A stretch of 64,000 bases of DNA from Dehalococcoidia bacterium. Lineage in GTDB: Bacteria > Chloroflexota > Dehalococcoidia > Tepidiformales > Tepidiformaceae. The stretch is from assembly GCA_009841435.1 (NCBI GenBank), contig VXLW01000029.1, positions 1 to 64,000 on the forward strand, given 5' to 3'. The translations under genes were made by a program, and so were the position numbers. Shown here piece by piece: positions 1 through 64,000 of the stretch. The notes below the pieces were generated by a model. The model did not search any database. It saw only the letters and a program-made list of their open reading frames with translations, and was not told the origin of the DNA. Position 1 is the stretch's first letter; every line of letters starts with the position of its first letter.

Positions 1-80
1 CGCGCAACATCATCGCGGTCCTCGCCGGGGAAGAGCCCCCCAACCCCGTGAACCGCCCGCCCAACCCCCGTTCGGCTTGA
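1..80 (+). CDS. C-terminal end of a D-2-hydroxyacid dehydrogenase (partial)
   Basis: Only the last 25 codons are present; the gene begins before the window. The readable tail is RNIIAVLAGEEPPNPVN followed by a proline-rich end and TGA at 78-80. An 'N-(I/L)-x-A-(V/F)-L-x-G-x-x-P-P-N-P-V-N' tail is typical of glyoxylate/hydroxypyruvate reductases and other D-isomer-specific 2-hydroxyacid dehydrogenases, where it closes the substrate-binding domain. No catalytic residue can be checked, so the substrate is unknown. It reads in the same direction as the phosphoribosyltransferase that follows 70 bases later. Confidence 0.6.
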   Translation, partial: RNIIAVLAGEEPPNPVNRPPNPRSA

Positions 81-150
81 CACCACCGCCGCTGTCGCGG
101 ACAACAGGGATGGCGCGCCACTCCATCACCCCAGCCGGGAGGCCCTCGCC

Positions 151-804
151 CTGAGCGACGAACCAGCCACCGAAAACCTCTGGCTCGCGGAAGAGCTCTG
201 GGAGCTTGGCGCCGTCGAGTTCGGCAACTTCACCCTGGGCCGCACGACGGTCGACTCACCCATTTACATAAACCTCCGCAAGCTCATCAGCAGCCCCCAC
301 GCGCTCCAGCGCTGCGCCGACATCATCCGGGTCAAGCTCGAGGCGCTCGTTTCCATGCGCCACCCCCAGGTGCAGCCTTTCACCCTCGTTGCAGGCGTCC
401 CCTTTGGCGGCCTCCACGTTGCGACGGCGTTTTCCCTGCACGTCAGCACGCCGATGATCTACATCCACCCGCCCGGCACCGCGAAGGAAGACCTGATCGA
501 GGGGAACTACGTCCGCGGCCAGTCCTGCCTCATCATCGACGACCTCATTACCGGCGGGGGCAGCATCATCCAGACGGCGGAGGCTCTCGCCGAGGCGGGA
601 CTCGTCGCGCACGACGCCGTCACCCTCATCGATCGCCAGGAGGGCGGCCGCGCCGCCCTCAAGGCGAAGGGCATCAACCTCGTGAGCATCCTCACGCTCG
701 ACCAGATCGCGACCTACCTGCGCTACTCGGGTCGCATCGAGGCGCCCGACTACGAGCGCGTCGTGCGCTACATCCAGGCCAGCCAGGGCGCCCAGGGCGC
801 CTGA
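151..804 (+). CDS. pyrE: Orotate phosphoribosyltransferase, UMP-synthase type, apparent CTG start
   Basis: Joins orotate to PRPP to give OMP in pyrimidine synthesis. The PRPP-binding motif LIIDDLITGGGS is present, and the C-terminal half (TLIDRQEGGRAAL, then a 'V..ILTLDQI' stretch) resembles the OPRT half of eukaryotic UMP synthase more than classical bacterial PyrE. The family fold needs the N-terminal region encoded before the first in-frame ATG (355), including AEELWELGAVEFGNFTLG. No in-frame ATG, GTG or TTG exists between the previous gene and 355. CTG at 151 lies about 8 bases after GGGAGG (137-142), giving 217 aa, the usual family length. A 14-codon ORF from ATG 110 ends with a TGA at 152-154 inside the proposed start. 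A second, different pyrE lies at 7024-7581. Function fairly sure; start inferred. Confidence 0.75.
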   Translation: MSDEPATENLWLAEELWELGAVEFGNFTLGRTTVDSPIYINLRKLISSPHALQRCADIIRVKLEALVSMRHPQVQPFTLVAGVPFGGLHVATAFSLHVSTPMIYIHPPGTAKEDLIEGNYVRGQSCLIIDDLITGGGSIIQTAEALAEAGLVAHDAVTLIDRQEGGRAALKAKGINLVSILTLDQIATYLRYSGRIEAPDYERVVRYIQASQGAQGA

Positions 805-819
805 CGGACGAACCGGGAC

Positions 820-1791
820 TCAGGACCTGCCCGGAACCTCCAGGTCGTCCGGTGGCGGCGCGGGGTTGGGAATGCCCGCCATGAGTTGCGTCGGCACCTG
901 CTGCCGCAACTCATCCAGCGTCCACATGCCGTCCTTGTAGATTTGCCGCAGCGGCGGATAGATCTCGTTGAGCAGGCCCACCTGCCCCCCGGCCACGGAG
1001 AAGATCTTCCCGTTGATGTTCCACGCTTCGTCGAGCAGCAGGTAGACGGTCATCGGCGCGACCATCTCCGGACCGCGCATGCCCGAGGACTGCGCCGCCT
1101 GGCGCTGCGCCTCCGCCGCCCGCCCGCCGCCGGAGGTCATGCCCCGCTGCTGCCTGATTTGCCGCGCCGAGTCCGGAACCGTCGCCGTCAGGCGCGTGGC
1201 CGCGCCCGGTGCGATCGCGTTCACGGTCACCCCGTAGCGACCGAGGTCGCGCGCGGACACCCGCGTCAGCCCTGCGACGCCCGCCTTGGCGGCGCCGTAG
1301 TTGGCCTGTCCCGAGTTGCCTTGGAGGCCCGACACCGACGAGTAGTTGATGATGCGGCCGTAGCGCTGCTGCCGGAACAGCACCGCTGCCGGCTTCGTCG
1401 TCGTGAAGTGTCCCTTCAGGTCGATCCGGATGACGTCGTCCCACTCGTCCTCGGTCATGTTGAAGACCATGCGGTCACGCAGGATCGCCGCGAAGTTGAT
1501 CAGCCCGTCGAGCTTGCCGTAGGCGTCGAGCGCCGTCTGGATGACGCTTTCGCCGCCGTCCATCGAGGAGACGTCGGCGAAGTTCGCCGTGGCGTCGCCG
1601 CCGGCGTCCTTGATCTCGGCGACAACCTGCGCCGCCGGGTCGTCGTCATGCCCGCTTCCGTCGGGGTTCACCCCCGGGTCGTTCACGATGACGCGCGCTC
1701 CTTCCGAAGCGGCCAGCAGCGCGGTTGCGCGCCCGATTCCCCGCCCCGCCCCCGTCATCGCGACGACGCGGCCTTCAAGCAGATTCGCCAT
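820..1791 (-). CDS. SDR-family 3-hydroxyacyl-CoA dehydrogenase-like protein
   Basis: NAD(P)-dependent short-chain dehydrogenase of 323 aa. Visible are the dinucleotide motif TGAGRGIG (residues 13-20), NFAA at 99-102 (variant of NNAG), SSVSG near 151-155 and the catalytic YGAAK (Tyr165, Lys169). The length and the acidic insert after strand 2 recall the dehydrogenase part of peroxisomal multifunctional enzyme 2, which oxidises (3R)-hydroxyacyl-CoA. It is the last gene of a three-gene unit; the two genes before it are hot-dog hydratases, so the operon looks like a split MFE-2. A Gly/Arg/Gln-rich insert (about residues 213-238) replaces the usual substrate loop. The acyl substrate (fatty acid, steroid side chain or other) cannot be told. 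Confidence 0.8.
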   Translation of the reverse strand: MANLLEGRVVAMTGAGRGIGRATALLAASEGARVIVNDPGVNPDGSGHDDDPAAQVVAEIKDAGGDATANFADVSSMDGGESVIQTALDAYGKLDGLINFAAILRDRMVFNMTEDEWDDVIRIDLKGHFTTTKPAAVLFRQQRYGRIINYSSVSGLQGNSGQANYGAAKAGVAGLTRVSARDLGRYGVTVNAIAPGAATRLTATVPDSARQIRQQRGMTSGGGRAAEAQRQAAQSSGMRGPEMVAPMTVYLLLDEAWNINGKIFSVAGGQVGLLNEIYPPLRQIYKDGMWTLDELRQQVPTQLMAGIPNPAPPPDDLEVPGRS

Positions 1792-1801
1792 GGGTGTGCT
1801 C

Positions 1802-2218
1802 CTACGGCAGGCGGACGGTTGCGCTTCCCGGTGAGGTCCTCTGCCCGTCCGGGTTCTCCGTCCAGATCTCGAGGTCGACGAGCTTCTCCCCGTCCTCCTC
1901 GTACTTGCGTGTCACCACGCCCTTGCAGTGGATGTCCTCGTCGGGGAAGTCCATGCCGCGGTAGCTGCAGCCGACGCGCTTCACGCGGCCCTCGTTGCCC
2001 ACCCAGTCGTGGAGGAGCTGTCCGAGGAAGGCATGCTTCAGCGCACCGTGCACGATGATGTTCGGGAGCCCCGTGGCCTCCGCGAAGTTGTGGTCGTAGT
2101 GAATCTGGTAGAAGTCGCCTGAGCCTGCGGCCCAGTGCACGAGCTGCTGCGTGCTGCAGTTCTTCTCCAGCGTGGGGATCTCCATCCCCTCCTGAACCTC
2201 GTCCCAGCTAGCGCCCAT
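1802..2218 (-). CDS. MaoC-like hot-dog hydratase, catalytic subunit
   Basis: 138 aa, single hot-dog domain of the MaoC/(R)-enoyl-CoA hydratase type. The hydratase-2 signature is recognisable as GDFYQIH, placing catalytic Asp35 and His40 in the expected spacing, followed by FAEATGLPNIIVHG. It lies 10 bases after the upstream hot-dog gene and 10 bases before the SDR gene. In the family, the two hot-dog halves act as a dimer in which only one half carries the Asp/His pair; this gene supplies that half. Likely reaction: hydration of trans-2-enoyl-CoA to (3R)-hydroxyacyl-CoA, passed to the neighbouring dehydrogenase. The start is ATG with GGAGG-like bases upstream. Confidence 0.8.
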   Translation of the reverse strand: MGASWDEVQEGMEIPTLEKNCSTQQLVHWAAGSGDFYQIHYDHNFAEATGLPNIIVHGALKHAFLGQLLHDWVGNEGRVKRVGCSYRGMDFPDEDIHCKGVVTRKYEEDGEKLVDLEIWTENPDGQRTSPGSATVRLP

Positions 2219-2228
2219 GGTGGTCCTC

Positions 2229-2714
2229 CTAGTACCGGATACCCGTTCCGGTCATGATGGCGACAACCTCGCCGTCCTGGTTCCGGTACGTCGTCTTCGT
2301 CGTGGTGATCAGCATCTCGCCGAGGCGTCCCTTGCGCTCCTCGATCGACGAGACCGCGCTTATAGAGGTCAGGATGTCGCCTGCGCAGATGTCCGTCAGG
2401 TATTCGATGTCCGTACCGCCGTTCAGCACTCGCTTCAGCGGGCGGCTCGGCTCAAGCATTCCCTGGGGCCGGGCGCTGCGCTTGTTCGGGTTGAATACCG
2501 GCGTGCCCAGATACCCTGGAGGCGCGGGCAGGCTCCGATAGCCTGCCGCCTGCGCCGCCGCTTCGTCGTAGTAGACCGGGTCGGTGTACCCCACGGACCG
2601 TGCAAACATGCGCACGGAGGTCTTGTCCACCTCCAGCGTCGTCGGCTCCGACTCCCTGCCGATCGATGCCCGCATCTCGTCCGTGATCAACGATTCTTGC
2701 GTCTCGTCGCTCAT
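2229..2714 (-). CDS. MaoC-like hot-dog protein, N-terminal (non-catalytic) type
   Basis: 161 aa; resembles the N-terminal hot-dog half of FAS1-like dehydratases and MFE-2 hydratases (VGYTDPVYYDEAAAQAAG, then LPAPPGYLGTPVF). At the place where the catalytic subunit has His, this protein has Tyr (DPVYY), so it is probably the partner that binds the acyl chain and not the one that performs catalysis. It is the first gene of the hot-dog/hot-dog/SDR unit, with a good Shine-Dalgarno (GGAG 5 bases before ATG) and a promoter-like pair upstream. Actinobacterial HadA/HadB and ChsH-type heterodimers are the closest known logic; which of them applies is inference. Confidence 0.75.
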   Translation of the reverse strand: MSDETQESLITDEMRASIGRESEPTTLEVDKTSVRMFARSVGYTDPVYYDEAAAQAAGYRSLPAPPGYLGTPVFNPNKRSARPQGMLEPSRPLKRVLNGGTDIEYLTDICAGDILTSISAVSSIEERKGRLGEMLITTTKTTYRNQDGEVVAIMTGTGIRY

Positions 2715-2745
2715 GCCGTCTCCTCAATCCAAATTGGCGCGGTGA

Positions 2746-2774
2746 ACGATAGACCAGCCCGTTCGGGGCGTAAA
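2746..2774 (-). promoter_or_regulatory. Promoter of the hot-dog/SDR operon
   Basis: On the minus strand TTTACG (2774-2769), a 17-base spacer and TATCGT (2751-2746) match the -35/-10 pattern of a housekeeping sigma factor. The predicted transcript has a leader of about 25-30 bases with GGAG before the ATG at 2714, unlike the leaderless pattern seen elsewhere in the window. Confidence 0.5.
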
Positions 2775-2817
2775 CCGCTCCCCGCTGCCCCCGGTGGCTC
2801 GCCGCTTCGCAACCCGG

Positions 2818-2823
2818 TACGGT
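2818..2823 (+). promoter_or_regulatory. -10 element TACGGT, leaderless type
   Basis: TACGGT ends 6 bases before the ATG at 2830, so transcription should begin at or next to the start codon. The bases GGTGA that could pass for a ribosome binding site overlap this hexamer. Belongs to the recurring TAnnnT series described in the findings. Confidence 0.5.
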
Positions 2824-2829
2824 GATTTC

Positions 2830-3234
2830 ATGGCCGGGGATCGCTGCGCGCTCGGAGGTCGCCTGCGGCGTTGCAAACGCCCTCCGCGCGACACCTGCCA
2901 GTACTGCGCCCGCCCCATCTGCGAGGAGCACGCCTACGTCCTCGAAGGCTACGACGCCGTCTGCGTTCGGCCTGCCTGCACCGCCAAGCACGACGACCTC
3001 CCGCGCCACCACGAGTACGTCCGCGGCGTCCGCCTCCGCAATCGCGATGGCCTCTGCGGGTTCGATGGGTGCGAGTACAGCCCGTCCTTCGACTGTTCGA
3101 AGTGCGGGGGCCGCTTCTGCCTGCGCCACCTCTCCGACGAGCTCTACCCCTCCGTGGGCTCCCGTGGCGACGCCGAGATGGCGATCGTCTGCGCCCACTG
3201 CTGGAAGCGCCGCACCATCTGGAGCAAGCCATGA
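2830..3234 (+). CDS. Cys/His-rich zinc-finger protein, function unknown
   Basis: 134 aa, not recognised as a named family. Two copies of the pattern C-x2-C-x4-C-x2-H stand out: residues 23-34 (CQYCARPICEEH) and 89-100 (CSKCGGRFCLRH). Further Cys at 6, 15, 45, 50, 76, 81, 121 and 124 could complete two or more zinc sites, like AN1 or B-box half-fingers. There is no signal peptide, membrane segment or enzymatic motif. The stop overlaps the next start (ATGA at 3231-3234), so it is translationally coupled to threonine deaminase. The ATG at 2830 is preferred to an in-frame ATG at 2794 because a -10 hexamer lies 6 bases before it. A structural or protein-binding role is guesswork. Confidence 0.7.
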   Translation: MAGDRCALGGRLRRCKRPPRDTCQYCARPICEEHAYVLEGYDAVCVRPACTAKHDDLPRHHEYVRGVRLRNRDGLCGFDGCEYSPSFDCSKCGGRFCLRHLSDELYPSVGSRGDAEMAIVCAHCWKRRTIWSKP

Positions 3235-4499
3235 CCGCCGTCCCGTCCGTCACCGTCGACGACATCGAAGCGGCCCGCGACGTGATTGCGGGAGGCATCC
3301 TCGAGACGCCGGTCTGGCCCGCCCGCGCCCTGGAACGCCTGACCGGAGTCCCGGTCGTGCTCAAGTGTGAACAGCTCCAGCGCGCCGGCTCCTTCAAGAT
3401 TCGCGGCGCCCTCAACGCCATCCACTCCCTCGCCGAGGAGGACCGCGCCCGCGGCGTCGTGGCCGCCAGCGCCGGCAACCACGCCCAGGGAGTTGCCCTG
3501 GCCGCGCAGGCGGCCGGCATCGCCGCTACTGTCGTCATGCCCGAGGGAGCCCCCCTCGTGAAGGCCGCCGCCACCGAGGGATACGGCGCCCGCGTCATCT
3601 TCCACGGCGAGTCGCTCGAGGAGGCCCGTGCCCATGCCGGCGAGCTCGCCCGGCGCGACGGGCTCGTCTATCTGCCTCCCTTCGACAACGACGCGGTCAT
3701 CGCCGGGCAGGGCACGCTCGGCCTCGAGCTGCTCGAGCAGATCCCCGACCTTGCCGAGGTGCTCGTCCCCGCAGGTGGCGGCGGGCTCCTCGCCGGCGTC
3801 GCCACGGCCATCAAGGCGCGGCGCCCCGGGGTGCGCGTCGTGGGGGTGCAGGCCGCGGCCATGGACGGCATCTGCCGCTCCTACGAGGTCGGCGAGGTCC
3901 GCAGCGTCCCCCACGCCGGCACCCTTGCCGATGGCGTCGCCGTCGCCGGCCCCTCCGACCGCACGTTCGCCCTCATCCGCGAGCACGTTGACGAGATGAT
4001 CGCCTGCGGCGACACCGCCATTGCCCATGCGATGGTGTACCTCCTCGAGACCTCGAAGCTGCTCGTCGAGGGCGCTGGCGCTCTCGGCGTCGCCGCGCTC
4101 CTTTCCGACGCTTACCGCCCCCGCGCGAAGACCGCCATCGTCCTCTCCGGCGGCAACGTCGATATCAACCGGCTCGGCTCAATCGTGCGCTACGGCCTCG
4201 TCGAGGATGGCCGCTACCGCCACCTCACCATCGAGATTGCCGACGTGCCCGGCGAGCTCGCCGCCATCACCGGCGCCATCGCCGGCGAGTCCGCCAACCT
4301 GCTCGAAGTGAACCACGACCGTGAGGCCCCCGGTCTCCCCGTCGAGGTCGCCCTCATCGACCTCCTGCTCGAGGTCAACGGTCCTGACCACTTCGAGCGC
4401 GTGCGGGAAGCCCTCCGCGAGAAGGGCCTGGGCGACATTACCCTCGACCCACCGCGCATGAACACGGCCGGCGCCCGCCGTCGCTACGAAACCGGCTGA
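3231..4499 (+). CDS. ilvA: Threonine ammonia-lyase (threonine deaminase) with ACT domain
   Basis: PLP enzyme converting threonine to 2-oxobutyrate and ammonia, the first step of isoleucine synthesis or threonine catabolism. 422 aa. The PLP lysine is Lys56 in GSFKIRGA; SAGNHAQG binds the substrate carboxylate; PAGGGGLLAG is the phosphate-binding glycine loop; SGGN lies near the end of the catalytic domain. A C-terminal ACT-type domain begins near residue 325 (ADVPGELAAITGAI). One ACT domain and this length fit the shorter TdcB/IlvA type rather than the 500-aa IlvA with two regulatory lobes. It is coupled by ATGA to the Cys-rich gene. Serine dehydration is a likely side activity. Its 2-oxobutyrate could feed the 2-oxoacid dehydrogenases at 33-42 kb. 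Confidence 0.9.
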   Translation: MTAVPSVTVDDIEAARDVIAGGILETPVWPARALERLTGVPVVLKCEQLQRAGSFKIRGALNAIHSLAEEDRARGVVAASAGNHAQGVALAAQAAGIAATVVMPEGAPLVKAAATEGYGARVIFHGESLEEARAHAGELARRDGLVYLPPFDNDAVIAGQGTLGLELLEQIPDLAEVLVPAGGGGLLAGVATAIKARRPGVRVVGVQAAAMDGICRSYEVGEVRSVPHAGTLADGVAVAGPSDRTFALIREHVDEMIACGDTAIAHAMVYLLETSKLLVEGAGALGVAALLSDAYRPRAKTAIVLSGGNVDINRLGSIVRYGLVEDGRYRHLTIEIADVPGELAAITGAIAGESANLLEVNHDREAPGLPVEVALIDLLLEVNGPDHFERVREALREKGLGDITLDPPRMNTAGARRRYETG

Positions 4500-4513
4500 G
4501 GCGCGACCGCGCC

Positions 4514-5233
4514 CTAGTAGGTGACGAAGCTGCCTTCGGCTGTCTGCAAGTGATGGGTGTCGTTCAGGCTCTGCAGTGCCCGGTTGTGTCCCTTGGCGAG
4601 AACCACGTGCACCGAGGTATGCGCCGGTCGGAAGAACATGTCGAAGTCGGTGGCGATCACGTAGCCCGTGTAGGCGTTGATCACGCCACCGTGGCACGCG
4701 ATTACGACTCGCGCCGTCTCGCCGGCGTGCCTCGCGATGATGCCCTCGATTGCGTTCACCACGCGCTTCTGGAACTCCGCGCTCGGTTCCGTCAGCGGAA
4801 ACACGTCCCACGACCGTTCCCGCGCCATCCGCTTCCGCAGCCCCGCCAGGTAGTCGATGCCCAGCGCCTCCGCCGCGGTCTGGTCGCGCGGCACATCGCG
4901 GAACATCCCGATCTCTTGCAGGTCGTCGATCACGACGGGCTCAAGCCCGTGGTGTCCCCCGATCGCCGCTCCCGTGTCGAACGCGCGCCGCATCCCGCTT
5001 GAGTACAGGGCATCGACCCGCTCCGTCGCGAACCGCTCGCCCACCAGCCGCGCCTGTTCCCGTCCGAGGTCGCTCAGGGGCGCATCCACGCTGTCCCCGA
5101 GCTTCGCGTTCGGCAGGTTCGGGACGGACTGCTGCCCATGCCGCACGAGCACGATCTCCGTCGTTCCCTCGATCCCCGTCAGGAACGCCTCGTTGAACGC
5201 GTTGGAAGCCGGACCCCGCTGTGGCGAACTCAC
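4514..5233 (-). CDS. Histidine phosphatase superfamily protein
   Basis: Phosphoglycerate-mutase-like phosphatase of 239 aa. The catalytic signature is LVRHGQQS, and the second catalytic His lies in ACHGGVINAY. SGMRRAFDTG gives the expected second arginine, and PLSDLGREQA is standard for the family. Substrate unknown; no residue points to a specific sugar or nucleotide phosphate. An in-frame ATG lies 4 codons upstream (5245), but its bases form the hexamer TATGCT, which sits 7 bases before the GTG at 5233, so I prefer the GTG as a leaderless start. It faces ilvA tail to tail with 14 bases between. Confidence 0.8.
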   Translation of the reverse strand: MSSPQRGPASNAFNEAFLTGIEGTTEIVLVRHGQQSVPNLPNAKLGDSVDAPLSDLGREQARLVGERFATERVDALYSSGMRRAFDTGAAIGGHHGLEPVVIDDLQEIGMFRDVPRDQTAAEALGIDYLAGLRKRMARERSWDVFPLTEPSAEFQKRVVNAIEGIIARHAGETARVVIACHGGVINAYTGYVIATDFDMFFRPAHTSVHVVLAKGHNRALQSLNDTHHLQTAEGSFVTY

Positions 5234-5240
5234 CGCGCCG

Positions 5241-5246
5241 AGCATA
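5241..5246 (-). promoter_or_regulatory. -10 element TATGCT, leaderless type
   Basis: TATGCT on the minus strand ends 7 bases before the GTG at 5233. It overlaps an alternative in-frame ATG (5245), which would therefore not be transcribed. Confidence 0.45.
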
Positions 5247-5285
5247 CAGCCCGCGCATGAACGCGCGAGCCAGCGAGCGGAGCCC

Positions 5286-6488
5286 CTACCAGCGCTGCCC
5301 CGGCGGCGCGTCGATGAGGGCCTTCTCCGCGATCGCTTCCGGCGCCGTCGCCCCCGCCGCCCACGGCCAGCTCCCCTCGTCCGGCGCGAACGCGCCCGGC
5401 GCCGCGGACACGATCGCCGCCGCCATCGCCAGCGTCCGGCGCGTGCCCGCGACGTCGTGCACGCGGAAGATGCGTGCCCCCTGCGAGTACGCGAGCGCGG
5501 TCGTGACGTGCGTCTCGAGGTCGCGCTCCTCCGGACCGGCTCCCGAGACGCTTCCGATGTAGTTCTTGCGCGAGTGGGCCAGCAGCAGGGGCTGTCCCGC
5601 CGTGCGCAGTTCGGAAAGGCGACGGAGCGACTGGATGTCCTCGTCGTGGCTCTTCCCGAAAGCGATCCCGGGGTCGATGGCAATGGCCTCCCGCTCCAGC
5701 CCCGCCGCCTCCAGTTCCGCCAGCCGCTCCGCCATCCACCCCACTGTCTCCGTGACCACGTCACTGTAGACGGGCGCGGGGTCCGGGCGGTGCTTCGGGA
5801 TCGTGTAGCTGTAGTTGAGCACGTACCCCGCCCCGCCCTGGGCCGCCGCTTCCGCCGCGTCGGTTCCCAGCGTCAGCCCGCTGATGTCGTTGACGATGGC
5901 AGCCCCGCTCGCGATGGCCGACTCCGCCACCTCCCGCTTGTACGTGTCGATGGAGACGAGGTGCCCCTCCCCCGCGAGCGCTGCCACCACCGGGGCCGCG
6001 ATCGCCGCCTCCGCCTCTGCCTCCAGTTGCGGACGGCTTGCCCGCGCCGTCTCCGCCCCCACGTCGATGATGTCCGCTCCCTCCGAACGCAGCCGCTCGG
6101 CATGGGCAAGCGCCGCCGTCACGTCGGTGCCCACCCCGTCGCCCGAAAAGGAGTCGTCGGTCAGGTTCACGATTCCCATCACAAGGGGCTCGTCCAACGC
6201 CAGCTCGTGCGACCCCACCCGCCAGCGCTGGACCGGCGACAGGTAGCGCGTCAGCGGCGCCGACAACGGGCTCTTCCGCCGCCTCAGCTCCGCCGCCAGA
6301 CGCCCGAGGTCGCCGGCGCTCGCCGACACCCGGCCCGTCCCCTCCGCCACGGTCAGGCCGAGCCCGAGCGCGCTCGTGGCAAGCGCCAGCCGTTCGAGGT
6401 CGTCGCCGAAGTAGGCGATGTGCTCGGCCTCGCCGTCCGTCGCCAGCGCCCACTCCGCCGGCGGGACGGCTCTCAGCAGCGGGGTCAC
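5286..6488 (-). CDS. folP: Dihydropteroate synthase-like protein with N-terminal extension
   Basis: Likely condenses the dihydropterin pyrophosphate with 4-aminobenzoate in folate synthesis. 400 aa against about 270-290 for usual FolP. The first roughly 100 residues are an extra domain I do not recognise; the TIM barrel starts near residue 103. Signatures are altered: GIVNLTDDSFSGDG (105-118) stands where GILNVTPDSFSDGG is usual, HSRKNYIG replaces the usual GxSRKSF-type loop, and VHDVAG is present near the end. ADIIDVGAE (usually DIGGEST) is also divergent. A methyltransferase-related pterin-binding role cannot be excluded. GTG start; its first bases overlap the stop of the DinB gene (GTGA), so the two are coupled. 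Confidence 0.7.
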   Translation of the reverse strand: MTPLLRAVPPAEWALATDGEAEHIAYFGDDLERLALATSALGLGLTVAEGTGRVSASAGDLGRLAAELRRRKSPLSAPLTRYLSPVQRWRVGSHELALDEPLVMGIVNLTDDSFSGDGVGTDVTAALAHAERLRSEGADIIDVGAETARASRPQLEAEAEAAIAAPVVAALAGEGHLVSIDTYKREVAESAIASGAAIVNDISGLTLGTDAAEAAAQGGAGYVLNYSYTIPKHRPDPAPVYSDVVTETVGWMAERLAELEAAGLEREAIAIDPGIAFGKSHDEDIQSLRRLSELRTAGQPLLLAHSRKNYIGSVSGAGPEERDLETHVTTALAYSQGARIFRVHDVAGTRRTLAMAAAIVSAAPGAFAPDEGSWPWAAGATAPEAIAEKALIDAPPGQRW

Positions 6489-6985
6489 CGGCGCGGAATC
6501 GGGTCGAGGCCCAGCATGCGCCGGGCCTGCCAGAGGTGCTCGAGGTCGTGCTTGTACAGGTCGCGTACCAGGTCGATGAGCGCGACCTCACCCCGGTAGG
6601 GGTGCATGGCCGTCCGCTCCCACTCCGTCCGAGAGAGCCCCCAGAGCGAGTACGAGGTGTCCTGGCGCGCATGGGAGAAGCCGGAGATTGCCTCGTCGAT
6701 GCTCACGTACTGGTAGTCCTCGGGAAAGGGGATGTTGTCGAGGTCGATGTTGCGGATGGGCGCGAAGGGCCGCCGCAGGATCGTTTCGAACTGCTGGGTC
6801 GTTTCCCGCTCCACCTCGCGCAGGTGGAACGCGATGGCGAGCAGACACCACCCCTCATCCTGCCCCTCTCCCGGCTCTCGGGCCTGCCGCTCGCTCGTCG
6901 ACCAGAGCAGACCGCGCAGCTCACCCGCCGCTTCTCCCAGCGCCTTCAGGAGAAACCGGTCACTGCTGGTGGGGGCTTCCTGCAT
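6485..6985 (-). CDS. DinB-family four-helix protein
   Basis: 166 aa with the DinB/YfiT-like pattern: a His in the first half (LLAIAFHLREVERETTQQFE) and a C-terminal DLYKHDLEHLWQARRM that supplies two further His for the usual three-His metal site. Such proteins include metal-dependent thiol S-transferases (bacillithiol, mycothiol); members without a known substrate are common. It is first in a two-gene unit with the dihydropteroate-synthase-like gene, overlapping it by 4 bases. The start ATG lies 6 bases after a TAGAAT hexamer. Function is not known. Confidence 0.75.
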   Translation of the reverse strand: MQEAPTSSDRFLLKALGEAAGELRGLLWSTSERQAREPGEGQDEGWCLLAIAFHLREVERETTQQFETILRRPFAPIRNIDLDNIPFPEDYQYVSIDEAISGFSHARQDTSYSLWGLSRTEWERTAMHPYRGEVALIDLVRDLYKHDLEHLWQARRMLGLDPIPRR

Positions 6986-6991
6986 GGGCCC

Positions 6992-6997
6992 ATTCTA
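6992..6997 (-). promoter_or_regulatory. -10 element TAGAAT, leaderless type
   Basis: TAGAAT on the minus strand is followed by GGGCCC and then ATG (6985). Six bases separate it from the start codon; there is no purine-rich ribosome site. Confidence 0.55.
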
Positions 6998-7023
6998 CGA
7001 ACCCTGCCAACCCCACCGGCGAC

Positions 7024-7581
7024 TCAGGTGATTACGAGGGGAACGGCCTGGCGACAGAGGTCGCAGGAGTCCGGATCCCACGACGCCACCTCGACGCTCA
7101 GGCAGGCGTGAAGCGGCGCCCCGAAGTCCGGCGAGGCGCCCCGACTGACCATCACCGCTACCCCCACGAGCTCGGCGCCCCGCTCCCGCACGGCGTCGAC
7201 CGTGTCGCGAACGCTGCCCCCCGTGGTCAGCACGTCGTCGACCACGAGGACGCGGTCGCCGGGGCCCAGCTCGAACCCGCGCCGGAATTCGCGCCCCCCG
7301 CCCTCGTCCTTGCGCTCCGCGATGATCGCCTTCAGACCCATCCGCCGGGCCACTTCGAACGCGAGGATGACCCCGCCCGTCGTCGGTCCGGCCACGACGT
7401 TCGCCCCCGCGTGCGCGAACCGCTCCGCCATCTCCGCGCAGAGCTCGCCCGTCACGTCGGGCCACTGCAGGATGCGGAACTTCTCGATGTAGGTGTCGGC
7501 GTGCCGGCCGCTCGAGAGCTGGAAGTGCCCCTGCAGCATTGCGCCGCGCTCTTCGAGCTGCTCGCGAAGTGTGTCGCTCAC
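7024..7581 (-). CDS. pyrE: Orotate phosphoribosyltransferase, bacterial type
   Basis: 185 aa, normal for the short PyrE type. Starts GAMLQGHFQLSSGRHADTYIEKF (substrate loop with FxLxSGxH); the PRPP loop is VLVVDDVLTTGGS, and the catalytic loop Lys/Arg region is IAERKDEGGGREFRRG. The C-terminus carries two Cys (DSCDLCRQ), as in many relatives. GTG start overlapping the lepB stop (GTGA). The window holds a second, unlike OPRT at 151-804, so one may act in salvage or on another pyrimidine; which is the main biosynthetic enzyme cannot be decided here. Confidence 0.9.
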   Translation of the reverse strand: MSDTLREQLEERGAMLQGHFQLSSGRHADTYIEKFRILQWPDVTGELCAEMAERFAHAGANVVAGPTTGGVILAFEVARRMGLKAIIAERKDEGGGREFRRGFELGPGDRVLVVDDVLTTGGSVRDTVDAVRERGAELVGVAVMVSRGASPDFGAPLHACLSVEVASWDPDSCDLCRQAVPLVIT

Positions 7582-8480
7582 GGTTCCGATGGCTCCGCTG
7601 GTTCGTCTGGCTCCGCCGGTTGCGACGGAGTCGACACTGCCGTCCCCGTCAGTTCCGCGCCGCCGTTCGGCGCCAGACCGAAGGAATCGAACGGCCAGTA
7701 GCGGAGGAGCGCCTTGCCCACGATGCGTTCTCGTGGCACCAACCCGATCCGCCCGCTACGGCTGTCCTGGCTGCTGTTTCGGTTGTCCCCCAGCACGTAG
7801 TAGTGCCGAGCCGGAATCAGGATCTCGGGGCGCGTGTCGCTCCAGGCCTCCGTGATGTACGGCTCGTTCAGCAGCTGCCCGTTGATGTACACCCTCCCTT
7901 GCACGATCTCGATGCGTTCTCCGGGCAACGCGATGACGCGTTTGATGAGGTCGTTCCCGGTTCCGGCCGAGCTCTCGAACACGATGATGTCGCCCCGCTC
8001 TGGCCCGCCGAACACCTGCCGCACATCTCCGTCCTCGGCATCGACGAACGGGATGAAGTCCGTCAACCGGTCCATGTTGACCTCGGCGTAGCCCAGCTTG
8101 TTGACGAGGATGTGCTGGCCGTGGTCGAGGGTGGGGAACATCGAGTACCCCTCGACGAGGTAGTTCTGCAGGCTCGCTCGCACCGCCAGGAACACGAGCA
8201 GCGCCAGCAGGGCCGTCTCGATGATCTCCCGGATCAGCCTGCGGCTGCGGTCGGGCTTCTCCGCCACCGCCTTCACGGCCACTCCCTCCGTCCACGAGGG
8301 CACCAGGAACGCCTCCGCCTCCAACGCCGGAAGCTCGCCGGTCGCCGGTTCCCGGCCCGAGGCGGAGCGCGCTTCTGCAACGGGTGGCATCACGCCGCCG
8401 CCGATGATCGGCGCGGCCTCGTCGCTCAAGCTGGTTTCCTCCGGCTCCGAGCCAGGGGCGGATTCGTCGTCAGAAGGCAC
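7578..8480 (-). CDS. lepB: Signal peptidase I
   Basis: Cleaves signal peptides from exported proteins at the outer face of the membrane. 300 aa: an acidic, low-complexity cytoplasmic N-terminus (1-78), one membrane segment (about 84-103, IIETALLALLVFLAVRASL), the Ser motif GYSMFPT with Ser113, the Lys motif IKRVIALPGE with Lys180, and the conserved GDNRNSSQDSRSGRIG box. The C-terminus is a Pro/Glu-rich tail (SQPAEPDEPAEPSEP). The cytoplasmic extension is longer than in most one-span signal peptidases. GTG start placed 6 bases after TAGGCT; its stop overlaps the pyrE start. Confidence 0.93.
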   Translation of the reverse strand: MPSDDESAPGSEPEETSLSDEAAPIIGGGVMPPVAEARSASGREPATGELPALEAEAFLVPSWTEGVAVKAVAEKPDRSRRLIREIIETALLALLVFLAVRASLQNYLVEGYSMFPTLDHGQHILVNKLGYAEVNMDRLTDFIPFVDAEDGDVRQVFGGPERGDIIVFESSAGTGNDLIKRVIALPGERIEIVQGRVYINGQLLNEPYITEAWSDTRPEILIPARHYYVLGDNRNSSQDSRSGRIGLVPRERIVGKALLRYWPFDSFGLAPNGGAELTGTAVSTPSQPAEPDEPAEPSEP

Positions 8481-8486
8481 ACACCG

Positions 8487-8492
8487 AGCCTA
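8487..8492 (-). promoter_or_regulatory. -10 element TAGGCT, leaderless type
   Basis: TAGGCT on the minus strand is followed by CGGTGT and the GTG start of lepB at 8480. The same hexamer at the same distance serves the gene at 18382. Confidence 0.55.
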
Positions 8493-8581
8493 TCACTTGT
8501 CCTTACGAACAGGTCGCGCGTCTCTTGCTCGTCACCTACGCTCGATGTAGCTCGCAACGAACGCGAACCCTGGAGGCCCGG

Positions 8582-9322
8582 ATGACTCGCTCCCGCACGA
8601 TCGCCGCCCTCGTGGCTGTGGCGGCGCTTCTCGTACTGGCCTCGGCCTGCTTCGAGACGTCCGTCGAAGATGGCATCGACGACTCCCGCTCCATCAGCGT
8701 AACTGGCACCGGCGAGATCCGCGCCGAGCCCGACATCGCAACCGTAAACACCGGTGTCGAGGTCCGTGCCGACACCGTTGCGGCAGCCCGCGCGGGCGCG
8801 GCCGAGGCCTCCAACGCGATCATTGCCGCCCTCCGCGCTCACGGTGTCGAGGAAAGCGACGTTCGCACCGTCGACTTCTACGTCTACCCCGAGTACGACT
8901 ATCGCGACGAGACTCCCCGGGTGAACGGCTACGTCTTCTCGAACACCGTGCAGGTGACCGTGCGCGATGTCGAGGGCATCGGCGAGCTTATCGATGCCAT
9001 CGCCGTCGCCGGTGGCGATGCCGTCCGCTTTGGCGGCATCTCCTTCGCTCACGCCGATCCCGGAGCCCTCGCCGAGGAAGCACGCGAGCTTGCCGTCGCC
9101 GATGCACGAGCCAAAGCGGAGCAACTCGCCGAGCTCACGGGCGTCACCCTCGGCTCGATCATCACCGTCACCGAGACGAGCTGGGCCGCTCCGCTGGTGG
9201 GGCTGGGGCCGCGTGCCGAGTTTGCCGCTGACGACAGCTTCGGCACCTCGATCCAGCCCGGCACGTCGGCGGTTACGGTCACCGTGCAGGCGGCCTGGGA
9301 GATCGAGGACGAGGACGACTAG
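8582..9322 (+). CDS. SIMPL-domain (DUF541) lipoprotein
   Basis: 246 aa. An N-terminal signal with a lipobox LASAC (Cys23) marks it as a membrane-anchored lipoprotein facing outside. The rest is a SIMPL/DUF541 domain: ISVTGTGEIRAEPDIATVNTGVE near the start, ARAGAAEASNAIIAALRAHGV, then FSNTVQVTVRDVEGIGELIDA and the region with AREEA-like repeats (EARELAVADARAKAEQLAELTGV). Relatives include periplasmic YggE (linked to oxidative stress); the molecular activity of the family is not settled. ATG at 8582 is chosen because GGAGG lies 6-7 bases upstream. Possible -10 hexamer TACGCT at about 8533. Confidence 0.85.
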   Translation: MTRSRTIAALVAVAALLVLASACFETSVEDGIDDSRSISVTGTGEIRAEPDIATVNTGVEVRADTVAAARAGAAEASNAIIAALRAHGVEESDVRTVDFYVYPEYDYRDETPRVNGYVFSNTVQVTVRDVEGIGELIDAIAVAGGDAVRFGGISFAHADPGALAEEARELAVADARAKAEQLAELTGVTLGSIITVTETSWAAPLVGLGPRAEFAADDSFGTSIQPGTSAVTVTVQAAWEIEDEDD

Positions 9323-9326
9323 CCTG

Positions 9327-9902
9327 CTAGCTGTCCAGCTTCCCCGTGCGTTCCAGGATCATGTAGCGGCCGAGCCCCTTCATGAAGTGCTGGTGGATCG
9401 TGGGGTAGCGCACGCGCAACTCGTTCTGGAACTGGTTCATGGGGTACCGGCGACGGTGGTAGCCGGCGCCGTCGGGAATCGGCCCTACCTCGCTCGCCAC
9501 TGCTACGTAGAGCGGCCTCAGGGACCGGAAGTGCGTTTCGTACTGCTCGTTGTAGCTCGTCGCCTCGCAGTCGAGATAGCCGAGTAGCAGGGTCTGCGAG
9601 ATGGTGGCGCCGATCTGAACCTGCGCGGCCCGCGCGATGAACTCCTCGGGCGTCTCGCCCTCGCCGATCTCGCCCTCAACGACCCGCCAGCCGTCGCCGT
9701 CCTCGTCGGGCTCCGTCACGTAGCCGTAGTCGCCACGGACGACGCAGGCGTAGGCGAAGAGCGCGGGCCTGTCCTCGGGAAGCGCCTCCTCTTCCTCGAC
9801 GTACACCGAGCGCCAGTCGCGCCCGAGGATGATTTCGGTCTTCCCGTGGAAGTGGACCTCCGGGATCGGGATCTTGGGCATGGGGATGTCGCCGAGTGGC
9901 AT
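9327..9902 (-). CDS. Degenerate Nudix-like protein
   Basis: 191 aa. A Nudix-box-like stretch is seen at about residues 76-99 (EGEIGEGETPEEFIARAAQV then QIGA), aligning with GGKxExGETPEEAAxREVxEETG, but the metal-binding REVxEE segment reads RAAQVQ, so the catalytic glutamates are missing. Before it come strands that would fit the Nudix sheet (ALFAYACVVRGDYGYVTEPD). The C-terminal part (ELRVRYPTIHQHFMKGLGRYMILERTGK) is not recognised. It is the third gene of a unit with a metallo-beta-lactamase and a GcvT-like protein, 2 bases after the latter. If the alignment is right, it binds a ligand without hydrolysing it. Confidence 0.55.
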   Translation of the reverse strand: MPLGDIPMPKIPIPEVHFHGKTEIILGRDWRSVYVEEEEALPEDRPALFAYACVVRGDYGYVTEPDEDGDGWRVVEGEIGEGETPEEFIARAAQVQIGATISQTLLLGYLDCEATSYNEQYETHFRSLRPLYVAVASEVGPIPDGAGYHRRRYPMNQFQNELRVRYPTIHQHFMKGLGRYMILERTGKLDS

Positions 9903-9904
9903 CG

Positions 9905-10951
9905 CTACGTCTTCCTCCGCCGGTAGAGCGGCCTCTGCGCGACCAGTGCGCGCGCTCCGCCTACCGAAATCGCTGTACCTAGATGGCTCCGGTTCCGATT
10001 GAGTATTGCCAGTCCTGCGGCAGCGTCAAGCGCAAATGAGAACGCGCAGCTGCGAAGCTCCCCCACGACCTGCTCGTCCGCCAGTGCTGGCGTCCCCACG
10101 GGCGGCGCCTCTGATCCCTCGAACAGGAGCGCGCTGAGCACGCGCGTGGGCTCCTCTGTAGGGAGTCCGAGCACCTCGCTCAGCCCCGCCTCCGCCGGCG
10201 TGAGCCCCGTCTCCAGGTCCGGCGTGAAGGCGGGCACGCCCGCCTCGATGCGCGCGATCTCCTGCGCCCCCGCGCCCGCCAGCCCCACCCCCGACCCCTG
10301 CAGCAGTCCCAGCAGGTGCTCGGCCACGGGCGGCGCCACCATGAACTCGAAGCCGTCCTCGCCCACGCTGCTCGTGCGGACCCCCAGCGCCCGGTACCCG
10401 TGGAACTCGAAGGGGGATGCATGCATCGAGGGCAGCCGCGGCGGAAGGTCTTCGTTCACGTGTCGGGCGGCCGCCTCCGCCGCCCCTGGCCCCGCTATCC
10501 CCACCAGGCAGGTGGTCGCCGTCCGGTCCTGGATGGCGACGTCGTACCCCTCTCCCACCGCGTCCTCCAGCATCGCCATCGTCGTGGCGCCCCTGCGCGG
10601 CTCCCCCATGACGATGTAGGCGATGCCCCCCGTCCGTGCGACCAGCGCCAGGTCGGCGATGCGCCCGCGCGAGTCGAGCGCCGCCGCCCGCACCGCCCGC
10701 CCCTCCTCCAGTTCCCCGGCAGCGTCTCCGAAGACCATCCCCAGCACCGTCCCCGCGTCTGTGCCGCTCACAAGCAGCCGCGTCCGGTCTGAGCGGTCGA
10801 AGGCGACGGCGTTCGACCGCAGCCGTGCGTACTCGTCCTCGCTGTCGCCGTAGCTCTCGGGGAGCCGCCAACCGCCACGCATCCGGAACGTCGCGCCCAG
10901 CGCCTCGTGGACCGCGTGCAGGGCCAGCCGGTTGATGCCTGCTTCCGTCAC
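9905..10951 (-). CDS. GcvT/YgfZ-like folate-binding protein
   Basis: 348 aa. Similar in layout to aminomethyltransferase-family (GcvT-like) proteins: an N-terminal HEALGATFRMRGGWRLPESYGD, DRSDRTRLLVSGTDAGTVLGMVFGD, a central GEDGFEFMVAPPVAEHLL (usually G.x.GYE), then RIEAGVPAF and a C-terminal barrel-like half. Glycine cleavage partners are absent nearby, so a YgfZ-type (iron-sulphur repair) or a substrate-specific demethylase role is as likely. The start is GTG at 10951, overlapping the upstream stop (GTGA), with GAGG just before it. Specific substrate unknown. Confidence 0.7.
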   Translation of the reverse strand: MTEAGINRLALHAVHEALGATFRMRGGWRLPESYGDSEDEYARLRSNAVAFDRSDRTRLLVSGTDAGTVLGMVFGDAAGELEEGRAVRAAALDSRGRIADLALVARTGGIAYIVMGEPRRGATTMAMLEDAVGEGYDVAIQDRTATTCLVGIAGPGAAEAAARHVNEDLPPRLPSMHASPFEFHGYRALGVRTSSVGEDGFEFMVAPPVAEHLLGLLQGSGVGLAGAGAQEIARIEAGVPAFTPDLETGLTPAEAGLSEVLGLPTEEPTRVLSALLFEGSEAPPVGTPALADEQVVGELRSCAFSFALDAAAGLAILNRNRSHLGTAISVGGARALVAQRPLYRRRKT

Positions 10952-11802
10952 TCCTCGACGAAGCGCCGTCGCCCGTCGACCTCGGTCAGGCGCCCCACCC
11001 CCGGAAACGCGTTGTGCACGCAGACCAACAGCGCGTTCTCGCGAACGGCGCGCTCCATCAGGCGCTTCTTCGTCTCCAGCGAGACCACGGGCAGGATGTC
11101 GAACGCCGCGATCCATGCCGGGCGCTCTGCCTGGACGGCGTGGTGCACGAGGTCGCCTGTATAGATGGCCGTTTCCCCGCCCGAACTCAGCACGACCGAG
11201 GCGTGGTCGGCGGTGTGTCCGGGCGTCGGCAGGAAGGTGATGCCCGGCAGGATCTCCCGCTCGCCGCCCACCAGCTCGAGCTGGCCCGTCCGCTCCAGCG
11301 GCTCGAAGTTCGGGGCCAGGTACGTCGCCCGCGTCCGGTCGTTCGGGTGCATCGCCGCCTCGTACTCGCCCTCCTGGATGAAATAGCGTGCGTTCGGGAA
11401 CGTCGGCGTCACTTCCCCGTCCCGTTCGAGCGTGTTCCAGCCGCAGTGATCGGTATGCAGGTGGGTGTTGACGACGTGGGTCACGTCGCCGGGCCCGACG
11501 CCGATCGCCGCCAGCTCGTCGAGCAGCATGCCGTACTCGCCCGGCCAGATGCGCTCCCGCTCCCGCTCCGTGTACTTCGTCCCCATACCCGTCTCGACCA
11601 GCACGACGTTGTCGCCCCGGCGCACGAGCATGCAGTTCAGCGCCAGCGGGATGCGGTGCTGCTCATCGATGTTCTCGCTGCCGACCACGGGCTCCCAGAG
11701 GATGCGCGGCACCAGCCCGAATATCGCTCCGCCATCGAGCTTGATGTGCCCGTCGGAGACGACCGCGATGTCGAATTCGCCTGTTCGGTAGGTCGCCGCC
11801 AT
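10948..11802 (-). CDS. Metallo-beta-lactamase-fold hydrolase
   Basis: 284 aa. The zinc ligands are all visible: THLHTDHCG (HxHxDH), PGHTADH, YTGDLVHH and a late VCVHNAFPG. The N-terminus FDIAVVSDGHIKLDGG and 'EPVVGSENIDEQHRIPLALNCMLV' place it near lactonase/AttM-like or quinolone-degrading MBL relatives, which act on lactones or esters; substrate not determinable. First gene of a three-gene operon with the GcvT-like and Nudix-like genes. The ATG lies 6 bases after TACTGT, suggesting a leaderless transcript. Confidence 0.85.
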   Translation of the reverse strand: MAATYRTGEFDIAVVSDGHIKLDGGAIFGLVPRILWEPVVGSENIDEQHRIPLALNCMLVRRGDNVVLVETGMGTKYTERERERIWPGEYGMLLDELAAIGVGPGDVTHVVNTHLHTDHCGWNTLERDGEVTPTFPNARYFIQEGEYEAAMHPNDRTRATYLAPNFEPLERTGQLELVGGEREILPGITFLPTPGHTADHASVVLSSGGETAIYTGDLVHHAVQAERPAWIAAFDILPVVSLETKKRLMERAVRENALLVCVHNAFPGVGRLTEVDGRRRFVEE

Positions 11803-11808
11803 GGCGCA

Positions 11809-11814
11809 ACAGTA
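11809..11814 (-). promoter_or_regulatory. -10 element TACTGT, leaderless type
   Basis: TACTGT on the minus strand, 6 bases before ATG at 11802. No Shine-Dalgarno-like sequence lies between. Confidence 0.45.
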
Positions 11815-11850
11815 CGGATCGCCACCCGTGCGCGCCAGAAGGCGCGGCCG

Positions 11851-12795
11851 CTAGTCCTCGGCCGCCGACTCCACTGCCGTCTCGAAGGCCGCAATCGCGA
11901 CCTCGATCTGATCGTCCTCCGGAACCCGCGTCGTCAGCGCCTGCAGCGCAATGTTCGGCGTGAACATCGCCCGTACAAGCGCGTTCGACTCGTAGCGCGC
12001 CCCGAAGCGCAGCACCTCGTAGCTGACCCCGGCGATCGGCGGCAGCAACACCACCCGCGAGAGGATGCGGACGACGATGCCCTGGTCCACCAGCAGGTCG
12101 AACGCGAGGAACGCCGCCAGCGCGATCATGATCACGACCACGAGAAAGCTGGTCCCGCAGCGCGTGTGCTCCTTCGGGAATCGGCGGACGTCCGCCACCT
12201 GCAGCGGTCGCGAAGCCTCGTAGGCGTGGATCGTCATGTGCTCGGCGCCGTGGTACTGGAATACCCGCCGGATGTCGGGCATCAGCCCGATCAGGGCGAT
12301 GTAGGCCACGAAGAGCACGAGCCGCACCGCTGCCTCGATCGCGACCACTCCCGCCCGCGCGATCCCCTGCGATTCGAGGAAGTTCGCCAGCAGCACCGGC
12401 CCCACGAAAAAGATGGCGATCGCGAAGATGATCCCGATCGCCATCGAGAACCACATCGCCGCGTCGGTGAACGGCTCATCTTCGTCCTGGAGCGGCGCCG
12501 CGCCAGCCGCCTCCCCGTCGTCCTCAGCCGGCTCGTCGAGGGCAATGCGCGAGGAATAGTTGATGGCGCGCAGCCCCAGCGAGAGTGTCTCCCACAGCAC
12601 GACCGCCCCGCGCACCAGCGGGATCTGGCGCAGCCGTCCCGTCGTGAAGCCGGTCAGCTCCTCCGAGTGACGCACGATCTCGCCGCTGGGGTGGCGAACG
12701 GCCACGGCCATGTGCCGCGGCGCGCGGATCATCACGCCCTCGATCACGGCCTGGCCGCCGTAGTACACGTCCGGACGCTGAGGGGCGGCAGTCAT
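11851..12795 (-). CDS. DUF1385 (YqhQ-like) membrane protein
   Basis: 314 aa. The DUF1385 signatures YYGGQAVIEGVMIRAPRHMAVAVR (start), QYHGAEHMTIHAYE and KEHTRCGTSFLV are clear. About four membrane segments: 112-135, 150-172, 213-236 and a weaker one near 246-263. The two His/Cys motifs face the same side between membrane segments and could bind metal. In many Gram-positive bacteria this gene lies beside rpmE, prfA and prmC, as it does here beside rpmE. Function unknown in the family. Last gene of the ribosomal-protein unit on the minus strand. Confidence 0.85.
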   Translation of the reverse strand: MTAAPQRPDVYYGGQAVIEGVMIRAPRHMAVAVRHPSGEIVRHSEELTGFTTGRLRQIPLVRGAVVLWETLSLGLRAINYSSRIALDEPAEDDGEAAGAAPLQDEDEPFTDAAMWFSMAIGIIFAIAIFFVGPVLLANFLESQGIARAGVVAIEAAVRLVLFVAYIALIGLMPDIRRVFQYHGAEHMTIHAYEASRPLQVADVRRFPKEHTRCGTSFLVVVIMIALAAFLAFDLLVDQGIVVRILSRVVLLPPIAGVSYEVLRFGARYESNALVRAMFTPNIALQALTTRVPEDDQIEVAIAAFETAVESAAED

Positions 12796-12875
12796 GGGGC
12801 CATCAGCCTCTGCCTCGGGTCGGATCGGTTGCAGCGCGTGGCCGCATCACTCCGGCCCGGTGGGGAGGTGCCGCT

Positions 12876-13085
12876 CTACGAGGGGTCGCCGAGCGAATAG
12901 CGGCGCTGGAAGCGCTCAACCCGGCCCGCCGTATCGACGATCCGCTGCTCGCCCGTGAAGAACGGGTGGCACTCGCTGCACACGTCGATGTGCATCTGGT
13001 CCTTGGTGGCCCGCGTTTCGATGCGGTGGCCGCACGAACAGGTGATGACGGCGTCGACGTACTCGGGATGAATCTCGGACTTCAC
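12876..13085 (-). CDS. rpmE: 50S ribosomal protein L31, zinc form
   Basis: 69 aa. MKSEIHPEYVDAVITCSCG, then VDVCSECHPFFTGEQRIVDTAGRVERF: the Cys-containing (zinc-binding) L31 type, with Cys16, Cys18, Cys36 and Cys39-class ligands. It follows rpmA by 4 bases in the rplU-rpmA-rpmE unit. Confidence 0.96.
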   Translation of the reverse strand: MKSEIHPEYVDAVITCSCGHRIETRATKDQMHIDVCSECHPFFTGEQRIVDTAGRVERFQRRYSLGDPS

Positions 13086-13089
13086 CGCG

Positions 13090-13359
13090 CTACTCCTGGC
13101 CCGCCGGCACGAGCACGCTCACGCGCTTGCGGCGTCCCTTGGCGTGGGGGCTGAACTTCACCGTGCCCTCCACCTTCGCGTAGATGGTGTGGTCACGGCC
13201 CAGTCCCACGTTCTCGCCGGGATGGAAGCGGGTGCCGCGCTGCCGCAGGATGATCGTCCCCGGCGTCACGTACTCGCCGTCGTAGCGCTTCACGCCCAGC
13301 CGCTGGCTGTTGCTGTCGCGGCCGTTCTTGGTGCTGCCCAGGCCCTTCTTGTGCGCCAT
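13090..13359 (-). CDS. rpmA: 50S ribosomal protein L27
   Basis: 89 aa. [24 protein letters not shown] is the canonical L27 start, with no cleavable N-terminal extension as found in Firmicutes; [28 protein letters not shown] follows. Lies 3 bases after rplU, as in most bacteria. L27 reaches the peptidyl-transferase centre with its N-terminus. Confidence 0.97.
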
Positions 13360-13362
13360 GGC

Positions 13363-13674
13363 CTACCCCTTCGTGATCGACTCGACGACGAGCCGAGTGA
13401 CCGGCTGCCGGTGCCCGAGCGTGCGCCGGTAGCGCACCTTGTTCTTGTACTTCATGAAGCGCAGCTTTGGGCCCTTGCCGTGCTGCGCGATGCGTGCCCG
13501 CAGCGAGGCCCCGGGAACCGTTGGCTCGCCGACCTCGACGTCCATGCCGTCGATCAGCAGCAGCACGTCGAAGTCGATCGTGTCGCCGGGCTCGCCATCA
13601 AGGGTGCCCACGTCGAACTCCTGCCCTTCCGTGAGCATGAATTGATGTCCGCCGGCTCGCACGATCGCCTGCAC
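13363..13674 (-). CDS. rplU: 50S ribosomal protein L21
   Basis: 103 aa. MQAIVRAGGHQFMLTEGQEFDVGTL, KVRYRRTLGHRQPVTRLVVESI; normal length. GTG start with GGAG about 7 bases upstream. First gene of the rplU-rpmA-rpmE-DUF1385 unit, behind a well-formed promoter at 13715-13742; predicted leader about 34 bases. L21 binds 23S rRNA. Confidence 0.96.
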   Translation of the reverse strand: MQAIVRAGGHQFMLTEGQEFDVGTLDGEPGDTIDFDVLLLIDGMDVEVGEPTVPGASLRARIAQHGKGPKLRFMKYKNKVRYRRTLGHRQPVTRLVVESITKG

Positions 13675-13714
13675 TGGTTGCTCCGCTTGCTCCCGCTCTG
13701 ACGGGGGAAAGTTC

Positions 13715-13742
13715 AGTCTAGGAAGGCCCCCCGTAGGGTCAA
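13715..13742 (-). promoter_or_regulatory. Promoter of rplU-rpmA-rpmE
   Basis: On the minus strand TTGACC (13742-13737), a 16-base spacer and TAGACT (13720-13715). This is the best -35/-10 pair in the window. It lies just downstream of the small zinc-ribbon ORF, separating the ftsH unit from the ribosomal genes. Confidence 0.7.
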
Positions 13743-13749
13743 CGCCGAC

Positions 13750-13854
13750 CTACCCCTCCGACGCGATGATGCAGTCCACGCACAGCTCGCTGTCGGCGCC
13801 CTCATCGAGTTCCGCACCGCAGGCGGTGCACCGTTGCGGTTCGTCATCGCCCAT
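13750..13854 (-). CDS. 34-residue zinc-ribbon protein
   Basis: ATG at 13854 to TAG at 13750 encodes 34 aa with two CxxC knuckles: CTAC (Cys9, Cys12) and CVDC (Cys25, Cys28), a spacing typical of a minimal zinc ribbon. The remaining residues are mostly acidic. It starts 27 bases after the ftsH stop in the same direction and ends just before the rplU promoter, so it is probably the last gene of the ftsH transcript. No homologue recognised; too short for most gene finders. Support: intact CxxC pairs, position, and Cys codons TGC throughout. Chance occurrence is possible. Confidence 0.5.
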   Translation of the reverse strand: MGDDEPQRCTACGAELDEGADSELCVDCIIASEG

Positions 13855-13881
13855 GTGCCCCGGCGTCCCGCGCTGAGGTGG

Positions 13882-15888
<2,007 letters not shown>

Positions 15889-15948
15889 ATGGGAACTCCT
15901 GGCGGCAAGGAGCCGCTCAGAGGAAGGTGTTGCTTGCTCTCGAAATCG

Positions 15949-15954
15949 AGTATA
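15949..15954 (-). promoter_or_regulatory. Candidate -10 element TATACT of ftsH
   Basis: TATACT on the minus strand about 60 bases before the TTG start. The best upstream -35 candidate (TTACGG) would need a 19-base spacer, so only the -10 is supported. The leader carries an AGGAG ribosome site. Confidence 0.4.
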
Positions 15955-16044
15955 GCAGAGCAACCGCCTTGGCCCGTAAGGCCCAGCGAAAGCCCCGCCG
16001 GTGGACCCTACCGGGCCTTGCGCGTCCCTTCCACCGACTTCCGC

Positions 16045-16050
16045 TAGACT
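16045..16050 (+). promoter_or_regulatory. -10 element TAGACT, near-leaderless
   Basis: TAGACT, then 8 bases, then the npdG ATG at 16059, with no Shine-Dalgarno. Predicted transcript starts within a base or two of the ATG. Confidence 0.5.
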
Positions 16051-16058
16051 CCCCAGCC

Positions 16059-16709
16059 ATGAAACTTGCATTCGTCGGCGGGACGGGCCCCGAGGGCCTC
16101 GGGCTCGCCATCCGCTTCGCCGCCTCCGGCCACCACGTCGCCATCGGCTCCCGCTCCGCTGAACGGGGCGAGGAGGGAGCCGCCAAGATCGCCGAGGCCG
16201 TTCCTGGCGCCACCGTCAGTGGCGGCGAGAACGCCGCCACCGTCGCAGGCGCCGACGTCGTCTTCCTCACCTTTCCCTACAGCGGCCAGGGCCCGACCCT
16301 CGAGGCCATCGGCGGGGCCCTCGACGGAGCTATCGTCTGTGACGTCGTCGCCCCCCTTGAGTTCGTCCGCGGCACGGGCGCCGTCGCCCTCGACGTCGAT
16401 GGCAACAGCGCCGCCGAGGAGGCCGCCGCCGCCCTCCCCAACGCCCGCGTCGTCTCCGCCTTCCAGAACATGAGCGCCGAGAAGCTCATGGAGCTCGACA
16501 AGCCTGTCGAGGCCGACGTCCTCGTCTGCGGCGACGACAAGGAGGCGAAGGCCGTCATCATGGCCCTGGCCGACGAGATCGACGGCGTCCGCGGCGTCGA
16601 CGGCGGGGCTCTCAGCAACAGCCGCTACGTCGAGATGCTCACGTCCCTGCTCATCAACCTCAACCGCGTTCACAAGACGCAGACCAGCGTCCGCATCGCG
16701 GGCGTCTAG
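16059..16709 (+). CDS. npdG: F420-dependent NADP+ reductase-like protein
   Basis: 216 aa. Moves hydride between reduced coenzyme F420 and NADP+. Starts [33 protein letters not shown], the Rossmann loop and the Ser/Arg pair that select [13 protein letters not shown] and '[10 protein letters not shown]' match F420:NADP oxidoreductase relatives. The next gene is cofE, 11 bases later in the same direction, which supports a true F420 role over other Rossmann oxidoreductases of this Pfam family. Whether it mainly makes F420H2 or NADPH in vivo cannot be seen. Confidence 0.85.
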
Positions 16710-16720
16710 GGAGGACCGAG

Positions 16721-17470
16721 GTGGCCGTCTCCGTCATCGCCGTCGAGGGCCTTCCCGAGATCGCCGAGGGTGACGACCTCGCTGCGATGATCGTGGAGTC
16801 CGCCGCCGCCGGCGACGAACCCCTCGCGGACGGTGACGTCGTCATCGTTACCTCCAAGATCGTCTCCAAGTCGGAAGGGCGCACCGTCGACCTCGACACC
16901 GTCGAGCCCTCCCCCTTCGCCCGAGACTTCGCCGAGCGCTGGGAGAAGGAGCCCGGCGTCGTCGAGCTCGTCCTGCGGGAGTCGAAGCGTATCGTTCGCC
17001 AGGTCGGTCCCGTCCTCATCACCGAGACCCGCCACGGGTTCGTCTGCGCCAACAGCGGCGTCGACCAGTCCAGCTCCGGCGCGAAGGGACGCGCCGTCCT
17101 CCTCCCCGTCGACCCCGACGCCAGCGCCCGCGGCCTGCGCGCCCGCTTCCGGGAGCTCGGTCACGAAGTCGCCGTCATCATCTCCGATACCTTCGGCCGC
17201 CCCTGGCGCGAGGCCCAGGTCGACGTTGCCATCGGCATCGCCGGGATCAACCCCGTCATCAGCTACATCGGCGAGCACGACCCCCACGGCCACGAGTTCC
17301 TCGTCCAGGCTGTCTGCCGAGCGGACGAGCTGGCCAGCGCCGGCGAGCTCGTGAAGGGCAACCTCAGCCGCGTGCCCGTCGCCCTGATCCGCGGCTATCC
17401 CTGGGAGCCCGACGACACGGCCTCGATGACCGACATCATCCGCGAGGCCGAACGCGACCTCTTCCGCTGA
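16721..17470 (+). CDS. cofE: F420-0:gamma-glutamyl ligase
   Basis: Adds glutamates to F420-0, using GTP, to make the poly-gamma-glutamate tail of coenzyme F420. 249 aa, CofE-only length; it lacks the nitroreductase-like C-terminal domain of the fused actinobacterial FbiB. Motifs: DVVIVTSKIVSKSEGR, ETRHGFVCANSGVDQSSS, and VIISDTFGRPWREAQVDVAIGIAG. GTG start with GGGAGG 6-7 bases upstream. Sits between npdG and dut. No cofC, cofD or cofG/H lies in the window, so the rest of the pathway must be elsewhere. Confidence 0.92.
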   Translation: MAVSVIAVEGLPEIAEGDDLAAMIVESAAAGDEPLADGDVVIVTSKIVSKSEGRTVDLDTVEPSPFARDFAERWEKEPGVVELVLRESKRIVRQVGPVLITETRHGFVCANSGVDQSSSGAKGRAVLLPVDPDASARGLRARFRELGHEVAVIISDTFGRPWREAQVDVAIGIAGINPVISYIGEHDPHGHEFLVQAVCRADELASAGELVKGNLSRVPVALIRGYPWEPDDTASMTDIIREAERDLFR

Positions 17471-17475
17471 GCCGG

Positions 17476-17910
17476 ATGGTGGACGAGATCGAGGTCAAGC
17501 TGCTGCGCGAGGGAGCGCGGCTGCCCCAGAAGGCCAGCGAACACGCCTCCGGCTACGACCTCTACGCCTGCCTCCCCGACGGCCCCGTCGAGGTTGGGAA
17601 CTTCCCCGTGCGCATCCCCACAGGGCTCGCCTTCGCCGTACCCCCTGGGCTCGACGCCCAGGTCCGAGGCCGCAGCGGCCTCGCTAGCAGGGGCGTTACG
17701 AAGCCTACCGGCACGCTTGATGCCGACTACCGAGGGGAAGTGTTCGTCACCCTGTACACAACTTCTCCCGACCTTACCTATGTCGTCGAGCACGGCGACC
17801 GTGTCGCCCAGCTCATCATCACGCGCCTCGCCGATGTCGAGTTCTCGCTCCGCGACGAACTCCCTGAGACCGAGCGCGGCGCCGGCGGCCACGGCAGCAC
17901 CGGCCGCTAA
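17476..17910 (+). CDS. dut: Deoxyuridine 5'-triphosphate nucleotidohydrolase
   Basis: 144 aa, normal for trimeric dUTPase, which keeps uracil out of DNA and supplies dUMP. Motif I GYDLYA, motif II GRSGLASRG, motif III GTLDADYRGEV with the catalytic Asp, motif IV HGDRVAQLI. Motif V, usually RGxGGFGSTG, reads RGAGGHGSTGR: the Phe that stacks on uracil in most relatives is His here. ATG 5 bases after the cofE stop; last gene of npdG-cofE-dut. Confidence 0.93.
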   Translation: MVDEIEVKLLREGARLPQKASEHASGYDLYACLPDGPVEVGNFPVRIPTGLAFAVPPGLDAQVRGRSGLASRGVTKPTGTLDADYRGEVFVTLYTTSPDLTYVVEHGDRVAQLIITRLADVEFSLRDELPETERGAGGHGSTGR

Positions 17911-17919
17911 CGCCCGCCG

Positions 17920-17948
17920 TTGGCCGTAGGCGGCGTGTGTCCTACCGT
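17920..17948 (+). promoter_or_regulatory. Promoter of rplS
   Basis: TTGGCC (17920-17925), a 17-base spacer and TACCGT (17943-17948). The predicted leader of about 26 bases holds GGGGAC before the ATG at 17981. Confidence 0.5.
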
Positions 17949-17980
17949 ATGCCTTCACGCCTTCCCCCGGGGACGCACCC

Positions 17981-18325
17981 ATGTCGTACGAACTCGATGC
18001 CCTGACCGACGCCACGCCCCGCGACGACCTGCCCGACTTCGGCAGCGGCGATACCGTGCGCGTCCACGCCAAGGTCGTCGAGGGCAACAAGGAGCGTATC
18101 CAGGTCTTCGCCGGCGTCGTCATCCGCAAGCGGCGCAAGGGCATGGCCTCGAACTTCACCGTCCGCAAGATCGCCAGCGGCGTCGGCGTTGAGCGCACCT
18201 TCCCCCTCTACAGCCCCCGCCTCGACAAGATCGAGGTCGTGCGCCGTGGCAAGGTCCGCCGCAAGAACCTCTCCTACCTCCGCGGCCTCACCGGTCGAGC
18301 GGCCCGCATCAAGGAACGCCGCTAG
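17981..18325 (+). CDS. rplS: 50S ribosomal protein L19
   Basis: 114 aa, complete. [50 protein letters not shown] and [19 protein letters not shown] are diagnostic. L19 sits at the subunit interface. In most bacteria rplS follows trmD; here dut is upstream and an exported repeat protein downstream, and rplS has its own promoter. Confidence 0.97.
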
Positions 18326-18341
18326 CCCACCGCCAACGGGA

Positions 18342-18362
18342 GGCCGGGGAAATTCCCCGGCC
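18342..18362. repeat. Perfect 21-bp palindrome (10-bp arms)
   Basis: GGCCGGGGAA (18342-18351) and TTCCCCGGCC (18353-18362) are exact inverted copies around one A. It begins 16 bases after the rplS stop and ends 7 bases before the -10 hexamer TAGGCT of the next gene, covering its spacer/-35 region. No T-run follows, so a terminator is unlikely; an operator is the better guess. Confidence 0.6.
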
Positions 18363-18369
18363 ACTGCGC

Positions 18370-18375
18370 TAGGCT
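18370..18375 (+). promoter_or_regulatory. -10 element TAGGCT, leaderless type
   Basis: TAGGCT, then CCCGCA, then ATG at 18382. Six bases apart, with no ribosome site; immediately downstream of the 21-bp palindrome. Confidence 0.55.
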
Positions 18376-18381
18376 CCCGCA

Positions 18382-19455
18382 ATGGTTCGCCTGTATATCT
18401 TGCTCGCCGTCCTCGTCGCGACTCCAGCGGTGGCTGCCGTATCCGTAGTCAGCGCTGACGAAGAGACTGAGAACTCGGGTTTCGTCAGCGTCGATGTGCG
18501 CGTGTGGCAGGACGTCAGGGACGATCACGCCCTCTACATCAGCGCTCGTGCTGCTGGCGGCTCCTGGCGGACGCTCGGGACGATCCCCCTCCCTCTCGAC
18601 GATGGTCATAGTGCTAGCGGACGCCTTCGCTATGGCGACATCAGCATTGCGGTGCCCGCGGTGGACCGTTTCGCCGGCGTCGATGTTCGAGTCTGGCAGG
18701 ACGTCAACTATGGCAATGCCATCTACATCGGCGCCCGCCTAGCTGGGGTCCCGTGGGATACGCTCGGGACGATCCCTCTCCCGCTCGCTGATGGCCACAG
18801 TAGCAGCGGGCGCTTTCGCTATGGAGACGTCACGCTCTCCGTCCCCTGGCTCGTCAGCATCGAAGGCACGGTGACTGACCTGGAAGGAAGGCCCCGGGAA
18901 GGCATTGCCCTGGAGGCCTTTCCGGCCAGCACTTCGGACTTTCGTGTTGGACTCGGAGCCGCCCGAAGCACGACAAGCAACGATGGGAGTTTCTCGTTCT
19001 CTGTTCCCGCAGACTCGTACTACCTAAGGCTGGTGGGCACCGGAGCCCGCTTCCCGTCGTACTTGGGGAGTGAAGGGCAGTTCGCGGAGGTTCCCGAAAG
19101 CTTGAAGCCACTTGAGGTGGGTGCCGACATCACAGGACTTGTGCTCACATACGGGGTGATCAGCGGCTCGGTTCGTGGCATCTGGCAGGTGTCAGAGGAC
19201 TTGCATGTCCGGCTCGGGGAACCGGCCAGAAATACGGGCTATTTCGAACCGCTCCGGGGCGCATTCGCGTACATCCGTGCCCCCGGTACCTACCTGTTGA
19301 CGATTGTCTGCCATGTCACCGACACGCTCGGCTGGTATGGCGGTGAAACCGGCTTCGTGACGGAACGCGCCGGCGCCACTCCCATTGTCCTTGAGGCCGC
19401 TGACGTCGTCGGTCTCGTCATCGACCTCCCTGAGGACCGGCCGTCCTGTCCCTAG
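18382..19455 (+). CDS. Exported protein with two VWQDV-RYGD repeats and carboxypeptidase-regulatory-like domains
   Basis: 357 aa, not a named family. Signal peptide 1 to about 24. Two similar modules of about 56 aa follow (37-92 and 100-155): each has VDVRVWQDV, YI.AR.AG..W.TLGTIPLPL.DGHS, and SGR.RYGD ending in VP. From about 157 a carboxypeptidase-regulatory-like beta domain (VSIEGTVTDLEGRPREGIALEAF, then a D-G-S-F-S-F strand) begins, followed by a second beta region (GVISGSVRGIWQVSEDLHVRL). No catalytic motif or transmembrane anchor is visible. Third codon positions look less G/C-biased than in neighbouring genes, which may mean faster change or transfer. Likely cell-surface or secreted; binding role inferred. 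Confidence 0.75.
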   Translation: MVRLYILLAVLVATPAVAAVSVVSADEETENSGFVSVDVRVWQDVRDDHALYISARAAGGSWRTLGTIPLPLDDGHSASGRLRYGDISIAVPAVDRFAGVDVRVWQDVNYGNAIYIGARLAGVPWDTLGTIPLPLADGHSSSGRFRYGDVTLSVPWLVSIEGTVTDLEGRPREGIALEAFPASTSDFRVGLGAARSTTSNDGSFSFSVPADSYYLRLVGTGARFPSYLGSEGQFAEVPESLKPLEVGADITGLVLTYGVISGSVRGIWQVSEDLHVRLGEPARNTGYFEPLRGAFAYIRAPGTYLLTIVCHVTDTLGWYGGETGFVTERAGATPIVLEAADVVGLVIDLPEDRPSCP

Positions 19456-19462
19456 CCGCCCC

Positions 19463-21058
19463 CTACGCCTCCACCGCCGCCACCAGTTCGTACAGCGGCT
19501 GGCCGCCCTCCACCACCTCCACCTCGACATCCTCGAAGGCCGCCTCGATGCGCTCCGCGAGCTCGTCCCGCGATCCCTCGAACCCCTCCCCCACGTAGAC
19601 CGTCACGATGGCGGCGTCTGCCGCCTCCGCCTCCGCCAGCCCCGCCAGCAGCCCCTCCACCGGGTCGTCCGTGCCCCCGATGAGCGTCCCGTCGACGAGC
19701 GTGATCGCCTCCCCTTCTTGCACGTCCACCCCGTCCGCGGTGCGATCGGCCGCCGCCCGCGTCACCTCGACCGAGCGCGTGGCTTCGAGCGCCTCCGTCA
19801 GCGCCTCCGTGTTCTCCTCCGGCGTCGAGAGCGCGTTGAACGCGATCGCCGCCGCCGCGCCCTGTCCCAGCGAGATCGAGGGGGCCACGTGCAGGTTGCA
19901 GCGCGCCAGCTCGACAGCCTGCTCCGCCGCCGGAATCGCGTTCTTGTGGTTGGGGAGCACGATCACGTCCGCCGGGCCGAGCGCGTCCGCCGCCTGTGCG
20001 ATGTCGCCCGCCGCCGGCTTTACGATCGCCTCCAGCCGGTGGATGCTCGCGCCCAGGCTCAGGAACACCTCGTCGAACCCGGCGCTGCTGCTCAGCGCCA
20101 GCAGTCCCACCTTCTGCCCCGCGCCGCTTCCCTCCTCCCGGAAGCGCACATGCTGAGCGCTCATGTCCTCGAACTTGGGCCGCGTCAGCTCCCCGAACGT
20201 CCCCGCCTCCTCCAGCAACCGCTCCGGCTCGTTCGTGTGCACGTGGACCCGCAACGCCTGCTCGTCCCCCACGATCACCACCGACCCGTACCCCTCCCCC
20301 TCCGTGTGCCGCCGCAACCCCTCGACATCGACCTCGCGCTCGCCCGGAACCAGCACGAACTCCGTGCAGTATCCGAACCCGTCGTCGATGTGACCCGGCA
20401 GCATCGCCAGCGGCTTGTCCGGGATTGCGACCGGCGGCGGGAGCTCGCCCCGCAACGCCGCCACCAACCCCCGCAGGATGACGCAGACCCCCTCGCCCCC
20501 CGCGTCCGTGACCCCCGCCTCGCGCAGGGCCGGGAGCTGGTCGATCGTCTCCGCCTCCGCCCGCTCCGCCTCCGCCAGGGCAGCCTCCAGCACCACCAGC
20601 ACCCCATCCCGGGCGCGTGGCTCCGCCCCCGTCGCCGCCGCCCGCAGGACCGTGAGCATCGTCCCCTCCACCGGCTCCGAGACGGCCGTGTAGGCCGCCG
20701 CCGCCGCCGCCCGCAGCCCCTCGGCGAGCACCTCGCCGCCCAGGTCCTCGACCTCCCCCACGCCCTTCGCCAGCCCCAGCAACGACTGCGAGAGGATGAC
20801 GCCCGAGTTCCCCCGCCCGCCGTAGAGAGCGCCCCGCGCGAACGTCGCCAGCACTTGCCCTGCCGCCAGCGGCTCTTCCAGTGCGAGCATGTGGTCGCAC
20901 GCCTCCCGCAGCGTCGCCGCCATGTTCGAGCCCGTATCGCCGTCCGGAACGGGGTAGACGTTGATGGCGTCGACGGCCTTCGCCGACGCCGTCAGGTAGT
21001 CCGACGCAGAGGTGATCGCGGCCCGCAACTCCGTCCCGCTCAGCGTCTCGCCGCTCAT
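19463..21058 (-). CDS. fakA: DAK-domain fatty acid kinase-like protein (FakA/YloV)
   Basis: 531 aa. The N-terminal DhaL-type ATP-binding domain is clear: INVYPVPDGDTGSNMAATL (Asp residues for Mg-ATP), FARGALYGGRGNSGVILSQ. A central domain (GYCTEFVLVPGEREVDVEGLRR, HVHTNEPERLLEEAG) and a C-terminal DegV-like domain (KVGLLALSSSAGFDEVFLSLGA, VLPNHKNAIPAAEQAVELA) complete the FakA layout. In Staphylococcus FakA phosphorylates fatty acids held by FakB (DegV proteins); a DegV gene lies 1 kb away. Ahead of rpmB in divergent orientation, sharing a palindromic promoter region; GGGAGGGGGA precedes the ATG. Confidence 0.88.
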   Translation of the reverse strand: MSGETLSGTELRAAITSASDYLTASAKAVDAINVYPVPDGDTGSNMAATLREACDHMLALEEPLAAGQVLATFARGALYGGRGNSGVILSQSLLGLAKGVGEVEDLGGEVLAEGLRAAAAAAYTAVSEPVEGTMLTVLRAAATGAEPRARDGVLVVLEAALAEAERAEAETIDQLPALREAGVTDAGGEGVCVILRGLVAALRGELPPPVAIPDKPLAMLPGHIDDGFGYCTEFVLVPGEREVDVEGLRRHTEGEGYGSVVIVGDEQALRVHVHTNEPERLLEEAGTFGELTRPKFEDMSAQHVRFREEGSGAGQKVGLLALSSSAGFDEVFLSLGASIHRLEAIVKPAAGDIAQAADALGPADVIVLPNHKNAIPAAEQAVELARCNLHVAPSISLGQGAAAAIAFNALSTPEENTEALTEALEATRSVEVTRAAADRTADGVDVQEGEAITLVDGTLIGGTDDPVEGLLAGLAEAEAADAAIVTVYVGEGFEGSRDELAERIEAAFEDVEVEVVEGGQPLYELVAAVEA

Positions 21059-21093
21059 GCTGTCCCCCTCCCGAGTCTCGGATGGCTGCTAGA

Positions 21094-21119
21094 GGGAACC
21101 GGTGCTAGCATCGGTTCCC
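21094..21119. promoter_or_regulatory. 26-bp palindrome over the divergent fakA/rpmB promoters
   Basis: Arms GGGAACCG (21094-21101) and CGGTTCCC (21112-21119) flank the self-complementary core TGCTAGCA (21103-21110); 24 of 26 positions are symmetric. The core supplies a -10-like TAGCAT on the plus strand (towards rpmB, ATG 21143) and TAGCAC on the minus strand (towards fakA, ATG 21058). A protein bound here would cover both -10 boxes, so an operator is likely. No T-run follows either arm. Confidence 0.6.
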
Positions 21120-21142
21120 AGCCTTCCAGGGGAGCGACCTCC

Positions 21143-21355
21143 ATGGCCAGCGGTGCCTGCGACACTTGCGACAAGAAGACCACCTTCGGCCGCCACATCC
21201 GCCACCGCCACGGCGGGCGCTGGGAGCGCAAGGCGCCCTCGAAGCCGCGCATGCTCCGTCCCAACGTGAACAAGCAACGCGTCTTCATCGATGGTTCCTG
21301 GAAACGCCTGAACATCTGCGCCCGCTGCCTCCGCACGCTCTCCAAGAGCGCCTAG
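21143..21355 (+). CDS. rpmB: 50S ribosomal protein L28, zinc form
   Basis: 70 aa. MASGACDTCDKKTTFG, NVNKQRVFIDGSWKRLNICARCLRTL. Two CxxC pairs (Cys6/Cys9 and Cys59/Cys62) mark the zinc-binding form. GGGGAG lies about 12 bases before the ATG. Its stop shares the bases CTAG with the convergent rpe stop. Confidence 0.93.
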   Translation: MASGACDTCDKKTTFGRHIRHRHGGRWERKAPSKPRMLRPNVNKQRVFIDGSWKRLNICARCLRTLSKSA

Positions 21356-22020
21356 CTCCCGGCGGCCAGCGCCGCCCGCAGCGACGCAAGATTCTCCGCC
21401 ACGCTCGCCCGATCGTTGTAGACGCTGCTCCCGCAGACGAGCGCGTCCGCGCCCGCCGCCGCGCAGGTGGCCGCGTTCTCGACCTTCACGCCCCCGTCGA
21501 TCTCGATGCGCGCGTCGTGACCCCCTTCATCGAGCAGCGAGCGCAGGCGGGACACTTTCTCCAGCTGCGCGGGCATTAGCGTCTGCCCGCCCCAGCCGGG
21601 GTTGATCGTCATCACCATCACCTGGTCGGCGTCCGGCAGGGACTCCTCAATCGCCGCCAGCGGCGTGCCCGGGTTCAGGCAGACCCCCGCCTCCGCCCCG
21701 CCCTTCCGGATCAGGTCGAGCACGCGGTTGATGTGGTCGGTCGCCTCCACATGCACGTTCACCGTGGCCGCAACCGCGGTGTAGAACCCCACCTGCCGCT
21801 CCGGTTCGGCCACCATCAGGTGGATGTCGAAGGGCAGCGAGGTTGCCTTTCGCAGCGCCTCGACGAGCGCATGGCCGAAGGTGATGTTGGGCACGAAGCG
21901 GCCGTCCATCACGTCCAGGTGGAGGATGTCCGCCCCGCCTTCCTCCGCCGCCCGCACCTCATCTGCAAGCCGCCCGAAGTCCGCCGTCAGGATCGAGGGG
22001 GCGAGTTGCACGCTACGCAT
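21352..22020 (-). CDS. rpe: Ribulose-phosphate 3-epimerase
   Basis: 222 aa TIM-barrel enzyme interconverting ribulose 5-phosphate and xylulose 5-phosphate. Metal and catalytic motifs: LAPSILTADFGRL, LHLDVMDGRFVPNITFG, DIHLMVAEP, MTINPGWGGQ and IEIDGGV. The ATG lies 6 bases after TACAAT, so probably leaderless. Ends within the CTAG shared with rpmB. Confidence 0.95.
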   Translation of the reverse strand: MRSVQLAPSILTADFGRLADEVRAAEEGGADILHLDVMDGRFVPNITFGHALVEALRKATSLPFDIHLMVAEPERQVGFYTAVAATVNVHVEATDHINRVLDLIRKGGAEAGVCLNPGTPLAAIEESLPDADQVMVMTINPGWGGQTLMPAQLEKVSRLRSLLDEGGHDARIEIDGGVKVENAATCAAAGADALVCGSSVYNDRASVAENLASLRAALAAGS

Positions 22021-22026
22021 GGCTGG

Positions 22027-22032
22027 ATTGTA
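22027..22032 (-). promoter_or_regulatory. -10 element TACAAT, leaderless type
   Basis: TACAAT on the minus strand, then CCAGCC, then the rpe ATG at 22020. Only 22 bases from the plus-strand -10 of degV. Confidence 0.6.
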
Positions 22033-22053
22033 TGCGCTCGGCAGCGCCCGCCG

Positions 22054-22059
22054 TATACT
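22054..22059 (+). promoter_or_regulatory. Candidate -10 element TATACT of degV
   Basis: TATACT about 25 bases before the degV ATG, divergent from the rpe promoter. The leader holds TAGGGGG as a ribosome site. No convincing -35 at normal spacing. Confidence 0.4.
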
Positions 22060-22084
22060 TCACGTGCGTAGGGGGTTGATCCTT

Positions 22085-22927
22085 ATGCCTGTACAGGTCG
22101 TCACCGATTCCACCAGCGATATCAGCCCTCCGGAAGCCGAGGAGCTCGGCGTCAAGGTCGTCCCCGCCCTCGTGGCCTTTGGCGACGATGTGTACCGCGA
22201 TCGCGTCGACATCACCCCCACCGAGTTCTACGAACGCCTGACGACCGCGCGCGAATTCCCCAAGACGAGTCAGCCCAGCGTCGAGGCCTTCGCCTCCGTC
22301 TACCGCGAGGTCGCCGCCGAAGGGAACGACATCGCCTCCATTCACGTGTCCTCCAAGCTCTCCGGCACGCTCAACTCCGCCTCCATCGCCAGCGAGACGA
22401 GCGAGCTGGAGACGCGCATCGAGCTCCTCGATTCCTACACCGCCGGTGTCGGCCTGCGCGCCGTCGTCGAGGCCGCGGCTGAGCGCGCCCGCGAAGGCGC
22501 GCCGCTCGAGGAAGTGACCGCGGCCGCCCGCAGCGTCATGGATCGCGCCCATGTCGTTGTCACACTCGACACCCTTGAGTACCTGCAGAAGGGCGGCCGC
22601 ATCGGCCGCGCCGGCGCCCTCGTCGGCACCGCCCTCCGAATCAAGCCGCTCATCCATATCGATGGCGGCGAGGTGGCCCCCTTCGACCGCGTGCGCACCC
22701 GTTCCAAGGCCCTGAAGCGCCTCGAGGAGGTCACGCTGGAGGACAAGACCCTGGAGCGGCTCTTCGTCATCTATTCGGACAACGACGCCAGCGCCAGGCA
22801 GCTCGTTGAGGACGTGACGCCGCAGCTTCCGCACACCCGCATCGAGGTCATCCAGACCGGACCCACCGTCGGCGCTTACCTCGGTCCCAACGCCCTCGGC
22901 ATCTGCGCGGTGCGGCGGAGCCCGTAG
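22085..22927 (+). CDS. DegV-family fatty-acid-binding protein (FakB-like)
   Basis: 280 aa. VVTDSTSDISPPEAEELGVKVVPALV at the start, SQPSVEAFASVYRE, HVSSKLSGTLNSA (fatty-acid carboxylate Ser/Thr), ELLDSYTAGVGLR and VQTGPTVGAYLGPNALG-type C-terminus are all DegV hallmarks. DegV proteins hold a fatty acid for the FakA kinase; fakA is at 19463-21058. Only one such gene is visible here; many genomes have several with different chain preference. recG follows after 2 bases, so the two are probably co-transcribed. Confidence 0.88.
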   Translation: MPVQVVTDSTSDISPPEAEELGVKVVPALVAFGDDVYRDRVDITPTEFYERLTTAREFPKTSQPSVEAFASVYREVAAEGNDIASIHVSSKLSGTLNSASIASETSELETRIELLDSYTAGVGLRAVVEAAAERAREGAPLEEVTAAARSVMDRAHVVVTLDTLEYLQKGGRIGRAGALVGTALRIKPLIHIDGGEVAPFDRVRTRSKALKRLEEVTLEDKTLERLFVIYSDNDASARQLVEDVTPQLPHTRIEVIQTGPTVGAYLGPNALGICAVRRSP

Positions 22928-22929
22928 GG

Positions 22930-25362
22930 TTGGCCGCCACCCCGTCTCCACCTTCTCCCGCCACCGAGCTTTCCCGTCTCCGGGCCGTTTTCGAACGCGA
23001 GCTTGAGCAGGGCGCGGCGAACAGCGAGATCACCGGCGGCCTCGACACACTCCTTATCCGCATGGTCGATAACGGCGTCATTGCCCGCGGCCATCCCCTC
23101 CATGAACGCATACGCGGCCTCCAGCGGGGCGGCGGCTACCGCGGTCTGACTCCCGAGGGACGCCGCAAGTGGCTGGAGCGAGCCATCCCCGCCGCCGGTC
23201 CCGACGCTCGCGATGATGTCCCGGCGCCCGCCGCGAGCGGGCGGAAACGTCCCCTCGCCCCCGACGACCCTGTGACCCGCCTCCCCGGCATCGGCAAGGG
23301 CGCCGCCGAGCGCTTCGAGAAGCTCGGCGTAACGACCGCCGGCGACGCCGCTCTCTTCTTCCCCCGCCGCTTCCGCGACTTCACCGATGTCCGCCGCATT
23401 TCCGACCTCGAGCCCGACGGCCTCCCCAAGACCGTCGTGGGCACGATCCTCAAGTCCGGCCAGCTCCGCTACGGCAGGCGTGTCCGCGGCAGCGAGGCGG
23501 TCATCACCGACGGCTCCGGCTCCCTCCGCCTCGTCTGGTTCAACATGCCCTGGGTACATCGCGGGTTGAAGGAAGGCGAGGAGCTCGCCGTATCCGGCAC
23601 CGTCACCGTCTACCGGGGACGCATGCAGATGGCGAACCCGCCCGAGTACGAGCCCTTCGACTCGAACCTCATGCGCCCCGGCCGCCTCCTCCCCACCTAT
23701 CCCGGCACGCAGGGACTCGGCCAGCGCACTATCCGTCGCGCTGTCGGCCATGCCGTCGAAGAGCTCGCCGACCGCCTGCCCGACCCCGTCCCCGGCTGGC
23801 TCGCCAAGGAAGAGGGCCTCGTGCCCTTCGGCGACTGCGTCCGCGCCTATCACACGCCCGAGACACTGCGTGACGTTGAAACCACCCGCCAGCGCCTCGC
23901 TCTGGGCGAGTTCCTTGCCATCCAGGTGGCCGTGCTCCAGCGGCGAGCCGCCTGGCAGCACGACCAGCACGCCCCCGAGCTCGACTTCGGCGCCCACCTC
24001 GACGGCTACCTCGACTCGCTCCCCTTCCGCCTCACCACGCCCCAGCGCCATGCCCTCGACGAGATCCTCGCCGACATCGCGAACACGGCCCCCATGCTGC
24101 GGCTGCTCCAGGGCGATGTCGGCAGTGGCAAGACCGTCGTCGCCTTTGCCGCCATGCTCGCCGCCGTCGCCGCCGGACGGCAGGCGGCCCTCATGGCGCC
24201 CACCGAAATCCTCGCCGAGCAGCACTACCGCTCCCTCACGACCCTGCTCGGTGGTGGTGAATCCGCCTTCGAGGGCATGTTCGCGCCCGACTGGCTCGAC
24301 CAGCGCCCCCTCCGCGCCGCCCTGTTGACTGGCTCCCGCACCGCAGCCGAGAAGAAGCGCGTCCGCGAGGCCGCCGCGCACGGCGGCGCTGACATCGTGA
24401 TCGGCACCCACGCCATCATCGAGGAGGCGGTCGAGCTCCCCCGCCTCGCCCTCGCCATCGTCGACGAGCAGCACCGTTTCGGCGTCGATCAGCGCGCCCG
24501 CCTCCGCCAGAAGGGCGCAAATCCTCACCTCCTCGTCATGACTGCCACCCCCATCCCCCGCACCCTCGCCCTGACCGTGTATGGCGACCTCGAAGTCTCG
24601 ACCATCGACGAGCTCCCTCCGGGGCGCCTCCCCGTGACCACCTCCTGGGTCGAGCCGGGCGAGCGGGAAGAGGCGTACGACTTCCTCCGCGAGCGCCTCG
24701 ATGCGAAGGAGCAGGCGTTCGTGATTTGCCCCCTCGTCGATGAGTCCGAGGTGCTCGATGTGCGTTCCGCCGAGGAGGAGTTCGAGCGGCTGCGGAGCGG
24801 CCCCCTCGCTGCCTACCGCCTGGACCTGCTGCACGGACGCATGTCGGGCCGCCAGAAGGATGAGGTCATGGGCCGCTTCGGTTCGGGAGAGACCGACGTG
24901 CTCGTCTCGACCAGCGTTGTCGAGGTCGGTATCGACGTCCCCAACGCGACCACGATCGTCATCGAGGGCGCCGAGCGCTTCGGCCTCAGCCAACTCCACC
25001 AATTCCGCGGCCGCGTCGGGCGCTCCGACCGCCAGGGCTACTGCCTCCTCTTCAGCAGCGATGAGGACCCCAACCCGGACGCGCAAAACCGCCTCCGCGC
25101 GATGGAACGCACGACCGATGGCTTCGAGCTCGCCGAGGTCGACCTGGAGATGCGCGGCGAGGGCGAGGCCTGGGGAATGGCCCAGAGCGGCGGCAACGGC
25201 ATGCTCCGTGTCGCCCGCGTCACCGACCGCGACCTGCTGACGGACGCCCGCGAGATGGCGCGCCGCATCCTCGCCCGCGACCCGCTCCTGCAGAAGCCCG
25301 AGCATCGCGGCGTCGCCATGAACGCCAGGCCTTTCCTCGAAACCGCCACCGAGGCCAACTGA
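22930..25362 (+). CDS. recG: ATP-dependent DNA helicase RecG
   Basis: Remodels stalled replication forks and Holliday junctions. 810 aa from a TTG start two bases after degV. An N-terminal helical extension (1 to about 115) comes before the wedge domain (LPGIGKGAAERFEKLGV, FFPRRFRDFTDVRRISDL). Helicase motifs: GDVGSGKT (Walker A), APTEILAEQHY, DEQHRFGVDQR (motif II), TATPIPRTLAL (III), SVVEVGIDVPNATTIVIEGAERFGLSQLHQFRGRVGR-region (V-VI). C-terminal TRG-like region includes RGEGEAWGMAQSG (usually RGPGE(F/L)xGxxQSG), so the Pro and neighbours differ from the consensus. The N-terminal extension is seen in several deep-branching phyla. Confidence 0.94.
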   Translation: MAATPSPPSPATELSRLRAVFERELEQGAANSEITGGLDTLLIRMVDNGVIARGHPLHERIRGLQRGGGYRGLTPEGRRKWLERAIPAAGPDARDDVPAPAASGRKRPLAPDDPVTRLPGIGKGAAERFEKLGVTTAGDAALFFPRRFRDFTDVRRISDLEPDGLPKTVVGTILKSGQLRYGRRVRGSEAVITDGSGSLRLVWFNMPWVHRGLKEGEELAVSGTVTVYRGRMQMANPPEYEPFDSNLMRPGRLLPTYPGTQGLGQRTIRRAVGHAVEELADRLPDPVPGWLAKEEGLVPFGDCVRAYHTPETLRDVETTRQRLALGEFLAIQVAVLQRRAAWQHDQHAPELDFGAHLDGYLDSLPFRLTTPQRHALDEILADIANTAPMLRLLQGDVGSGKTVVAFAAMLAAVAAGRQAALMAPTEILAEQHYRSLTTLLGGGESAFEGMFAPDWLDQRPLRAALLTGSRTAAEKKRVREAAAHGGADIVIGTHAIIEEAVELPRLALAIVDEQHRFGVDQRARLRQKGANPHLLVMTATPIPRTLALTVYGDLEVSTIDELPPGRLPVTTSWVEPGEREEAYDFLRERLDAKEQAFVICPLVDESEVLDVRSAEEEFERLRSGPLAAYRLDLLHGRMSGRQKDEVMGRFGSGETDVLVSTSVVEVGIDVPNATTIVIEGAERFGLSQLHQFRGRVGRSDRQGYCLLFSSDEDPNPDAQNRLRAMERTTDGFELAEVDLEMRGEGEAWGMAQSGGNGMLRVARVTDRDLLTDAREMARRILARDPLLQKPEHRGVAMNARPFLETATEAN

Positions 25363-25364
25363 CC

Positions 25365-26129
25365 CTAGGCCGGCCGCCCCTCCCGGAAGGCCACCGTCAG
25401 CCGGGCCTTGTCCTCGGGTGGCAGGTACTTCACCGCCTCCCGGAAGGTCACGCCCGAGGCGCGACCGGTGCGCGGCGCCAGCCACTCCACCACCAGATCC
25501 GGACGCTGCTTGCTGACCTCGCGGAGCACCCACCCGATTACCTTGCGGATGAAGAACTCGCGCTCGTCCAGCATGGCGTCGGCGTAGCCCGCGAACCGCT
25601 CGAAGTCGCCGCCGCCCCGCCGTAGCGCGGGCAGCAGGGCCAGCATCGCCTGGCGCCGCACCCAGAAGTCCTCGTCCTCCGCCCAGCGGTCCAGCGTCGC
25701 GACCAGCTCCGGATAGCGTTCGACCAGAGGCCCGAGCACGCTGATCGAGAGAGTGTCGAGCAGCGCCCACGTCTGCGCCTCGCGCACGAACCGCTCCAGC
25801 GTCCGAAAGTCCCCGGCTTCCAGCAGCTTGATGCCTAGCCGCAGCGCATCAATCGCCGCCAGACGCAGGTCGTACACGCCCGCGTCCCACAGGCGTTCGG
25901 CCAGCGCGACCAGCTCGCCGCGTTCGGTCACCGGGTGCGCCCGCAGCGCCGCCTTCGTCGTGCTGCGAACCACCGGTACCCGGGTCCCGAGGTACTCCAG
26001 CTTGATGTGCGGTCCCGGCGGATCGGGGATGTGCTTCTCACGGTCCGCCTGCTGCCCGAGCCCGACTCGACGGTTGCCCTGTGCTCGCAGCTCCCGCTCG
26101 ATCTCCGCCGCAATTGCCTCGATCGACAT
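25365..26129 (-). CDS. DNA alkylation repair protein (AlkD-like)
   Basis: 254 aa of HEAT-like helical repeats. EAIAAEIERELRAQGN, the segment 'RVPVVRSTTKAAL', WDAGVYDLRLAAIDALR, LDTLSISVLGPLVERYP, WAEDEDFWVRRQAMLALLPALRRG and FFIRKVIGWVLREVSKQRP match AlkD-type DNA glycosylases, which remove bulky or charged alkylated purines. The family's catalytic Trp/Asp pair is represented by the FWVRRQAML and SISV regions, but I cannot assign it with certainty. It faces recG tail to tail, with 2 bases between. Confidence 0.8.
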   Translation of the reverse strand: MSIEAIAAEIERELRAQGNRRVGLGQQADREKHIPDPPGPHIKLEYLGTRVPVVRSTTKAALRAHPVTERGELVALAERLWDAGVYDLRLAAIDALRLGIKLLEAGDFRTLERFVREAQTWALLDTLSISVLGPLVERYPELVATLDRWAEDEDFWVRRQAMLALLPALRRGGGDFERFAGYADAMLDEREFFIRKVIGWVLREVSKQRPDLVVEWLAPRTGRASGVTFREAVKYLPPEDKARLTVAFREGRPA

Positions 26130-26178
26130 GCCCTTTACCTGCGCTTCCGGGGTGCACGCGGCCTGCCCACCGCTGCGC

Positions 26179-26184
26179 TACGAT
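26179..26184 (+). promoter_or_regulatory. -10 element TACGAT, leaderless type
   Basis: TACGAT ends 7 bases before the ATG at 26192. No ribosome site. Confidence 0.5.
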
Positions 26185-26191
26185 CGAGACC

Positions 26192-27289
26192 ATGCAGGTA
26201 TTCGGTGCCGTCGAACAGGACGGTCACGAGCGCATCCTCTTCGCCCAGGATGCCGAGTCGGGTCTGAAGGCCATCATCGCCGTCCACTCTACCGTCCTCG
26301 GGCCGGCGCTCGGGGGCACGCGTTTCTACCCCTACGAGTGCGAGGAGGATGCCCTCGCCGATGCGCTCCGCCTCTCCCGCGCCATGACCCGCAAGAACGC
26401 CGCCGCCGGGCTCGACCACGGTGGCGGGAAGGGCGTCATCATCGGCGACCCGCGCACGGTGAAGTCCGAGCGCCTCCTGCGCGCTTACGGCCGCGCTGTC
26501 GAGTCGCTCGGCGGCGCCTACGTCACCGCCGAGGATGTGGGGACGACCATCGCCGACATGGAGGTGATCGCCCGCGAGACCGGCTACGTCACCGGCGCGT
26601 CCTCCGACACGGGCGGCTCCGGTGACCCCTCTCCCGTGACCGCCCGCGGGTTGATGGCCGCCATGCGCGGCACGGCCCGATTCCTCTGGGGCTCAACCGA
26701 CCTCTCAGGCCGGCATGTCGCCATCCAGGGTGTGGGCAAGGTGGGAGGCGCCTATGCCAGGCTCCTCGCCGCGTGCGGCGCCCACCTCACCATCGCGGAC
26801 GTCAACGAGAAGGCGCTGCAGGCCCTTGCCCAGGAAGTCGGGGGCGACGTCGCCGCTCCCGACGCGATCCATGCCACCGAGTGCGACGTCTTCGCGCCCT
26901 GCGCCCTCGGCGGCGCTCTCAACCCCGAGACCATCCCCGACCTGCGGTGCGCGGCTATCGTCGGCAGCGCCAACAACCAGCTCGCCGAAGACGAGCTCGA
27001 CGCCGACCTCGCGGCCCGCGATATCCTCTACGTCCCCGACTTCATCGTGAATGCCGGCGGCGTCATCAACCTCGCCGAGGAGGTTGGCCACGAGTATCGC
27101 CTGGAGCGCGCCAACCGCCGCGTCGACGGCATCGAAGCGACCGTCATCGAGCTGCTTGAGCGCGCCCGCGAGAGCGGCGGCACACCCCTCGATGAGGCGG
27201 TCGCCCTGGCCGACCGGCGCATCAGCGAAGTGGGCGGTTTGCACGCCCGAGTCTCCCGGCCGCCCCGCACCGGCTCGGGAGCCCGCTAA
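26192..27289 (+). CDS. Glu/Leu/Phe/Val-type amino acid dehydrogenase
   Basis: 365 aa. Oxidative deamination of a branched-chain or aromatic amino acid to its 2-oxo acid with NAD. The substrate pocket GPALGGTRFYPYE, the catalytic-lysine region MTRKNAAAGLDHGGGKGVI, TAEDVGTT, and the Rossmann loop IQGVGKVGGAYARLLA are those of leucine/valine/phenylalanine dehydrogenases; length fits leucine dehydrogenase. Pairing with the branched-chain-type 2-oxoacid dehydrogenase at 39-42 kb is plausible but they are not an operon. Cofactor choice cannot be read. Probably leaderless. Confidence 0.85.
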   Translation: MQVFGAVEQDGHERILFAQDAESGLKAIIAVHSTVLGPALGGTRFYPYECEEDALADALRLSRAMTRKNAAAGLDHGGGKGVIIGDPRTVKSERLLRAYGRAVESLGGAYVTAEDVGTTIADMEVIARETGYVTGASSDTGGSGDPSPVTARGLMAAMRGTARFLWGSTDLSGRHVAIQGVGKVGGAYARLLAACGAHLTIADVNEKALQALAQEVGGDVAAPDAIHATECDVFAPCALGGALNPETIPDLRCAAIVGSANNQLAEDELDADLAARDILYVPDFIVNAGGVINLAEEVGHEYRLERANRRVDGIEATVIELLERARESGGTPLDEAVALADRRISEVGGLHARVSRPPRTGSGAR

Positions 27290-27301
27290 CGGCACGTCTG
27301 C

Positions 27302-27307
27302 TATAGT
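27302..27307 (+). promoter_or_regulatory. Candidate -10 element TATAGT of the nusA operon
   Basis: TATAGT (consensus but for one base) lies 60 bases before the nusA ATG and 25 bases before the leader hairpin. No clear -35 at 17 bases. Confidence 0.45.
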
Positions 27308-27331
27308 GATGAAGGCCAATCCCTTGGGAGA

Positions 27332-27356
27332 GGTGGGCGTGTTGCCCGCCTTTTTT
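27332..27356 (+). terminator. Attenuator-like terminator in the nusA leader
   Basis: GGTGGGC (27332-27338), loop GTGTT, GCCCGCC (27344-27350), then TTTTTT (27351-27356): a 7-bp stem with one G-T pair followed by six T. A small upstream stem, CCAA/TTGG (27316-27327), is possible. It lies after a -10 box and only 11 bases before the nusA ATG, so it acts on nusA itself and not only on the gene before it. Confidence 0.75.
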
Positions 27357-27367
27357 GTTGAACAACG

Positions 27368-28906
27368 ATGAAGAACGACTTTCTGCTTGCGATCAGCCAG
27401 CTGGCCGCGGAGAAGAACCTCGCCCGCGAGGTGATCTTCCAGGCTGTCGAGGCCGCGCTTGCCTCCGCCTATCGCCGTGACGGCGAGGAAGGTCCCGAGG
27501 TGCACGTCCGCATCTCCGGCGAGACGGGCGACATCAGCGCCTTCATTCAGAAGACCGTCGTGCGCAACGTCGAGGATTCGAACCTCGAGATGGACCTCGA
27601 AGAGGCCAGCCGCTACAAGCCCGACGCCCGCATCGACGATGTCCTCGAGTTCGAGGTGAAGCCGCCTGAGAACGCCGGCCGCATCGCCGCCCAGACGGCC
27701 AAGCAGGTCGTCCTCCAGCGCCTCCGCGAAGCTGAGCGGGGCGCCATCTACGAGGAGTACGCGGACAAGCAGGGCGAGGTCCTGCTCGCCACCGTGCAGC
27801 GTGTCGAGTCCCGCCAGGCCACCGTCGAGATCGGCCGCGGCACTGAGGCCCTGTTGCCCGGCAGCGAGATGGTCCGCAACGAGCACCTCCGCGCCGGCCA
27901 GCGCGTCAAGGTGCTCCTGCTGGAGGTGAACGACGAGATCAAGGGCCCGCAGGTCATCGTCAGCCGCGGCCACCGCCTCCTCCTCCGCCGCCTGCTGGAG
28001 GTCGAGGTACCCGAGATCGCCCAGGGGCGCGTTGAGGTCAAAGCCATCGCGCGCGAGGGTGGCCATCGCAGCAAGGTTGCCGTCCATGGACGCGCCGCCA
28101 GCGTCGACCCCATCGGCGCCTGCGTCGGCATGCGCGGCTCCCGCATCCAGAACGTCGTCAACGAGCTCGGTGGCGAACGCGTCGACATCATCAAGTGGGA
28201 TCCCGACCCGGTGAACTTCGTGACCAATGCGCTCAGCCCGGCGCAGGTCGTCGATGTCCAACTCGACGAGGACTCCCGCGAGGCCGTCATCGTTGTGCCC
28301 GACTCGATGCTCTCCCTCGCCATCGGCAAGGAGGGGCAGAACGCCCGCCTCGCCGCCAAGCTCTCCGGTTTCCGCATCAGCATCCGCAGCCAGACCGGCA
28401 CCGAGCGCGAGACCGAAGGAGCCACCATTACCGAGGCCCCGGCCGCCTTCGACGCCTTCCCGCCCGGCACCGAGCCAGACCTCGATATCCTCCAGCTTCC
28501 CGACGAGCCGCTGCCCCCGATCGAGATCGAGGTGCCGCGCCCGGCCGCTGCCGTGCCCGTCGCCGTGCCGGCCGTCGCCGAGCAGCCCGCCGCCACCGTC
28601 GAAGGGGCAGACGAGGAGGATCTCGCCTTCCCCGCTGCCCTTGCCGAGATGGAGGTTCCCGACGAGGAGACGCGCGAGGCCGAGGACTACGGCGAGGAAG
28701 AGTTCGACGACGAGGAGGGCGAGGAGTACCAGGTGCCCACGCTCGTCGTGCCTGAGGAGCGCCCCACCGCCATCCGCTTCGCCGAGGACGTGCTTCCCGC
28801 TCGCGAGGATGAGGACCAGCCCAAGCGCCGCCGCCGTCGCGGACCGCGCGTGGAAGAAGAAGACGAGTTCGAAGACGATATCGACTACTCCGGCCGGATC
28901 CACTGA
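27368..28906 (+). CDS. nusA: Transcription termination/antitermination factor NusA
   Basis: 512 aa. N-terminal RNA-polymerase-binding domain (1 to about 125), S1 domain (GEVLLATVQRVESRQATVEIGRGTEALLP), and KH domains (DPIGACVGMRGSRIQNVVNELGGERVDIIKWD; LAIGKEGQNARLAAKLSGFRI). From about residue 345 an acidic, Pro/Glu-rich tail of 165 residues replaces the helix-hairpin repeats of E. coli NusA. rimP, which usually precedes nusA, is not here. No Shine-Dalgarno stands before the ATG; a terminator hairpin does. Heads nusA-ylxR-infB-rbfA-truB, the standard transcription-translation operon. Confidence 0.95.
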   Translation: MKNDFLLAISQLAAEKNLAREVIFQAVEAALASAYRRDGEEGPEVHVRISGETGDISAFIQKTVVRNVEDSNLEMDLEEASRYKPDARIDDVLEFEVKPPENAGRIAAQTAKQVVLQRLREAERGAIYEEYADKQGEVLLATVQRVESRQATVEIGRGTEALLPGSEMVRNEHLRAGQRVKVLLLEVNDEIKGPQVIVSRGHRLLLRRLLEVEVPEIAQGRVEVKAIAREGGHRSKVAVHGRAASVDPIGACVGMRGSRIQNVVNELGGERVDIIKWDPDPVNFVTNALSPAQVVDVQLDEDSREAVIVVPDSMLSLAIGKEGQNARLAAKLSGFRISIRSQTGTERETEGATITEAPAAFDAFPPGTEPDLDILQLPDEPLPPIEIEVPRPAAAVPVAVPAVAEQPAATVEGADEEDLAFPAALAEMEVPDEETREAEDYGEEEFDDEEGEEYQVPTLVVPEERPTAIRFAEDVLPAREDEDQPKRRRRRGPRVEEEDEFEDDIDYSGRIH

Positions 28907-28914
28907 GGCCCGCC

Positions 28915-29211
28915 ATGGCAGTCGCCCGTCGTGAGCCGCAGCGCACCTGCATCGCCTGCCGCGAAGTCGCCGGCAAGCGGAGCCTCGTGCGCCTCGTGCG
29001 CTCCCTCGAGGGTGCCGTCGCCGTCGAATCCCCCGGCGAACGTCTTGCCGGAAGGGGCGCGTACCTCCACCACAGCCGCTCCTGTTGGGAGCGCGCCCTT
29101 GGAGGCGCTACCATAGGCAACGCCCTGCGAATGTCCCCGAATTCCGGCGATATCGAGGGTCTGCGGCGGTACTTCGAGACCATTCCCGACACAGGCGCGG
29201 AGGAAGCATGA
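28915..29211 (+). CDS. YlxR (DUF448) nucleic-acid-binding protein
   Basis: 98 aa. RTCIACREVAGKRSLVRLVR and GRGAYLHHSRSCWERAL are the two YlxR signatures (first CxxC and GRGAY). Its normal place is between nusA and infB, as here; the stop overlaps the infB start (ATGA). Binds RNA; YlxR has been linked to RNase P in Bacillus. Confidence 0.92.
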   Translation: MAVARREPQRTCIACREVAGKRSLVRLVRSLEGAVAVESPGERLAGRGAYLHHSRSCWERALGGATIGNALRMSPNSGDIEGLRRYFETIPDTGAEEA

Positions 29212-30986
29212 CAACCCGACAGTCGTCCGGTCCGCGCACCGTCACCCTCCCCGAGGCGATCACCGTCAAGGGGCTCAGCGAACGCCTCGGCATCTCCCCC
29301 ATCGAGGCGATCAAGCGCCTCATGACGCACGGCGTCATGGCCGCCATGAACGACACGATCGATTACGAGACGGCCGCGATCGTCTCGTCCGAGCTCGGCA
29401 TCGCGCCTTCCCCGGAGGCCGCCGCTGCAGCCGTCGCCACCACCGTCCGCGAGGATGAGGAGGCTGAGGAGGGCGAAGAAGCAGGCGCTCCCCGTCCGCC
29501 CGTCGTGACCATCCTCGGCCACGTCGACCACGGCAAGACGAGCCTGCTCGACGCCATTCGCGAGACGAACGTCGTTGCCGGCGAGGCCGGTGGCATCACC
29601 CAGCACATTGGCGCCTACCAGATCGAGCGCGGCGGCAACCCCATCACCTTCATCGACACTCCCGGCCACGCCGCCTTCACCGCCATGCGCGCTCGCGGCG
29701 CCCAGATCACCGACGTCGCCGTCGTGGTCGTGGCCGCCGACGACGGTGTGATGCCCCAGACCATTGAGGCGATCGACCACGTCCGCGCCGCCGACGTGCC
29801 CATGATCATCGCCATCAACAAGACCGACCTCCCCGCCGCCGATGCCGACCGTGTCAAGCAGCAGCTCACCGAGCAGAGCGTCGTCGTCGAGGACTACGGC
29901 GGCGATGTCCTTGCCGTACCGGTCTCCGCCACCACCGGCGCCGGGCTCGGCGACCTGCTCGAGTCCATCGACCTCGTCTCGGAGATCCAGGAGCTCAAGG
30001 CCAACCCCGACCGCCTTGCGATGGGGACGGTCATCGAAGCCGAGCTCGATTCCCGGCGCGGCCCCCTCGCCACCATCCTCGTCCGCAACGGCACCCTGCG
30101 GCAGGGTGACGCCCTCGTCAGCGGCCTCATCAGCGGCAAGGTGAAGGCGATGTTCGACGAGCGTGGCGAGCGCCTCAAGGAGGCCGGCCCGGCCCGCCCC
30201 GTGCGCATCATGGGGCTTGAGGATGTGCCTGCCGCCGGCGATGCAATCGAGGTGGTCGAGAACGAGCGCGCCGCCCGCCGAATCGTCGAGCAAACCCGCC
30301 GCGAGGCCGAGGGTGCGTCCGGCGCCCGCCACGGCCACGTCACCCTCGATACCCTCTTCCACGAGGTCAGCGCCGGCAACGTCAAGGAGCTCCTGCTCAT
30401 CCTCAAGACCGACGTGCGCGGCAGCGCCGAAGCCATCCGCGGCTCGCTCCAGGTGCTCGGCACCGGCGAGGTGAAGGTCAAGGTCATCCACACCTCGACC
30501 GGCCCGGTCAGCGAGTCCGACGTCATGCTCGCCGGCGCTTCGGGCGCCATCATCCTCGCATTCAACGTGCGCACCGAGCCGTCTGCCGCCAGCCAGGCCG
30601 AGATTAACGGCGTCGAGATTCGCTCCTATGACGTCATCTACCAGCTCCTTGAGAGCGTCGAGCAGGCGCTTGAGGGTCTCTATGAACCCGTCTACGAGCG
30701 CGTTGTAGACGGCACCGCCGAGGTTCGGCAGCTCTTCCGCTCCAGCCGTGTCGGCCAGATTGCCGGCTCCTACGTCACCGACGGCACCCTCCTCCGGGGC
30801 GACCGCGTCCGCGTCCTCCGTAACGGCGACGAGGTCGCCGACACCAGCTGCGGCGGTCTGCGGCGCTTCCAGGACGATGTGCGCGAGGTGCAGCAGGGCT
30901 TCGAGTGCGGCATCGTCCTCGAACGCTTCGATGCCTTCGAAGAGGGCGATGTCCTGGAGTTCTACCACCAGCAGCGCGTGAACTAG
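29208..30986 (+). CDS. infB: Translation initiation factor IF-2
   Basis: GTPase that places initiator tRNA on the ribosome. 592 aa, short because the variable N-terminal region is only about 95 residues with one IF2-N subdomain ([28 protein letters not shown]). G domain: [20 protein letters not shown] and SAT. Domains II-IV follow, ending with the initiator-binding beta-barrel ([28 protein letters not shown]). Translationally coupled to ylxR. IF2 as short as this is common in Chloroflexota and some other phyla. Confidence 0.97.
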
Positions 30987-31007
30987 CGCGGCCCGGGTGG
31001 AATCGCC

Positions 31008-31376
31008 ATGAGCCGGCGCACGAGCCGTGTCAGCGAGTTGCTCCGCGAGGAGATCAGCGACCTCGTCCAGCGCGACCTCAAGGATCCGCGCCTCGAAGGC
31101 GCGTTCCTGAGCATTACCGAGGTCGAGGTCAGCGGCGACCTCCGCGTCGCCTCCGTCTATGTCTCCCATCTCGGCAGCGAGGAGGAGCGCGACGACGCCC
31201 TTGCCGGCCTCCAGAGCGCCACCGCCTACCTCGAGCGCGAACTGCGCCGCCGTCTTCGCATGCGCCGCACCCCATCCCTCACCTTCCGGTTCGACCCCTC
31301 CATCGAGCGCGGCGCCCGCCTGGCCTCGACTATTGCCGACCTCGCCCGCGACCGCGGTCCCGACCCCGAGCCATGA
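31008..31376 (+). CDS. rbfA: Ribosome-binding factor A
   Basis: 122 aa KH-like protein for 30S maturation. RTSRVSELLREEISDLVQRDLKDPRLEGAFLSITEVEVSGDLRVASVYVS and 'YLERELRRRLRMRRTPSLTFRFDPSIERGARL' are typical. ATG preceded by GGGTGGA. ATGA overlap with truB. Confidence 0.95.
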   Translation: MSRRTSRVSELLREEISDLVQRDLKDPRLEGAFLSITEVEVSGDLRVASVYVSHLGSEEERDDALAGLQSATAYLERELRRRLRMRRTPSLTFRFDPSIERGARLASTIADLARDRGPDPEP

Positions 31377-32287
31377 GCCGTCGCCGCAAGGGTGACTCCG
31401 GTCTCACCGGTGTGCTCCTCATCGACAAGGAGCCCGGCTGGACCAGCCACGACGTCGTCGCCCGCGCGCGACGACTGACCGGCCAGCGCCGCATCGGCCA
31501 CACGGGCGCCCTCGACCCGATGGCGACGGGGTTGCTCGTGCTCTGCCTCGGGCGAGCCACGCGCCTCGTCGAGTACATGATGGCCAGCGAGAAGGCCTAC
31601 GAGGGCGAGATCGCCCTGGGTCAGGAAACCGATACCGACGACGCCGAGGGCAAGCCCACAGCCAACGGCGAGATACCGGAGGGCGACCTGGACCTCGACG
31701 CAATCGCACGCCGCTTCACCGGCGAGATCATGCAGACGCCGCCCGCGTACAGCGCCGTCAAGGTCGAAGGCCGCCGCGCGTACGCGCTCGCCCGCGAAGG
31801 CGAGACCCCGGAGTTGCGGCCCCGCCCTGTGCGCGTGACCTCCCTCAGCCTAGAGCGCACCGTCCCCGACCGGCTGCGTGTCGATGTGCACTGCGGCCCC
31901 GGCATGTACGTCCGCAGCCTCGCCCGCGACATCGGTCGCGCCATCGGATGCGGCGCCCACCTCGCCAGCCTGCGGCGCACCGGCAGCGGCCCCTTCGACG
32001 TTCGCGATGCGGTGCCCGTTGAGGCGCTCGGCGCCTTCGCGGGAGCGGGCAAGCTCGACGAGGTCGTACGCCCCGCCGACGAGGGCGTCGCCGAGAGCGC
32101 GGCCGCCATCCTCACCGCCAGCCACGCGGAGCAGCTCCGCAGCGGCCAGCTCGCCTGGACGCGAGGCGGCTTCCTGCGCCCCGCCACCCTCGCGCGCCTC
32201 TACGGCGCCGATGGCTCCTTCGTCGGGGTCGGCGAGGTCGACGAACCCGGCCGCGTGCGCGCCCTCAAGGTCGTCGCCGGCGCCTAG
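31373..32287 (+). CDS. truB: tRNA pseudouridine-55 synthase
   Basis: 304 aa. Makes pseudouridine 55 in the T-loop of tRNAs. GVLLIDKEPGWTSHDVVARAR, RIGHTGALDPMATGLLVLCLGRATRL with the catalytic Asp48 in GALDP, PPAYSAVKVEGRRAYALAREG, and CGPGMYVRSLARDIG. Last gene of the nusA operon. Its TAG overlaps the stop of the convergent HisN-like gene (CTAG, 32284-32287). Confidence 0.96.
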   Translation: MSRRRKGDSGLTGVLLIDKEPGWTSHDVVARARRLTGQRRIGHTGALDPMATGLLVLCLGRATRLVEYMMASEKAYEGEIALGQETDTDDAEGKPTANGEIPEGDLDLDAIARRFTGEIMQTPPAYSAVKVEGRRAYALAREGETPELRPRPVRVTSLSLERTVPDRLRVDVHCGPGMYVRSLARDIGRAIGCGAHLASLRRTGSGPFDVRDAVPVEALGAFAGAGKLDEVVRPADEGVAESAAAILTASHAEQLRSGQLAWTRGGFLRPATLARLYGADGSFVGVGEVDEPGRVRALKVVAGA

Positions 32288-33051
32288 CCTGCGGTCAGCA
32301 CCTCAAGCAGCGCCTCGTGGATGCGCCCGTTCGTCGCGATCGCGTCTTCCCCCGCCCCATCAACCCCATCCCAGGTCGTTAGCCGTCCCCCTGCTTCCTC
32401 CATCAGCACGGCGAAGGGGGCGATGTCCCACGGGTTCACGACAGGATCGATCATCGCCTCGGCCCGCCCCGCCACTACGGCCAGGTAGCCGTAGCAGTCG
32501 CCCCACGAGCGGACCAGCCCCGCCTCCCGCGCCAGCCTAGCGAATCCTGCCGGCGTCCTCCGCTGCAGGCTCGCCGACGAGGTCGTCAGCACCGTCGCCC
32601 CGCTCAGGGAATCGGTCTCGCTCACGCGCGTCGGCTCGCCGTTCAGGTACGCGCCCCCACCCCGGTTTGCCCACGCCGTCTCCCCCACGGCGGGACACGC
32701 CACCACGCCGACCACTGGCTTGCCGTCCCGTTCCAGCGCCACCAGCGTCCCGAAGAGGGGAACGTGGTGGATGAAGCTCTTGGTCCCGTCGATCGGGTCG
32801 ATCACCCAGCGGTGGTGTCCGTCGCCGAGTGATTCCCCCTGCTCCTCCCCCAGCACTCCGAAGCCCGGGGTCTCCCGCGCGAACAGCTCGCGCATTGCCT
32901 CCTCCGCCCTCCGATCCGCTTCCGTTACCGGGGTTCCGTCCGCCTTCAACTCGACCGTGAGGCGCTGCTCGTAGAGGGGCATCACGATGTCCCCCGCCAG
33001 GGCGGCGGCCCTCCGCGCGATGCTCGTAAGCTCCTCTAGTTCGCGGTCCAT
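32284..33051 (-). CDS. Inositol-monophosphatase-family phosphatase, HisN-like
   Basis: 255 aa. Mg-dependent phosphatase: GVLGEEQG (metal Glu), WVIDPIDGTKSFIHHVPLFGTLVAL (metal Asp), and NPWDIAPFAVLMEEAGG. The GTKSFIHHVP form is typical of histidinol-phosphatase of the HisN type and of the archaeal/actinobacterial relatives. A his operon lies 18 kb away (hisH-hisA-hisF-hisI) and has no phosphatase, which supports HisN; inositol or fructose-bisphosphate substrates are not excluded. Probably leaderless: TAGACT lies 6 bases before the ATG. Confidence 0.82.
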   Translation of the reverse strand: MDRELEELTSIARRAAALAGDIVMPLYEQRLTVELKADGTPVTEADRRAEEAMRELFARETPGFGVLGEEQGESLGDGHHRWVIDPIDGTKSFIHHVPLFGTLVALERDGKPVVGVVACPAVGETAWANRGGGAYLNGEPTRVSETDSLSGATVLTTSSASLQRRTPAGFARLAREAGLVRSWGDCYGYLAVVAGRAEAMIDPVVNPWDIAPFAVLMEEAGGRLTTWDGVDGAGEDAIATNGRIHEALLEVLTAG

Positions 33052-33057
33052 CGGGCG

Positions 33058-33063
33058 AGTCTA
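33058..33063 (-). promoter_or_regulatory. -10 element TAGACT, leaderless type
   Basis: TAGACT on the minus strand, then CGCCCG, then ATG at 33051. Confidence 0.55.
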
Positions 33064-33124
33064 GCGCGTGCCTTCCCCTCCGGCCCGCTCCAGTCCGGTA
33101 AGCGCGCCGTTACCGCTCGTCGCC

Positions 33125-33130
33125 TACACT
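33125..33130 (+). promoter_or_regulatory. Candidate -10 element TACACT of pdhA
   Basis: TACACT would place the transcript start near 33137, after an in-frame ATG at 33133 and before the GTG at 33163. This is why I use the GTG as the start. Confidence 0.4.
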
Positions 33131-33162
33131 GAATGGCTAGTGGTTTTGATGAAGGTGCACAC

Positions 33163-34176
33163 GTGAGCGTTGGACAGGCCATTCCCACGATGGTGGGAGA
33201 GCCCCCTGACGATGAGCTGCAGCAGCGCTTTCTCTACGAAATGCTGCTCATCCGGCGCTTCGAGGAGAAGTGCGCCGAGATGTACACGCGCGGCAAGATC
33301 CGCGGCTTCCTCCACCTCTACACCGGCGAGGAGGCCTGCGCCGTCGGCGCCATCAACGCCCTTCGCGACGACGACAAGATCGTCACGCACTACCGCGACC
33401 ACGGCCACGCCCTCGCTCGCGGTGTCGAACCCAACCGCATCATGGCCGAGCTCTTCGCCCGCGTCGGCGGCACGAACGAGGGACGCGGCGGCTCGATGCA
33501 CATCTTCGACGTCAGCAGGAACTTCCTCGGTGGCTACGCCATCGTCGCCGGGCATATGCCCATCGCCACCGGGCTTGGGCTCGCTGCCAACCTGAGCGAC
33601 GAGGACTGGGCCGCACTCTGCATCTTCGGAGACGGTGGTGTGGGGGAAGGCGAGTTCCACGAGGCCCTCAACCTGGCCGCCATCTGGAAGCTCCCCGTCG
33701 TCTGGTTCTGTGAGAACAACGGCTACGGCATGGGCGTCCCCTTCGACGACTCCCTCGCGAACGACGTCTACAAGATCGCCGCCTCCTACCAGATGCCCAG
33801 CGTCCGCATCGATGGCATGGACGTGCTCGAGGTCTACTCCGCCACCCAGCTCGCCCTCGCCCACGTTCGCGAGGGCAACGGCCCCTATTTCATCGAGGCG
33901 CTTACCTACCGCTACCGCGGCCACTCCATGGCCGACCCGGAGCTCTACCGCACGAAGGCGGAGGTCGAGGAGTACCGCCAGCGCGACGCGATCCAGCGCC
34001 TCAAGCGCTCGATGATCGCCGACGGTCTCATCGACGAGCCCACCTACCAGGCGCTCGTCGCCCAGGTGGATGCTGAGGTCGACGAGGCCGTCGCCTTCGC
34101 CGACGCCAGCCCCGAGCCCGGCCTTCACACCCTGTACGACCACATCACGAAGGAGTACGAGGGGGAGTCCGGATGA
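33163..34176 (+). CDS. pdhA: Pyruvate dehydrogenase E1 alpha subunit-like
   Basis: 337 aa. Thiamine-diphosphate-dependent decarboxylase subunit of a 2-oxoacid dehydrogenase. LLIRRFEEKCAEMYTRGKIRGFLHLYTGEEACAVG, the substrate loop THYRDHGHALARG, and the ThDP motif GDGGVGEGEFHEALNLA...ENN are those of pyruvate or acetoin dehydrogenase E1 alpha; NGYGMGVP favours this over the branched-chain type. GTG start has GAAGGTG 5 bases upstream; an ATG at 33133 would add 10 residues. ATGA overlap with pdhB. No E3 gene follows. Confidence 0.88.
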   Translation: MSVGQAIPTMVGEPPDDELQQRFLYEMLLIRRFEEKCAEMYTRGKIRGFLHLYTGEEACAVGAINALRDDDKIVTHYRDHGHALARGVEPNRIMAELFARVGGTNEGRGGSMHIFDVSRNFLGGYAIVAGHMPIATGLGLAANLSDEDWAALCIFGDGGVGEGEFHEALNLAAIWKLPVVWFCENNGYGMGVPFDDSLANDVYKIAASYQMPSVRIDGMDVLEVYSATQLALAHVREGNGPYFIEALTYRYRGHSMADPELYRTKAEVEEYRQRDAIQRLKRSMIADGLIDEPTYQALVAQVDAEVDEAVAFADASPEPGLHTLYDHITKEYEGESG

Positions 34177-35150
34177 CCGAGATGCGCATGCGCGACGCCA
34201 TCCGCGAGGCTATGCGGGAGGAGATGCTGCGCGACGAGCGCGTCTTCCTCATGGGCGAGGACATCGGCGCCTACGGCGGCTCCTATGCCTGCACCCGTGG
34301 ACTGCTCGATGAGTTCGGCCCCGAGCGCGTCCGCGACACACCCATCTCCGAATCCGGCATCGTGGGCGCGGGCGTGGGCGCCGCCCTCGCGGGTTTCATC
34401 CCCATGGTCGAGATCATGACCATCAACTTCAGCCTCGTCGCCCTCGACCAGATCGTGAACAACGCCTCCAAGCTCCACTACATGAGCGGCGGCCAGGTGA
34501 ACGTGCCCCTTGTCCTGCGCATGGCCAGCGGCGGCGGCAGCCAGCTCGGCGCCACCCACAGCCACAGCCTGGAGGGCATGTTCGCCCACTTCCCCGGACT
34601 CACCGTCGTCTGCCCCGCCTTCCCGGGCGACGCCAAGGGCCTGCTCAAGCGCTCCTTCCGCGAGCCCAACCCCGTCGTTTTCATCGAGCACACCGCTCTC
34701 TACGGCGCTCGTGGCGAAGTTCCCGACGACCCCGACCACCTCGTCGAGTTCGGCCAGGCCGCGACCGTTCGCTCCGGCAAGGACGTCACGCTCGTCGGCT
34801 ACAGCGGCAGCGTCCACCAGTGCTACCGCGCCGCCGACATGCTCGCCGAGGAGCACGGCCTCACCGCCGACGTCATCGACCTGCGCACCATCCGCCCGCT
34901 CGACATGTCCTCCGTCATCCGCTCCGTTCGGCGCACGAACCGCGCCGTCGTCGTCGAGGACGACTGGAAGTTCGGCGGCTTCGCGGGCGAGATCGCCGCC
35001 CAGATCATGGAGCGCGCCTTCGACTGGCTCGACGCCCCCGTCGCCCGCGTCGCCGGCAAGGACGTGCCCATGCCCTACAACCGCAATCTCGAGTACGCCG
35101 CCCTGCCCTCCGAAGAGGATGTGGTCGAGGCGGTCCTCTCGATGCTCTAG
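34173..35150 (+). CDS. pdhB: Pyruvate dehydrogenase E1 beta subunit-like
   Basis: 325 aa. RMRDAIREAMREEMLRDERVFLMGEDIGAYGGSYACTRGLLDEFGPERVRDTPISESGIVG is typical E1 beta; the catalytic His lies in GATHSHSLEGMFAHFPGL. C-terminal transketolase domain with VIDLRTIRPLDM. Forms an alpha2beta2 E1 with the gene before it. The E2 ATG follows after 9 bases (AGGAGG ribosome site between). Confidence 0.92.
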   Translation: MTEMRMRDAIREAMREEMLRDERVFLMGEDIGAYGGSYACTRGLLDEFGPERVRDTPISESGIVGAGVGAALAGFIPMVEIMTINFSLVALDQIVNNASKLHYMSGGQVNVPLVLRMASGGGSQLGATHSHSLEGMFAHFPGLTVVCPAFPGDAKGLLKRSFREPNPVVFIEHTALYGARGEVPDDPDHLVEFGQAATVRSGKDVTLVGYSGSVHQCYRAADMLAEEHGLTADVIDLRTIRPLDMSSVIRSVRRTNRAVVVEDDWKFGGFAGEIAAQIMERAFDWLDAPVARVAGKDVPMPYNRNLEYAALPSEEDVVEAVLSML

Positions 35151-35159
35151 GAGGCGCGC

Positions 35160-36380
35160 ATGGCTATCGAAGTGGTGATGCCGCAGATGGGCGCCGACAT
35201 GACAGAAGGCACCCTCGTCCGCTGGCTCAAGAATCCCGGCGACTCCGTCGCGCGAGGCGATGTTATCGCCGAGATCGAGACGGACAAGGCGACGGTAGAG
35301 CTTGAGGCCTTCGACGCCGGCGTCCTCCGCCAGGTCGTTGCCTCCGAGGGCGATGTCGTGCCTGTAGGCGAGGTCATCGCCCTCCTCGGCGATGCGGACG
35401 AGGAGATGCCCGAGGTCGAGCGCCGCGCGCCCTCCGAGAAGCCCAACCCCCGCGCCGTTGCCGCCCCCACTGCCGATGGCACCGGCGGCGACCTCGATGC
35501 CCGCCGTGTGCGGGTCTCCCCCGTCGCCCGCCGGATCGCCGACGATGCCGGCATCGACCTGGCCGAAGTCACCGGGTCCGGCCCCGACGGCCGCATCCTC
35601 CGCCGCGATGTCGAGGAGGCCATCGCCGTCCGTGACCACCACGCGCCTGCCGGCGTACCCACCGTCGAACCGGAGCTCCCGCCACCGCCGCCGCCTCCCG
35701 CCCGCGTCGAACCGCTCTCACGCATGCGCTCCGCCATCGCGCGCAACATGACCGACGCCAAGCAGCAGCAGCCCCACTACTACCTCACCGTCGATGTCGA
35801 CATGACCGAGGCGATGGCCTTCCGCCGCCACGTCAACCTGGTTCTCCACGGCCCTCAGCGCGTGAGCGTGAACGACCTCCTCGTGCGCGCCTGTGCCGTT
35901 GCCCTCGCGAGCCACCCCAAGTTCAACGCCTCCCTCACCGACGAGGGCATCCAGTACCACGAGCAGATGGACATCAACATCGGTGTCGCCCTCGATGAGG
36001 GCCTCATCGCCCCCGCCCTCCTGGATGTGGCCGCCAAGCCCCTCCCCCAGATCGCCGAGGAGTCGAAGGCGCTGGTCGAGCGCGCCCGAGCCGGCAAGCT
36101 CCGCGCCGAGGAGTACTCGAGCGGCACCTTCACTATCACGAATCTCGGCGCCTACGGCATCGACGTCCTCGTCGGCATCATCAACGCGGGCCAGGCTGCT
36201 ATCCTCGGGGCCGGGTCCGTCACCGAACGTCCCGCTGTTGTCGAGGGCGAGATCGCCGTCCGCCAGCTGATGACGCTCGCCCTCAGCGCCGACCACCGCG
36301 TCACCGACGGCGCCGAAGGCGCCCGCTTCCTGAAGGAAATCCAGACTGTCCTGGAGAACCCGACCCGGCTGTCGGTTTAG
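35160..36380 (+). CDS. pdhC: Dihydrolipoamide acyltransferase (E2), first set
   Basis: 406 aa. One lipoyl domain (1-80) with lipoyl-lysine in EIETDKATVELEAF; E1/E3-binding domain (RVSPVARRIADDAGIDLAEVTGSGPDGRILRRDVEEAI, about 115-155), a Pro-rich linker (PPPPPPPARV), and the catalytic domain with TNLGAYGIDVLVGIINAGQAAILGAG and active-site ADHRVTDG. Completes a pdhA-pdhB-pdhC unit. Its TAG overlaps the stop of the convergent GNAT gene. Confidence 0.92.
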   Translation: MAIEVVMPQMGADMTEGTLVRWLKNPGDSVARGDVIAEIETDKATVELEAFDAGVLRQVVASEGDVVPVGEVIALLGDADEEMPEVERRAPSEKPNPRAVAAPTADGTGGDLDARRVRVSPVARRIADDAGIDLAEVTGSGPDGRILRRDVEEAIAVRDHHAPAGVPTVEPELPPPPPPPARVEPLSRMRSAIARNMTDAKQQQPHYYLTVDVDMTEAMAFRRHVNLVLHGPQRVSVNDLLVRACAVALASHPKFNASLTDEGIQYHEQMDINIGVALDEGLIAPALLDVAAKPLPQIAEESKALVERARAGKLRAEEYSSGTFTITNLGAYGIDVLVGIINAGQAAILGAGSVTERPAVVEGEIAVRQLMTLALSADHRVTDGAEGARFLKEIQTVLENPTRLSV

Positions 36381-36934
36381 CGGTCGAGCACCTTCCCCAT
36401 GACGTAAAACGGCGCGCCCCCGGGCGTGAACGTCATCTCCGTGATGATCTCGAACCCGAGACGACCGTAGAGCTCGTGCGCCCGGCTATCCGTGCGCGTG
36501 CTCAGGACGCACGTCTTCTCCGGCCGCCCCTCCAGGAGCGCCTCCACGAGGAGCGCCCCGATACCCCGGCTCTGGAAGTCCGGGTGCACGGCGATCTCGA
36601 CCAGTTCGTAGGCGTTCCCCAGCCAGCGCTTGCGTGCTCTCCGGTCCAGCTCCCTCGCGACGGCGTCGCGCCACCACTGGCCCCGCTGGCTGCGGTACCC
36701 GTACGTCATCCCCACCACCCCATGCCCAGGAACGCCCGGCTCCTCCGGCTCACCGAGCGCGATGAACCCCCGGAAGCCCTGACGGTCGCGGTGGAGACGA
36801 CGCAACCGGTAGCGAATCTCCTCCCCCCGGTCGGGATCGCTGTAGGGGGGCGGCGCGAACGCCTCCGCATAGACGGCGATGGCCCCCTCGAACAGGGGGC
36901 CACCTTCCGGAAACGGGTCGATGCGCCAGTTCAT
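36377..36934 (-). CDS. GNAT-family N-acetyltransferase
   Basis: 185 aa. The acetyl-CoA loop is visible as VEIAVHPDFQSRGIGALLVEALL (Q/R-x-x-G-x-G/A near 125-131) with a C-terminal SRAHELYGRLGFEIITEMTF. Acceptor unknown. The insert with several Arg/Trp (RSQRGQWWRDAVARELDRRARKRW) is unusual. Its ATG overlaps the stop of the AAA+ gene (ATGA), so the two are translated together. Confidence 0.85.
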   Translation of the reverse strand: MNWRIDPFPEGGPLFEGAIAVYAEAFAPPPYSDPDRGEEIRYRLRRLHRDRQGFRGFIALGEPEEPGVPGHGVVGMTYGYRSQRGQWWRDAVARELDRRARKRWLGNAYELVEIAVHPDFQSRGIGALLVEALLEGRPEKTCVLSTRTDSRAHELYGRLGFEIITEMTFTPGGAPFYVMGKVLDR

Positions 36935-38328
36935 CCCCGATACTGGATCTTCGCCCCGACGCGGTCCTTGTTCAGCCGCTTGTTCAGGTGCAGCCCCTCA
37001 AGGATGAACTCGGTACCGGCGGCGACCTCGCCGGGCGAACCGGCCTCGACAATCTGGAGCGCCTCGTCCAGCCCCTCGATCGTGTTCAACAGTCCCTTGT
37101 AGTCCTCGCTCGACGTCATCTCGCCGACCTCGACGGAGATGCCCGCCTTGAAGCGCGCCACGATCGGCTCCAGGTCCGCAAGGTTGTAGAGCCGGTTGAA
37201 CACGGCCACGACCGCGCCCTGGATCAGCTTCTCGATGATCTGGTCCTCGCGACCGTCCTCGATCGTCTCCAGCTCGACCTTGCCGCTCAGGGTGGGCACG
37301 ACGAACGGCAGGTCGCTCACGCGCGGGACGGCCTCCTCCTCGCCGTTCACGATCGCCCGCCGCAGCGAGTTCGCGAGCATGCTCTCGTAGTTCGCGATGC
37401 TCGCCCGCACGCTTACGCCCGAGCGCTGGTTCACGTCGGGACTGCGCCGCGCGAGCCTTGTGATCTCCGCGATGATCTCCTTCATGTAGGCGGGAACCGA
37501 CACGCTGAAGTCCGCCGGGACGGGATGGTGCTCGGCCTCCACGATGTCGATCTCGTGCTCGATCCGTTGCGGGTAGTGCGTTCGCACCTGGGCCCCGTAG
37601 CGGTCCTTCAGCGGCGTGATGATGCGTCCGCGATTCGTGTAGTCCTCGGGGTTCGCGCTTGCCACCACGAACACGTCCAGCGGCAGTCGCACGCGGTAGC
37701 CCCGGATCTGAACGTCGCGCTCCTCCATGATGTTCAGGAGGCCCACCTGGATGCGCTCCGCCAGGTCGGGCAGCTCGTTGATGCAGAAGATGCCGTGGTT
37801 CGTGCGCGGCACCAACCCGTAGTGAATTGTGAGCTCGTCCGAGAGGTAGCGCCCTTCCGCGACCTTGATCGGGTCCACCTCGCCGATGAGGTCGGCGATC
37901 GTGATGTCCGGCGTCGCCAGCTTCTCGCCGTAGCGCTGGCTCCGGTCGAGCCAGACCAGGGGTGCGTCGTCGCCCTGCTGGGCGAGGATCTGCCGGCCTT
38001 GCGTCGTAATCGGGTCGAACGGGTCCTCGGGAATTTCGCAGTCCGCCAGCACCGGGTAGGCGTCGTCGAGCAGGGCGGTCAGCGAGCGGATGATGCGCGA
38101 CTTCGCCTGTCCACGCTCGCCCAGGAAGATGATGTCCTGGCCCGCCAGGATCGCGTTCACGATGTGCGGGATGACCGTCTCGTCGTAGCCGTACACGCCG
38201 GGGAACAGCTCCTCCCCGGAGCGAATCCGCGCAATCAGGTTCTTGCGCATCTCCTCGCGCACGGGCATGGGCCGGTAGCCCGACTCTCGCAGCTCACCAA
38301 CGGTCCTGGGACGCTCCACTGTACTCAC
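36931..38328 (-). CDS. AAA+ ATPase of the MoxR/Mg-chelatase-like type
   Basis: 465 aa. Walker A is GERGQAKS (70-77), with Ala-Lys-Ser where most have Gly-Lys-Ser/Thr; Walker B is GIFCINELPDL; sensor 1 is VFVVASANPEDYTNRGRIITPLKDRYG. NELP instead of NEAN/DEIN and the lid domain (about 290-465) place it in a MoxR-like group that usually works with a von Willebrand A protein as a metal-insertion or assembly chaperone. No VWA gene lies nearby; only the GNAT gene is in the unit. GTG start. A TTGACA/TATCAT pair with an odd spacer lies upstream. Confidence 0.8.
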   Translation of the reverse strand: MSTVERPRTVGELRESGYRPMPVREEMRKNLIARIRSGEELFPGVYGYDETVIPHIVNAILAGQDIIFLGERGQAKSRIIRSLTALLDDAYPVLADCEIPEDPFDPITTQGRQILAQQGDDAPLVWLDRSQRYGEKLATPDITIADLIGEVDPIKVAEGRYLSDELTIHYGLVPRTNHGIFCINELPDLAERIQVGLLNIMEERDVQIRGYRVRLPLDVFVVASANPEDYTNRGRIITPLKDRYGAQVRTHYPQRIEHEIDIVEAEHHPVPADFSVSVPAYMKEIIAEITRLARRSPDVNQRSGVSVRASIANYESMLANSLRRAIVNGEEEAVPRVSDLPFVVPTLSGKVELETIEDGREDQIIEKLIQGAVVAVFNRLYNLADLEPIVARFKAGISVEVGEMTSSEDYKGLLNTIEGLDEALQIVEAGSPGEVAAGTEFILEGLHLNKRLNKDRVGAKIQYRG

Positions 38329-38464
38329 TCGCTCGCGCTCCTCCGGGCAGCAGGCACATGCTCCAACACGACAACGACGAAAGGAAGCCGCCGCGCCGCC
38401 CGGGTCCGCCGCGTGTCGCGGCTCTCAGACTCACCCGGAACGGTATCCCTACCCTGGACCGCAC

Positions 38465-38490
38465 ATGATAGGGCGTCGCCCGCCTGTCAA
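38465..38490 (-). promoter_or_regulatory. Promoter-like pair with 14-bp spacer and internal dyad
   Basis: On the minus strand TTGACA (38490-38485, perfect -35) and TATCAT (38470-38465, one mismatch) are separated by only 14 bases. The spacer carries the inverted repeat GGGCG-T-CGCCC. Points toward the AAA+ gene, leaving a leader of about 130 bases. Confidence 0.45.
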
Positions 38491-38513
38491 CCACGGGCCG
38501 CCCGGTGCCCCCG

Positions 38514-39227
38514 TTACGCTCCCGTGAAGAGGTCCAGCTGCTCCCCCGTCTCCGACGTCAGCTCCTCGACCAGGTCGGGTCCATCGTTGCGCACGCTGTT
38601 CACGCGCTGCGAGACGGGACGCACCACCAGGTAGTCCTCCGGGACGGGCCCCAGCATCGACTTCAGCTCGTCCGGCTCCCGCTCGCCCCCGAAGATCCAC
38701 TCGTCGATGCGGTCCTCCGGCAAGATTACCGGCATGCGATCGTGGATACGGGAGGCTAGCTCGTTCGGCGGGCAAGTCAGGATCGTGAAGGTCGCCTCCC
38801 AGCTCTCGGGCGTCGGCCGCCACCACTCGTACAGCCCCGCGAACGCCAGCAACTCCCCGTTCGGACGGTGGAACCAGAACGGCTGGCGGTTCTCCTTCGT
38901 CCCCACCCACTCGTAGTAGCCGTCCGCGGGCACGATGCAGCGACGCTTGCGGAACGCCTCCCGGTAGAGCGGCCGCGTCTCGACGCCCTCGATGCGGGCG
39001 TTAATCCCGCGCGCCGCCTGCTTCCGGTCCTTGGACCCGTACTTCACGAGCCCCCACCGTGCGGGCAGCAGCTCCCGGTCCTCCCGCCGCATCCGCACTA
39101 CGACGTGCTCGTCCGTCGGCGCGATGTTGAAACGCGCCTGGATCGCCGGCAGTTCCCCCGACTCGACCCCGAACGCCTCCGCCACCGCGCCCACGTCGTC
39201 CACCGTCATCGTGAACCGCCCGCACAT
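38514..39227 (-). CDS. SRAP-domain protein (YedK/HMCES-like)
   Basis: 237 aa. Forms a protective covalent link to abasic sites in single-stranded DNA. MCGRFT gives the catalytic Cys2 at the new N-terminus after Met removal; ARFNIAPT, RGINARIEGVETRPLYREAFRKRRCIVPADGYYEW (Asn, Glu) and SRIHDRMPVIL (His) complete the site. Normal length. TATGCT lies 6 bases before the ATG. Downstream gene of no operon; stands alone between the AAA+ gene and the second dehydrogenase set. Confidence 0.93.
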   Translation of the reverse strand: MCGRFTMTVDDVGAVAEAFGVESGELPAIQARFNIAPTDEHVVVRMRREDRELLPARWGLVKYGSKDRKQAARGINARIEGVETRPLYREAFRKRRCIVPADGYYEWVGTKENRQPFWFHRPNGELLAFAGLYEWWRPTPESWEATFTILTCPPNELASRIHDRMPVILPEDRIDEWIFGGEREPDELKSMLGPVPEDYLVVRPVSQRVNSVRNDGPDLVEELTSETGEQLDLFTGA

Positions 39228-39233
39228 GCTCCA

Positions 39234-39239
39234 AGCATA
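39234..39239 (-). promoter_or_regulatory. -10 element TATGCT, leaderless type
   Basis: TATGCT on the minus strand, then TGGAGC, then ATG at 39227. GGAG is present but too close to serve as a normal ribosome site if transcription starts at the ATG. Confidence 0.5.
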
Positions 39240-39329
39240 GGGGAAGGGGTGGGGCTACGACTTCGCCTCACCGATGCGGAGTCCGCCCGACTCCCGCAGC
39301 CGCCAACAGCCCCATTACCCCGCCCCTGC

Positions 39330-39352
39330 TAGCATGGATTCGGAAGGAATCC
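39330..39352 (+). promoter_or_regulatory. Candidate -10 TAGCAT plus dyad at the start of the second dehydrogenase operon
   Basis: TAGCAT (39330-39335) is followed directly by GGATTC-GGAAG-GAATCC (39336-39352), an inverted repeat whose right half contains the ribosome site GGAAGGAA. The dyad lies on the predicted transcript start. Confidence 0.4.
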
Positions 39353-39359
39353 ACGCCGA

Positions 39360-40391
39360 ATGACCGCCAGCCAGACCCGCGTCCCACGCTCCAGCGAGAT
39401 GCTGGACGACTACCTCCTCAGCGAGGAGCAGCTCGAGGCCATGTACCGCTACATGCTCCTCTCGCGGCGGCTCGAGGAGCGCATGATGACCCTCAACCGG
39501 CAGGGACGCGCCGACTTTGTCATCGCGGGGGCAGGGCAGGAAGCCGCGCAGGTGGGTGCGGGCATGGCCCTCAAGGCCGGCACCGACTACGCCGCTCCCT
39601 ACTACCGCGACCTCGGCGTCATGCTCGTCCTCGGCATGACTGCCCGCGAGGCCATGCTCAACGCCCTCGGCAAGCTCGACGATCCCAACTCCTTCGGCCG
39701 CCAGATGCCCTCGCACTGGGGCAGCGCGAAGCGGCGCGTGCTCACCCAGTCCAGCGTCGTCGCGACCCAGCTCGTGCACGCCGTCGGCGTCGCGCTCGGG
39801 GCGAAGATGCGCAACGACCCCATCGTCGCCTTTGCCAGTTGCGGTGAGGGCAGCACCAGCCGTGGGGACTTCCACGAGGCGCTCAACTTCGCCGCTATCC
39901 ACAAGCTCCCGGTCATCTTCTTCGTGGAGAACAACGGCTACGCCATCTCCGAGCGGACCGAGAAGGAGATGCCCGTCCCGCACGTGGCCGACCGCGCCTC
40001 CGCTTACGGCATCCAGAGCGCCGTCGTCGACGGCCTGGACGCCATCGCCGTGTACCAGACCGTGCGCCCCGCCGTGGACCAGGCGCGGCGCGGCGCCGGG
40101 CCGTTCCTCATCGAGGCCAAGTGCTTCCGCATGTGGGCGCACTCCAGCGACGACGACCACCGGCGCTACCGCCCTCGCGAGGAGCTGGAGAACTGGGCCA
40201 GCCGCGACCCCATCGCCCTCTTCCGCCAACGCGTCGAAGAGGACTGCCTCTTCCCGCCCGAGGACCTCGACGCTATCGAGTCGGGCGTCGAGGTGGAGGT
40301 GCGTGCCGCCGCCAAGTGGGCTCTCGACCAGCCCGACCCCTCGCCCGATGACATGTTCGGGTTCGTCTACAAGGAGGGCGACGATGGCTGA
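39360..40391 (+). CDS. bkdA: 2-oxoisovalerate dehydrogenase E1 alpha subunit-like
   Basis: 343 aa. ThDP enzyme subunit, branched-chain type: LLSRRLEERMMTLNRQGRADFVIAGAGQEAAQVG, YYRDLGVMLVLGM, FGRQMPSHWGS, and GEGSTSRGDFHEALNFAAIHKLPVIFFVENNGYAISE. The S-T-S form in the ThDP motif and the RQMPSHW loop are typical for branched-chain E1 alpha rather than pyruvate. Overlaps the E1 beta gene by 8 bases. Second complete E1/E2 set in the window. Confidence 0.9.
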   Translation: MTASQTRVPRSSEMLDDYLLSEEQLEAMYRYMLLSRRLEERMMTLNRQGRADFVIAGAGQEAAQVGAGMALKAGTDYAAPYYRDLGVMLVLGMTAREAMLNALGKLDDPNSFGRQMPSHWGSAKRRVLTQSSVVATQLVHAVGVALGAKMRNDPIVAFASCGEGSTSRGDFHEALNFAAIHKLPVIFFVENNGYAISERTEKEMPVPHVADRASAYGIQSAVVDGLDAIAVYQTVRPAVDQARRGAGPFLIEAKCFRMWAHSSDDDHRRYRPREELENWASRDPIALFRQRVEEDCLFPPEDLDAIESGVEVEVRAAAKWALDQPDPSPDDMFGFVYKEGDDG

Positions 40392-41361
40392 GGTCAGCGT
40401 TCTCGAAGCCGTCCACGAGACGCTCGATGAGGTGCTCGCTGCCGACGAGCGCGTCTTCCTGCTGGGTGAGGACCTCGAGGCGGGCGGTGTCTTTCGCGCC
40501 ACCGATGGCCTCTCGGCGAAATACCCGGGCCGCGTTCTCGATGCGCCGCTCGCCGAGTCCTCCATCATCGGCATCACCATCGGCGCGGCCCACTACGGCC
40601 AGCGCCCAATCGCCGAGATCCAGTTCGCCGACTTCATCCACGCGGGCTTCGACCAGCTCTGCAGCGAAGCCTCCCGCTGGTCCTGGCGCACCCGCGGCGA
40701 GCAGTACCTGCCCATGGTCGTCCGCACCCCCTGGGGCGGCGGCGTCCACGGCGGCCAGCACCATTCCCAGAGCATCGAGGCGTACTACGCCCACATGCCC
40801 GGCATCAAGGTCGTCGCGCCCTCGTTCCCGGCCGACTACCGCTCGCTCCTGAAGGCCGCCCTCGCCGATCCCAACCCCGTCCTCTTCCTCGAGCACAAGC
40901 GCACCTACCGGCTCATCCGCCAGGAGGTTGAAGGCGCCCCCGCCGAGGACCGTATCGGCAAGTCGCGCATCACCCGCCGGGGCGATGACCTGACGGTGTT
41001 CGCGTACGGGCTCATGCTGCACGAGTCGCTCGCCGCCGCCGAGGAGCTTGCCGGCGAGGGCATCGAGTGCACGGTCGTCGACCTGCTCACGCTCAACCCC
41101 CTCGACCAGGACACGATCCTCGAGGCCGCCCGCGCCACTGGGAAGGTGCTCATCGTCCACGAGGACACCCTGACCGGCGGCCTTGGCGGCGAGCTCGCCG
41201 GCATCATCGCGGAGCACGCCTTCGAGGACCTCGACGCGCCTATCCGCCGCCTCGCCGGCCCCGATATCCCCCCCATGCCCTTCCACGAGGTGATGGAGTC
41301 GGCCTTTATGCCCGACCGCACGAAGATCGCCGCTGCCGCGCGGGACCTGGCGGCCTACTGA
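40384..41361 (+). CDS. bkdB: 2-oxoisovalerate dehydrogenase E1 beta subunit-like
   Basis: 325 aa. VLEAVHETLDEVLAADERVFLLGEDLEAGGVFRATDGL, APLAESSIIGITIGAAHYGQRPIAEIQFADFIHAGFDQL and GGVHGGQHHSQSIEAYYAHMPGIKVVAPS (catalytic His region) are E1 beta hallmarks. LDLLTLNPLD-type C-terminal segment present. Overlaps both neighbours (8 bases upstream, 1 base downstream as TGATG). Confidence 0.92.
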   Translation: MAEVSVLEAVHETLDEVLAADERVFLLGEDLEAGGVFRATDGLSAKYPGRVLDAPLAESSIIGITIGAAHYGQRPIAEIQFADFIHAGFDQLCSEASRWSWRTRGEQYLPMVVRTPWGGGVHGGQHHSQSIEAYYAHMPGIKVVAPSFPADYRSLLKAALADPNPVLFLEHKRTYRLIRQEVEGAPAEDRIGKSRITRRGDDLTVFAYGLMLHESLAAAEELAGEGIECTVVDLLTLNPLDQDTILEAARATGKVLIVHEDTLTGGLGGELAGIIAEHAFEDLDAPIRRLAGPDIPPMPFHEVMESAFMPDRTKIAAAARDLAAY

Positions 41362-42599
41362 TGGCCACCGTCACCATGCCGCAGCTCGGTGAGAGCGTGA
41401 CCGAGGGCACGGTCCTCCAGTGGCTCAAGCAGCCCGGCGATACCGTCGCCCTCGACGAGCCCCTCTGCGAGATCGAGACCGAGAAGGTCGCAGCCGAGCT
41501 CCCCTCCCCCTTCGAGGGCACCCTTGGCGAAATACTCGTGCCCGAGGGCGAGACCGTCGACGTCGACGCCCCCCTCTGCACCATCGAAGAGGTAGCAGCC
41601 TCCGCCCCGGAGCCGGCCCCCGCTGCCGTCGCCGAGCCGGCCGGACGCGAAACGGTCCCCGCCGCCCCCGTCGCCGATAACAACCGCGACGGCGTCTACT
41701 CCCCGGTCGTCCAGCGGCTCGCCGCCAAGCACGACATCGACCTCGCCGCCATCGCCGGCAGCGGTCGTGGCGGCCGCGTGACTCGCAAGGACGTGCAGGC
41801 CCTCATCGACGAGCGCGAGCGGGAAGCCGCCGCCGCGGACGGCATCCCGCCCGCCGCCGCGCCCCTCCCGCTTCCCGATGGCGAGGTCGTTCCCCCTCCC
41901 GAAGTCGCGACCGTCGCCGCCTCCGACGCCTACGACGTCGTTCCCCTCTCCCCCACGCGCCGCAAGATCGGCGAGAACATGGCGCGCTCCACGGCGGAGG
42001 CGCCCCAGGCCTGGATGATGGTCGAGGCCGATGTCTCCGGGCTCGTCGACCTGCGTACCCGCGAACGCGAGCGCTTCGTCGGCGTCGACCTCACCTACCT
42101 GCCCTACTTCGCCTCCACCGTCGCCCACACGCTTACTGACTTCCCCGAGCTCAACGCCCGCTGGCACGGCGACGAGCTGCGCCGCTACCGCCGCGTGAAC
42201 CTCGGCATCGCCATCGCCACCGAGCGCGGCCTCGTCGTGCCCGTCGTGCCCAACGCCCGCGACCTCAGCGTCGCCGGCCTCGCCCGGCGCATCGACGACC
42301 TCGTCGCCCGCGCCCACGCCGGCAAGCTCCGCATCGAGGACATGGAGGCCGGCACCTTCACGGTGAACAACACGGGCGCCTTCGGCTCGATCGCCTCGAA
42401 CCCGATCGTGAACCACCCCCAGATTGGCATCGTCACGATGGAGCGCGTTGTTCGCCGCCCCGTGGTCGTTGAAGGCGACGCCATCGCCATCCGCTCGATG
42501 ATGAACATCGCCCTCAGCTTCGACCACCGCGCGCTCGACGGCGCCGAGGCGGGCGCTTTCCTCGCCGCCCTCAAGGAGCGGTTGGAAGCTCTCGGTTAG
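41361..42599 (+). CDS. bkdC: Dihydrolipoamide acyltransferase (E2), second set
   Basis: 412 aa. Lipoyl domain with lysine in EIETEKVAAELPSP; peripheral-subunit-binding domain (YSPVVQRLAAKHDIDLAAIAGSGRGGRVTRKDVQALI); catalytic domain with TVNNTGAFGSIASNPIVNHPQIGIVTM and active-site SFDHRALDG. GEILVPEGETVDVDAPLCTI closes the lipoyl domain. Typical of branched-chain or 2-oxoglutarate E2. Ends 3 bases from the convergent exonuclease stop. Confidence 0.92.
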   Translation: MATVTMPQLGESVTEGTVLQWLKQPGDTVALDEPLCEIETEKVAAELPSPFEGTLGEILVPEGETVDVDAPLCTIEEVAASAPEPAPAAVAEPAGRETVPAAPVADNNRDGVYSPVVQRLAAKHDIDLAAIAGSGRGGRVTRKDVQALIDEREREAAAADGIPPAAAPLPLPDGEVVPPPEVATVAASDAYDVVPLSPTRRKIGENMARSTAEAPQAWMMVEADVSGLVDLRTRERERFVGVDLTYLPYFASTVAHTLTDFPELNARWHGDELRRYRRVNLGIAIATERGLVVPVVPNARDLSVAGLARRIDDLVARAHAGKLRIEDMEAGTFTVNNTGAFGSIASNPIVNHPQIGIVTMERVVRRPVVVEGDAIAIRSMMNIALSFDHRALDGAEAGAFLAALKERLEALG

Positions 42600-42602
42600 C
42601 GC

Positions 42603-43472
42603 CTAGTCCAGCCAGCGGTGTGGACGCGAGCGCAGCTCGCCCAGCCCCAGCTCGTCGCACATTGCGAGCCACGGCTCCCGCGGTACCCCGAGCCATTCCA
42701 GGTCCGCGAACGTCTGTTGGATGGGCGCGTCGCGACGCAGGGTCGCCAGCTCCTTGAACAGCGCAGCATCCTGCTGCCCCTCCCGCAGCGACCTCGCCAG
42801 CCGTCCCGCCCCGCGTGGCTGCACTGCCCAGTCCTCCGGCGCCTCCGGAATGGCCTCCAGGTGGACGTAGTGCGCGAGCATCGCCGCCGTCGATTTCGCC
42901 CCCCACCCCGGCAGCCCCGGGAAGCCGTCCGCCGCGTCGCCCACCAGCGCTAGGTAGTCCGGGATCGACTCCGGACCGACGCCGAACTTTTCGCGCACGC
43001 CGTCGGCGTTCGTGGTCATGTCTTTCCGGCGGTCCAGCATGACCACGTGGTCACCGTCGACGCACTGCGCCAGATCCTTGTCGGGCGAGGCGAGGATGAC
43101 CTGCTCGGCCTCGTCGGCGAAGCGCGCCACGCCCGAGGCCATCCCGTCATCCGCCTCGAACTCCCGCATCCGCCAGACCGTCACGCCCAGCGCCTCGAGC
43201 GCGTCTTCCGCCAGCGGAAACTGCGCCAGCAGCTCCTCCGGCACGCCCGCGTCCGTCTTGTAGCCCGCGTACAGCTCGTTCCGGAAGGAGTGCACGACCG
43301 TATCCGTTGCCGCCGCGATCGCCAGCGGCTCCTGTTCGCGCAGCAGCGCCAGCGTGCTCGCCGCGATTCCCGCGACCGCCCCCACCTGCCGTCCGTCCGG
43401 CGCGGTCCGCGGCGGCGCGCCGAAGTACGAGCGGAACAGCTCGTAGGTGGCGTCGAGCAGGACGAGCCGCAC
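42603..43472 (-). CDS. 5'-3' exonuclease (Pol I N-terminal domain type)
   Basis: 289 aa stand-alone relative of the 5'-nuclease domain of DNA polymerase I. Acidic metal ligands in LLDATYELFRS, ATDTVVHSFRNELYAGYK (usually FD...), EADDGMASGVARFA, ILASPDKDLAQCV and DYLALVGDAADGFPGLPGWGAKSTAAML (H3TH helix). Likely removes RNA primers or flaps. Variants ATDT and LVGDAADGF stand where D-x-P and GD..DN.. are usual; activity probable. GTG start, 12 bases after the SnoaL-like stop. Confidence 0.87.
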   Translation of the reverse strand: MRLVLLDATYELFRSYFGAPPRTAPDGRQVGAVAGIAASTLALLREQEPLAIAAATDTVVHSFRNELYAGYKTDAGVPEELLAQFPLAEDALEALGVTVWRMREFEADDGMASGVARFADEAEQVILASPDKDLAQCVDGDHVVMLDRRKDMTTNADGVREKFGVGPESIPDYLALVGDAADGFPGLPGWGAKSTAAMLAHYVHLEAIPEAPEDWAVQPRGAGRLARSLREGQQDAALFKELATLRRDAPIQQTFADLEWLGVPREPWLAMCDELGLGELRSRPHRWLD

Positions 43473-43484
43473 GGCTCCGCCCCC

Positions 43485-44000
43485 TTACCGCTGGTAGACG
43501 ATGTCGTCCGTCGAGTGCTGCCCCTGCGTGAACGCGGGCGCTCCCGGCCACGTCTCCGTCACCGGGTCGTAGCGCGTGTAGTCGTGCACGACCGTTCGCC
43601 GCAGGATCCGCCACTCGCCGTCGCGCCGCTCGAAGCGGTCGACGTAGCGCCCGCCCCAGAGGAAGTCCACATCGACCTTGCCCTCGCCGCTCGGGATGCG
43701 ATGCCGGGCGAGGCAGTACGACTCGCACCAGGCGAAGTCGCCCTCCACGTCGATGATCACGTTCCCTACGCGGTGCTGCGTGAAGCGGTACGTGCCGAGA
43801 CCGTTCGGAGCGTTCGCCGCGAACGCCTCCGGGGTCGTCTCGTCGCCGTAACGCAGCACGGCGTCGGGGTGGAAGCAGCTCTTGAGGAGCTCCTGGTCGA
43901 TGCGATCGATGGCACGTGCGTACAGCATGAGCACGCGTGTGATGTCGCGCTCCGCGATGAGGGTGTCGAGTGTGGTTGGGCTGGCAGTCTCCGTGGCCAT
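43485..44000 (-). CDS. SnoaL-like (NTF2-fold) protein
   Basis: 171 aa. Cone-shaped NTF2 fold of the SnoaL_4 type: RDITRVLMLYARAIDRIDQELLKSCFHPDAVLRYGDE at the start, then VGNVIIDVEGDFAWCESYCLARHR, and the C-terminal GGRYVDRFERRDGEWRILRRTVVHDYTRYD. Relatives include dehydratases, isomerases and subunits of hydroxylases. Catalytic Asp/His candidates are Asp32 and His near 137-138 (VVHDY). Substrate unknown. Upstream of the exonuclease; the functions look unrelated. GGGAGG before the ATG. Confidence 0.8.
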   Translation of the reverse strand: MATETASPTTLDTLIAERDITRVLMLYARAIDRIDQELLKSCFHPDAVLRYGDETTPEAFAANAPNGLGTYRFTQHRVGNVIIDVEGDFAWCESYCLARHRIPSGEGKVDVDFLWGGRYVDRFERRDGEWRILRRTVVHDYTRYDPVTETWPGAPAFTQGQHSTDDIVYQR

Positions 44001-44029
44001 GGGGCGCCTCCCGCTGCGAGGGTGGCGTG

Positions 44030-44035
44030 ATTCTA
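44030..44035 (-). promoter_or_regulatory. Candidate -10 element TAGAAT of the SnoaL-like gene
   Basis: TAGAAT on the minus strand about 29 bases before the ATG at 44000; leader of about 23 bases with a GGGAGG ribosome site. Confidence 0.4.
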
Positions 44036-44052
44036 GCCCCCGCTCGCGGAAG

Positions 44053-45402
44053 TTACGCCAACCGCTCCTGGAAGGTCAGGCGACGGACCAGGGGCCATCG
44101 CTTGTACCAGATGGGACCGGTTGGGTGCTGGGGCGGACCCGCCATCGCGAAGAAGATGGTCCCCAGTCCGGCGATGACGGCCAGCACGGTGAAGCCGCGT
44201 TCGTAGTCGCCGAACGCATCCGCCATCGCACCCGCGATGATCGGCCCCGACATCATCCCGAACATCACGATCAGCGACGAGAACCCCATGATCTTTCCGA
44301 AGTCCCGGCGCCCGAAATAATCCGCCCGCAGGGCCTGCTGCATCGGTCCGCGGGTTCCCCACGCAATGCCGTTGATCACGGCGAACAGCACGATCATCCA
44401 GAACCCGGCCGAATAGGTGACCAGCAACAACGCGACCACATGCCCGACCATGCAGCCTGCCAGCATCAACCGCTTGTTCAGCCGGTCCCCGAGGTACCCG
44501 CCCCCGATCTGTCCCACCAGCTGGAAGGCCGTCATCAGGAGCACGATCAGGCTCGAGATGAAGGCCGAGTACCCGAGATTCTCGAGGTGCAGCACGAGGT
44601 GGACCATGAAGGCCCCGATGATGAGGACGGCCGCCCCGTGCCCGATCGAGATGAACCAGAAGCTCGGACTGCGCAACGCCTCTCCCGTCGTGAAGTCCTC
44701 GCTGGCGGGGATCACCACGGGACCGCCTGCCAGCCCCGGTCGTGCGGGCGCCTCCGGGACCGGCTCCCCGTCGATCGTCTCGCCCCGATCCTCGGGCCGG
44801 TGGTGGATGAAACTCGCGACGATCTGTCCCACGATCAAAATCACGATTCCGGCCACCAGGGAGGTGGCCCGCCAGCCGAACTCGTCCATGGCGAGCACTA
44901 CCAGGAAGACGAGCAAGCCTCCCACCGAGAAGCCCGCCGACATCAACCCCAGCGCCATCGATCGCTTCTTCTCGAACCAGTTGACGACGGCCACGACCAG
45001 CGTCACGAAGCCGGCCATGCTCGCCCCCACGGCGATCAGGAAATACGTCAGGAAGAAGGTCGTGACCGAATCGACGAAGCTGAAGAGTATGAACCCGATC
45101 CCCGTGGTCGCGATCCCGATGCGGATCATGATGCGGGGGCCAAAACGGTCGATCGCCCACCCCTGGATCGGTCCCAACACCCCGCTCTCGATGCGCGTCA
45201 TCGCAAACGCAAGCGAAAAGGTCGTCTTGCTCCACTTGAACTCCTCCTCCAGCCGCTCAACATAAAAGCCAAACGCGTGGAACATGAACAGCCCGAGCAC
45301 GGTCTGGATCAGGAAGCCGCCGGCGACCATCCACCAGCCGTAGAAGACTCCTTCTTGGAGAGAAGAGACCCGTTGTCGAAGGGGCGTGAGCAGGAGGGGC
45401 AC
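44053..45402 (-). CDS. Major facilitator superfamily transporter
   Basis: 449 aa with about 12 membrane segments in two halves joined by a charged loop (HHRPEDRGETIDGEPVPEAPARPGL, near 195-220). First cytoplasmic loop motif: GWAIDRFGPRIMIRIG (from G-x-x-x-D-R-x-G-x-R). The similarity in layout (YGWWMVAGGFLIQ at the start, FEKKRSMALGLMSAG in loop 4-5) is to the oxalate/formate antiporter and monocarboxylate families. Substrate not determinable; monocarboxylates are the first guess. GTG start with GGAG close by. Confidence 0.85.
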   Translation of the reverse strand: MPLLLTPLRQRVSSLQEGVFYGWWMVAGGFLIQTVLGLFMFHAFGFYVERLEEEFKWSKTTFSLAFAMTRIESGVLGPIQGWAIDRFGPRIMIRIGIATTGIGFILFSFVDSVTTFFLTYFLIAVGASMAGFVTLVVAVVNWFEKKRSMALGLMSAGFSVGGLLVFLVVLAMDEFGWRATSLVAGIVILIVGQIVASFIHHRPEDRGETIDGEPVPEAPARPGLAGGPVVIPASEDFTTGEALRSPSFWFISIGHGAAVLIIGAFMVHLVLHLENLGYSAFISSLIVLLMTAFQLVGQIGGGYLGDRLNKRLMLAGCMVGHVVALLLVTYSAGFWMIVLFAVINGIAWGTRGPMQQALRADYFGRRDFGKIMGFSSLIVMFGMMSGPIIAGAMADAFGDYERGFTVLAVIAGLGTIFFAMAGPPQHPTGPIWYKRWPLVRRLTFQERLA

Positions 45403-45544
45403 CGCTCCACAAGATAAGCGGTGTTTCCCCTTGCCGCCGGAGGGGTGGGGGGCCGAGTGGCCGGGACCGTGGGCGGGATCACGGCGGTGACGCGAGCATG
45501 AGTGGCAGAATCACTCGTCTCAGCCACAGACAGGTGACCGCCGT

Positions 45545-46927
45545 ATGCCACGCTTCTCGCGAACCCTTGCACTTCCCCTCGTCGTCCCGCTCGTCCTCCT
45601 CTTGCTGCTGATCGCCTGCGGTGACGACGACGATGCCCCCGCACCCGCGCCAACGCCCGAGGCGACGGAAGCCACTGAGGCCACCGAGCCGCCTCCCGCC
45701 ACGGAACCTCCGGCCACAGCCCAGCCCACGGAACCACCCGCCACGGAGTCTGCCGGCACGCCGTCCCCCACCCCGACTGCCGCGCCTCCCACCGAGGCCC
45801 CGCCCGAGCGAGTTGCCCTCCACGTCGGCCTGCTTGTCCCCGAGACGGGGGCTGTCGGACCCCTCGCGGCCCCCGCCATCGAGGCTATGAAGCTCGCCGT
45901 CGAGGACATCAACGCTGCCGGCGGGAACGTCACCACCACGATCGCCGATACCGCCACCAACCCCGCCACCGGACGCGAAGCCGCCGCCCGTCTCCTGGGC
46001 GAAGGCGCCGACGTCATCGTTGGCCCCGCCACCTCCGCCGTCACGCAGGCCGTGATCCAGGCCCTCTTCGATGAGCGTGTGCCGCAGTGCACGCCCTCGG
46101 CGCAGTCGCCCGCCTTCAGCACGCAGGAGAATGCCGCCTACTTCTTCCGCACGGTGCCGCCCGCTCACGCCGTCGCGCCCATCATGGCCCGCGTCGTTGC
46201 CGAGGACGGCGGCACACGTGTCGCAATCGTCGGCCGCGCCGACGACTACGGCACGCCTATCAGCGGACTCGTCGCCCAGCTCCTGACCGAGCTGGGGGCC
46301 GAGGCGGAGGTCGTACTCTACGATCCCGGCTCCACCACCTTCGACTCCCAGGTCGCCGCTGTCGCCGCCTACGGGCCCGACGCCATCATCAACATCGGCT
46401 TCTTCTTCGATGGCACCAGCATCGTCCACGGCCTCATCGAGGCAGGGTTCGGCCCCGAGATCCAGTACGGCGGCGATGCCCTCTTCCATCCCTACCTCTG
46501 GCAGCTCGTCGACCCGAACGATCCGACGGTGCTCGACGGGATGAAGTTCATCGGCGTTGCCGGGAGCGACGAGTTCAACACGCGTATCTCCGACGTGACC
46601 GACGGCAACGTCAACTTCGCGGCCCAGTCCTACGACTGCGTCGTCCTCATGGCCCTCGCGGCCGAGCTCGCCGGCAGCACGGATGGCGACGCCATCATGG
46701 AGGCCATCGCCGGCCTCACCCACCATGGAACGGAGTGCTACTCCTACGAGGAGTGCCTCACCCTGATCGACGCCGGCGAGGACATCGACTACGTCGGCGT
46801 CAGCGGCCCCATCAACTTCACCCCGAACGGCGACCCGACGACCGGCTCCTACGCCGTCTTCCAGTTCCAGGGCGGCCAGATCACCGTGCTCCAGGCGTAC
46901 GAGGTCGACCTGACCCAGCTCCAGTAG
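45545..46927 (+). CDS. Branched-chain-amino-acid-type binding lipoprotein
   Basis: 460 aa. Signal peptide with lipobox LLIAC (Cys25) followed by DDDD and a Pro/Thr/Glu/Ala-rich linker (about 30-88). The globular part is a periplasmic-binding-protein type I fold like LivJ: HVGLLVPETGAVGPLAAPAIEAMKLAVEDINAAGG, DTATNPATGREAAARLLGEGADVIVGPATSAV, VAIVGRADDYGTPIS, and GVSGPINFTPNGDPTTGSYAVFQFQGG. No permease or ATPase gene is adjacent, so the transporter partners are elsewhere or this is a sensor. Ligand (amino acid, amide, urea, aromatic acid) unknown. Confidence 0.88.
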   Translation: MPRFSRTLALPLVVPLVLLLLLIACGDDDDAPAPAPTPEATEATEATEPPPATEPPATAQPTEPPATESAGTPSPTPTAAPPTEAPPERVALHVGLLVPETGAVGPLAAPAIEAMKLAVEDINAAGGNVTTTIADTATNPATGREAAARLLGEGADVIVGPATSAVTQAVIQALFDERVPQCTPSAQSPAFSTQENAAYFFRTVPPAHAVAPIMARVVAEDGGTRVAIVGRADDYGTPISGLVAQLLTELGAEAEVVLYDPGSTTFDSQVAAVAAYGPDAIINIGFFFDGTSIVHGLIEAGFGPEIQYGGDALFHPYLWQLVDPNDPTVLDGMKFIGVAGSDEFNTRISDVTDGNVNFAAQSYDCVVLMALAAELAGSTDGDAIMEAIAGLTHHGTECYSYEECLTLIDAGEDIDYVGVSGPINFTPNGDPTTGSYAVFQFQGGQITVLQAYEVDLTQLQ

Positions 46928-46959
46928 CCACGGCGGCGATCGGTATGGGGGGCCACTGC

Positions 46960-46965
46960 TAGAAT
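46960..46965 (+). promoter_or_regulatory. -10 element TAGAAT, near-leaderless
   Basis: TAGAAT ends 9 bases before the uvrA ATG (46975); a short GAAGG lies between. Transcript leader 2-3 bases at most. Confidence 0.45.
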
Positions 46966-46974
46966 CGAAGGTGC

Positions 46975-49922
<2,948 letters not shown>

Positions 49923-49926
<4 letters not shown>

Positions 49927-50678
49927 CTCTGGCGCCGTACCCGGTACCGCAGGTAGACCTCGTCCGTCTCCGGGTTCGGGTGCGCCGACACGAGTTCGAG
50001 CCGCTTCGCCTCGTCCCGCGTGAAGGCCCGCTCTCCTGCGACCGCCGTCAGCGTGTCCGCCCCGCCCACTACCACCGGCCCCAGCGTCACGAATGCCTCG
50101 TCGATCGCGTCGAGCGCATACAGCGCCGCGTAGACCGTCGGGCCTCCCTCGACCAGCAGCACCTCGGCGCCGAACTCGTGGCGCGTGTGTCGCAGCATCC
50201 CCTCGAACTCGCGCCCCTCCGCAAGCGTGACGACGGGGCGGCCCGTGGCCGCGATGGCCGCACGGCGATCGTCCGGCGCCGCCTCCGAGAGGTAGACCAC
50301 CGCCGGGAAGTCTCGCGCTGTGAAGAACGGTCGCTCCAGGGGCAGGTCGCCCCCTCGACTGAGCACCGCCGCGATCGGGACACGGGACTTGCCCCGGTCT
50401 ACTCGGATGGCCTCCAGCGCCTCGTCCCCCAGCCGCGAGGATGTGCCGCTCGCCCGCAGCGTCCCCGCCCCGTTCAGGACCACGTCCGCGTTCACCCGCA
50501 GCTCCCGCATCAGCCGCTGATCCACAGCTGAGCCGATGCCCTGCTCCGTGCCCTCGATCACGCTCTTGCCGTCGGCTGACATGACGGTGTTGGCGATGAC
50601 GTATGGGCGGTCGGCGGGTGGCGCCGGCAGGTCGAGCGCCGTGTAGTCCGGTTTGCCTGGAGACCAGGCGTCGCTCAT
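49923..50678 (-). CDS. RibD C-terminal-domain-type reductase
   Basis: 251 aa. DHFR-like reductase of the RibD_C family: [92 protein letters not shown]. Family members reduce the pyrimidine precursor of riboflavin; the second-to-last gene position in a his unit and the lack of a deaminase domain make a side role possible. It overlaps hisI (ATGA), so histidine genes and this one are transcribed together. NADPH specificity inferred from family. Confidence 0.82.
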
Positions 50679-51001
50679 GGCAAATCGTGCTCGCGGTCGA
50701 CCTCGCGGTAGTAGCAGGTGACGTTGTTCGTGTGGCAGGTCGGCCCCTCGGGCCGCGCCATCACGAGCAGCGAGTTGTCTTCGCAGTTCTTGTGCATGCT
50801 CACGAAGTTGAGGTAGTTCCCGCTGGTCGCGCCCTTCTCCCAGAGTTCATCCCGGCTCCGGCTCCAGAACGTGACGTGCCCCGTCGCGAAGGTGTGATCC
50901 AGCGACTCCCGGTTCATCCAGCCCAGCATCAGCACCTGGTGCGTTTCCGCATCCTGGACGATGGCGGGGATGCGGTCGTGTTCGTCGAAGCTGAGGGGCA
51001 T
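50675..51001 (-). CDS. hisI: Phosphoribosyl-AMP cyclohydrolase
   Basis: 108 aa. Opens the ring of PR-AMP in histidine synthesis; the zinc ligands fit CEDNSLL and CHTNNVTCYYRE, near the active site GWMNRESLDHTFATGHVTFWSRSRDELWEKGATSGN. Separate HisI without a fused HisE; no hisE in the window. Last his gene before the RibD-like gene, 60 bases after hisF. Confidence 0.95.
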   Translation of the reverse strand: MPLSFDEHDRIPAIVQDAETHQVLMLGWMNRESLDHTFATGHVTFWSRSRDELWEKGATSGNYLNFVSMHKNCEDNSLLVMARPEGPTCHTNNVTCYYREVDREHDLP

Positions 51002-51061
51002 TGGGCTCTCCGGAGTGGCGTGGCTCTGTGCCTTCGAGGATACCCGAGGGAGCCGCTGCGC

Positions 51062-51832
51062 TCAGTCGCGCGCGGCCACCGGACGCATCGCGATGCCCTG
51101 CCCGGACAGCGCTTCCTTGACCTCGCGGATGGAGTACGTCCCGAAGTGGAAGATGCTCGCCGCCAGCACCGCGTCCGCCTTGCCCTCGGTCAGCGCCTCC
51201 GCCATGTGGTCGGGGCTGCCCGCGCCCCCGGAGGCGATGACGGGCACGTTCACGGCCTCGCTCATCGCCCGCAGCATGGGGATGTCGTAGCCGCTCTGGT
51301 GGCCGTCGGTGTCCATGCTCGTCACGAGCAGCTCGCCCGCCCCCCGCTCCACCACCTCCCGCGCCCACGCGATCGCGTCGATGCCCGTGGGTGTGCGGCC
51401 CCCGTGCGTGTAGACCTCCCAGCCCTCGCCCACCCCCTTCGCGTCGATCGCCACCACGATGCACTGGCTCCCGAAGCGGTAGGCGCCCTCGTTCACGAGG
51501 TCGGGGTTGTTCACCGCCGCCGTGTTGATGCTGACCTTGTCCGCGCCCAGCTCCAGCATCGTCTTCATGTCGACCGTCGTGCGAATGCCCCCGCCCACGG
51601 TGAAGGGGATGAACACCTGGTCGGCCGTCGCCGACACCATGTCGTACACGGTCGCCCGGTTGTCCGAGGAGGCGGTGATGTCGAGGAACACGAGCTCGTC
51701 CGCGCCCTCGGCGTCGTACAGCTTGGCCAGCTCCACCGGGTCGCCCGCGTCGCGCAGCTCGATGAAGGAGACGCCCTTCACCACGCGCCCTCGGTCAACG
51801 TCGAAGCAGGGGATGATGCGCTTCGTCAGCAC
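51062..51832 (-). CDS. hisF: Imidazole glycerol phosphate synthase, cyclase subunit
   Basis: 256 aa TIM barrel: [32 protein letters not shown] with catalytic Asp, [28 protein letters not shown], and [14 protein letters not shown] with the second catalytic Asp, then [11 protein letters not shown]. Makes IGP and AICAR with HisH. Overlaps hisA by 7 bases. Confidence 0.97.
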
Positions 51833-52551
51833 GCCGCTACCGCCTCAAGCGCCTCCGCCAGCGTGAAGCGACGCTCGTAGAGCGCCTTCCCCACGATGGC
51901 GCCCTCGCAGCCTGTCTTCGCCAGGACGCGCAGGTCGTCCGTGGTCGTGACCCCGCCCGATGCCACCACGGGCACGGGCAGCGCCGCCGCGAACGCCGCC
52001 GCCAGCTCTGCGTTCGGGCCCTCGAGCGTGCCATCTCGCGCGATGTCCGTGACCATGATCCGGGGTGCGCCCCGCTCCACCATCTCCCGCGCCAGCGTCA
52101 TTGCGTCCGCCCCCGACCCCTCGCGCCACCCCTCCGTCAGCGCCTCCCCCGCGCGCGTGTCGATCGCGACCACGAGCATCCCGGGAAAGCGCTCGACCAC
52201 CTCGTTCACGAGGCCCGGGTTGCGTACGGTGGCGCTCCCGAGCTGGATGCGCTTCGCTCCCCGTTCCACCACCCCCTCGATGTCCTCAAGCGTCCGCAGG
52301 CCCCCCGACACCTCCACCGGGATCGCGACGGCCTCGCAGATCGCCGCCACCTCCGCCGCGTTGACCGGCCGCCCCTCCCGGGCGCCGTCGAGGTCGACGA
52401 CGTGCAGCCGCTGGGCGCCCTGTGCCTCCCAGTCACGCGCGACCTCGGCGGGGTCGTCGGCGTAGGCGGTCTCCCGGTCGTAGTCTCCCTGCAGCAGGCG
52501 CACGCAGCGCCCCCCGCGGATATCGATAGCCGGGATCACCTCGAAGCTCAC
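51826..52551 (-). CDS. hisA: ProFAR isomerase
   Basis: 241 aa TIM barrel: [90 protein letters not shown], and [13 protein letters not shown] with the catalytic Asp pair. GTG start overlapping the hisH stop (GTGA). HisA in some relatives also serves tryptophan synthesis (PriA); I see no trp gene nearby. Confidence 0.96.
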
Positions 52552-53180
52552 GCTGCCTCGCGCACCCACTCGGCGAAGTTCGCGTAGATCGCCAGACCCG
52601 CTTCGCCGCTCTTCTCCGGGTGGAACTGCGTCGCCACCATGTTCTCCCGCGCTAGCACGCTCGGGAAGGTCAGCCCGTAGGTTGTCTCCCCCAGCGCCAG
52701 GTCGGGGTCGGCAGGGTCCGGGTAGAAGCTGTGCACGAAGTAGAAGTACGACCCGCTCGCGATGCCCGAAGTGATGCGGTGGTCGCGCAGCCACGTCACC
52801 TGGTTCCAGCCCATGTGCGGCACCTTGAGGTGGTCGAAGCCGAAGTGGCGAACGTTCCCCGGCAGCAGACCCAGGCACTCCTGCCCGCCCCCCTCGTCCG
52901 AATGGTCGAGCAGCGCCTGCAGCCCCATGCAGACCCCCAGGAACGGTCGTCCCGAGGCGACGTACTCGCGGAGCGGCTCGGTCAGGTCGCGTTCCCCCAG
53001 CTTCGCCATCGTGTCCGAAGCCGCCCCCACGCCCGGCAGGATGACGCCGTCTGCACGCGCCAGGTCCGCCCAATCGGCCGTGATCGTTGCATCGACGCCG
53101 ACGTGCGCGAGCGCCCGCTCGACGCTGCGCAGGTTGCCTGCGTCGTAGTCCACCACGACAAGGAAGGGGTTGGCGGCCAT
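52548..53180 (-). CDS. hisH: Imidazole glycerol phosphate synthase, glutaminase subunit
   Basis: 210 aa class-I glutamine amidotransferase. VVVDYDAGNLRSVERALAHVG; catalytic Cys in GVCMGLQALLD, His/Glu in TQFHPEKSG. First gene of the hisH-hisA-hisF-hisI unit. Candidate -10 CACACT 6 bases before the ATG deviates at its first base, so its promoter is uncertain. Confidence 0.96.
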   Translation of the reverse strand: MAANPFLVVVDYDAGNLRSVERALAHVGVDATITADWADLARADGVILPGVGAASDTMAKLGERDLTEPLREYVASGRPFLGVCMGLQALLDHSDEGGGQECLGLLPGNVRHFGFDHLKVPHMGWNQVTWLRDHRITSGIASGSYFYFVHSFYPDPADPDLALGETTYGLTFPSVLARENMVATQFHPEKSGEAGLAIYANFAEWVREAA

Positions 53181-53182
53181 GA

Positions 53183-55582
<2,400 letters not shown>

Positions 55583-55616
55583 CCCGAAGCCCCCGACCCG
55601 CCACAATGGCGCGACC

Positions 55617-56429
55617 ATGAGCGACGCCGGGCCCCGGGACACCTACACGCACGGTCACCACGCATCCGTCGTGTCCCAGCACAGCCGCCGGACAGCCGAG
55701 GAAGCGGCCGCCTTCCTCATCCCGAGACTGCGTCCGGGGATGCGCCTGCTCGACGTGGGCTGTGGCCCCGGCTCCATCACCGCCGGGCTCGTGAAGTACG
55801 TCCACCCCGGCGAGGTCGTGGGCGTCGATGCCGAGCCCGGGGTTCTCGAGACCGCGCGCGAGATGGTGGGCGACACTCCAAACCTCAGCTTCGAGGAGGG
55901 AAGCGTCTACGCCCTGCCCTACGAAGACGCCTCGTTCGATGTCGCCTATGCCCACCAGCTCATGCAGCACCTCGCCGACCCCGCCGCCGCCCTTCGCGAG
56001 ATGCGCCGCGTCGTGCGCCCCGGCGGCTTCGTTGCCGCCCGCGACTCCGACTACCAGACGATGATCTGCCACCCCCCCACCGAGGGTATTGAGGAGTGGC
56101 GCGCCCTCTACACCGAGGTCGTCCGGCGCAACGGCGCCGACGCCAATGCCGGCCGCCGCATCCCTTCCTGGTTCGCCCGCGCCGGCCTCGAGCAGGTCGA
56201 CGTCACCACCACCGTGGCGATGATGCGCGACCCCGCCGAGGTGCTGAACTGGGGCGATTCCTGGGCCGAGCGCGTGACCACCTCTGCCCTCGCCGAGCAG
56301 GCGCTTGCCTACGGCCTCGCCACCCGCGAGGACCTTGAGCGGATCGCCGCCGGCTGGCGCGCCTGGGCCCGCCACGATGAGGCGCTCTTTCTCTTTGTCC
56401 ACGTCGAGGGGCTGGCCACCGTTTCCTGA
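55617..56429 (+). CDS. SAM-dependent class I methyltransferase
   Basis: 270 aa. LLDVGCGPGSITAGL (motif I), VVGVDAEPGVLETARE (post I), SFDVAYAHQLMQHLADPAAALREMRRVVRPGGFVAARD (motifs II-III). UbiE/Methyltransf_11 type; acceptor unknown. C-terminal half (RRIPSWFARAGLEQVDVTTTVAM, EQALAYGLATREDLERIAAGWRAWARH) is a substrate-specific cap. Between ligA and mreB; no operon partner visible. Confidence 0.88.
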   Translation: MSDAGPRDTYTHGHHASVVSQHSRRTAEEAAAFLIPRLRPGMRLLDVGCGPGSITAGLVKYVHPGEVVGVDAEPGVLETAREMVGDTPNLSFEEGSVYALPYEDASFDVAYAHQLMQHLADPAAALREMRRVVRPGGFVAARDSDYQTMICHPPTEGIEEWRALYTEVVRRNGADANAGRRIPSWFARAGLEQVDVTTTVAMMRDPAEVLNWGDSWAERVTTSALAEQALAYGLATREDLERIAAGWRAWARHDEALFLFVHVEGLATVS

Positions 56430-56465
56430 CGTTCAGCCGGCACCGGTGCGCTGGACCCGCTGCCC

Positions 56466-56471
56466 TATACT
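56466..56471 (+). promoter_or_regulatory. Candidate -10 element TATACT of the mre operon
   Basis: TATACT about 64 bases before the mreB start; the matching -35 is not clear. Confidence 0.35.
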
Positions 56472-56534
56472 GACCTCAGGCTCTTAACTCGCGAACGCAG
56501 GCCTCGCCTGCGATAGGACCGGTCCCCTTTGGCA

Positions 56535-57590
56535 ATGCTCGGCCCCTTCTCGCGCCTCTTCGGTTTCCTGTCCCACGACATCGCTATCGACCTGGGGACG
56601 GCGAACACGCTCGTCATGGTCCGAGGACGGGGCATCGTCATCATCGAGCCTTCGATCGTCGCCATCGATCGCACCTCCAAGCGCATCCTCGCCATCGGCG
56701 AGGAGGCGCAGCGCATGGTCGGCCGTACCCCCGCAAACATCGTCGCCGTCCGCCCCCTGCGCGACGGCGTCATCTCCGACTTTGAGGTCACGGAGCGGAT
56801 GCTCAGCTACTTCATCCGCGCCGTTCAGGACCGTTCGTTCCTCGCCCAGCCCCGCGTCGTCATCGGCATTCCCAGCGGCGTAACCGAGGTCGAGAAGCGA
56901 GCCGTCCACGACGCTGCGCTCAGCGCCGGCGCCCGCTCGTGCTTCCTCATCGAGGAGCCTCTCGCCGCCGCCATTGGCTCCGGCCTCCCCGTCATGGAGG
57001 CGTCCGGGTGCATGGTGGTCGACATCGGTGGCGGCACGACCGAGGTTGCCGTCATCTCCCTCGGCGGCATGGTCGTCAGCCGCTCCATTCGGGTCGCCGG
57101 CGACGAGATGGACCGGAGCATCGTCGCCTATGCCCGCCAGGTGCATAACCTCCTCATCGGGGAGCGCACCGCCGAGGAGGTGAAGAAGCTCGCGGGCTCC
57201 GCCTCGCCGCTCGACACCGAGGAGTCCGTGACCCTCCGTGGCCGCGACCAGGCGACGGGCCTTCCCAAAGCCGTCGATGTCAGCACCATCGAGTTGCGCG
57301 ATGCCCTCGCTGGCCCCGTCGGCCAGATCGTCGAGTCAGTCCGCTCCTCCATCGAGGTCACGCCTCCCGAGCTCGTGAGCGACCTCATGGCGCACGGCAT
57401 CGCCCTCGCCGGCGGCGGCGCCCTCCTGCGCGGCCTCGACCGCCGTATCAGTCAGGAGACCCGCTTTCCCGTCTACGTCTCCGAGGATCCCTTGCTCTGC
57501 GTGGTCCGCGGCGCCGGCGCGATTTTCGACGAGATCGAAGCGAGCAGCACGGTCGAGCAGCAATTCGACTCGGGAAGGGCGCGGCGGTAG
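56535..57590 (+). CDS. mreB: Rod shape-determining protein MreB
   Basis: 351 aa actin homologue forming membrane filaments that direct side-wall synthesis. Phosphate 1 loop AIDLGTANTLV, connect GIPSGVTEVEKRAVHDAALSAG, phosphate 2 DIGGGTTEVAVISLGG, adenosine loop GIALAGGGALLRGLD. An in-frame TTG two codons earlier (56529) has better spacing from AGGA and may be the real start. First gene of mreB-mreC-mreD-mrdA-rodA. Confidence 0.96.
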   Translation: MLGPFSRLFGFLSHDIAIDLGTANTLVMVRGRGIVIIEPSIVAIDRTSKRILAIGEEAQRMVGRTPANIVAVRPLRDGVISDFEVTERMLSYFIRAVQDRSFLAQPRVVIGIPSGVTEVEKRAVHDAALSAGARSCFLIEEPLAAAIGSGLPVMEASGCMVVDIGGGTTEVAVISLGGMVVSRSIRVAGDEMDRSIVAYARQVHNLLIGERTAEEVKKLAGSASPLDTEESVTLRGRDQATGLPKAVDVSTIELRDALAGPVGQIVESVRSSIEVTPPELVSDLMAHGIALAGGGALLRGLDRRISQETRFPVYVSEDPLLCVVRGAGAIFDEIEASSTVEQQFDSGRARR

Positions 57591-57608
57591 CCTCGAAACG
57601 GTCGCCGC

Positions 57609-58433
57609 ATGCTGATCTTCAGTCGGTACAGCTACTGGGTTGGGGCCATGGTCGCCCTCGCCGTTCTGCTCGCGGTCGTGGGGCGCGCCGGCCTGCTCGA
57701 TCCCGTCCAGGATGTCTTCCTGCGTGCCACCGGCCCTCTCGAAGAAGGGACCTCTTCGGTCTTCAGTCCTGTCGCCAGCTTCTTCAGCGACGTCGGCAAC
57801 GTCGACCGGCTGCAGGAAGAAAACCGCCGCCTCCTCAGCGAGAACGAGACCCTGCGCAACCAGAACGCCGCCCTGCGCGCCGACAGCCTTCGATTGACCG
57901 AGCTCGAGGAGGCCTTGGGCGTCGTCACGGCGGACCCCTCAGCCGAGCGGCTCGCCGCGGGTGTCCTCAGCCGCATCCAGGGCCCGCTCACGCGCGAGCT
58001 TCGCATCGATCGTGGGACCAACCACGGCGTGGTTGAGGGCAATCCCGTCCTCTCCGTGCAGGGAACGCTCATCGGGACGGTGACCGAAGCTCTGCCATCG
58101 AGCTCGTTCGTTCGCCTCCTCACCGATAGCCGCAGCAGCGTCGCCGCCCAGGTCCGGGGAAGCCCCGCAGACGGCATCGCCAAGGGGAACGGCGGCGCCC
58201 TCAACTTCGAGCTGGTGGAGGGCGACGTGAACATCGGTGACACCATCGTCACCTCCGGCCTCGGGGGAACCTATCCGCCTGACATTCCGATCGGCGAGGT
58301 CACCGACATCCTTGGCGATACGCAGGACCCCTTCCCCACCGTCCGCCTCCAGACCACGGTCCGCATCTCAACCACCCGCACCGTCCTCGTCATGACGAGC
58401 TTCACGCCGGCCCGCTTCCAGGTGGATGAGTGA
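57609..58433 (+). CDS. mreC: Rod shape-determining protein MreC
   Basis: 274 aa. One N-terminal membrane segment (11-30), then a coiled coil (VDRLQEENRRLLSENETLRNQNAALRADSLRLTELEEAL, about 68-104) and a beta-rich domain (LSRIQGPLTRELRIDRGTNHGVVEGNPVLS, and LVEGDVNIGDTIVTSGLGGTYPPDIPIGEV). Links MreB to cell-wall enzymes. TGA overlaps the mreD start (TGATG). Confidence 0.94.
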   Translation: MLIFSRYSYWVGAMVALAVLLAVVGRAGLLDPVQDVFLRATGPLEEGTSSVFSPVASFFSDVGNVDRLQEENRRLLSENETLRNQNAALRADSLRLTELEEALGVVTADPSAERLAAGVLSRIQGPLTRELRIDRGTNHGVVEGNPVLSVQGTLIGTVTEALPSSSFVRLLTDSRSSVAAQVRGSPADGIAKGNGGALNFELVEGDVNIGDTIVTSGLGGTYPPDIPIGEVTDILGDTQDPFPTVRLQTTVRISTTRTVLVMTSFTPARFQVDE

Positions 58434-58948
58434 TGCGCATTCTGCTGACGGTCGTGCTCTTGCTGGCGACCGTGCTCGCTCAGGTCGCGATCGCGCCCCT
58501 CTTTCCCCTCGTTGGCGCCGTCGTCGAGCTTCCGATCGTCGTGCTTCTGCTGCTGGCTGTCTTCGCCGGCCCCCACGCCGTCATGATTGGTCTCCCGATC
58601 CTCGTCCTCTTCCTCGGCTTTTCCACGAATGTTGAGTTCGAGTGGCTCGTGATGGCCTACCTGCCCCTTCTGCCCTGCGCCGCCTGGATCCAGCGCCACC
58701 GGGAAATCCCCCAGACTCCCTACGCCCTCGTGCTCGTCATGGTGATCGCCGCCGGCATCTGGGCACGGGCCGTCTTCTCGGCCGTGGCGATGACGTCCGG
58801 TGCCAGCCTGGCCGTCGGCCCCCTCGTGACCGACATCCTCCTCACCGGCTTCGTGCTTGACGCGGCCGTCGTTTCGGTCGTCTACGCCCTCTGCCGGTGG
58901 GTCGGCTGGCCGGTACGCTCCCTCGATCTCGAGCAGGCAGGGTTCTGA
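58433..58948 (+). CDS. mreD: Rod shape-determining protein MreD
   Basis: 171 aa, nearly all membrane: five or so segments. Sequence identity of this family is low; the assignment rests on length, hydrophobicity and position between mreC and mrdA. Start is ATG at 58433 or GTG one codon before. Confidence 0.85.
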   Translation: MRILLTVVLLLATVLAQVAIAPLFPLVGAVVELPIVVLLLLAVFAGPHAVMIGLPILVLFLGFSTNVEFEWLVMAYLPLLPCAAWIQRHREIPQTPYALVLVMVIAAGIWARAVFSAVAMTSGASLAVGPLVTDILLTGFVLDAAVVSVVYALCRWVGWPVRSLDLEQAGF

Positions 58949-58951
58949 GCC

Positions 58952-60859
58952 GTGAGCGCCATAGGCGACCGCCGCGTCGACCCCGGCCTGAGCCGCAACC
59001 GCCCCCACGGCAACGTGGGCGTCCTTCGCATCGCCGTCGTCGTCCTCTTCCTCGTCCTCGGCGGCCGCCTCGTCCAGATGCAGCTCGTCGACGGCGCCGA
59101 GTACGCCGAGCGCTCCGAGCTCAACCGCATCATCGTCGAGAGCGTTCCCCCCACCCGCGGCCTCATCTTCGACCGCAACGGGCAGCCCCTCGTCCAGAAC
59201 AGCGGCTCCTTCACCGCGCTCATCACTCCCGGGTTCCTCCCCGAGGAGCCCGCAAACCGCTATCGCCTCTACCTGTACCTCGAGGACCTGCTGGGCATCC
59301 CCGCCCTGCAGATCGAGGAGGCCGTGACTGCCGCCGAGGAGCGCGGCCAGCGCGACCTCCCCCTCCCCATCGCCCGCGCCCTCGACCGGGAGACCGCGCT
59401 CATGCTCGAGCAGGTCGCCGCCGACCTTCCCGGCGTCACCCTCTCCGTCGAGCCGCGGCGGGTCTATCCGGGGGGTCCGGAGTTCAGCCACATCCTCGGG
59501 TACGTCGGTCCCCAGTCGCCCGACGAGTGGCGTGTGCTCCAGAACGACGGCTACTCCTACAACGAGGTCGTCGGCAAGGTCGGCGTCGAGGCCCGCTACG
59601 AGTCCGCCCTGCGCGGCAACCCCGGCACGTCCATTACCGAGGTCGACGCCCAGGGTGACCTCATCACCACTATCGAACGCACCGACGCCGAAGGAGGCCG
59701 CGGCATCCTCCTCTCGATCGACTCCGACCTGCAGCGCTACGTGTACGAGCTCCTCACCAACACGATGGGCGAGGCCACCACCGCCGCCGCCGTCGTCATG
59801 AGCCCCGTCACCGGCGAGATTTACGCCATCGTCTCCGTCCCCACCTACGACAACAACATTTTCTCCCTGCCCGATCCGGGCGAGGAGTACCAGGCCCTCC
59901 TGAACGATCCCCGCATTCCCCTCCTCCACCAGGCCCTCAGTCCCATCGCCCCCGGCTCGACCTTCAAGATCATCACCGCCGCCGCCGCCCTCCAGGAGGG
60001 CAATGTCACCCGTTACACGCGGCGCGACGTCGACAGCAGCGTGCTCGAGTTCATCGGCGAAGACGGTCAGCCCTACTACTTCTACGACTGGCGCGTCCAC
60101 GGCGATATCGACCTCGTCGAGGCCATCTCCTGGTCGTCCAACATCTACTTCTACATGGCCTCCTGCGGGATTCCCCAGGAGGGAATCGCGGGACTCGGGT
60201 CGAACACCGAGCAGTCGGCCATCGTCCTCGGCTACTACGCCCGCAGCTTCGGCCTCGGCCAGGTCACCGGGCTCGATATCGCCAGCACGGAGTCACCCGG
60301 CGTCATCCCCAGCCCCGAGTGGAAGCGCCGCGTCCGCAGCGGTCCCCTCTTCAACCCCGAGGACCGCGACTGGTATCTCGCCGACACCTGCTTCATGGGC
60401 ATCGGCCAGGGCGACGTCACCGCCACGCCCCTGCAGATCGCCGTCGCCACTGCCGCCATCGCCAACGGCGGCTACCTGCTCGAGCCCTACGTGACGCGGC
60501 AGATCCTCGGCCCCGATGGCACGCTCCTCTCGACCACCGAGCCGTCGCGGGAGCGCGTTCCGGTCGATGAGGAACACCTCGCCGTCATCCGCCAGGGGAT
60601 GCGCCAGTCCGTCATCGACGGCGCGGCCCGCCTCGCGGCCCTTCCCGACACGCTCGTCGCCGGCAAGACCGGGACCGCCGAGTTCATCGACCCCGAGGAC
60701 GGCGAGACCAAAGACCGCGCCTGGTTCACTGGCTTCGCGCCCTACAACAACCCCCAGGTCGTCGTGACCGTCTTCTACGACCTCGGCGTGGGCGGCACCA
60801 AGGCCGCACCCACCGCTGCCGACATCATCGGGTACTTCTTGGAGAACGTGGAACCATGA
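58952..60859 (+). CDS. mrdA: Penicillin-binding protein 2 (elongasome transpeptidase)
   Basis: 635 aa class-B PBP that cross-links side-wall peptidoglycan. N-terminal membrane anchor (24-41), pedestal (RGLIFDRNGQPLVQN, GYVG..SPDEW), and transpeptidase domain with Ser motif PGSTFK, SSN and KTGTAE. The region LNDPRIPLLHQALSPIAPGSTFKI is canonical. GTG start 3 bases after mreD. Partner of RodA, whose ATG overlaps the stop. Confidence 0.96.
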   Translation: MSAIGDRRVDPGLSRNRPHGNVGVLRIAVVVLFLVLGGRLVQMQLVDGAEYAERSELNRIIVESVPPTRGLIFDRNGQPLVQNSGSFTALITPGFLPEEPANRYRLYLYLEDLLGIPALQIEEAVTAAEERGQRDLPLPIARALDRETALMLEQVAADLPGVTLSVEPRRVYPGGPEFSHILGYVGPQSPDEWRVLQNDGYSYNEVVGKVGVEARYESALRGNPGTSITEVDAQGDLITTIERTDAEGGRGILLSIDSDLQRYVYELLTNTMGEATTAAAVVMSPVTGEIYAIVSVPTYDNNIFSLPDPGEEYQALLNDPRIPLLHQALSPIAPGSTFKIITAAAALQEGNVTRYTRRDVDSSVLEFIGEDGQPYYFYDWRVHGDIDLVEAISWSSNIYFYMASCGIPQEGIAGLGSNTEQSAIVLGYYARSFGLGQVTGLDIASTESPGVIPSPEWKRRVRSGPLFNPEDRDWYLADTCFMGIGQGDVTATPLQIAVATAAIANGGYLLEPYVTRQILGPDGTLLSTTEPSRERVPVDEEHLAVIRQGMRQSVIDGAARLAALPDTLVAGKTGTAEFIDPEDGETKDRAWFTGFAPYNNPQVVVTVFYDLGVGGTKAAPTAADIIGYFLENVEP

Positions 60860-61992
60860 GCCGATTCGGGGTCGAAGGGTCACTGCGCGCCTGGGACCGA
60901 TTCGATGCGATCCTTGCTCTGACCGCGCTCGCGCTCGTGGGCTACGGCCTTGTGCTCATCTACAGCGGCAGCCTCGGTTCCTACGACGGCCCCACCGCCA
61001 GCCTCGACAACCCCGTCGTCCGCCAGGGCCTCTTCGCCCTCATCGCCATCGGCGCGATGTTCATCATCTCGCGTTTCGACTACCACGTGCTCCTGCACTA
61101 CGCCTGGTGGGTCTACGGCGCCTCCATCCTCCTCCTGCTCGTCCTCATCCCCATCGGCCAGACCGACTTCGGCTCGACGCGCTGGTTCGCGCTCGGCCCC
61201 ATCCAGTTCCAACCCTCCGAGTTCGCCAAGCTCGCGACCATCCTCCTGCTCGCCCGCTTCCTCAGCGAGCAGGGCGGCGACGCCCGCGACTTGCGCGTGT
61301 TGGGCGGCTCGCTCGCTATCACCGCTCCCGTCCTGCTGCTCGTCTTCATCCAGCCCGACCTCGGCACGACCATCATCTTCGCCGCCATCTGGCTCGGGAT
61401 GGTCGTGGTTGCCGGCATCCAGCGCCGCCACATGCTCTTCTTCGGCGCCGTCTTCCTCGCCGTCCTCCCCTTCCTCTGGACCTTCACCGTGGCCGACTAC
61501 CAGATCGAACGTATCTCCGTGCTCTTCGATGCGGAGGAGGATCCGCTCGATGCCGGCTACAACCCGATCCAGTCGCAGATCGCCGTCGGCTCGGGACAGC
61601 TCTTCGGAAAGGGCCTCACAAACGGGGAACAGACCCAGCTCGACTTCCTCAAGGTGAAGACCAAGGACTTTATCTTCAGCGTCCTCGGAGAGGAGCTGGG
61701 CTTCGTCGGCGCGATGGCCCTCTTCGCGCTCTTCATCCTCTTATTGATGCGAGGAATACGCGCTGCCCAGATCGCGGGCGACATTCCCGGCCAGCTCATA
61801 GCCGCGGGCATCGTGATCACGATCCTCATGCAGGCCTACATCAACATCGCCGTCAACCTCAGCATCTTCCCCGTCACTGGCCTTCCCCTGCCCTTCGTGA
61901 GCCAGGGCGGAAGCTCCCTCCTCACCCTCTTCCTCGGCCTCGGCATCATCCAGAGCATCGTCATGCGCCACCGCGCCTACCGTCAGTTTTGA
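60856..61992 (+). CDS. rodA: Rod shape-determining glycosyltransferase RodA
   Basis: 378 aa SEDS-family membrane protein with about ten segments that polymerises lipid II. GSTRWFALGPIQFQPSEFAKLATILLLARFL, QPDLGTTIIFAAIWLGM, NGEQTQLDFLKVKTKDFIFSVLGEELGFVGA and LPLPFVSQGGSSLLTLFLGLGIIQSI are SEDS signatures. Downstream neighbour is transcribed separately. Co-translated with mrdA (ATGA). Confidence 0.96.
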   Translation: MSRFGVEGSLRAWDRFDAILALTALALVGYGLVLIYSGSLGSYDGPTASLDNPVVRQGLFALIAIGAMFIISRFDYHVLLHYAWWVYGASILLLLVLIPIGQTDFGSTRWFALGPIQFQPSEFAKLATILLLARFLSEQGGDARDLRVLGGSLAITAPVLLLVFIQPDLGTTIIFAAIWLGMVVVAGIQRRHMLFFGAVFLAVLPFLWTFTVADYQIERISVLFDAEEDPLDAGYNPIQSQIAVGSGQLFGKGLTNGEQTQLDFLKVKTKDFIFSVLGEELGFVGAMALFALFILLLMRGIRAAQIAGDIPGQLIAAGIVITILMQAYINIAVNLSIFPVTGLPLPFVSQGGSSLLTLFLGLGIIQSIVMRHRAYRQF

Positions 61993-62079
61993 TTTTCTGG
62001 ACCGGAAGCAGCTGTTCGCAGTCGAGCGGTTATCGCCGCGAGGGGCAAATCCGTCGCCACCTGCCGCCTGCGGAAGGGG

Positions 62080-62085
62080 TACGCT
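62080..62085 (+). promoter_or_regulatory. Candidate -10 element TACGCT of the cyclase gene
   Basis: TACGCT about 30 bases before the GTG at 62115; the leader carries GAGAGGAGGA, the strongest ribosome site in the window. Confidence 0.35.
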
Positions 62086-62114
62086 GCCGCCACTCCCTCT
62101 GAGAGGAGGACCGC

Positions 62115-63050
62115 GTGGCCAGCCAGGAGAATCCCCCTACCCAGTCCGAGGTGCTCGGCTATTTCGACTCGCTCTCTAACTGGGGCCGCTGGGGTCCCGA
62201 CGACCAGCTCGGCGCTCTCAACTACATCACGCCCGAGAAGCGCCGCGCGGCCGGCTCCCTCATCCGCGAGGGCATCGCCGTCTCCTGCGCCTGGGACATC
62301 GAGACCACTCCCCGCCCGGACCACATGTTCGGCGTTCCCCAGCGCTACATGGTCGCCAGCGGCAAGGACCCCCTCGAATTCGGCCGCGGCGGCTCCGCCC
62401 TGGAGGTCATGAGCTTCGCCTTCCACGGCGCCACCATCACCCACCTCGACGGGCTCAGCCACATCTTCTGGGACGGCAAGATGTACAACGGCAAGCCCGC
62501 CGATCTGGTCACCGCCCAGAAGGGCGCCGAGGAGTACGCCGTTACGGCCCTCGGCGACGGCATCGTCACGCGTGGCGTCCTCATGGACATCCCGGCCCTC
62601 GATGGTCGTCCCTGGCTCGACCCGGGTGAGGGCGTCTTCCCTGAACACCTCGAAGCTGCCGAGGAGCGCCAGGGCGTGCGTGTCGGAACCGGAGACATCG
62701 TCCTCCTCCGCACGGGCAAGGGCCGCCGCCAGCGCGAGGAGACGGACGCTCCGGGCTCCTCCGGCGGCTGGCACGTCGCCGCCCTCCCCTGGCTGCACGA
62801 GCGCCAGGTGGCGGTCATCGGGGCCGACAATGCCCAGGAGTCAGGCTCGCCCGGCTACGAGGCCCTGCCCGTGCCCGTGCACTTCATCGCCATTGTCGCG
62901 ATGGGCCTCCACCTCATCGACAACTGCGACCTCGAAGCCCTCGCCCAGACCTGCGAACGCCTCAACCGCTGGGAGTTCTTCCTCAGCATCCAGCCCCTCC
63001 GCCTCGAAGGCGGTACCGGCAGCGCCGTCAATCCCGTCGCCGTCTTCTGA
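62115..63050 (+). CDS. Cyclase-family (kynurenine-formamidase-like) hydrolase
   Basis: 311 aa. The metal-site signature appears as HGATITHLDGLSHIFWDG (from H-x-G-T-H-x-D), with 'LDIPALDGR'-type and DIVLLRTGKG segments usual for the family. NWGRWGPDDQLGALNYITPEKRRAA at the start is shared with a subgroup of unknown substrate annotated broadly as cyclase family; kynurenine formamidase is one known activity. GTG start with a strong Shine-Dalgarno. The convergent neighbour is a cytochrome P450. Confidence 0.85.
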   Translation: MASQENPPTQSEVLGYFDSLSNWGRWGPDDQLGALNYITPEKRRAAGSLIREGIAVSCAWDIETTPRPDHMFGVPQRYMVASGKDPLEFGRGGSALEVMSFAFHGATITHLDGLSHIFWDGKMYNGKPADLVTAQKGAEEYAVTALGDGIVTRGVLMDIPALDGRPWLDPGEGVFPEHLEAAEERQGVRVGTGDIVLLRTGKGRRQREETDAPGSSGGWHVAALPWLHERQVAVIGADNAQESGSPGYEALPVPVHFIAIVAMGLHLIDNCDLEALAQTCERLNRWEFFLSIQPLRLEGGTGSAVNPVAVF

Positions 63051-63072
63051 GCCTGCCCGGCGGCTGCGTCGT

Positions 63073-64000
63073 TCAGCTGGCCACTGGCTCGAACGTAACG
63101 TTCAGTTCAAGAAGCCCGAACATCCGGCCGGGAAGGTGCTTGAAGGTGTTCTTCCCGTCCGCCAGTCCAACCGAGTCGAAACGGTCGAGCCAGGCGTTCA
63201 CCGCGATGTTCTGCTCCAGCCGGGAGAGCCCCGCTCCCGGGCAGTTCCGGGGGCCCTGCGAGAACGTGAGATGGCGGCCCGGGTTGGGGCGGGCGAGGTC
63301 GATGCTATCGGCCTGCGGGAACGTGTCCTCGTCCCTGTTTCCGGCGCCGTAGCGAACGTGCAGCAGGGAGCCTGCCGGAATCGTCATGCCCTGGAACTCG
63401 ACATCTCGCGCGGCCAGGCGGCTTGAACTGCCTTGCGTCGGGGCGTACACGCGCAGGGCCTCTTCCACAAAGAAGCGCACCTTGCTTCGGTCGCGCTTGA
63501 GCTCTGCCCAGATAGCGGGTGTCTGGGCGAGGAGGAGCCATTCCGACGTCAGCGCGAACTGCGTCGTCTCGTTGCCGCCAATGTGCATCCCGAATGCAAC
63601 GGACACGATCTCGCCGTCTGTCAGCTTGCGTCCCTCGTACTCCACCTGGGTCAGGAACGAGAGCATGTCGTTCCCGGGATTGCGCCGCTTCTCGTCCGCC
63701 TGCTCCTTGAGGTACTGCTGGAACTCCACCAGGGCCTGCGCGTTCTCGACCTCCTCGGCGGGCGGGAGCTCATCCCTGTGGTTGATGAAGTAGACGAAGC
63801 GGCGGACCTGCGCTTCCTCGAATGCCTTGAGCTTCGGCATGTCCTCGAGCGGCAGCCCGAGGATCGTCGTGATCACCCGCTGCGGGAGCGGCTGTGCGAA
63901 CTCCCGGACCAGCTCCGCCTCGGTTCGGCTGTCCCAGCCGTCGAGAAGCGTTTCGACCTGGGACTGGATCATGTCCGCGTGTTGGTCGGCGCCCACCGGG
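63073..64000 (-). CDS. Cytochrome P450 (N-terminus beyond window)
   Basis: At least 307 aa; about 90-110 N-terminal residues are missing because the gene runs past the end of the window. Heme signature FSQGPRNCPGAG (F-x-x-G-x-R-x-C-x-G), K-helix EEALRVYAPTQ (E-x-x-R), and I-helix GMHIGGNETT with the acid-Thr pair usual for oxygen activation. The class-I bacterial form (ferredoxin-dependent) fits; no redox partner is seen. C-terminal signature and PERF-like segment RPNPGRHLTFSQG present. Substrate unknown. Confidence 0.9.
   Translation of the reverse strand, partial: PVGADQHADMIQSQVETLLDGWDSRTEAELVREFAQPLPQRVITTILGLPLEDMPKLKAFEEAQVRRFVYFINHRDELPPAEEVENAQALVEFQQYLKEQADEKRRNPGNDMLSFLTQVEYEGRKLTDGEIVSVAFGMHIGGNETTQFALTSEWLLLAQTPAIWAELKRDRSKVRFFVEEALRVYAPTQGSSSRLAARDVEFQGMTIPAGSLLHVRYGAGNRDEDTFPQADSIDLARPNPGRHLTFSQGPRNCPGAGLSRLEQNIAVNAWLDRFDSVGLADGKNTFKHLPGRMFGLLELNVTFEPVAS

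Follow-up and report, generated by a model that had tools for sequence, protein, structure and literature searches.

Among the described systems closest to the protein module considered here are the SLH, CWB2 and similar wall-binding repeats, in which a repeated terminal module is carried by many unrelated exported payloads. SLH repeats are helical. Bacteria of the family Tepidiformaceae have been described as prevalent in marine sponges and as monoderm cells that possess peptidoglycan and an S-layer (PMC10284905). According to Robbins et al. 2021 (PMC8163846), the route by which eukaryote-like repeat proteins get from symbionts to sponge cells is largely unknown, and few sponge symbionts own the secretion systems needed. 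The stretch of DNA analysed here, referred to as the window, comprises 64,000 nucleotides from a member of the Tepidiformaceae (contig VXLW01000029.1) and harbours a gene for an exported protein with two copies of a short module, the VWQ module. The literature searches, as worded, turned up no paper naming this module.

The window protein and its module pair

The gene and its surroundings are composed of the following features:

17981..18325, + strand: left neighbour, ribosomal protein L19 gene (rplS), which marks the conserved locus
18382..19455, + strand: whole reading frame, an exported protein of 357 aa that bears the module pair
18382..18456, + strand: signal-peptide-like segment, residues 1-25, assigned from the sequence, cleavage site estimated
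18484..18657, + strand: module copy 1, residues 35-92 (profile E 6.9e-30; domain E 1e-30)
18673..18846, + strand: module copy 2, residues 98-155 (profile E 5.6e-27; domain E 6e-27)
18856..19044, + strand: payload part 1, a carboxypeptidase-regulatory-like (Ig-type) beta domain, residues 159-221 (PF13620, sub-threshold)
19045..19452, + strand: payload part 2, residues 222-357, without a family match
19463..21058, - strand: right neighbour, a DAK-phosphatase-like gene, the other edge of the locus

The protein starts with the signal-peptide-like segment MVRLYILLAVLVATPAVAAVSVVSA, the hydrophobic run of which stops ~14 aa ahead of module copy 1. The reading frame, the signal-like start and the profile matches agree with the original prediction of an exported protein with a repeat, and the copy limits given there (residues 37-92 and 100-155) lie close to those set by the profile (35-92 and 98-155). 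Neither a lipobox, nor an LPxTG motif, nor a C-terminal membrane segment was found in the window protein by pattern and hydropathy rules. The less G/C-rich third codon positions noticed earlier were confirmed by a comparison of codon positions, third-position G+C being 0.717 in this gene versus 0.83-0.94 in the seven neighbours measured; among the other carriers of the window genome it ranges from 0.63 to 0.97.

Carboxypeptidase-regulatory-like domains, in the plural, had been proposed to follow the modules, but only one such domain was seen (residues 159-221). This region matches PF13620 with an E-value of 1.8e-6 and 28.6 bits over 58 of the 82 profile positions and does not reach the gathering score of 32.3 bits; by that rule it is related to CarboxypepD_reg rather than a full member of the family. 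Fold comparison of the same region yielded macroglobulin/Ig-type domains with Z up to 7.3. Past residue 219 the full-length model is poor (pLDDT <50 for residues 219-357).

The two copies of the module are identical at 40 of 59 positions, and their local alignment score of 218 far exceeds the maximum of 51 obtained in 2000 shuffles, so the similarity is not due to chance. It amounts to 68%, however, which falls short of the near identity once claimed, and the recent duplication or repeat turnover deduced from it did not withstand comparison with other proteins: copy 1 is closer to modules elsewhere (75%) than to copy 2, and a module's own partner is its best paralogous match for only 9 of 24 modules in the window genome, the figure for a complete sister genome being 9 of 28. 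Recent duplication inside the window gene was therefore rejected, as its two copies resemble one another no more than they resemble copies in other places. Modules of unrelated proteins in the window genome share about 57% identity on average, and the positions conserved most strongly include two tryptophans.

No family of Pfam or NCBIfam matched the module at cut-off, and neither PHROGs nor a sequence search of the PDB offered a convincing match, in keeping with the original prediction that the module belongs to no nameable domain. SLH and other catalogued wall-binding repeats were not matched in Pfam or NCBIfam by any of the modules scanned, and matches to CysA_C_terminal (PF17850), 21 residues long and below cut-off, were put down to chance. 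AlphaFold2, supplied with the module pair and 18 relatives, predicted one confident, all-beta unit with three long strands per module (mean pLDDT 88.4, pTM 0.84), copy 1 in the window protein being modelled as beta strands with pLDDT of about 80-95. The modelled pair found no usable match in the PDB with Foldseek (best E 0.031, probability 0.28) or VIA-align (best Z 4.1), or in a viral structure library (best E 0.016, TM 0.36). The module may be a small beta fold to which no solved structure is closely related, but the lack of a PDB match to a predicted model does not prove a new fold. Ten of 19 module pairs resemble the starch-binding domain CBM_25 below threshold (best E 2.8e-5), and none of them reached the gathering score of PF03423; in one single case the match scored 19.5 bits against a cut-off of 27.3 and covered 18 of 106 profile positions. 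The best PDB profile matches were likewise to CBM25 of a beta/alpha-amylase (2laa/2lab; E 0.28-0.35), over 22 aa containing YIHYRPAGGSW. No CBM25 structure appeared among the Foldseek or VIA-align rows, which does not in itself exclude a CBM25 fold.

Distribution and carriers of the module

The VWQ module is a family with ~28 copies in the window genome and not a private repeat of one protein: 21 matches were found with one module pair as the query and 28 with the profile. Sixteen carrier proteins, 12 of them with a pair, were identified there by iterated profiles among the stretches fetched. The nine genomes of the genus contain 28, 46, 17, 30, 40, 46, 31, 14 and 3 matches, and none was found in the remaining 31 genomes of the same search set, which come from the family and the class. 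The early impression of a genus-only domain, gained from 40 relatives, had to be given up after the class survey, in which 19 of 393 genomes, belonging to 6 of 226 genera and three families, carry the module; outside the genus it occurs in a few genera belonging to two further families of the Dehalococcoidia and, one probably misbinned contig aside, was not met again among the Chloroflexota and Gemmatimonadota genomes sampled. In a phylum sample of 400 Chloroflexota genomes the module was found in the window genome only, and neither it nor the RWLSSSPL module described below had any match on plasmids. Module variants of families f2 and f21 (L114, L121, L128, L130-L132) seem to be split by an insertion near position 40, in the DDG loop.

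One 5.1-kb contig filed under Gemmatimonadetes (L042, JAJEBS010000307.1) also carries a module gene. This record is the only match among 249 genomes of that group, and its NHL gene shares 84% DNA identity with NHL genes of the window genus; a genuine Gemmatimonadota carrier was dismissed on these grounds and the contig is probably misbinned. The other publicly named carriers are the complete Tepidiformaceae chromosome OY282446, one Dehalococcoidia MAG, and MAGs labelled IRC1, IRC3, APA and COS3. Judging by the MAG names, sponge metagenomes appear to be the source of most carriers with a name; the labels IRC, APA and COS3 presumably stand for Ircinia ramosa, Aplysina aerophoba and Coscinoderma matthewsi of Robbins et al. 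2021 (PMC8163846). As a hypothesis, the module may be restricted to sponge symbionts.

Almost without exception, the module occurs as a tandem pair or a single copy directly behind a signal-peptide-like segment. In 94 of 107 carrier frames the first module is preceded by a signal-like hydrophobic run, the median distance from the end of the run to the module being 11 aa; these frames include some orthologues and near-duplicate loci and are counted as frames, not as independent events. A few carriers (L031, L133, L134, L139 and L096, the last being an LRR protein) bear the pair at the extreme C-terminus. Among the 96 N-terminal carriers, simple hydropathy and pattern rules, used here instead of a trained predictor, revealed an AxA-type cleavage pattern in 69, one lipobox-like motif, one C-terminal membrane segment and no LPxTG motif, and the carriers almost never fit the class of lipoproteins or of sortase-anchored surface proteins.

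The payloads behind the module are unrelated to one another and include NHL, RCC1 and LRR repeats, alpha-2-macroglobulin, trypsin-like proteases, and periplasmic-binding-type, PA14/lipase-like and metallopeptidase-like proteins. The VWQ module is a common front handle and not the oddity of one adhesin. The eukaryotic-like repeats of sponge symbionts are of the LRR, ankyrin, TPR, HEAT and WD40 types; LRR repeats are clear among the carriers, whereas the NHL and RCC1 carriers are propellers, outside that usual list.

Several carriers are arranged side by side. On contig C49 of the window genome (L022:5393-15025), four NHL-propeller proteins of ~800 aa, each with a signal peptide and a module pair, are encoded in tandem, and NHL-propeller carriers are in tandem in sister genomes too (L036, L037, L038). 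The complete genome G004 contains two adjacent genes for near-identical single-module proteins of 268 aa (L104:2679-3482 and 3624-4427). The same genome encodes a single-module carrier with GmrSD_C (HNH-type) and Excalibur calcium-binding domains (L047), a candidate exported nuclease.

Exchange of the front slot and companion modules

Alpha-2-macroglobulins allow the segment in front of the payload to be compared among related proteins. Relatives of the module-bearing macroglobulin are 41-46% identical to it, the alignment beginning just past the modules. The relatives from ten other genera of the family lack the VWQ module; their N-terminus is a cytoplasmic stub followed by a membrane anchor that is apparently not cleaved. 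Among the other two families, a VWQ pair precedes the secreted macroglobulins of G158, G123, G331 and G150, those of genus g75 carry a different tandem module (consensus RLADGR.EFALQ.R..DGSW..R.LP..RFFPAD..VGRWLSSSPLTV), and the remaining ones have an anchor or a linker in front. A maximum-likelihood tree of 24 macroglobulins separates 11 secreted from 13 membrane-anchored forms at 100/100; the secreted forms of the three bacterial families are intermixed, with G150 (f2, L169) and G007 (f1, L135) being sisters at 99/98. Since the form of the window genus groups with those of other families and not with those of its own, the tree speaks for whole-gene transfer of module-bearing macroglobulins between families. 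Because secreted and anchored macroglobulins form separate clades, replacement of the anchor within one lineage was not observed; the two clades hold the protein in different ways. The front slot is shown to be exchangeable, with different modules sitting in the same position of related proteins.

The locus of the window gene repeats this exchange. The rplS gene was found in all nine genomes of the genus. In G006 an orthologue of the window protein (97% identical) lies between rplS and the DAK gene, whereas in G001, G003 and G008 the two genes adjoin with nothing between them. At the same locus G005 encodes a 392-aa protein with a signal peptide, a third tandem module (LQPGxNLAGWT...YAWDAxxQR...PGMGLWL) and a related, carboxypeptidase-regulatory-like payload, to which residues 160-342 of the window protein match weakly (26% identity); here, the payload was kept and the module swapped. 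Proteins with the third module adjoin rplS in G002 and G007 as well.

This third, GWNLAGW-type module (L219:1900-3075, L218:2-1444, L217, L026:3-2096, L111, L113) is thus found beside rplS in three sister genomes and is also present in the window genome; two proteins scanned gave no Pfam match to it. It resembles the VWQ module in being tandem, N-terminal and in an exchangeable slot, fronting a related payload in G005, but it is longer (~80 residues) and has no sequence likeness to VWQ.

The second uncatalogued module that occupies this slot, the RWLSSSPL type (L162, L163, L173-L202), matched no Pfam entry and was found in 29 of the 393 class genomes, namely in f1 genus g1, f2, f21 and one weak outlier. 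Like VWQ, it has ~58 residues, is often paired but also single, and stands behind signal peptides or at the extreme C-terminus. Both modules contain R..GSW followed by a final GRW/GRF..S..V strand in a collinear pattern; RWLSSSPL differs in its consensus, is only weakly similar in sequence and is far commoner in f21, where it is very frequent. The two profiles were aligned by hhalign collinearly over 48 columns (P 0.0026, probability 11.7%), and one sequence, L117, is recognised by both models (1.4e-18 and 0.055). Kinship of the two modules is likely, but not shown. The payloads of the RWLSSSPL module include macroglobulins, trypsin-like proteases and many orphan Peripla_BP_4 proteins, the module being N-terminal in L182, L189, L190, L191, L196 and L203-L212. 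No ABC permease or ATPase genes were found near these Peripla_BP_4 proteins, and a 14-helix membrane protein of ~640 aa recurs near several of their genes.

Possible roles of the module

Being shared by dozens of otherwise unrelated secreted proteins, the module has the look of a general handle that holds proteins on host material or at the surface of the cell. The reading favoured here, held tentatively and at a little under even chance, is that the VWQ module may fold on its own as an all-beta handle, placed in an exchangeable slot, by which exported proteins are retained at the surface. It is preferred because the module follows an export signal, fronts many payloads, is accompanied by no other anchor and is subject to slot exchange. 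A carrier would leave the cell by Sec export, its signal peptide would then be cleaved, and the module would bind one constant component of the producer's own surface, the putative partner being the S-layer or a wall polymer of the monoderm bacterium. Such binding would hold payloads of many kinds on display at the cell; for the window protein these would be the carboxypeptidase-regulatory-like beta domain and the C-terminal part. A mean identity of ~57% among the modules of unrelated proteins is as expected if all of them bind one partner.

Carriers that are released and attach to host material would, however, show the same pattern as retained ones. The module may bind material of the host or the environment, e.g. 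a sponge mesohyl glycan, and direct released proteins to it, a possible if rather doubtful explanation which fits nearly as well as retention, as under either one a conserved ligand site and the lack of a further anchor are expected. Besides the carriers' lack of other anchors, it draws on the two highly conserved tryptophans, the sponge-like MAGs of most named carriers and the CBM25 likeness (10 of 19 pairs below threshold, 2laa/2lab as best PDB profile matches), which leans weakly toward host or matrix binding. That likeness nevertheless spans ~20 residues, lies below the Pfam cut-off and has no CBM25 among the fold matches to back it, and a host-directed module is not obviously wanted on internal-looking binding proteins. 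Substrate-binding carriers were at one time considered proof of retention, but this argument was dropped, as no ABC permease or ATPase genes lie nearby and the role of the RWLSSSPL-bearing binding proteins does not demand retention at the cell. The window protein itself, judged from its sequence, is possibly a surface adhesin or a glycan binder, as first suggested. Its short module directly behind the signal peptide, and the other modules or plain linkers in the same place in relatives, would also suit a ligand-free structural or export aid, that is, a fast-folding cap or spacer that helps in membrane crossing, in folding or in keeping a distance from the surface; this seems improbable, the conservation across unrelated payloads and the C-terminal placement in some carriers both going beyond what a spacer needs. 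Finally, VWQ and RWLSSSPL could be branches of one old family of extracellular beta modules, with VWQ a local variant without a special role. The collinear full-length profile alignment (P 0.0026), the bridging sequence L117 and the shared slot and lineages agree with such a descent, but the hhalign probability is only 11.7% and common origin alone would not abolish a role, which makes this explanation very improbable.

In a wider and rather unlikely scenario, sponge-symbiotic Dehalococcoidia would possess a display system in which interchangeable VWQ, RWLSSSPL and GWNLAGW modules, spread together with payload genes by horizontal transfer between families within one host, bring eukaryote-like repeat proteins, protease inhibitors and proteases to the surface or matrix without a specialised secretion machine. 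As a recognisable handle on LRR, NHL and RCC1 proteins, alpha-2-macroglobulin and proteases, the VWQ module bears on the question of symbiont delivery; it lends itself to production in E. coli and to use as bait, and its profile allows many “hypothetical” exported proteins of Chloroflexota to be annotated. Even a plain wall-binding module would be a new one for a phylum in which surface anchoring is poorly known.

Compared with the known systems, the VWQ module shares with CBM25 a local resemblance around YIxxRPxGGSW; CBM25, in contrast, has about 100 residues, and the likeness is limited to ~20 residues below cut-off, with no fold match. From SLH/CWB2-type repeats the module differs in having no Pfam sequence match to them and in its all-beta prediction. 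If retention is true, it would nonetheless be like them a repeated terminal module on many unrelated exported payloads.
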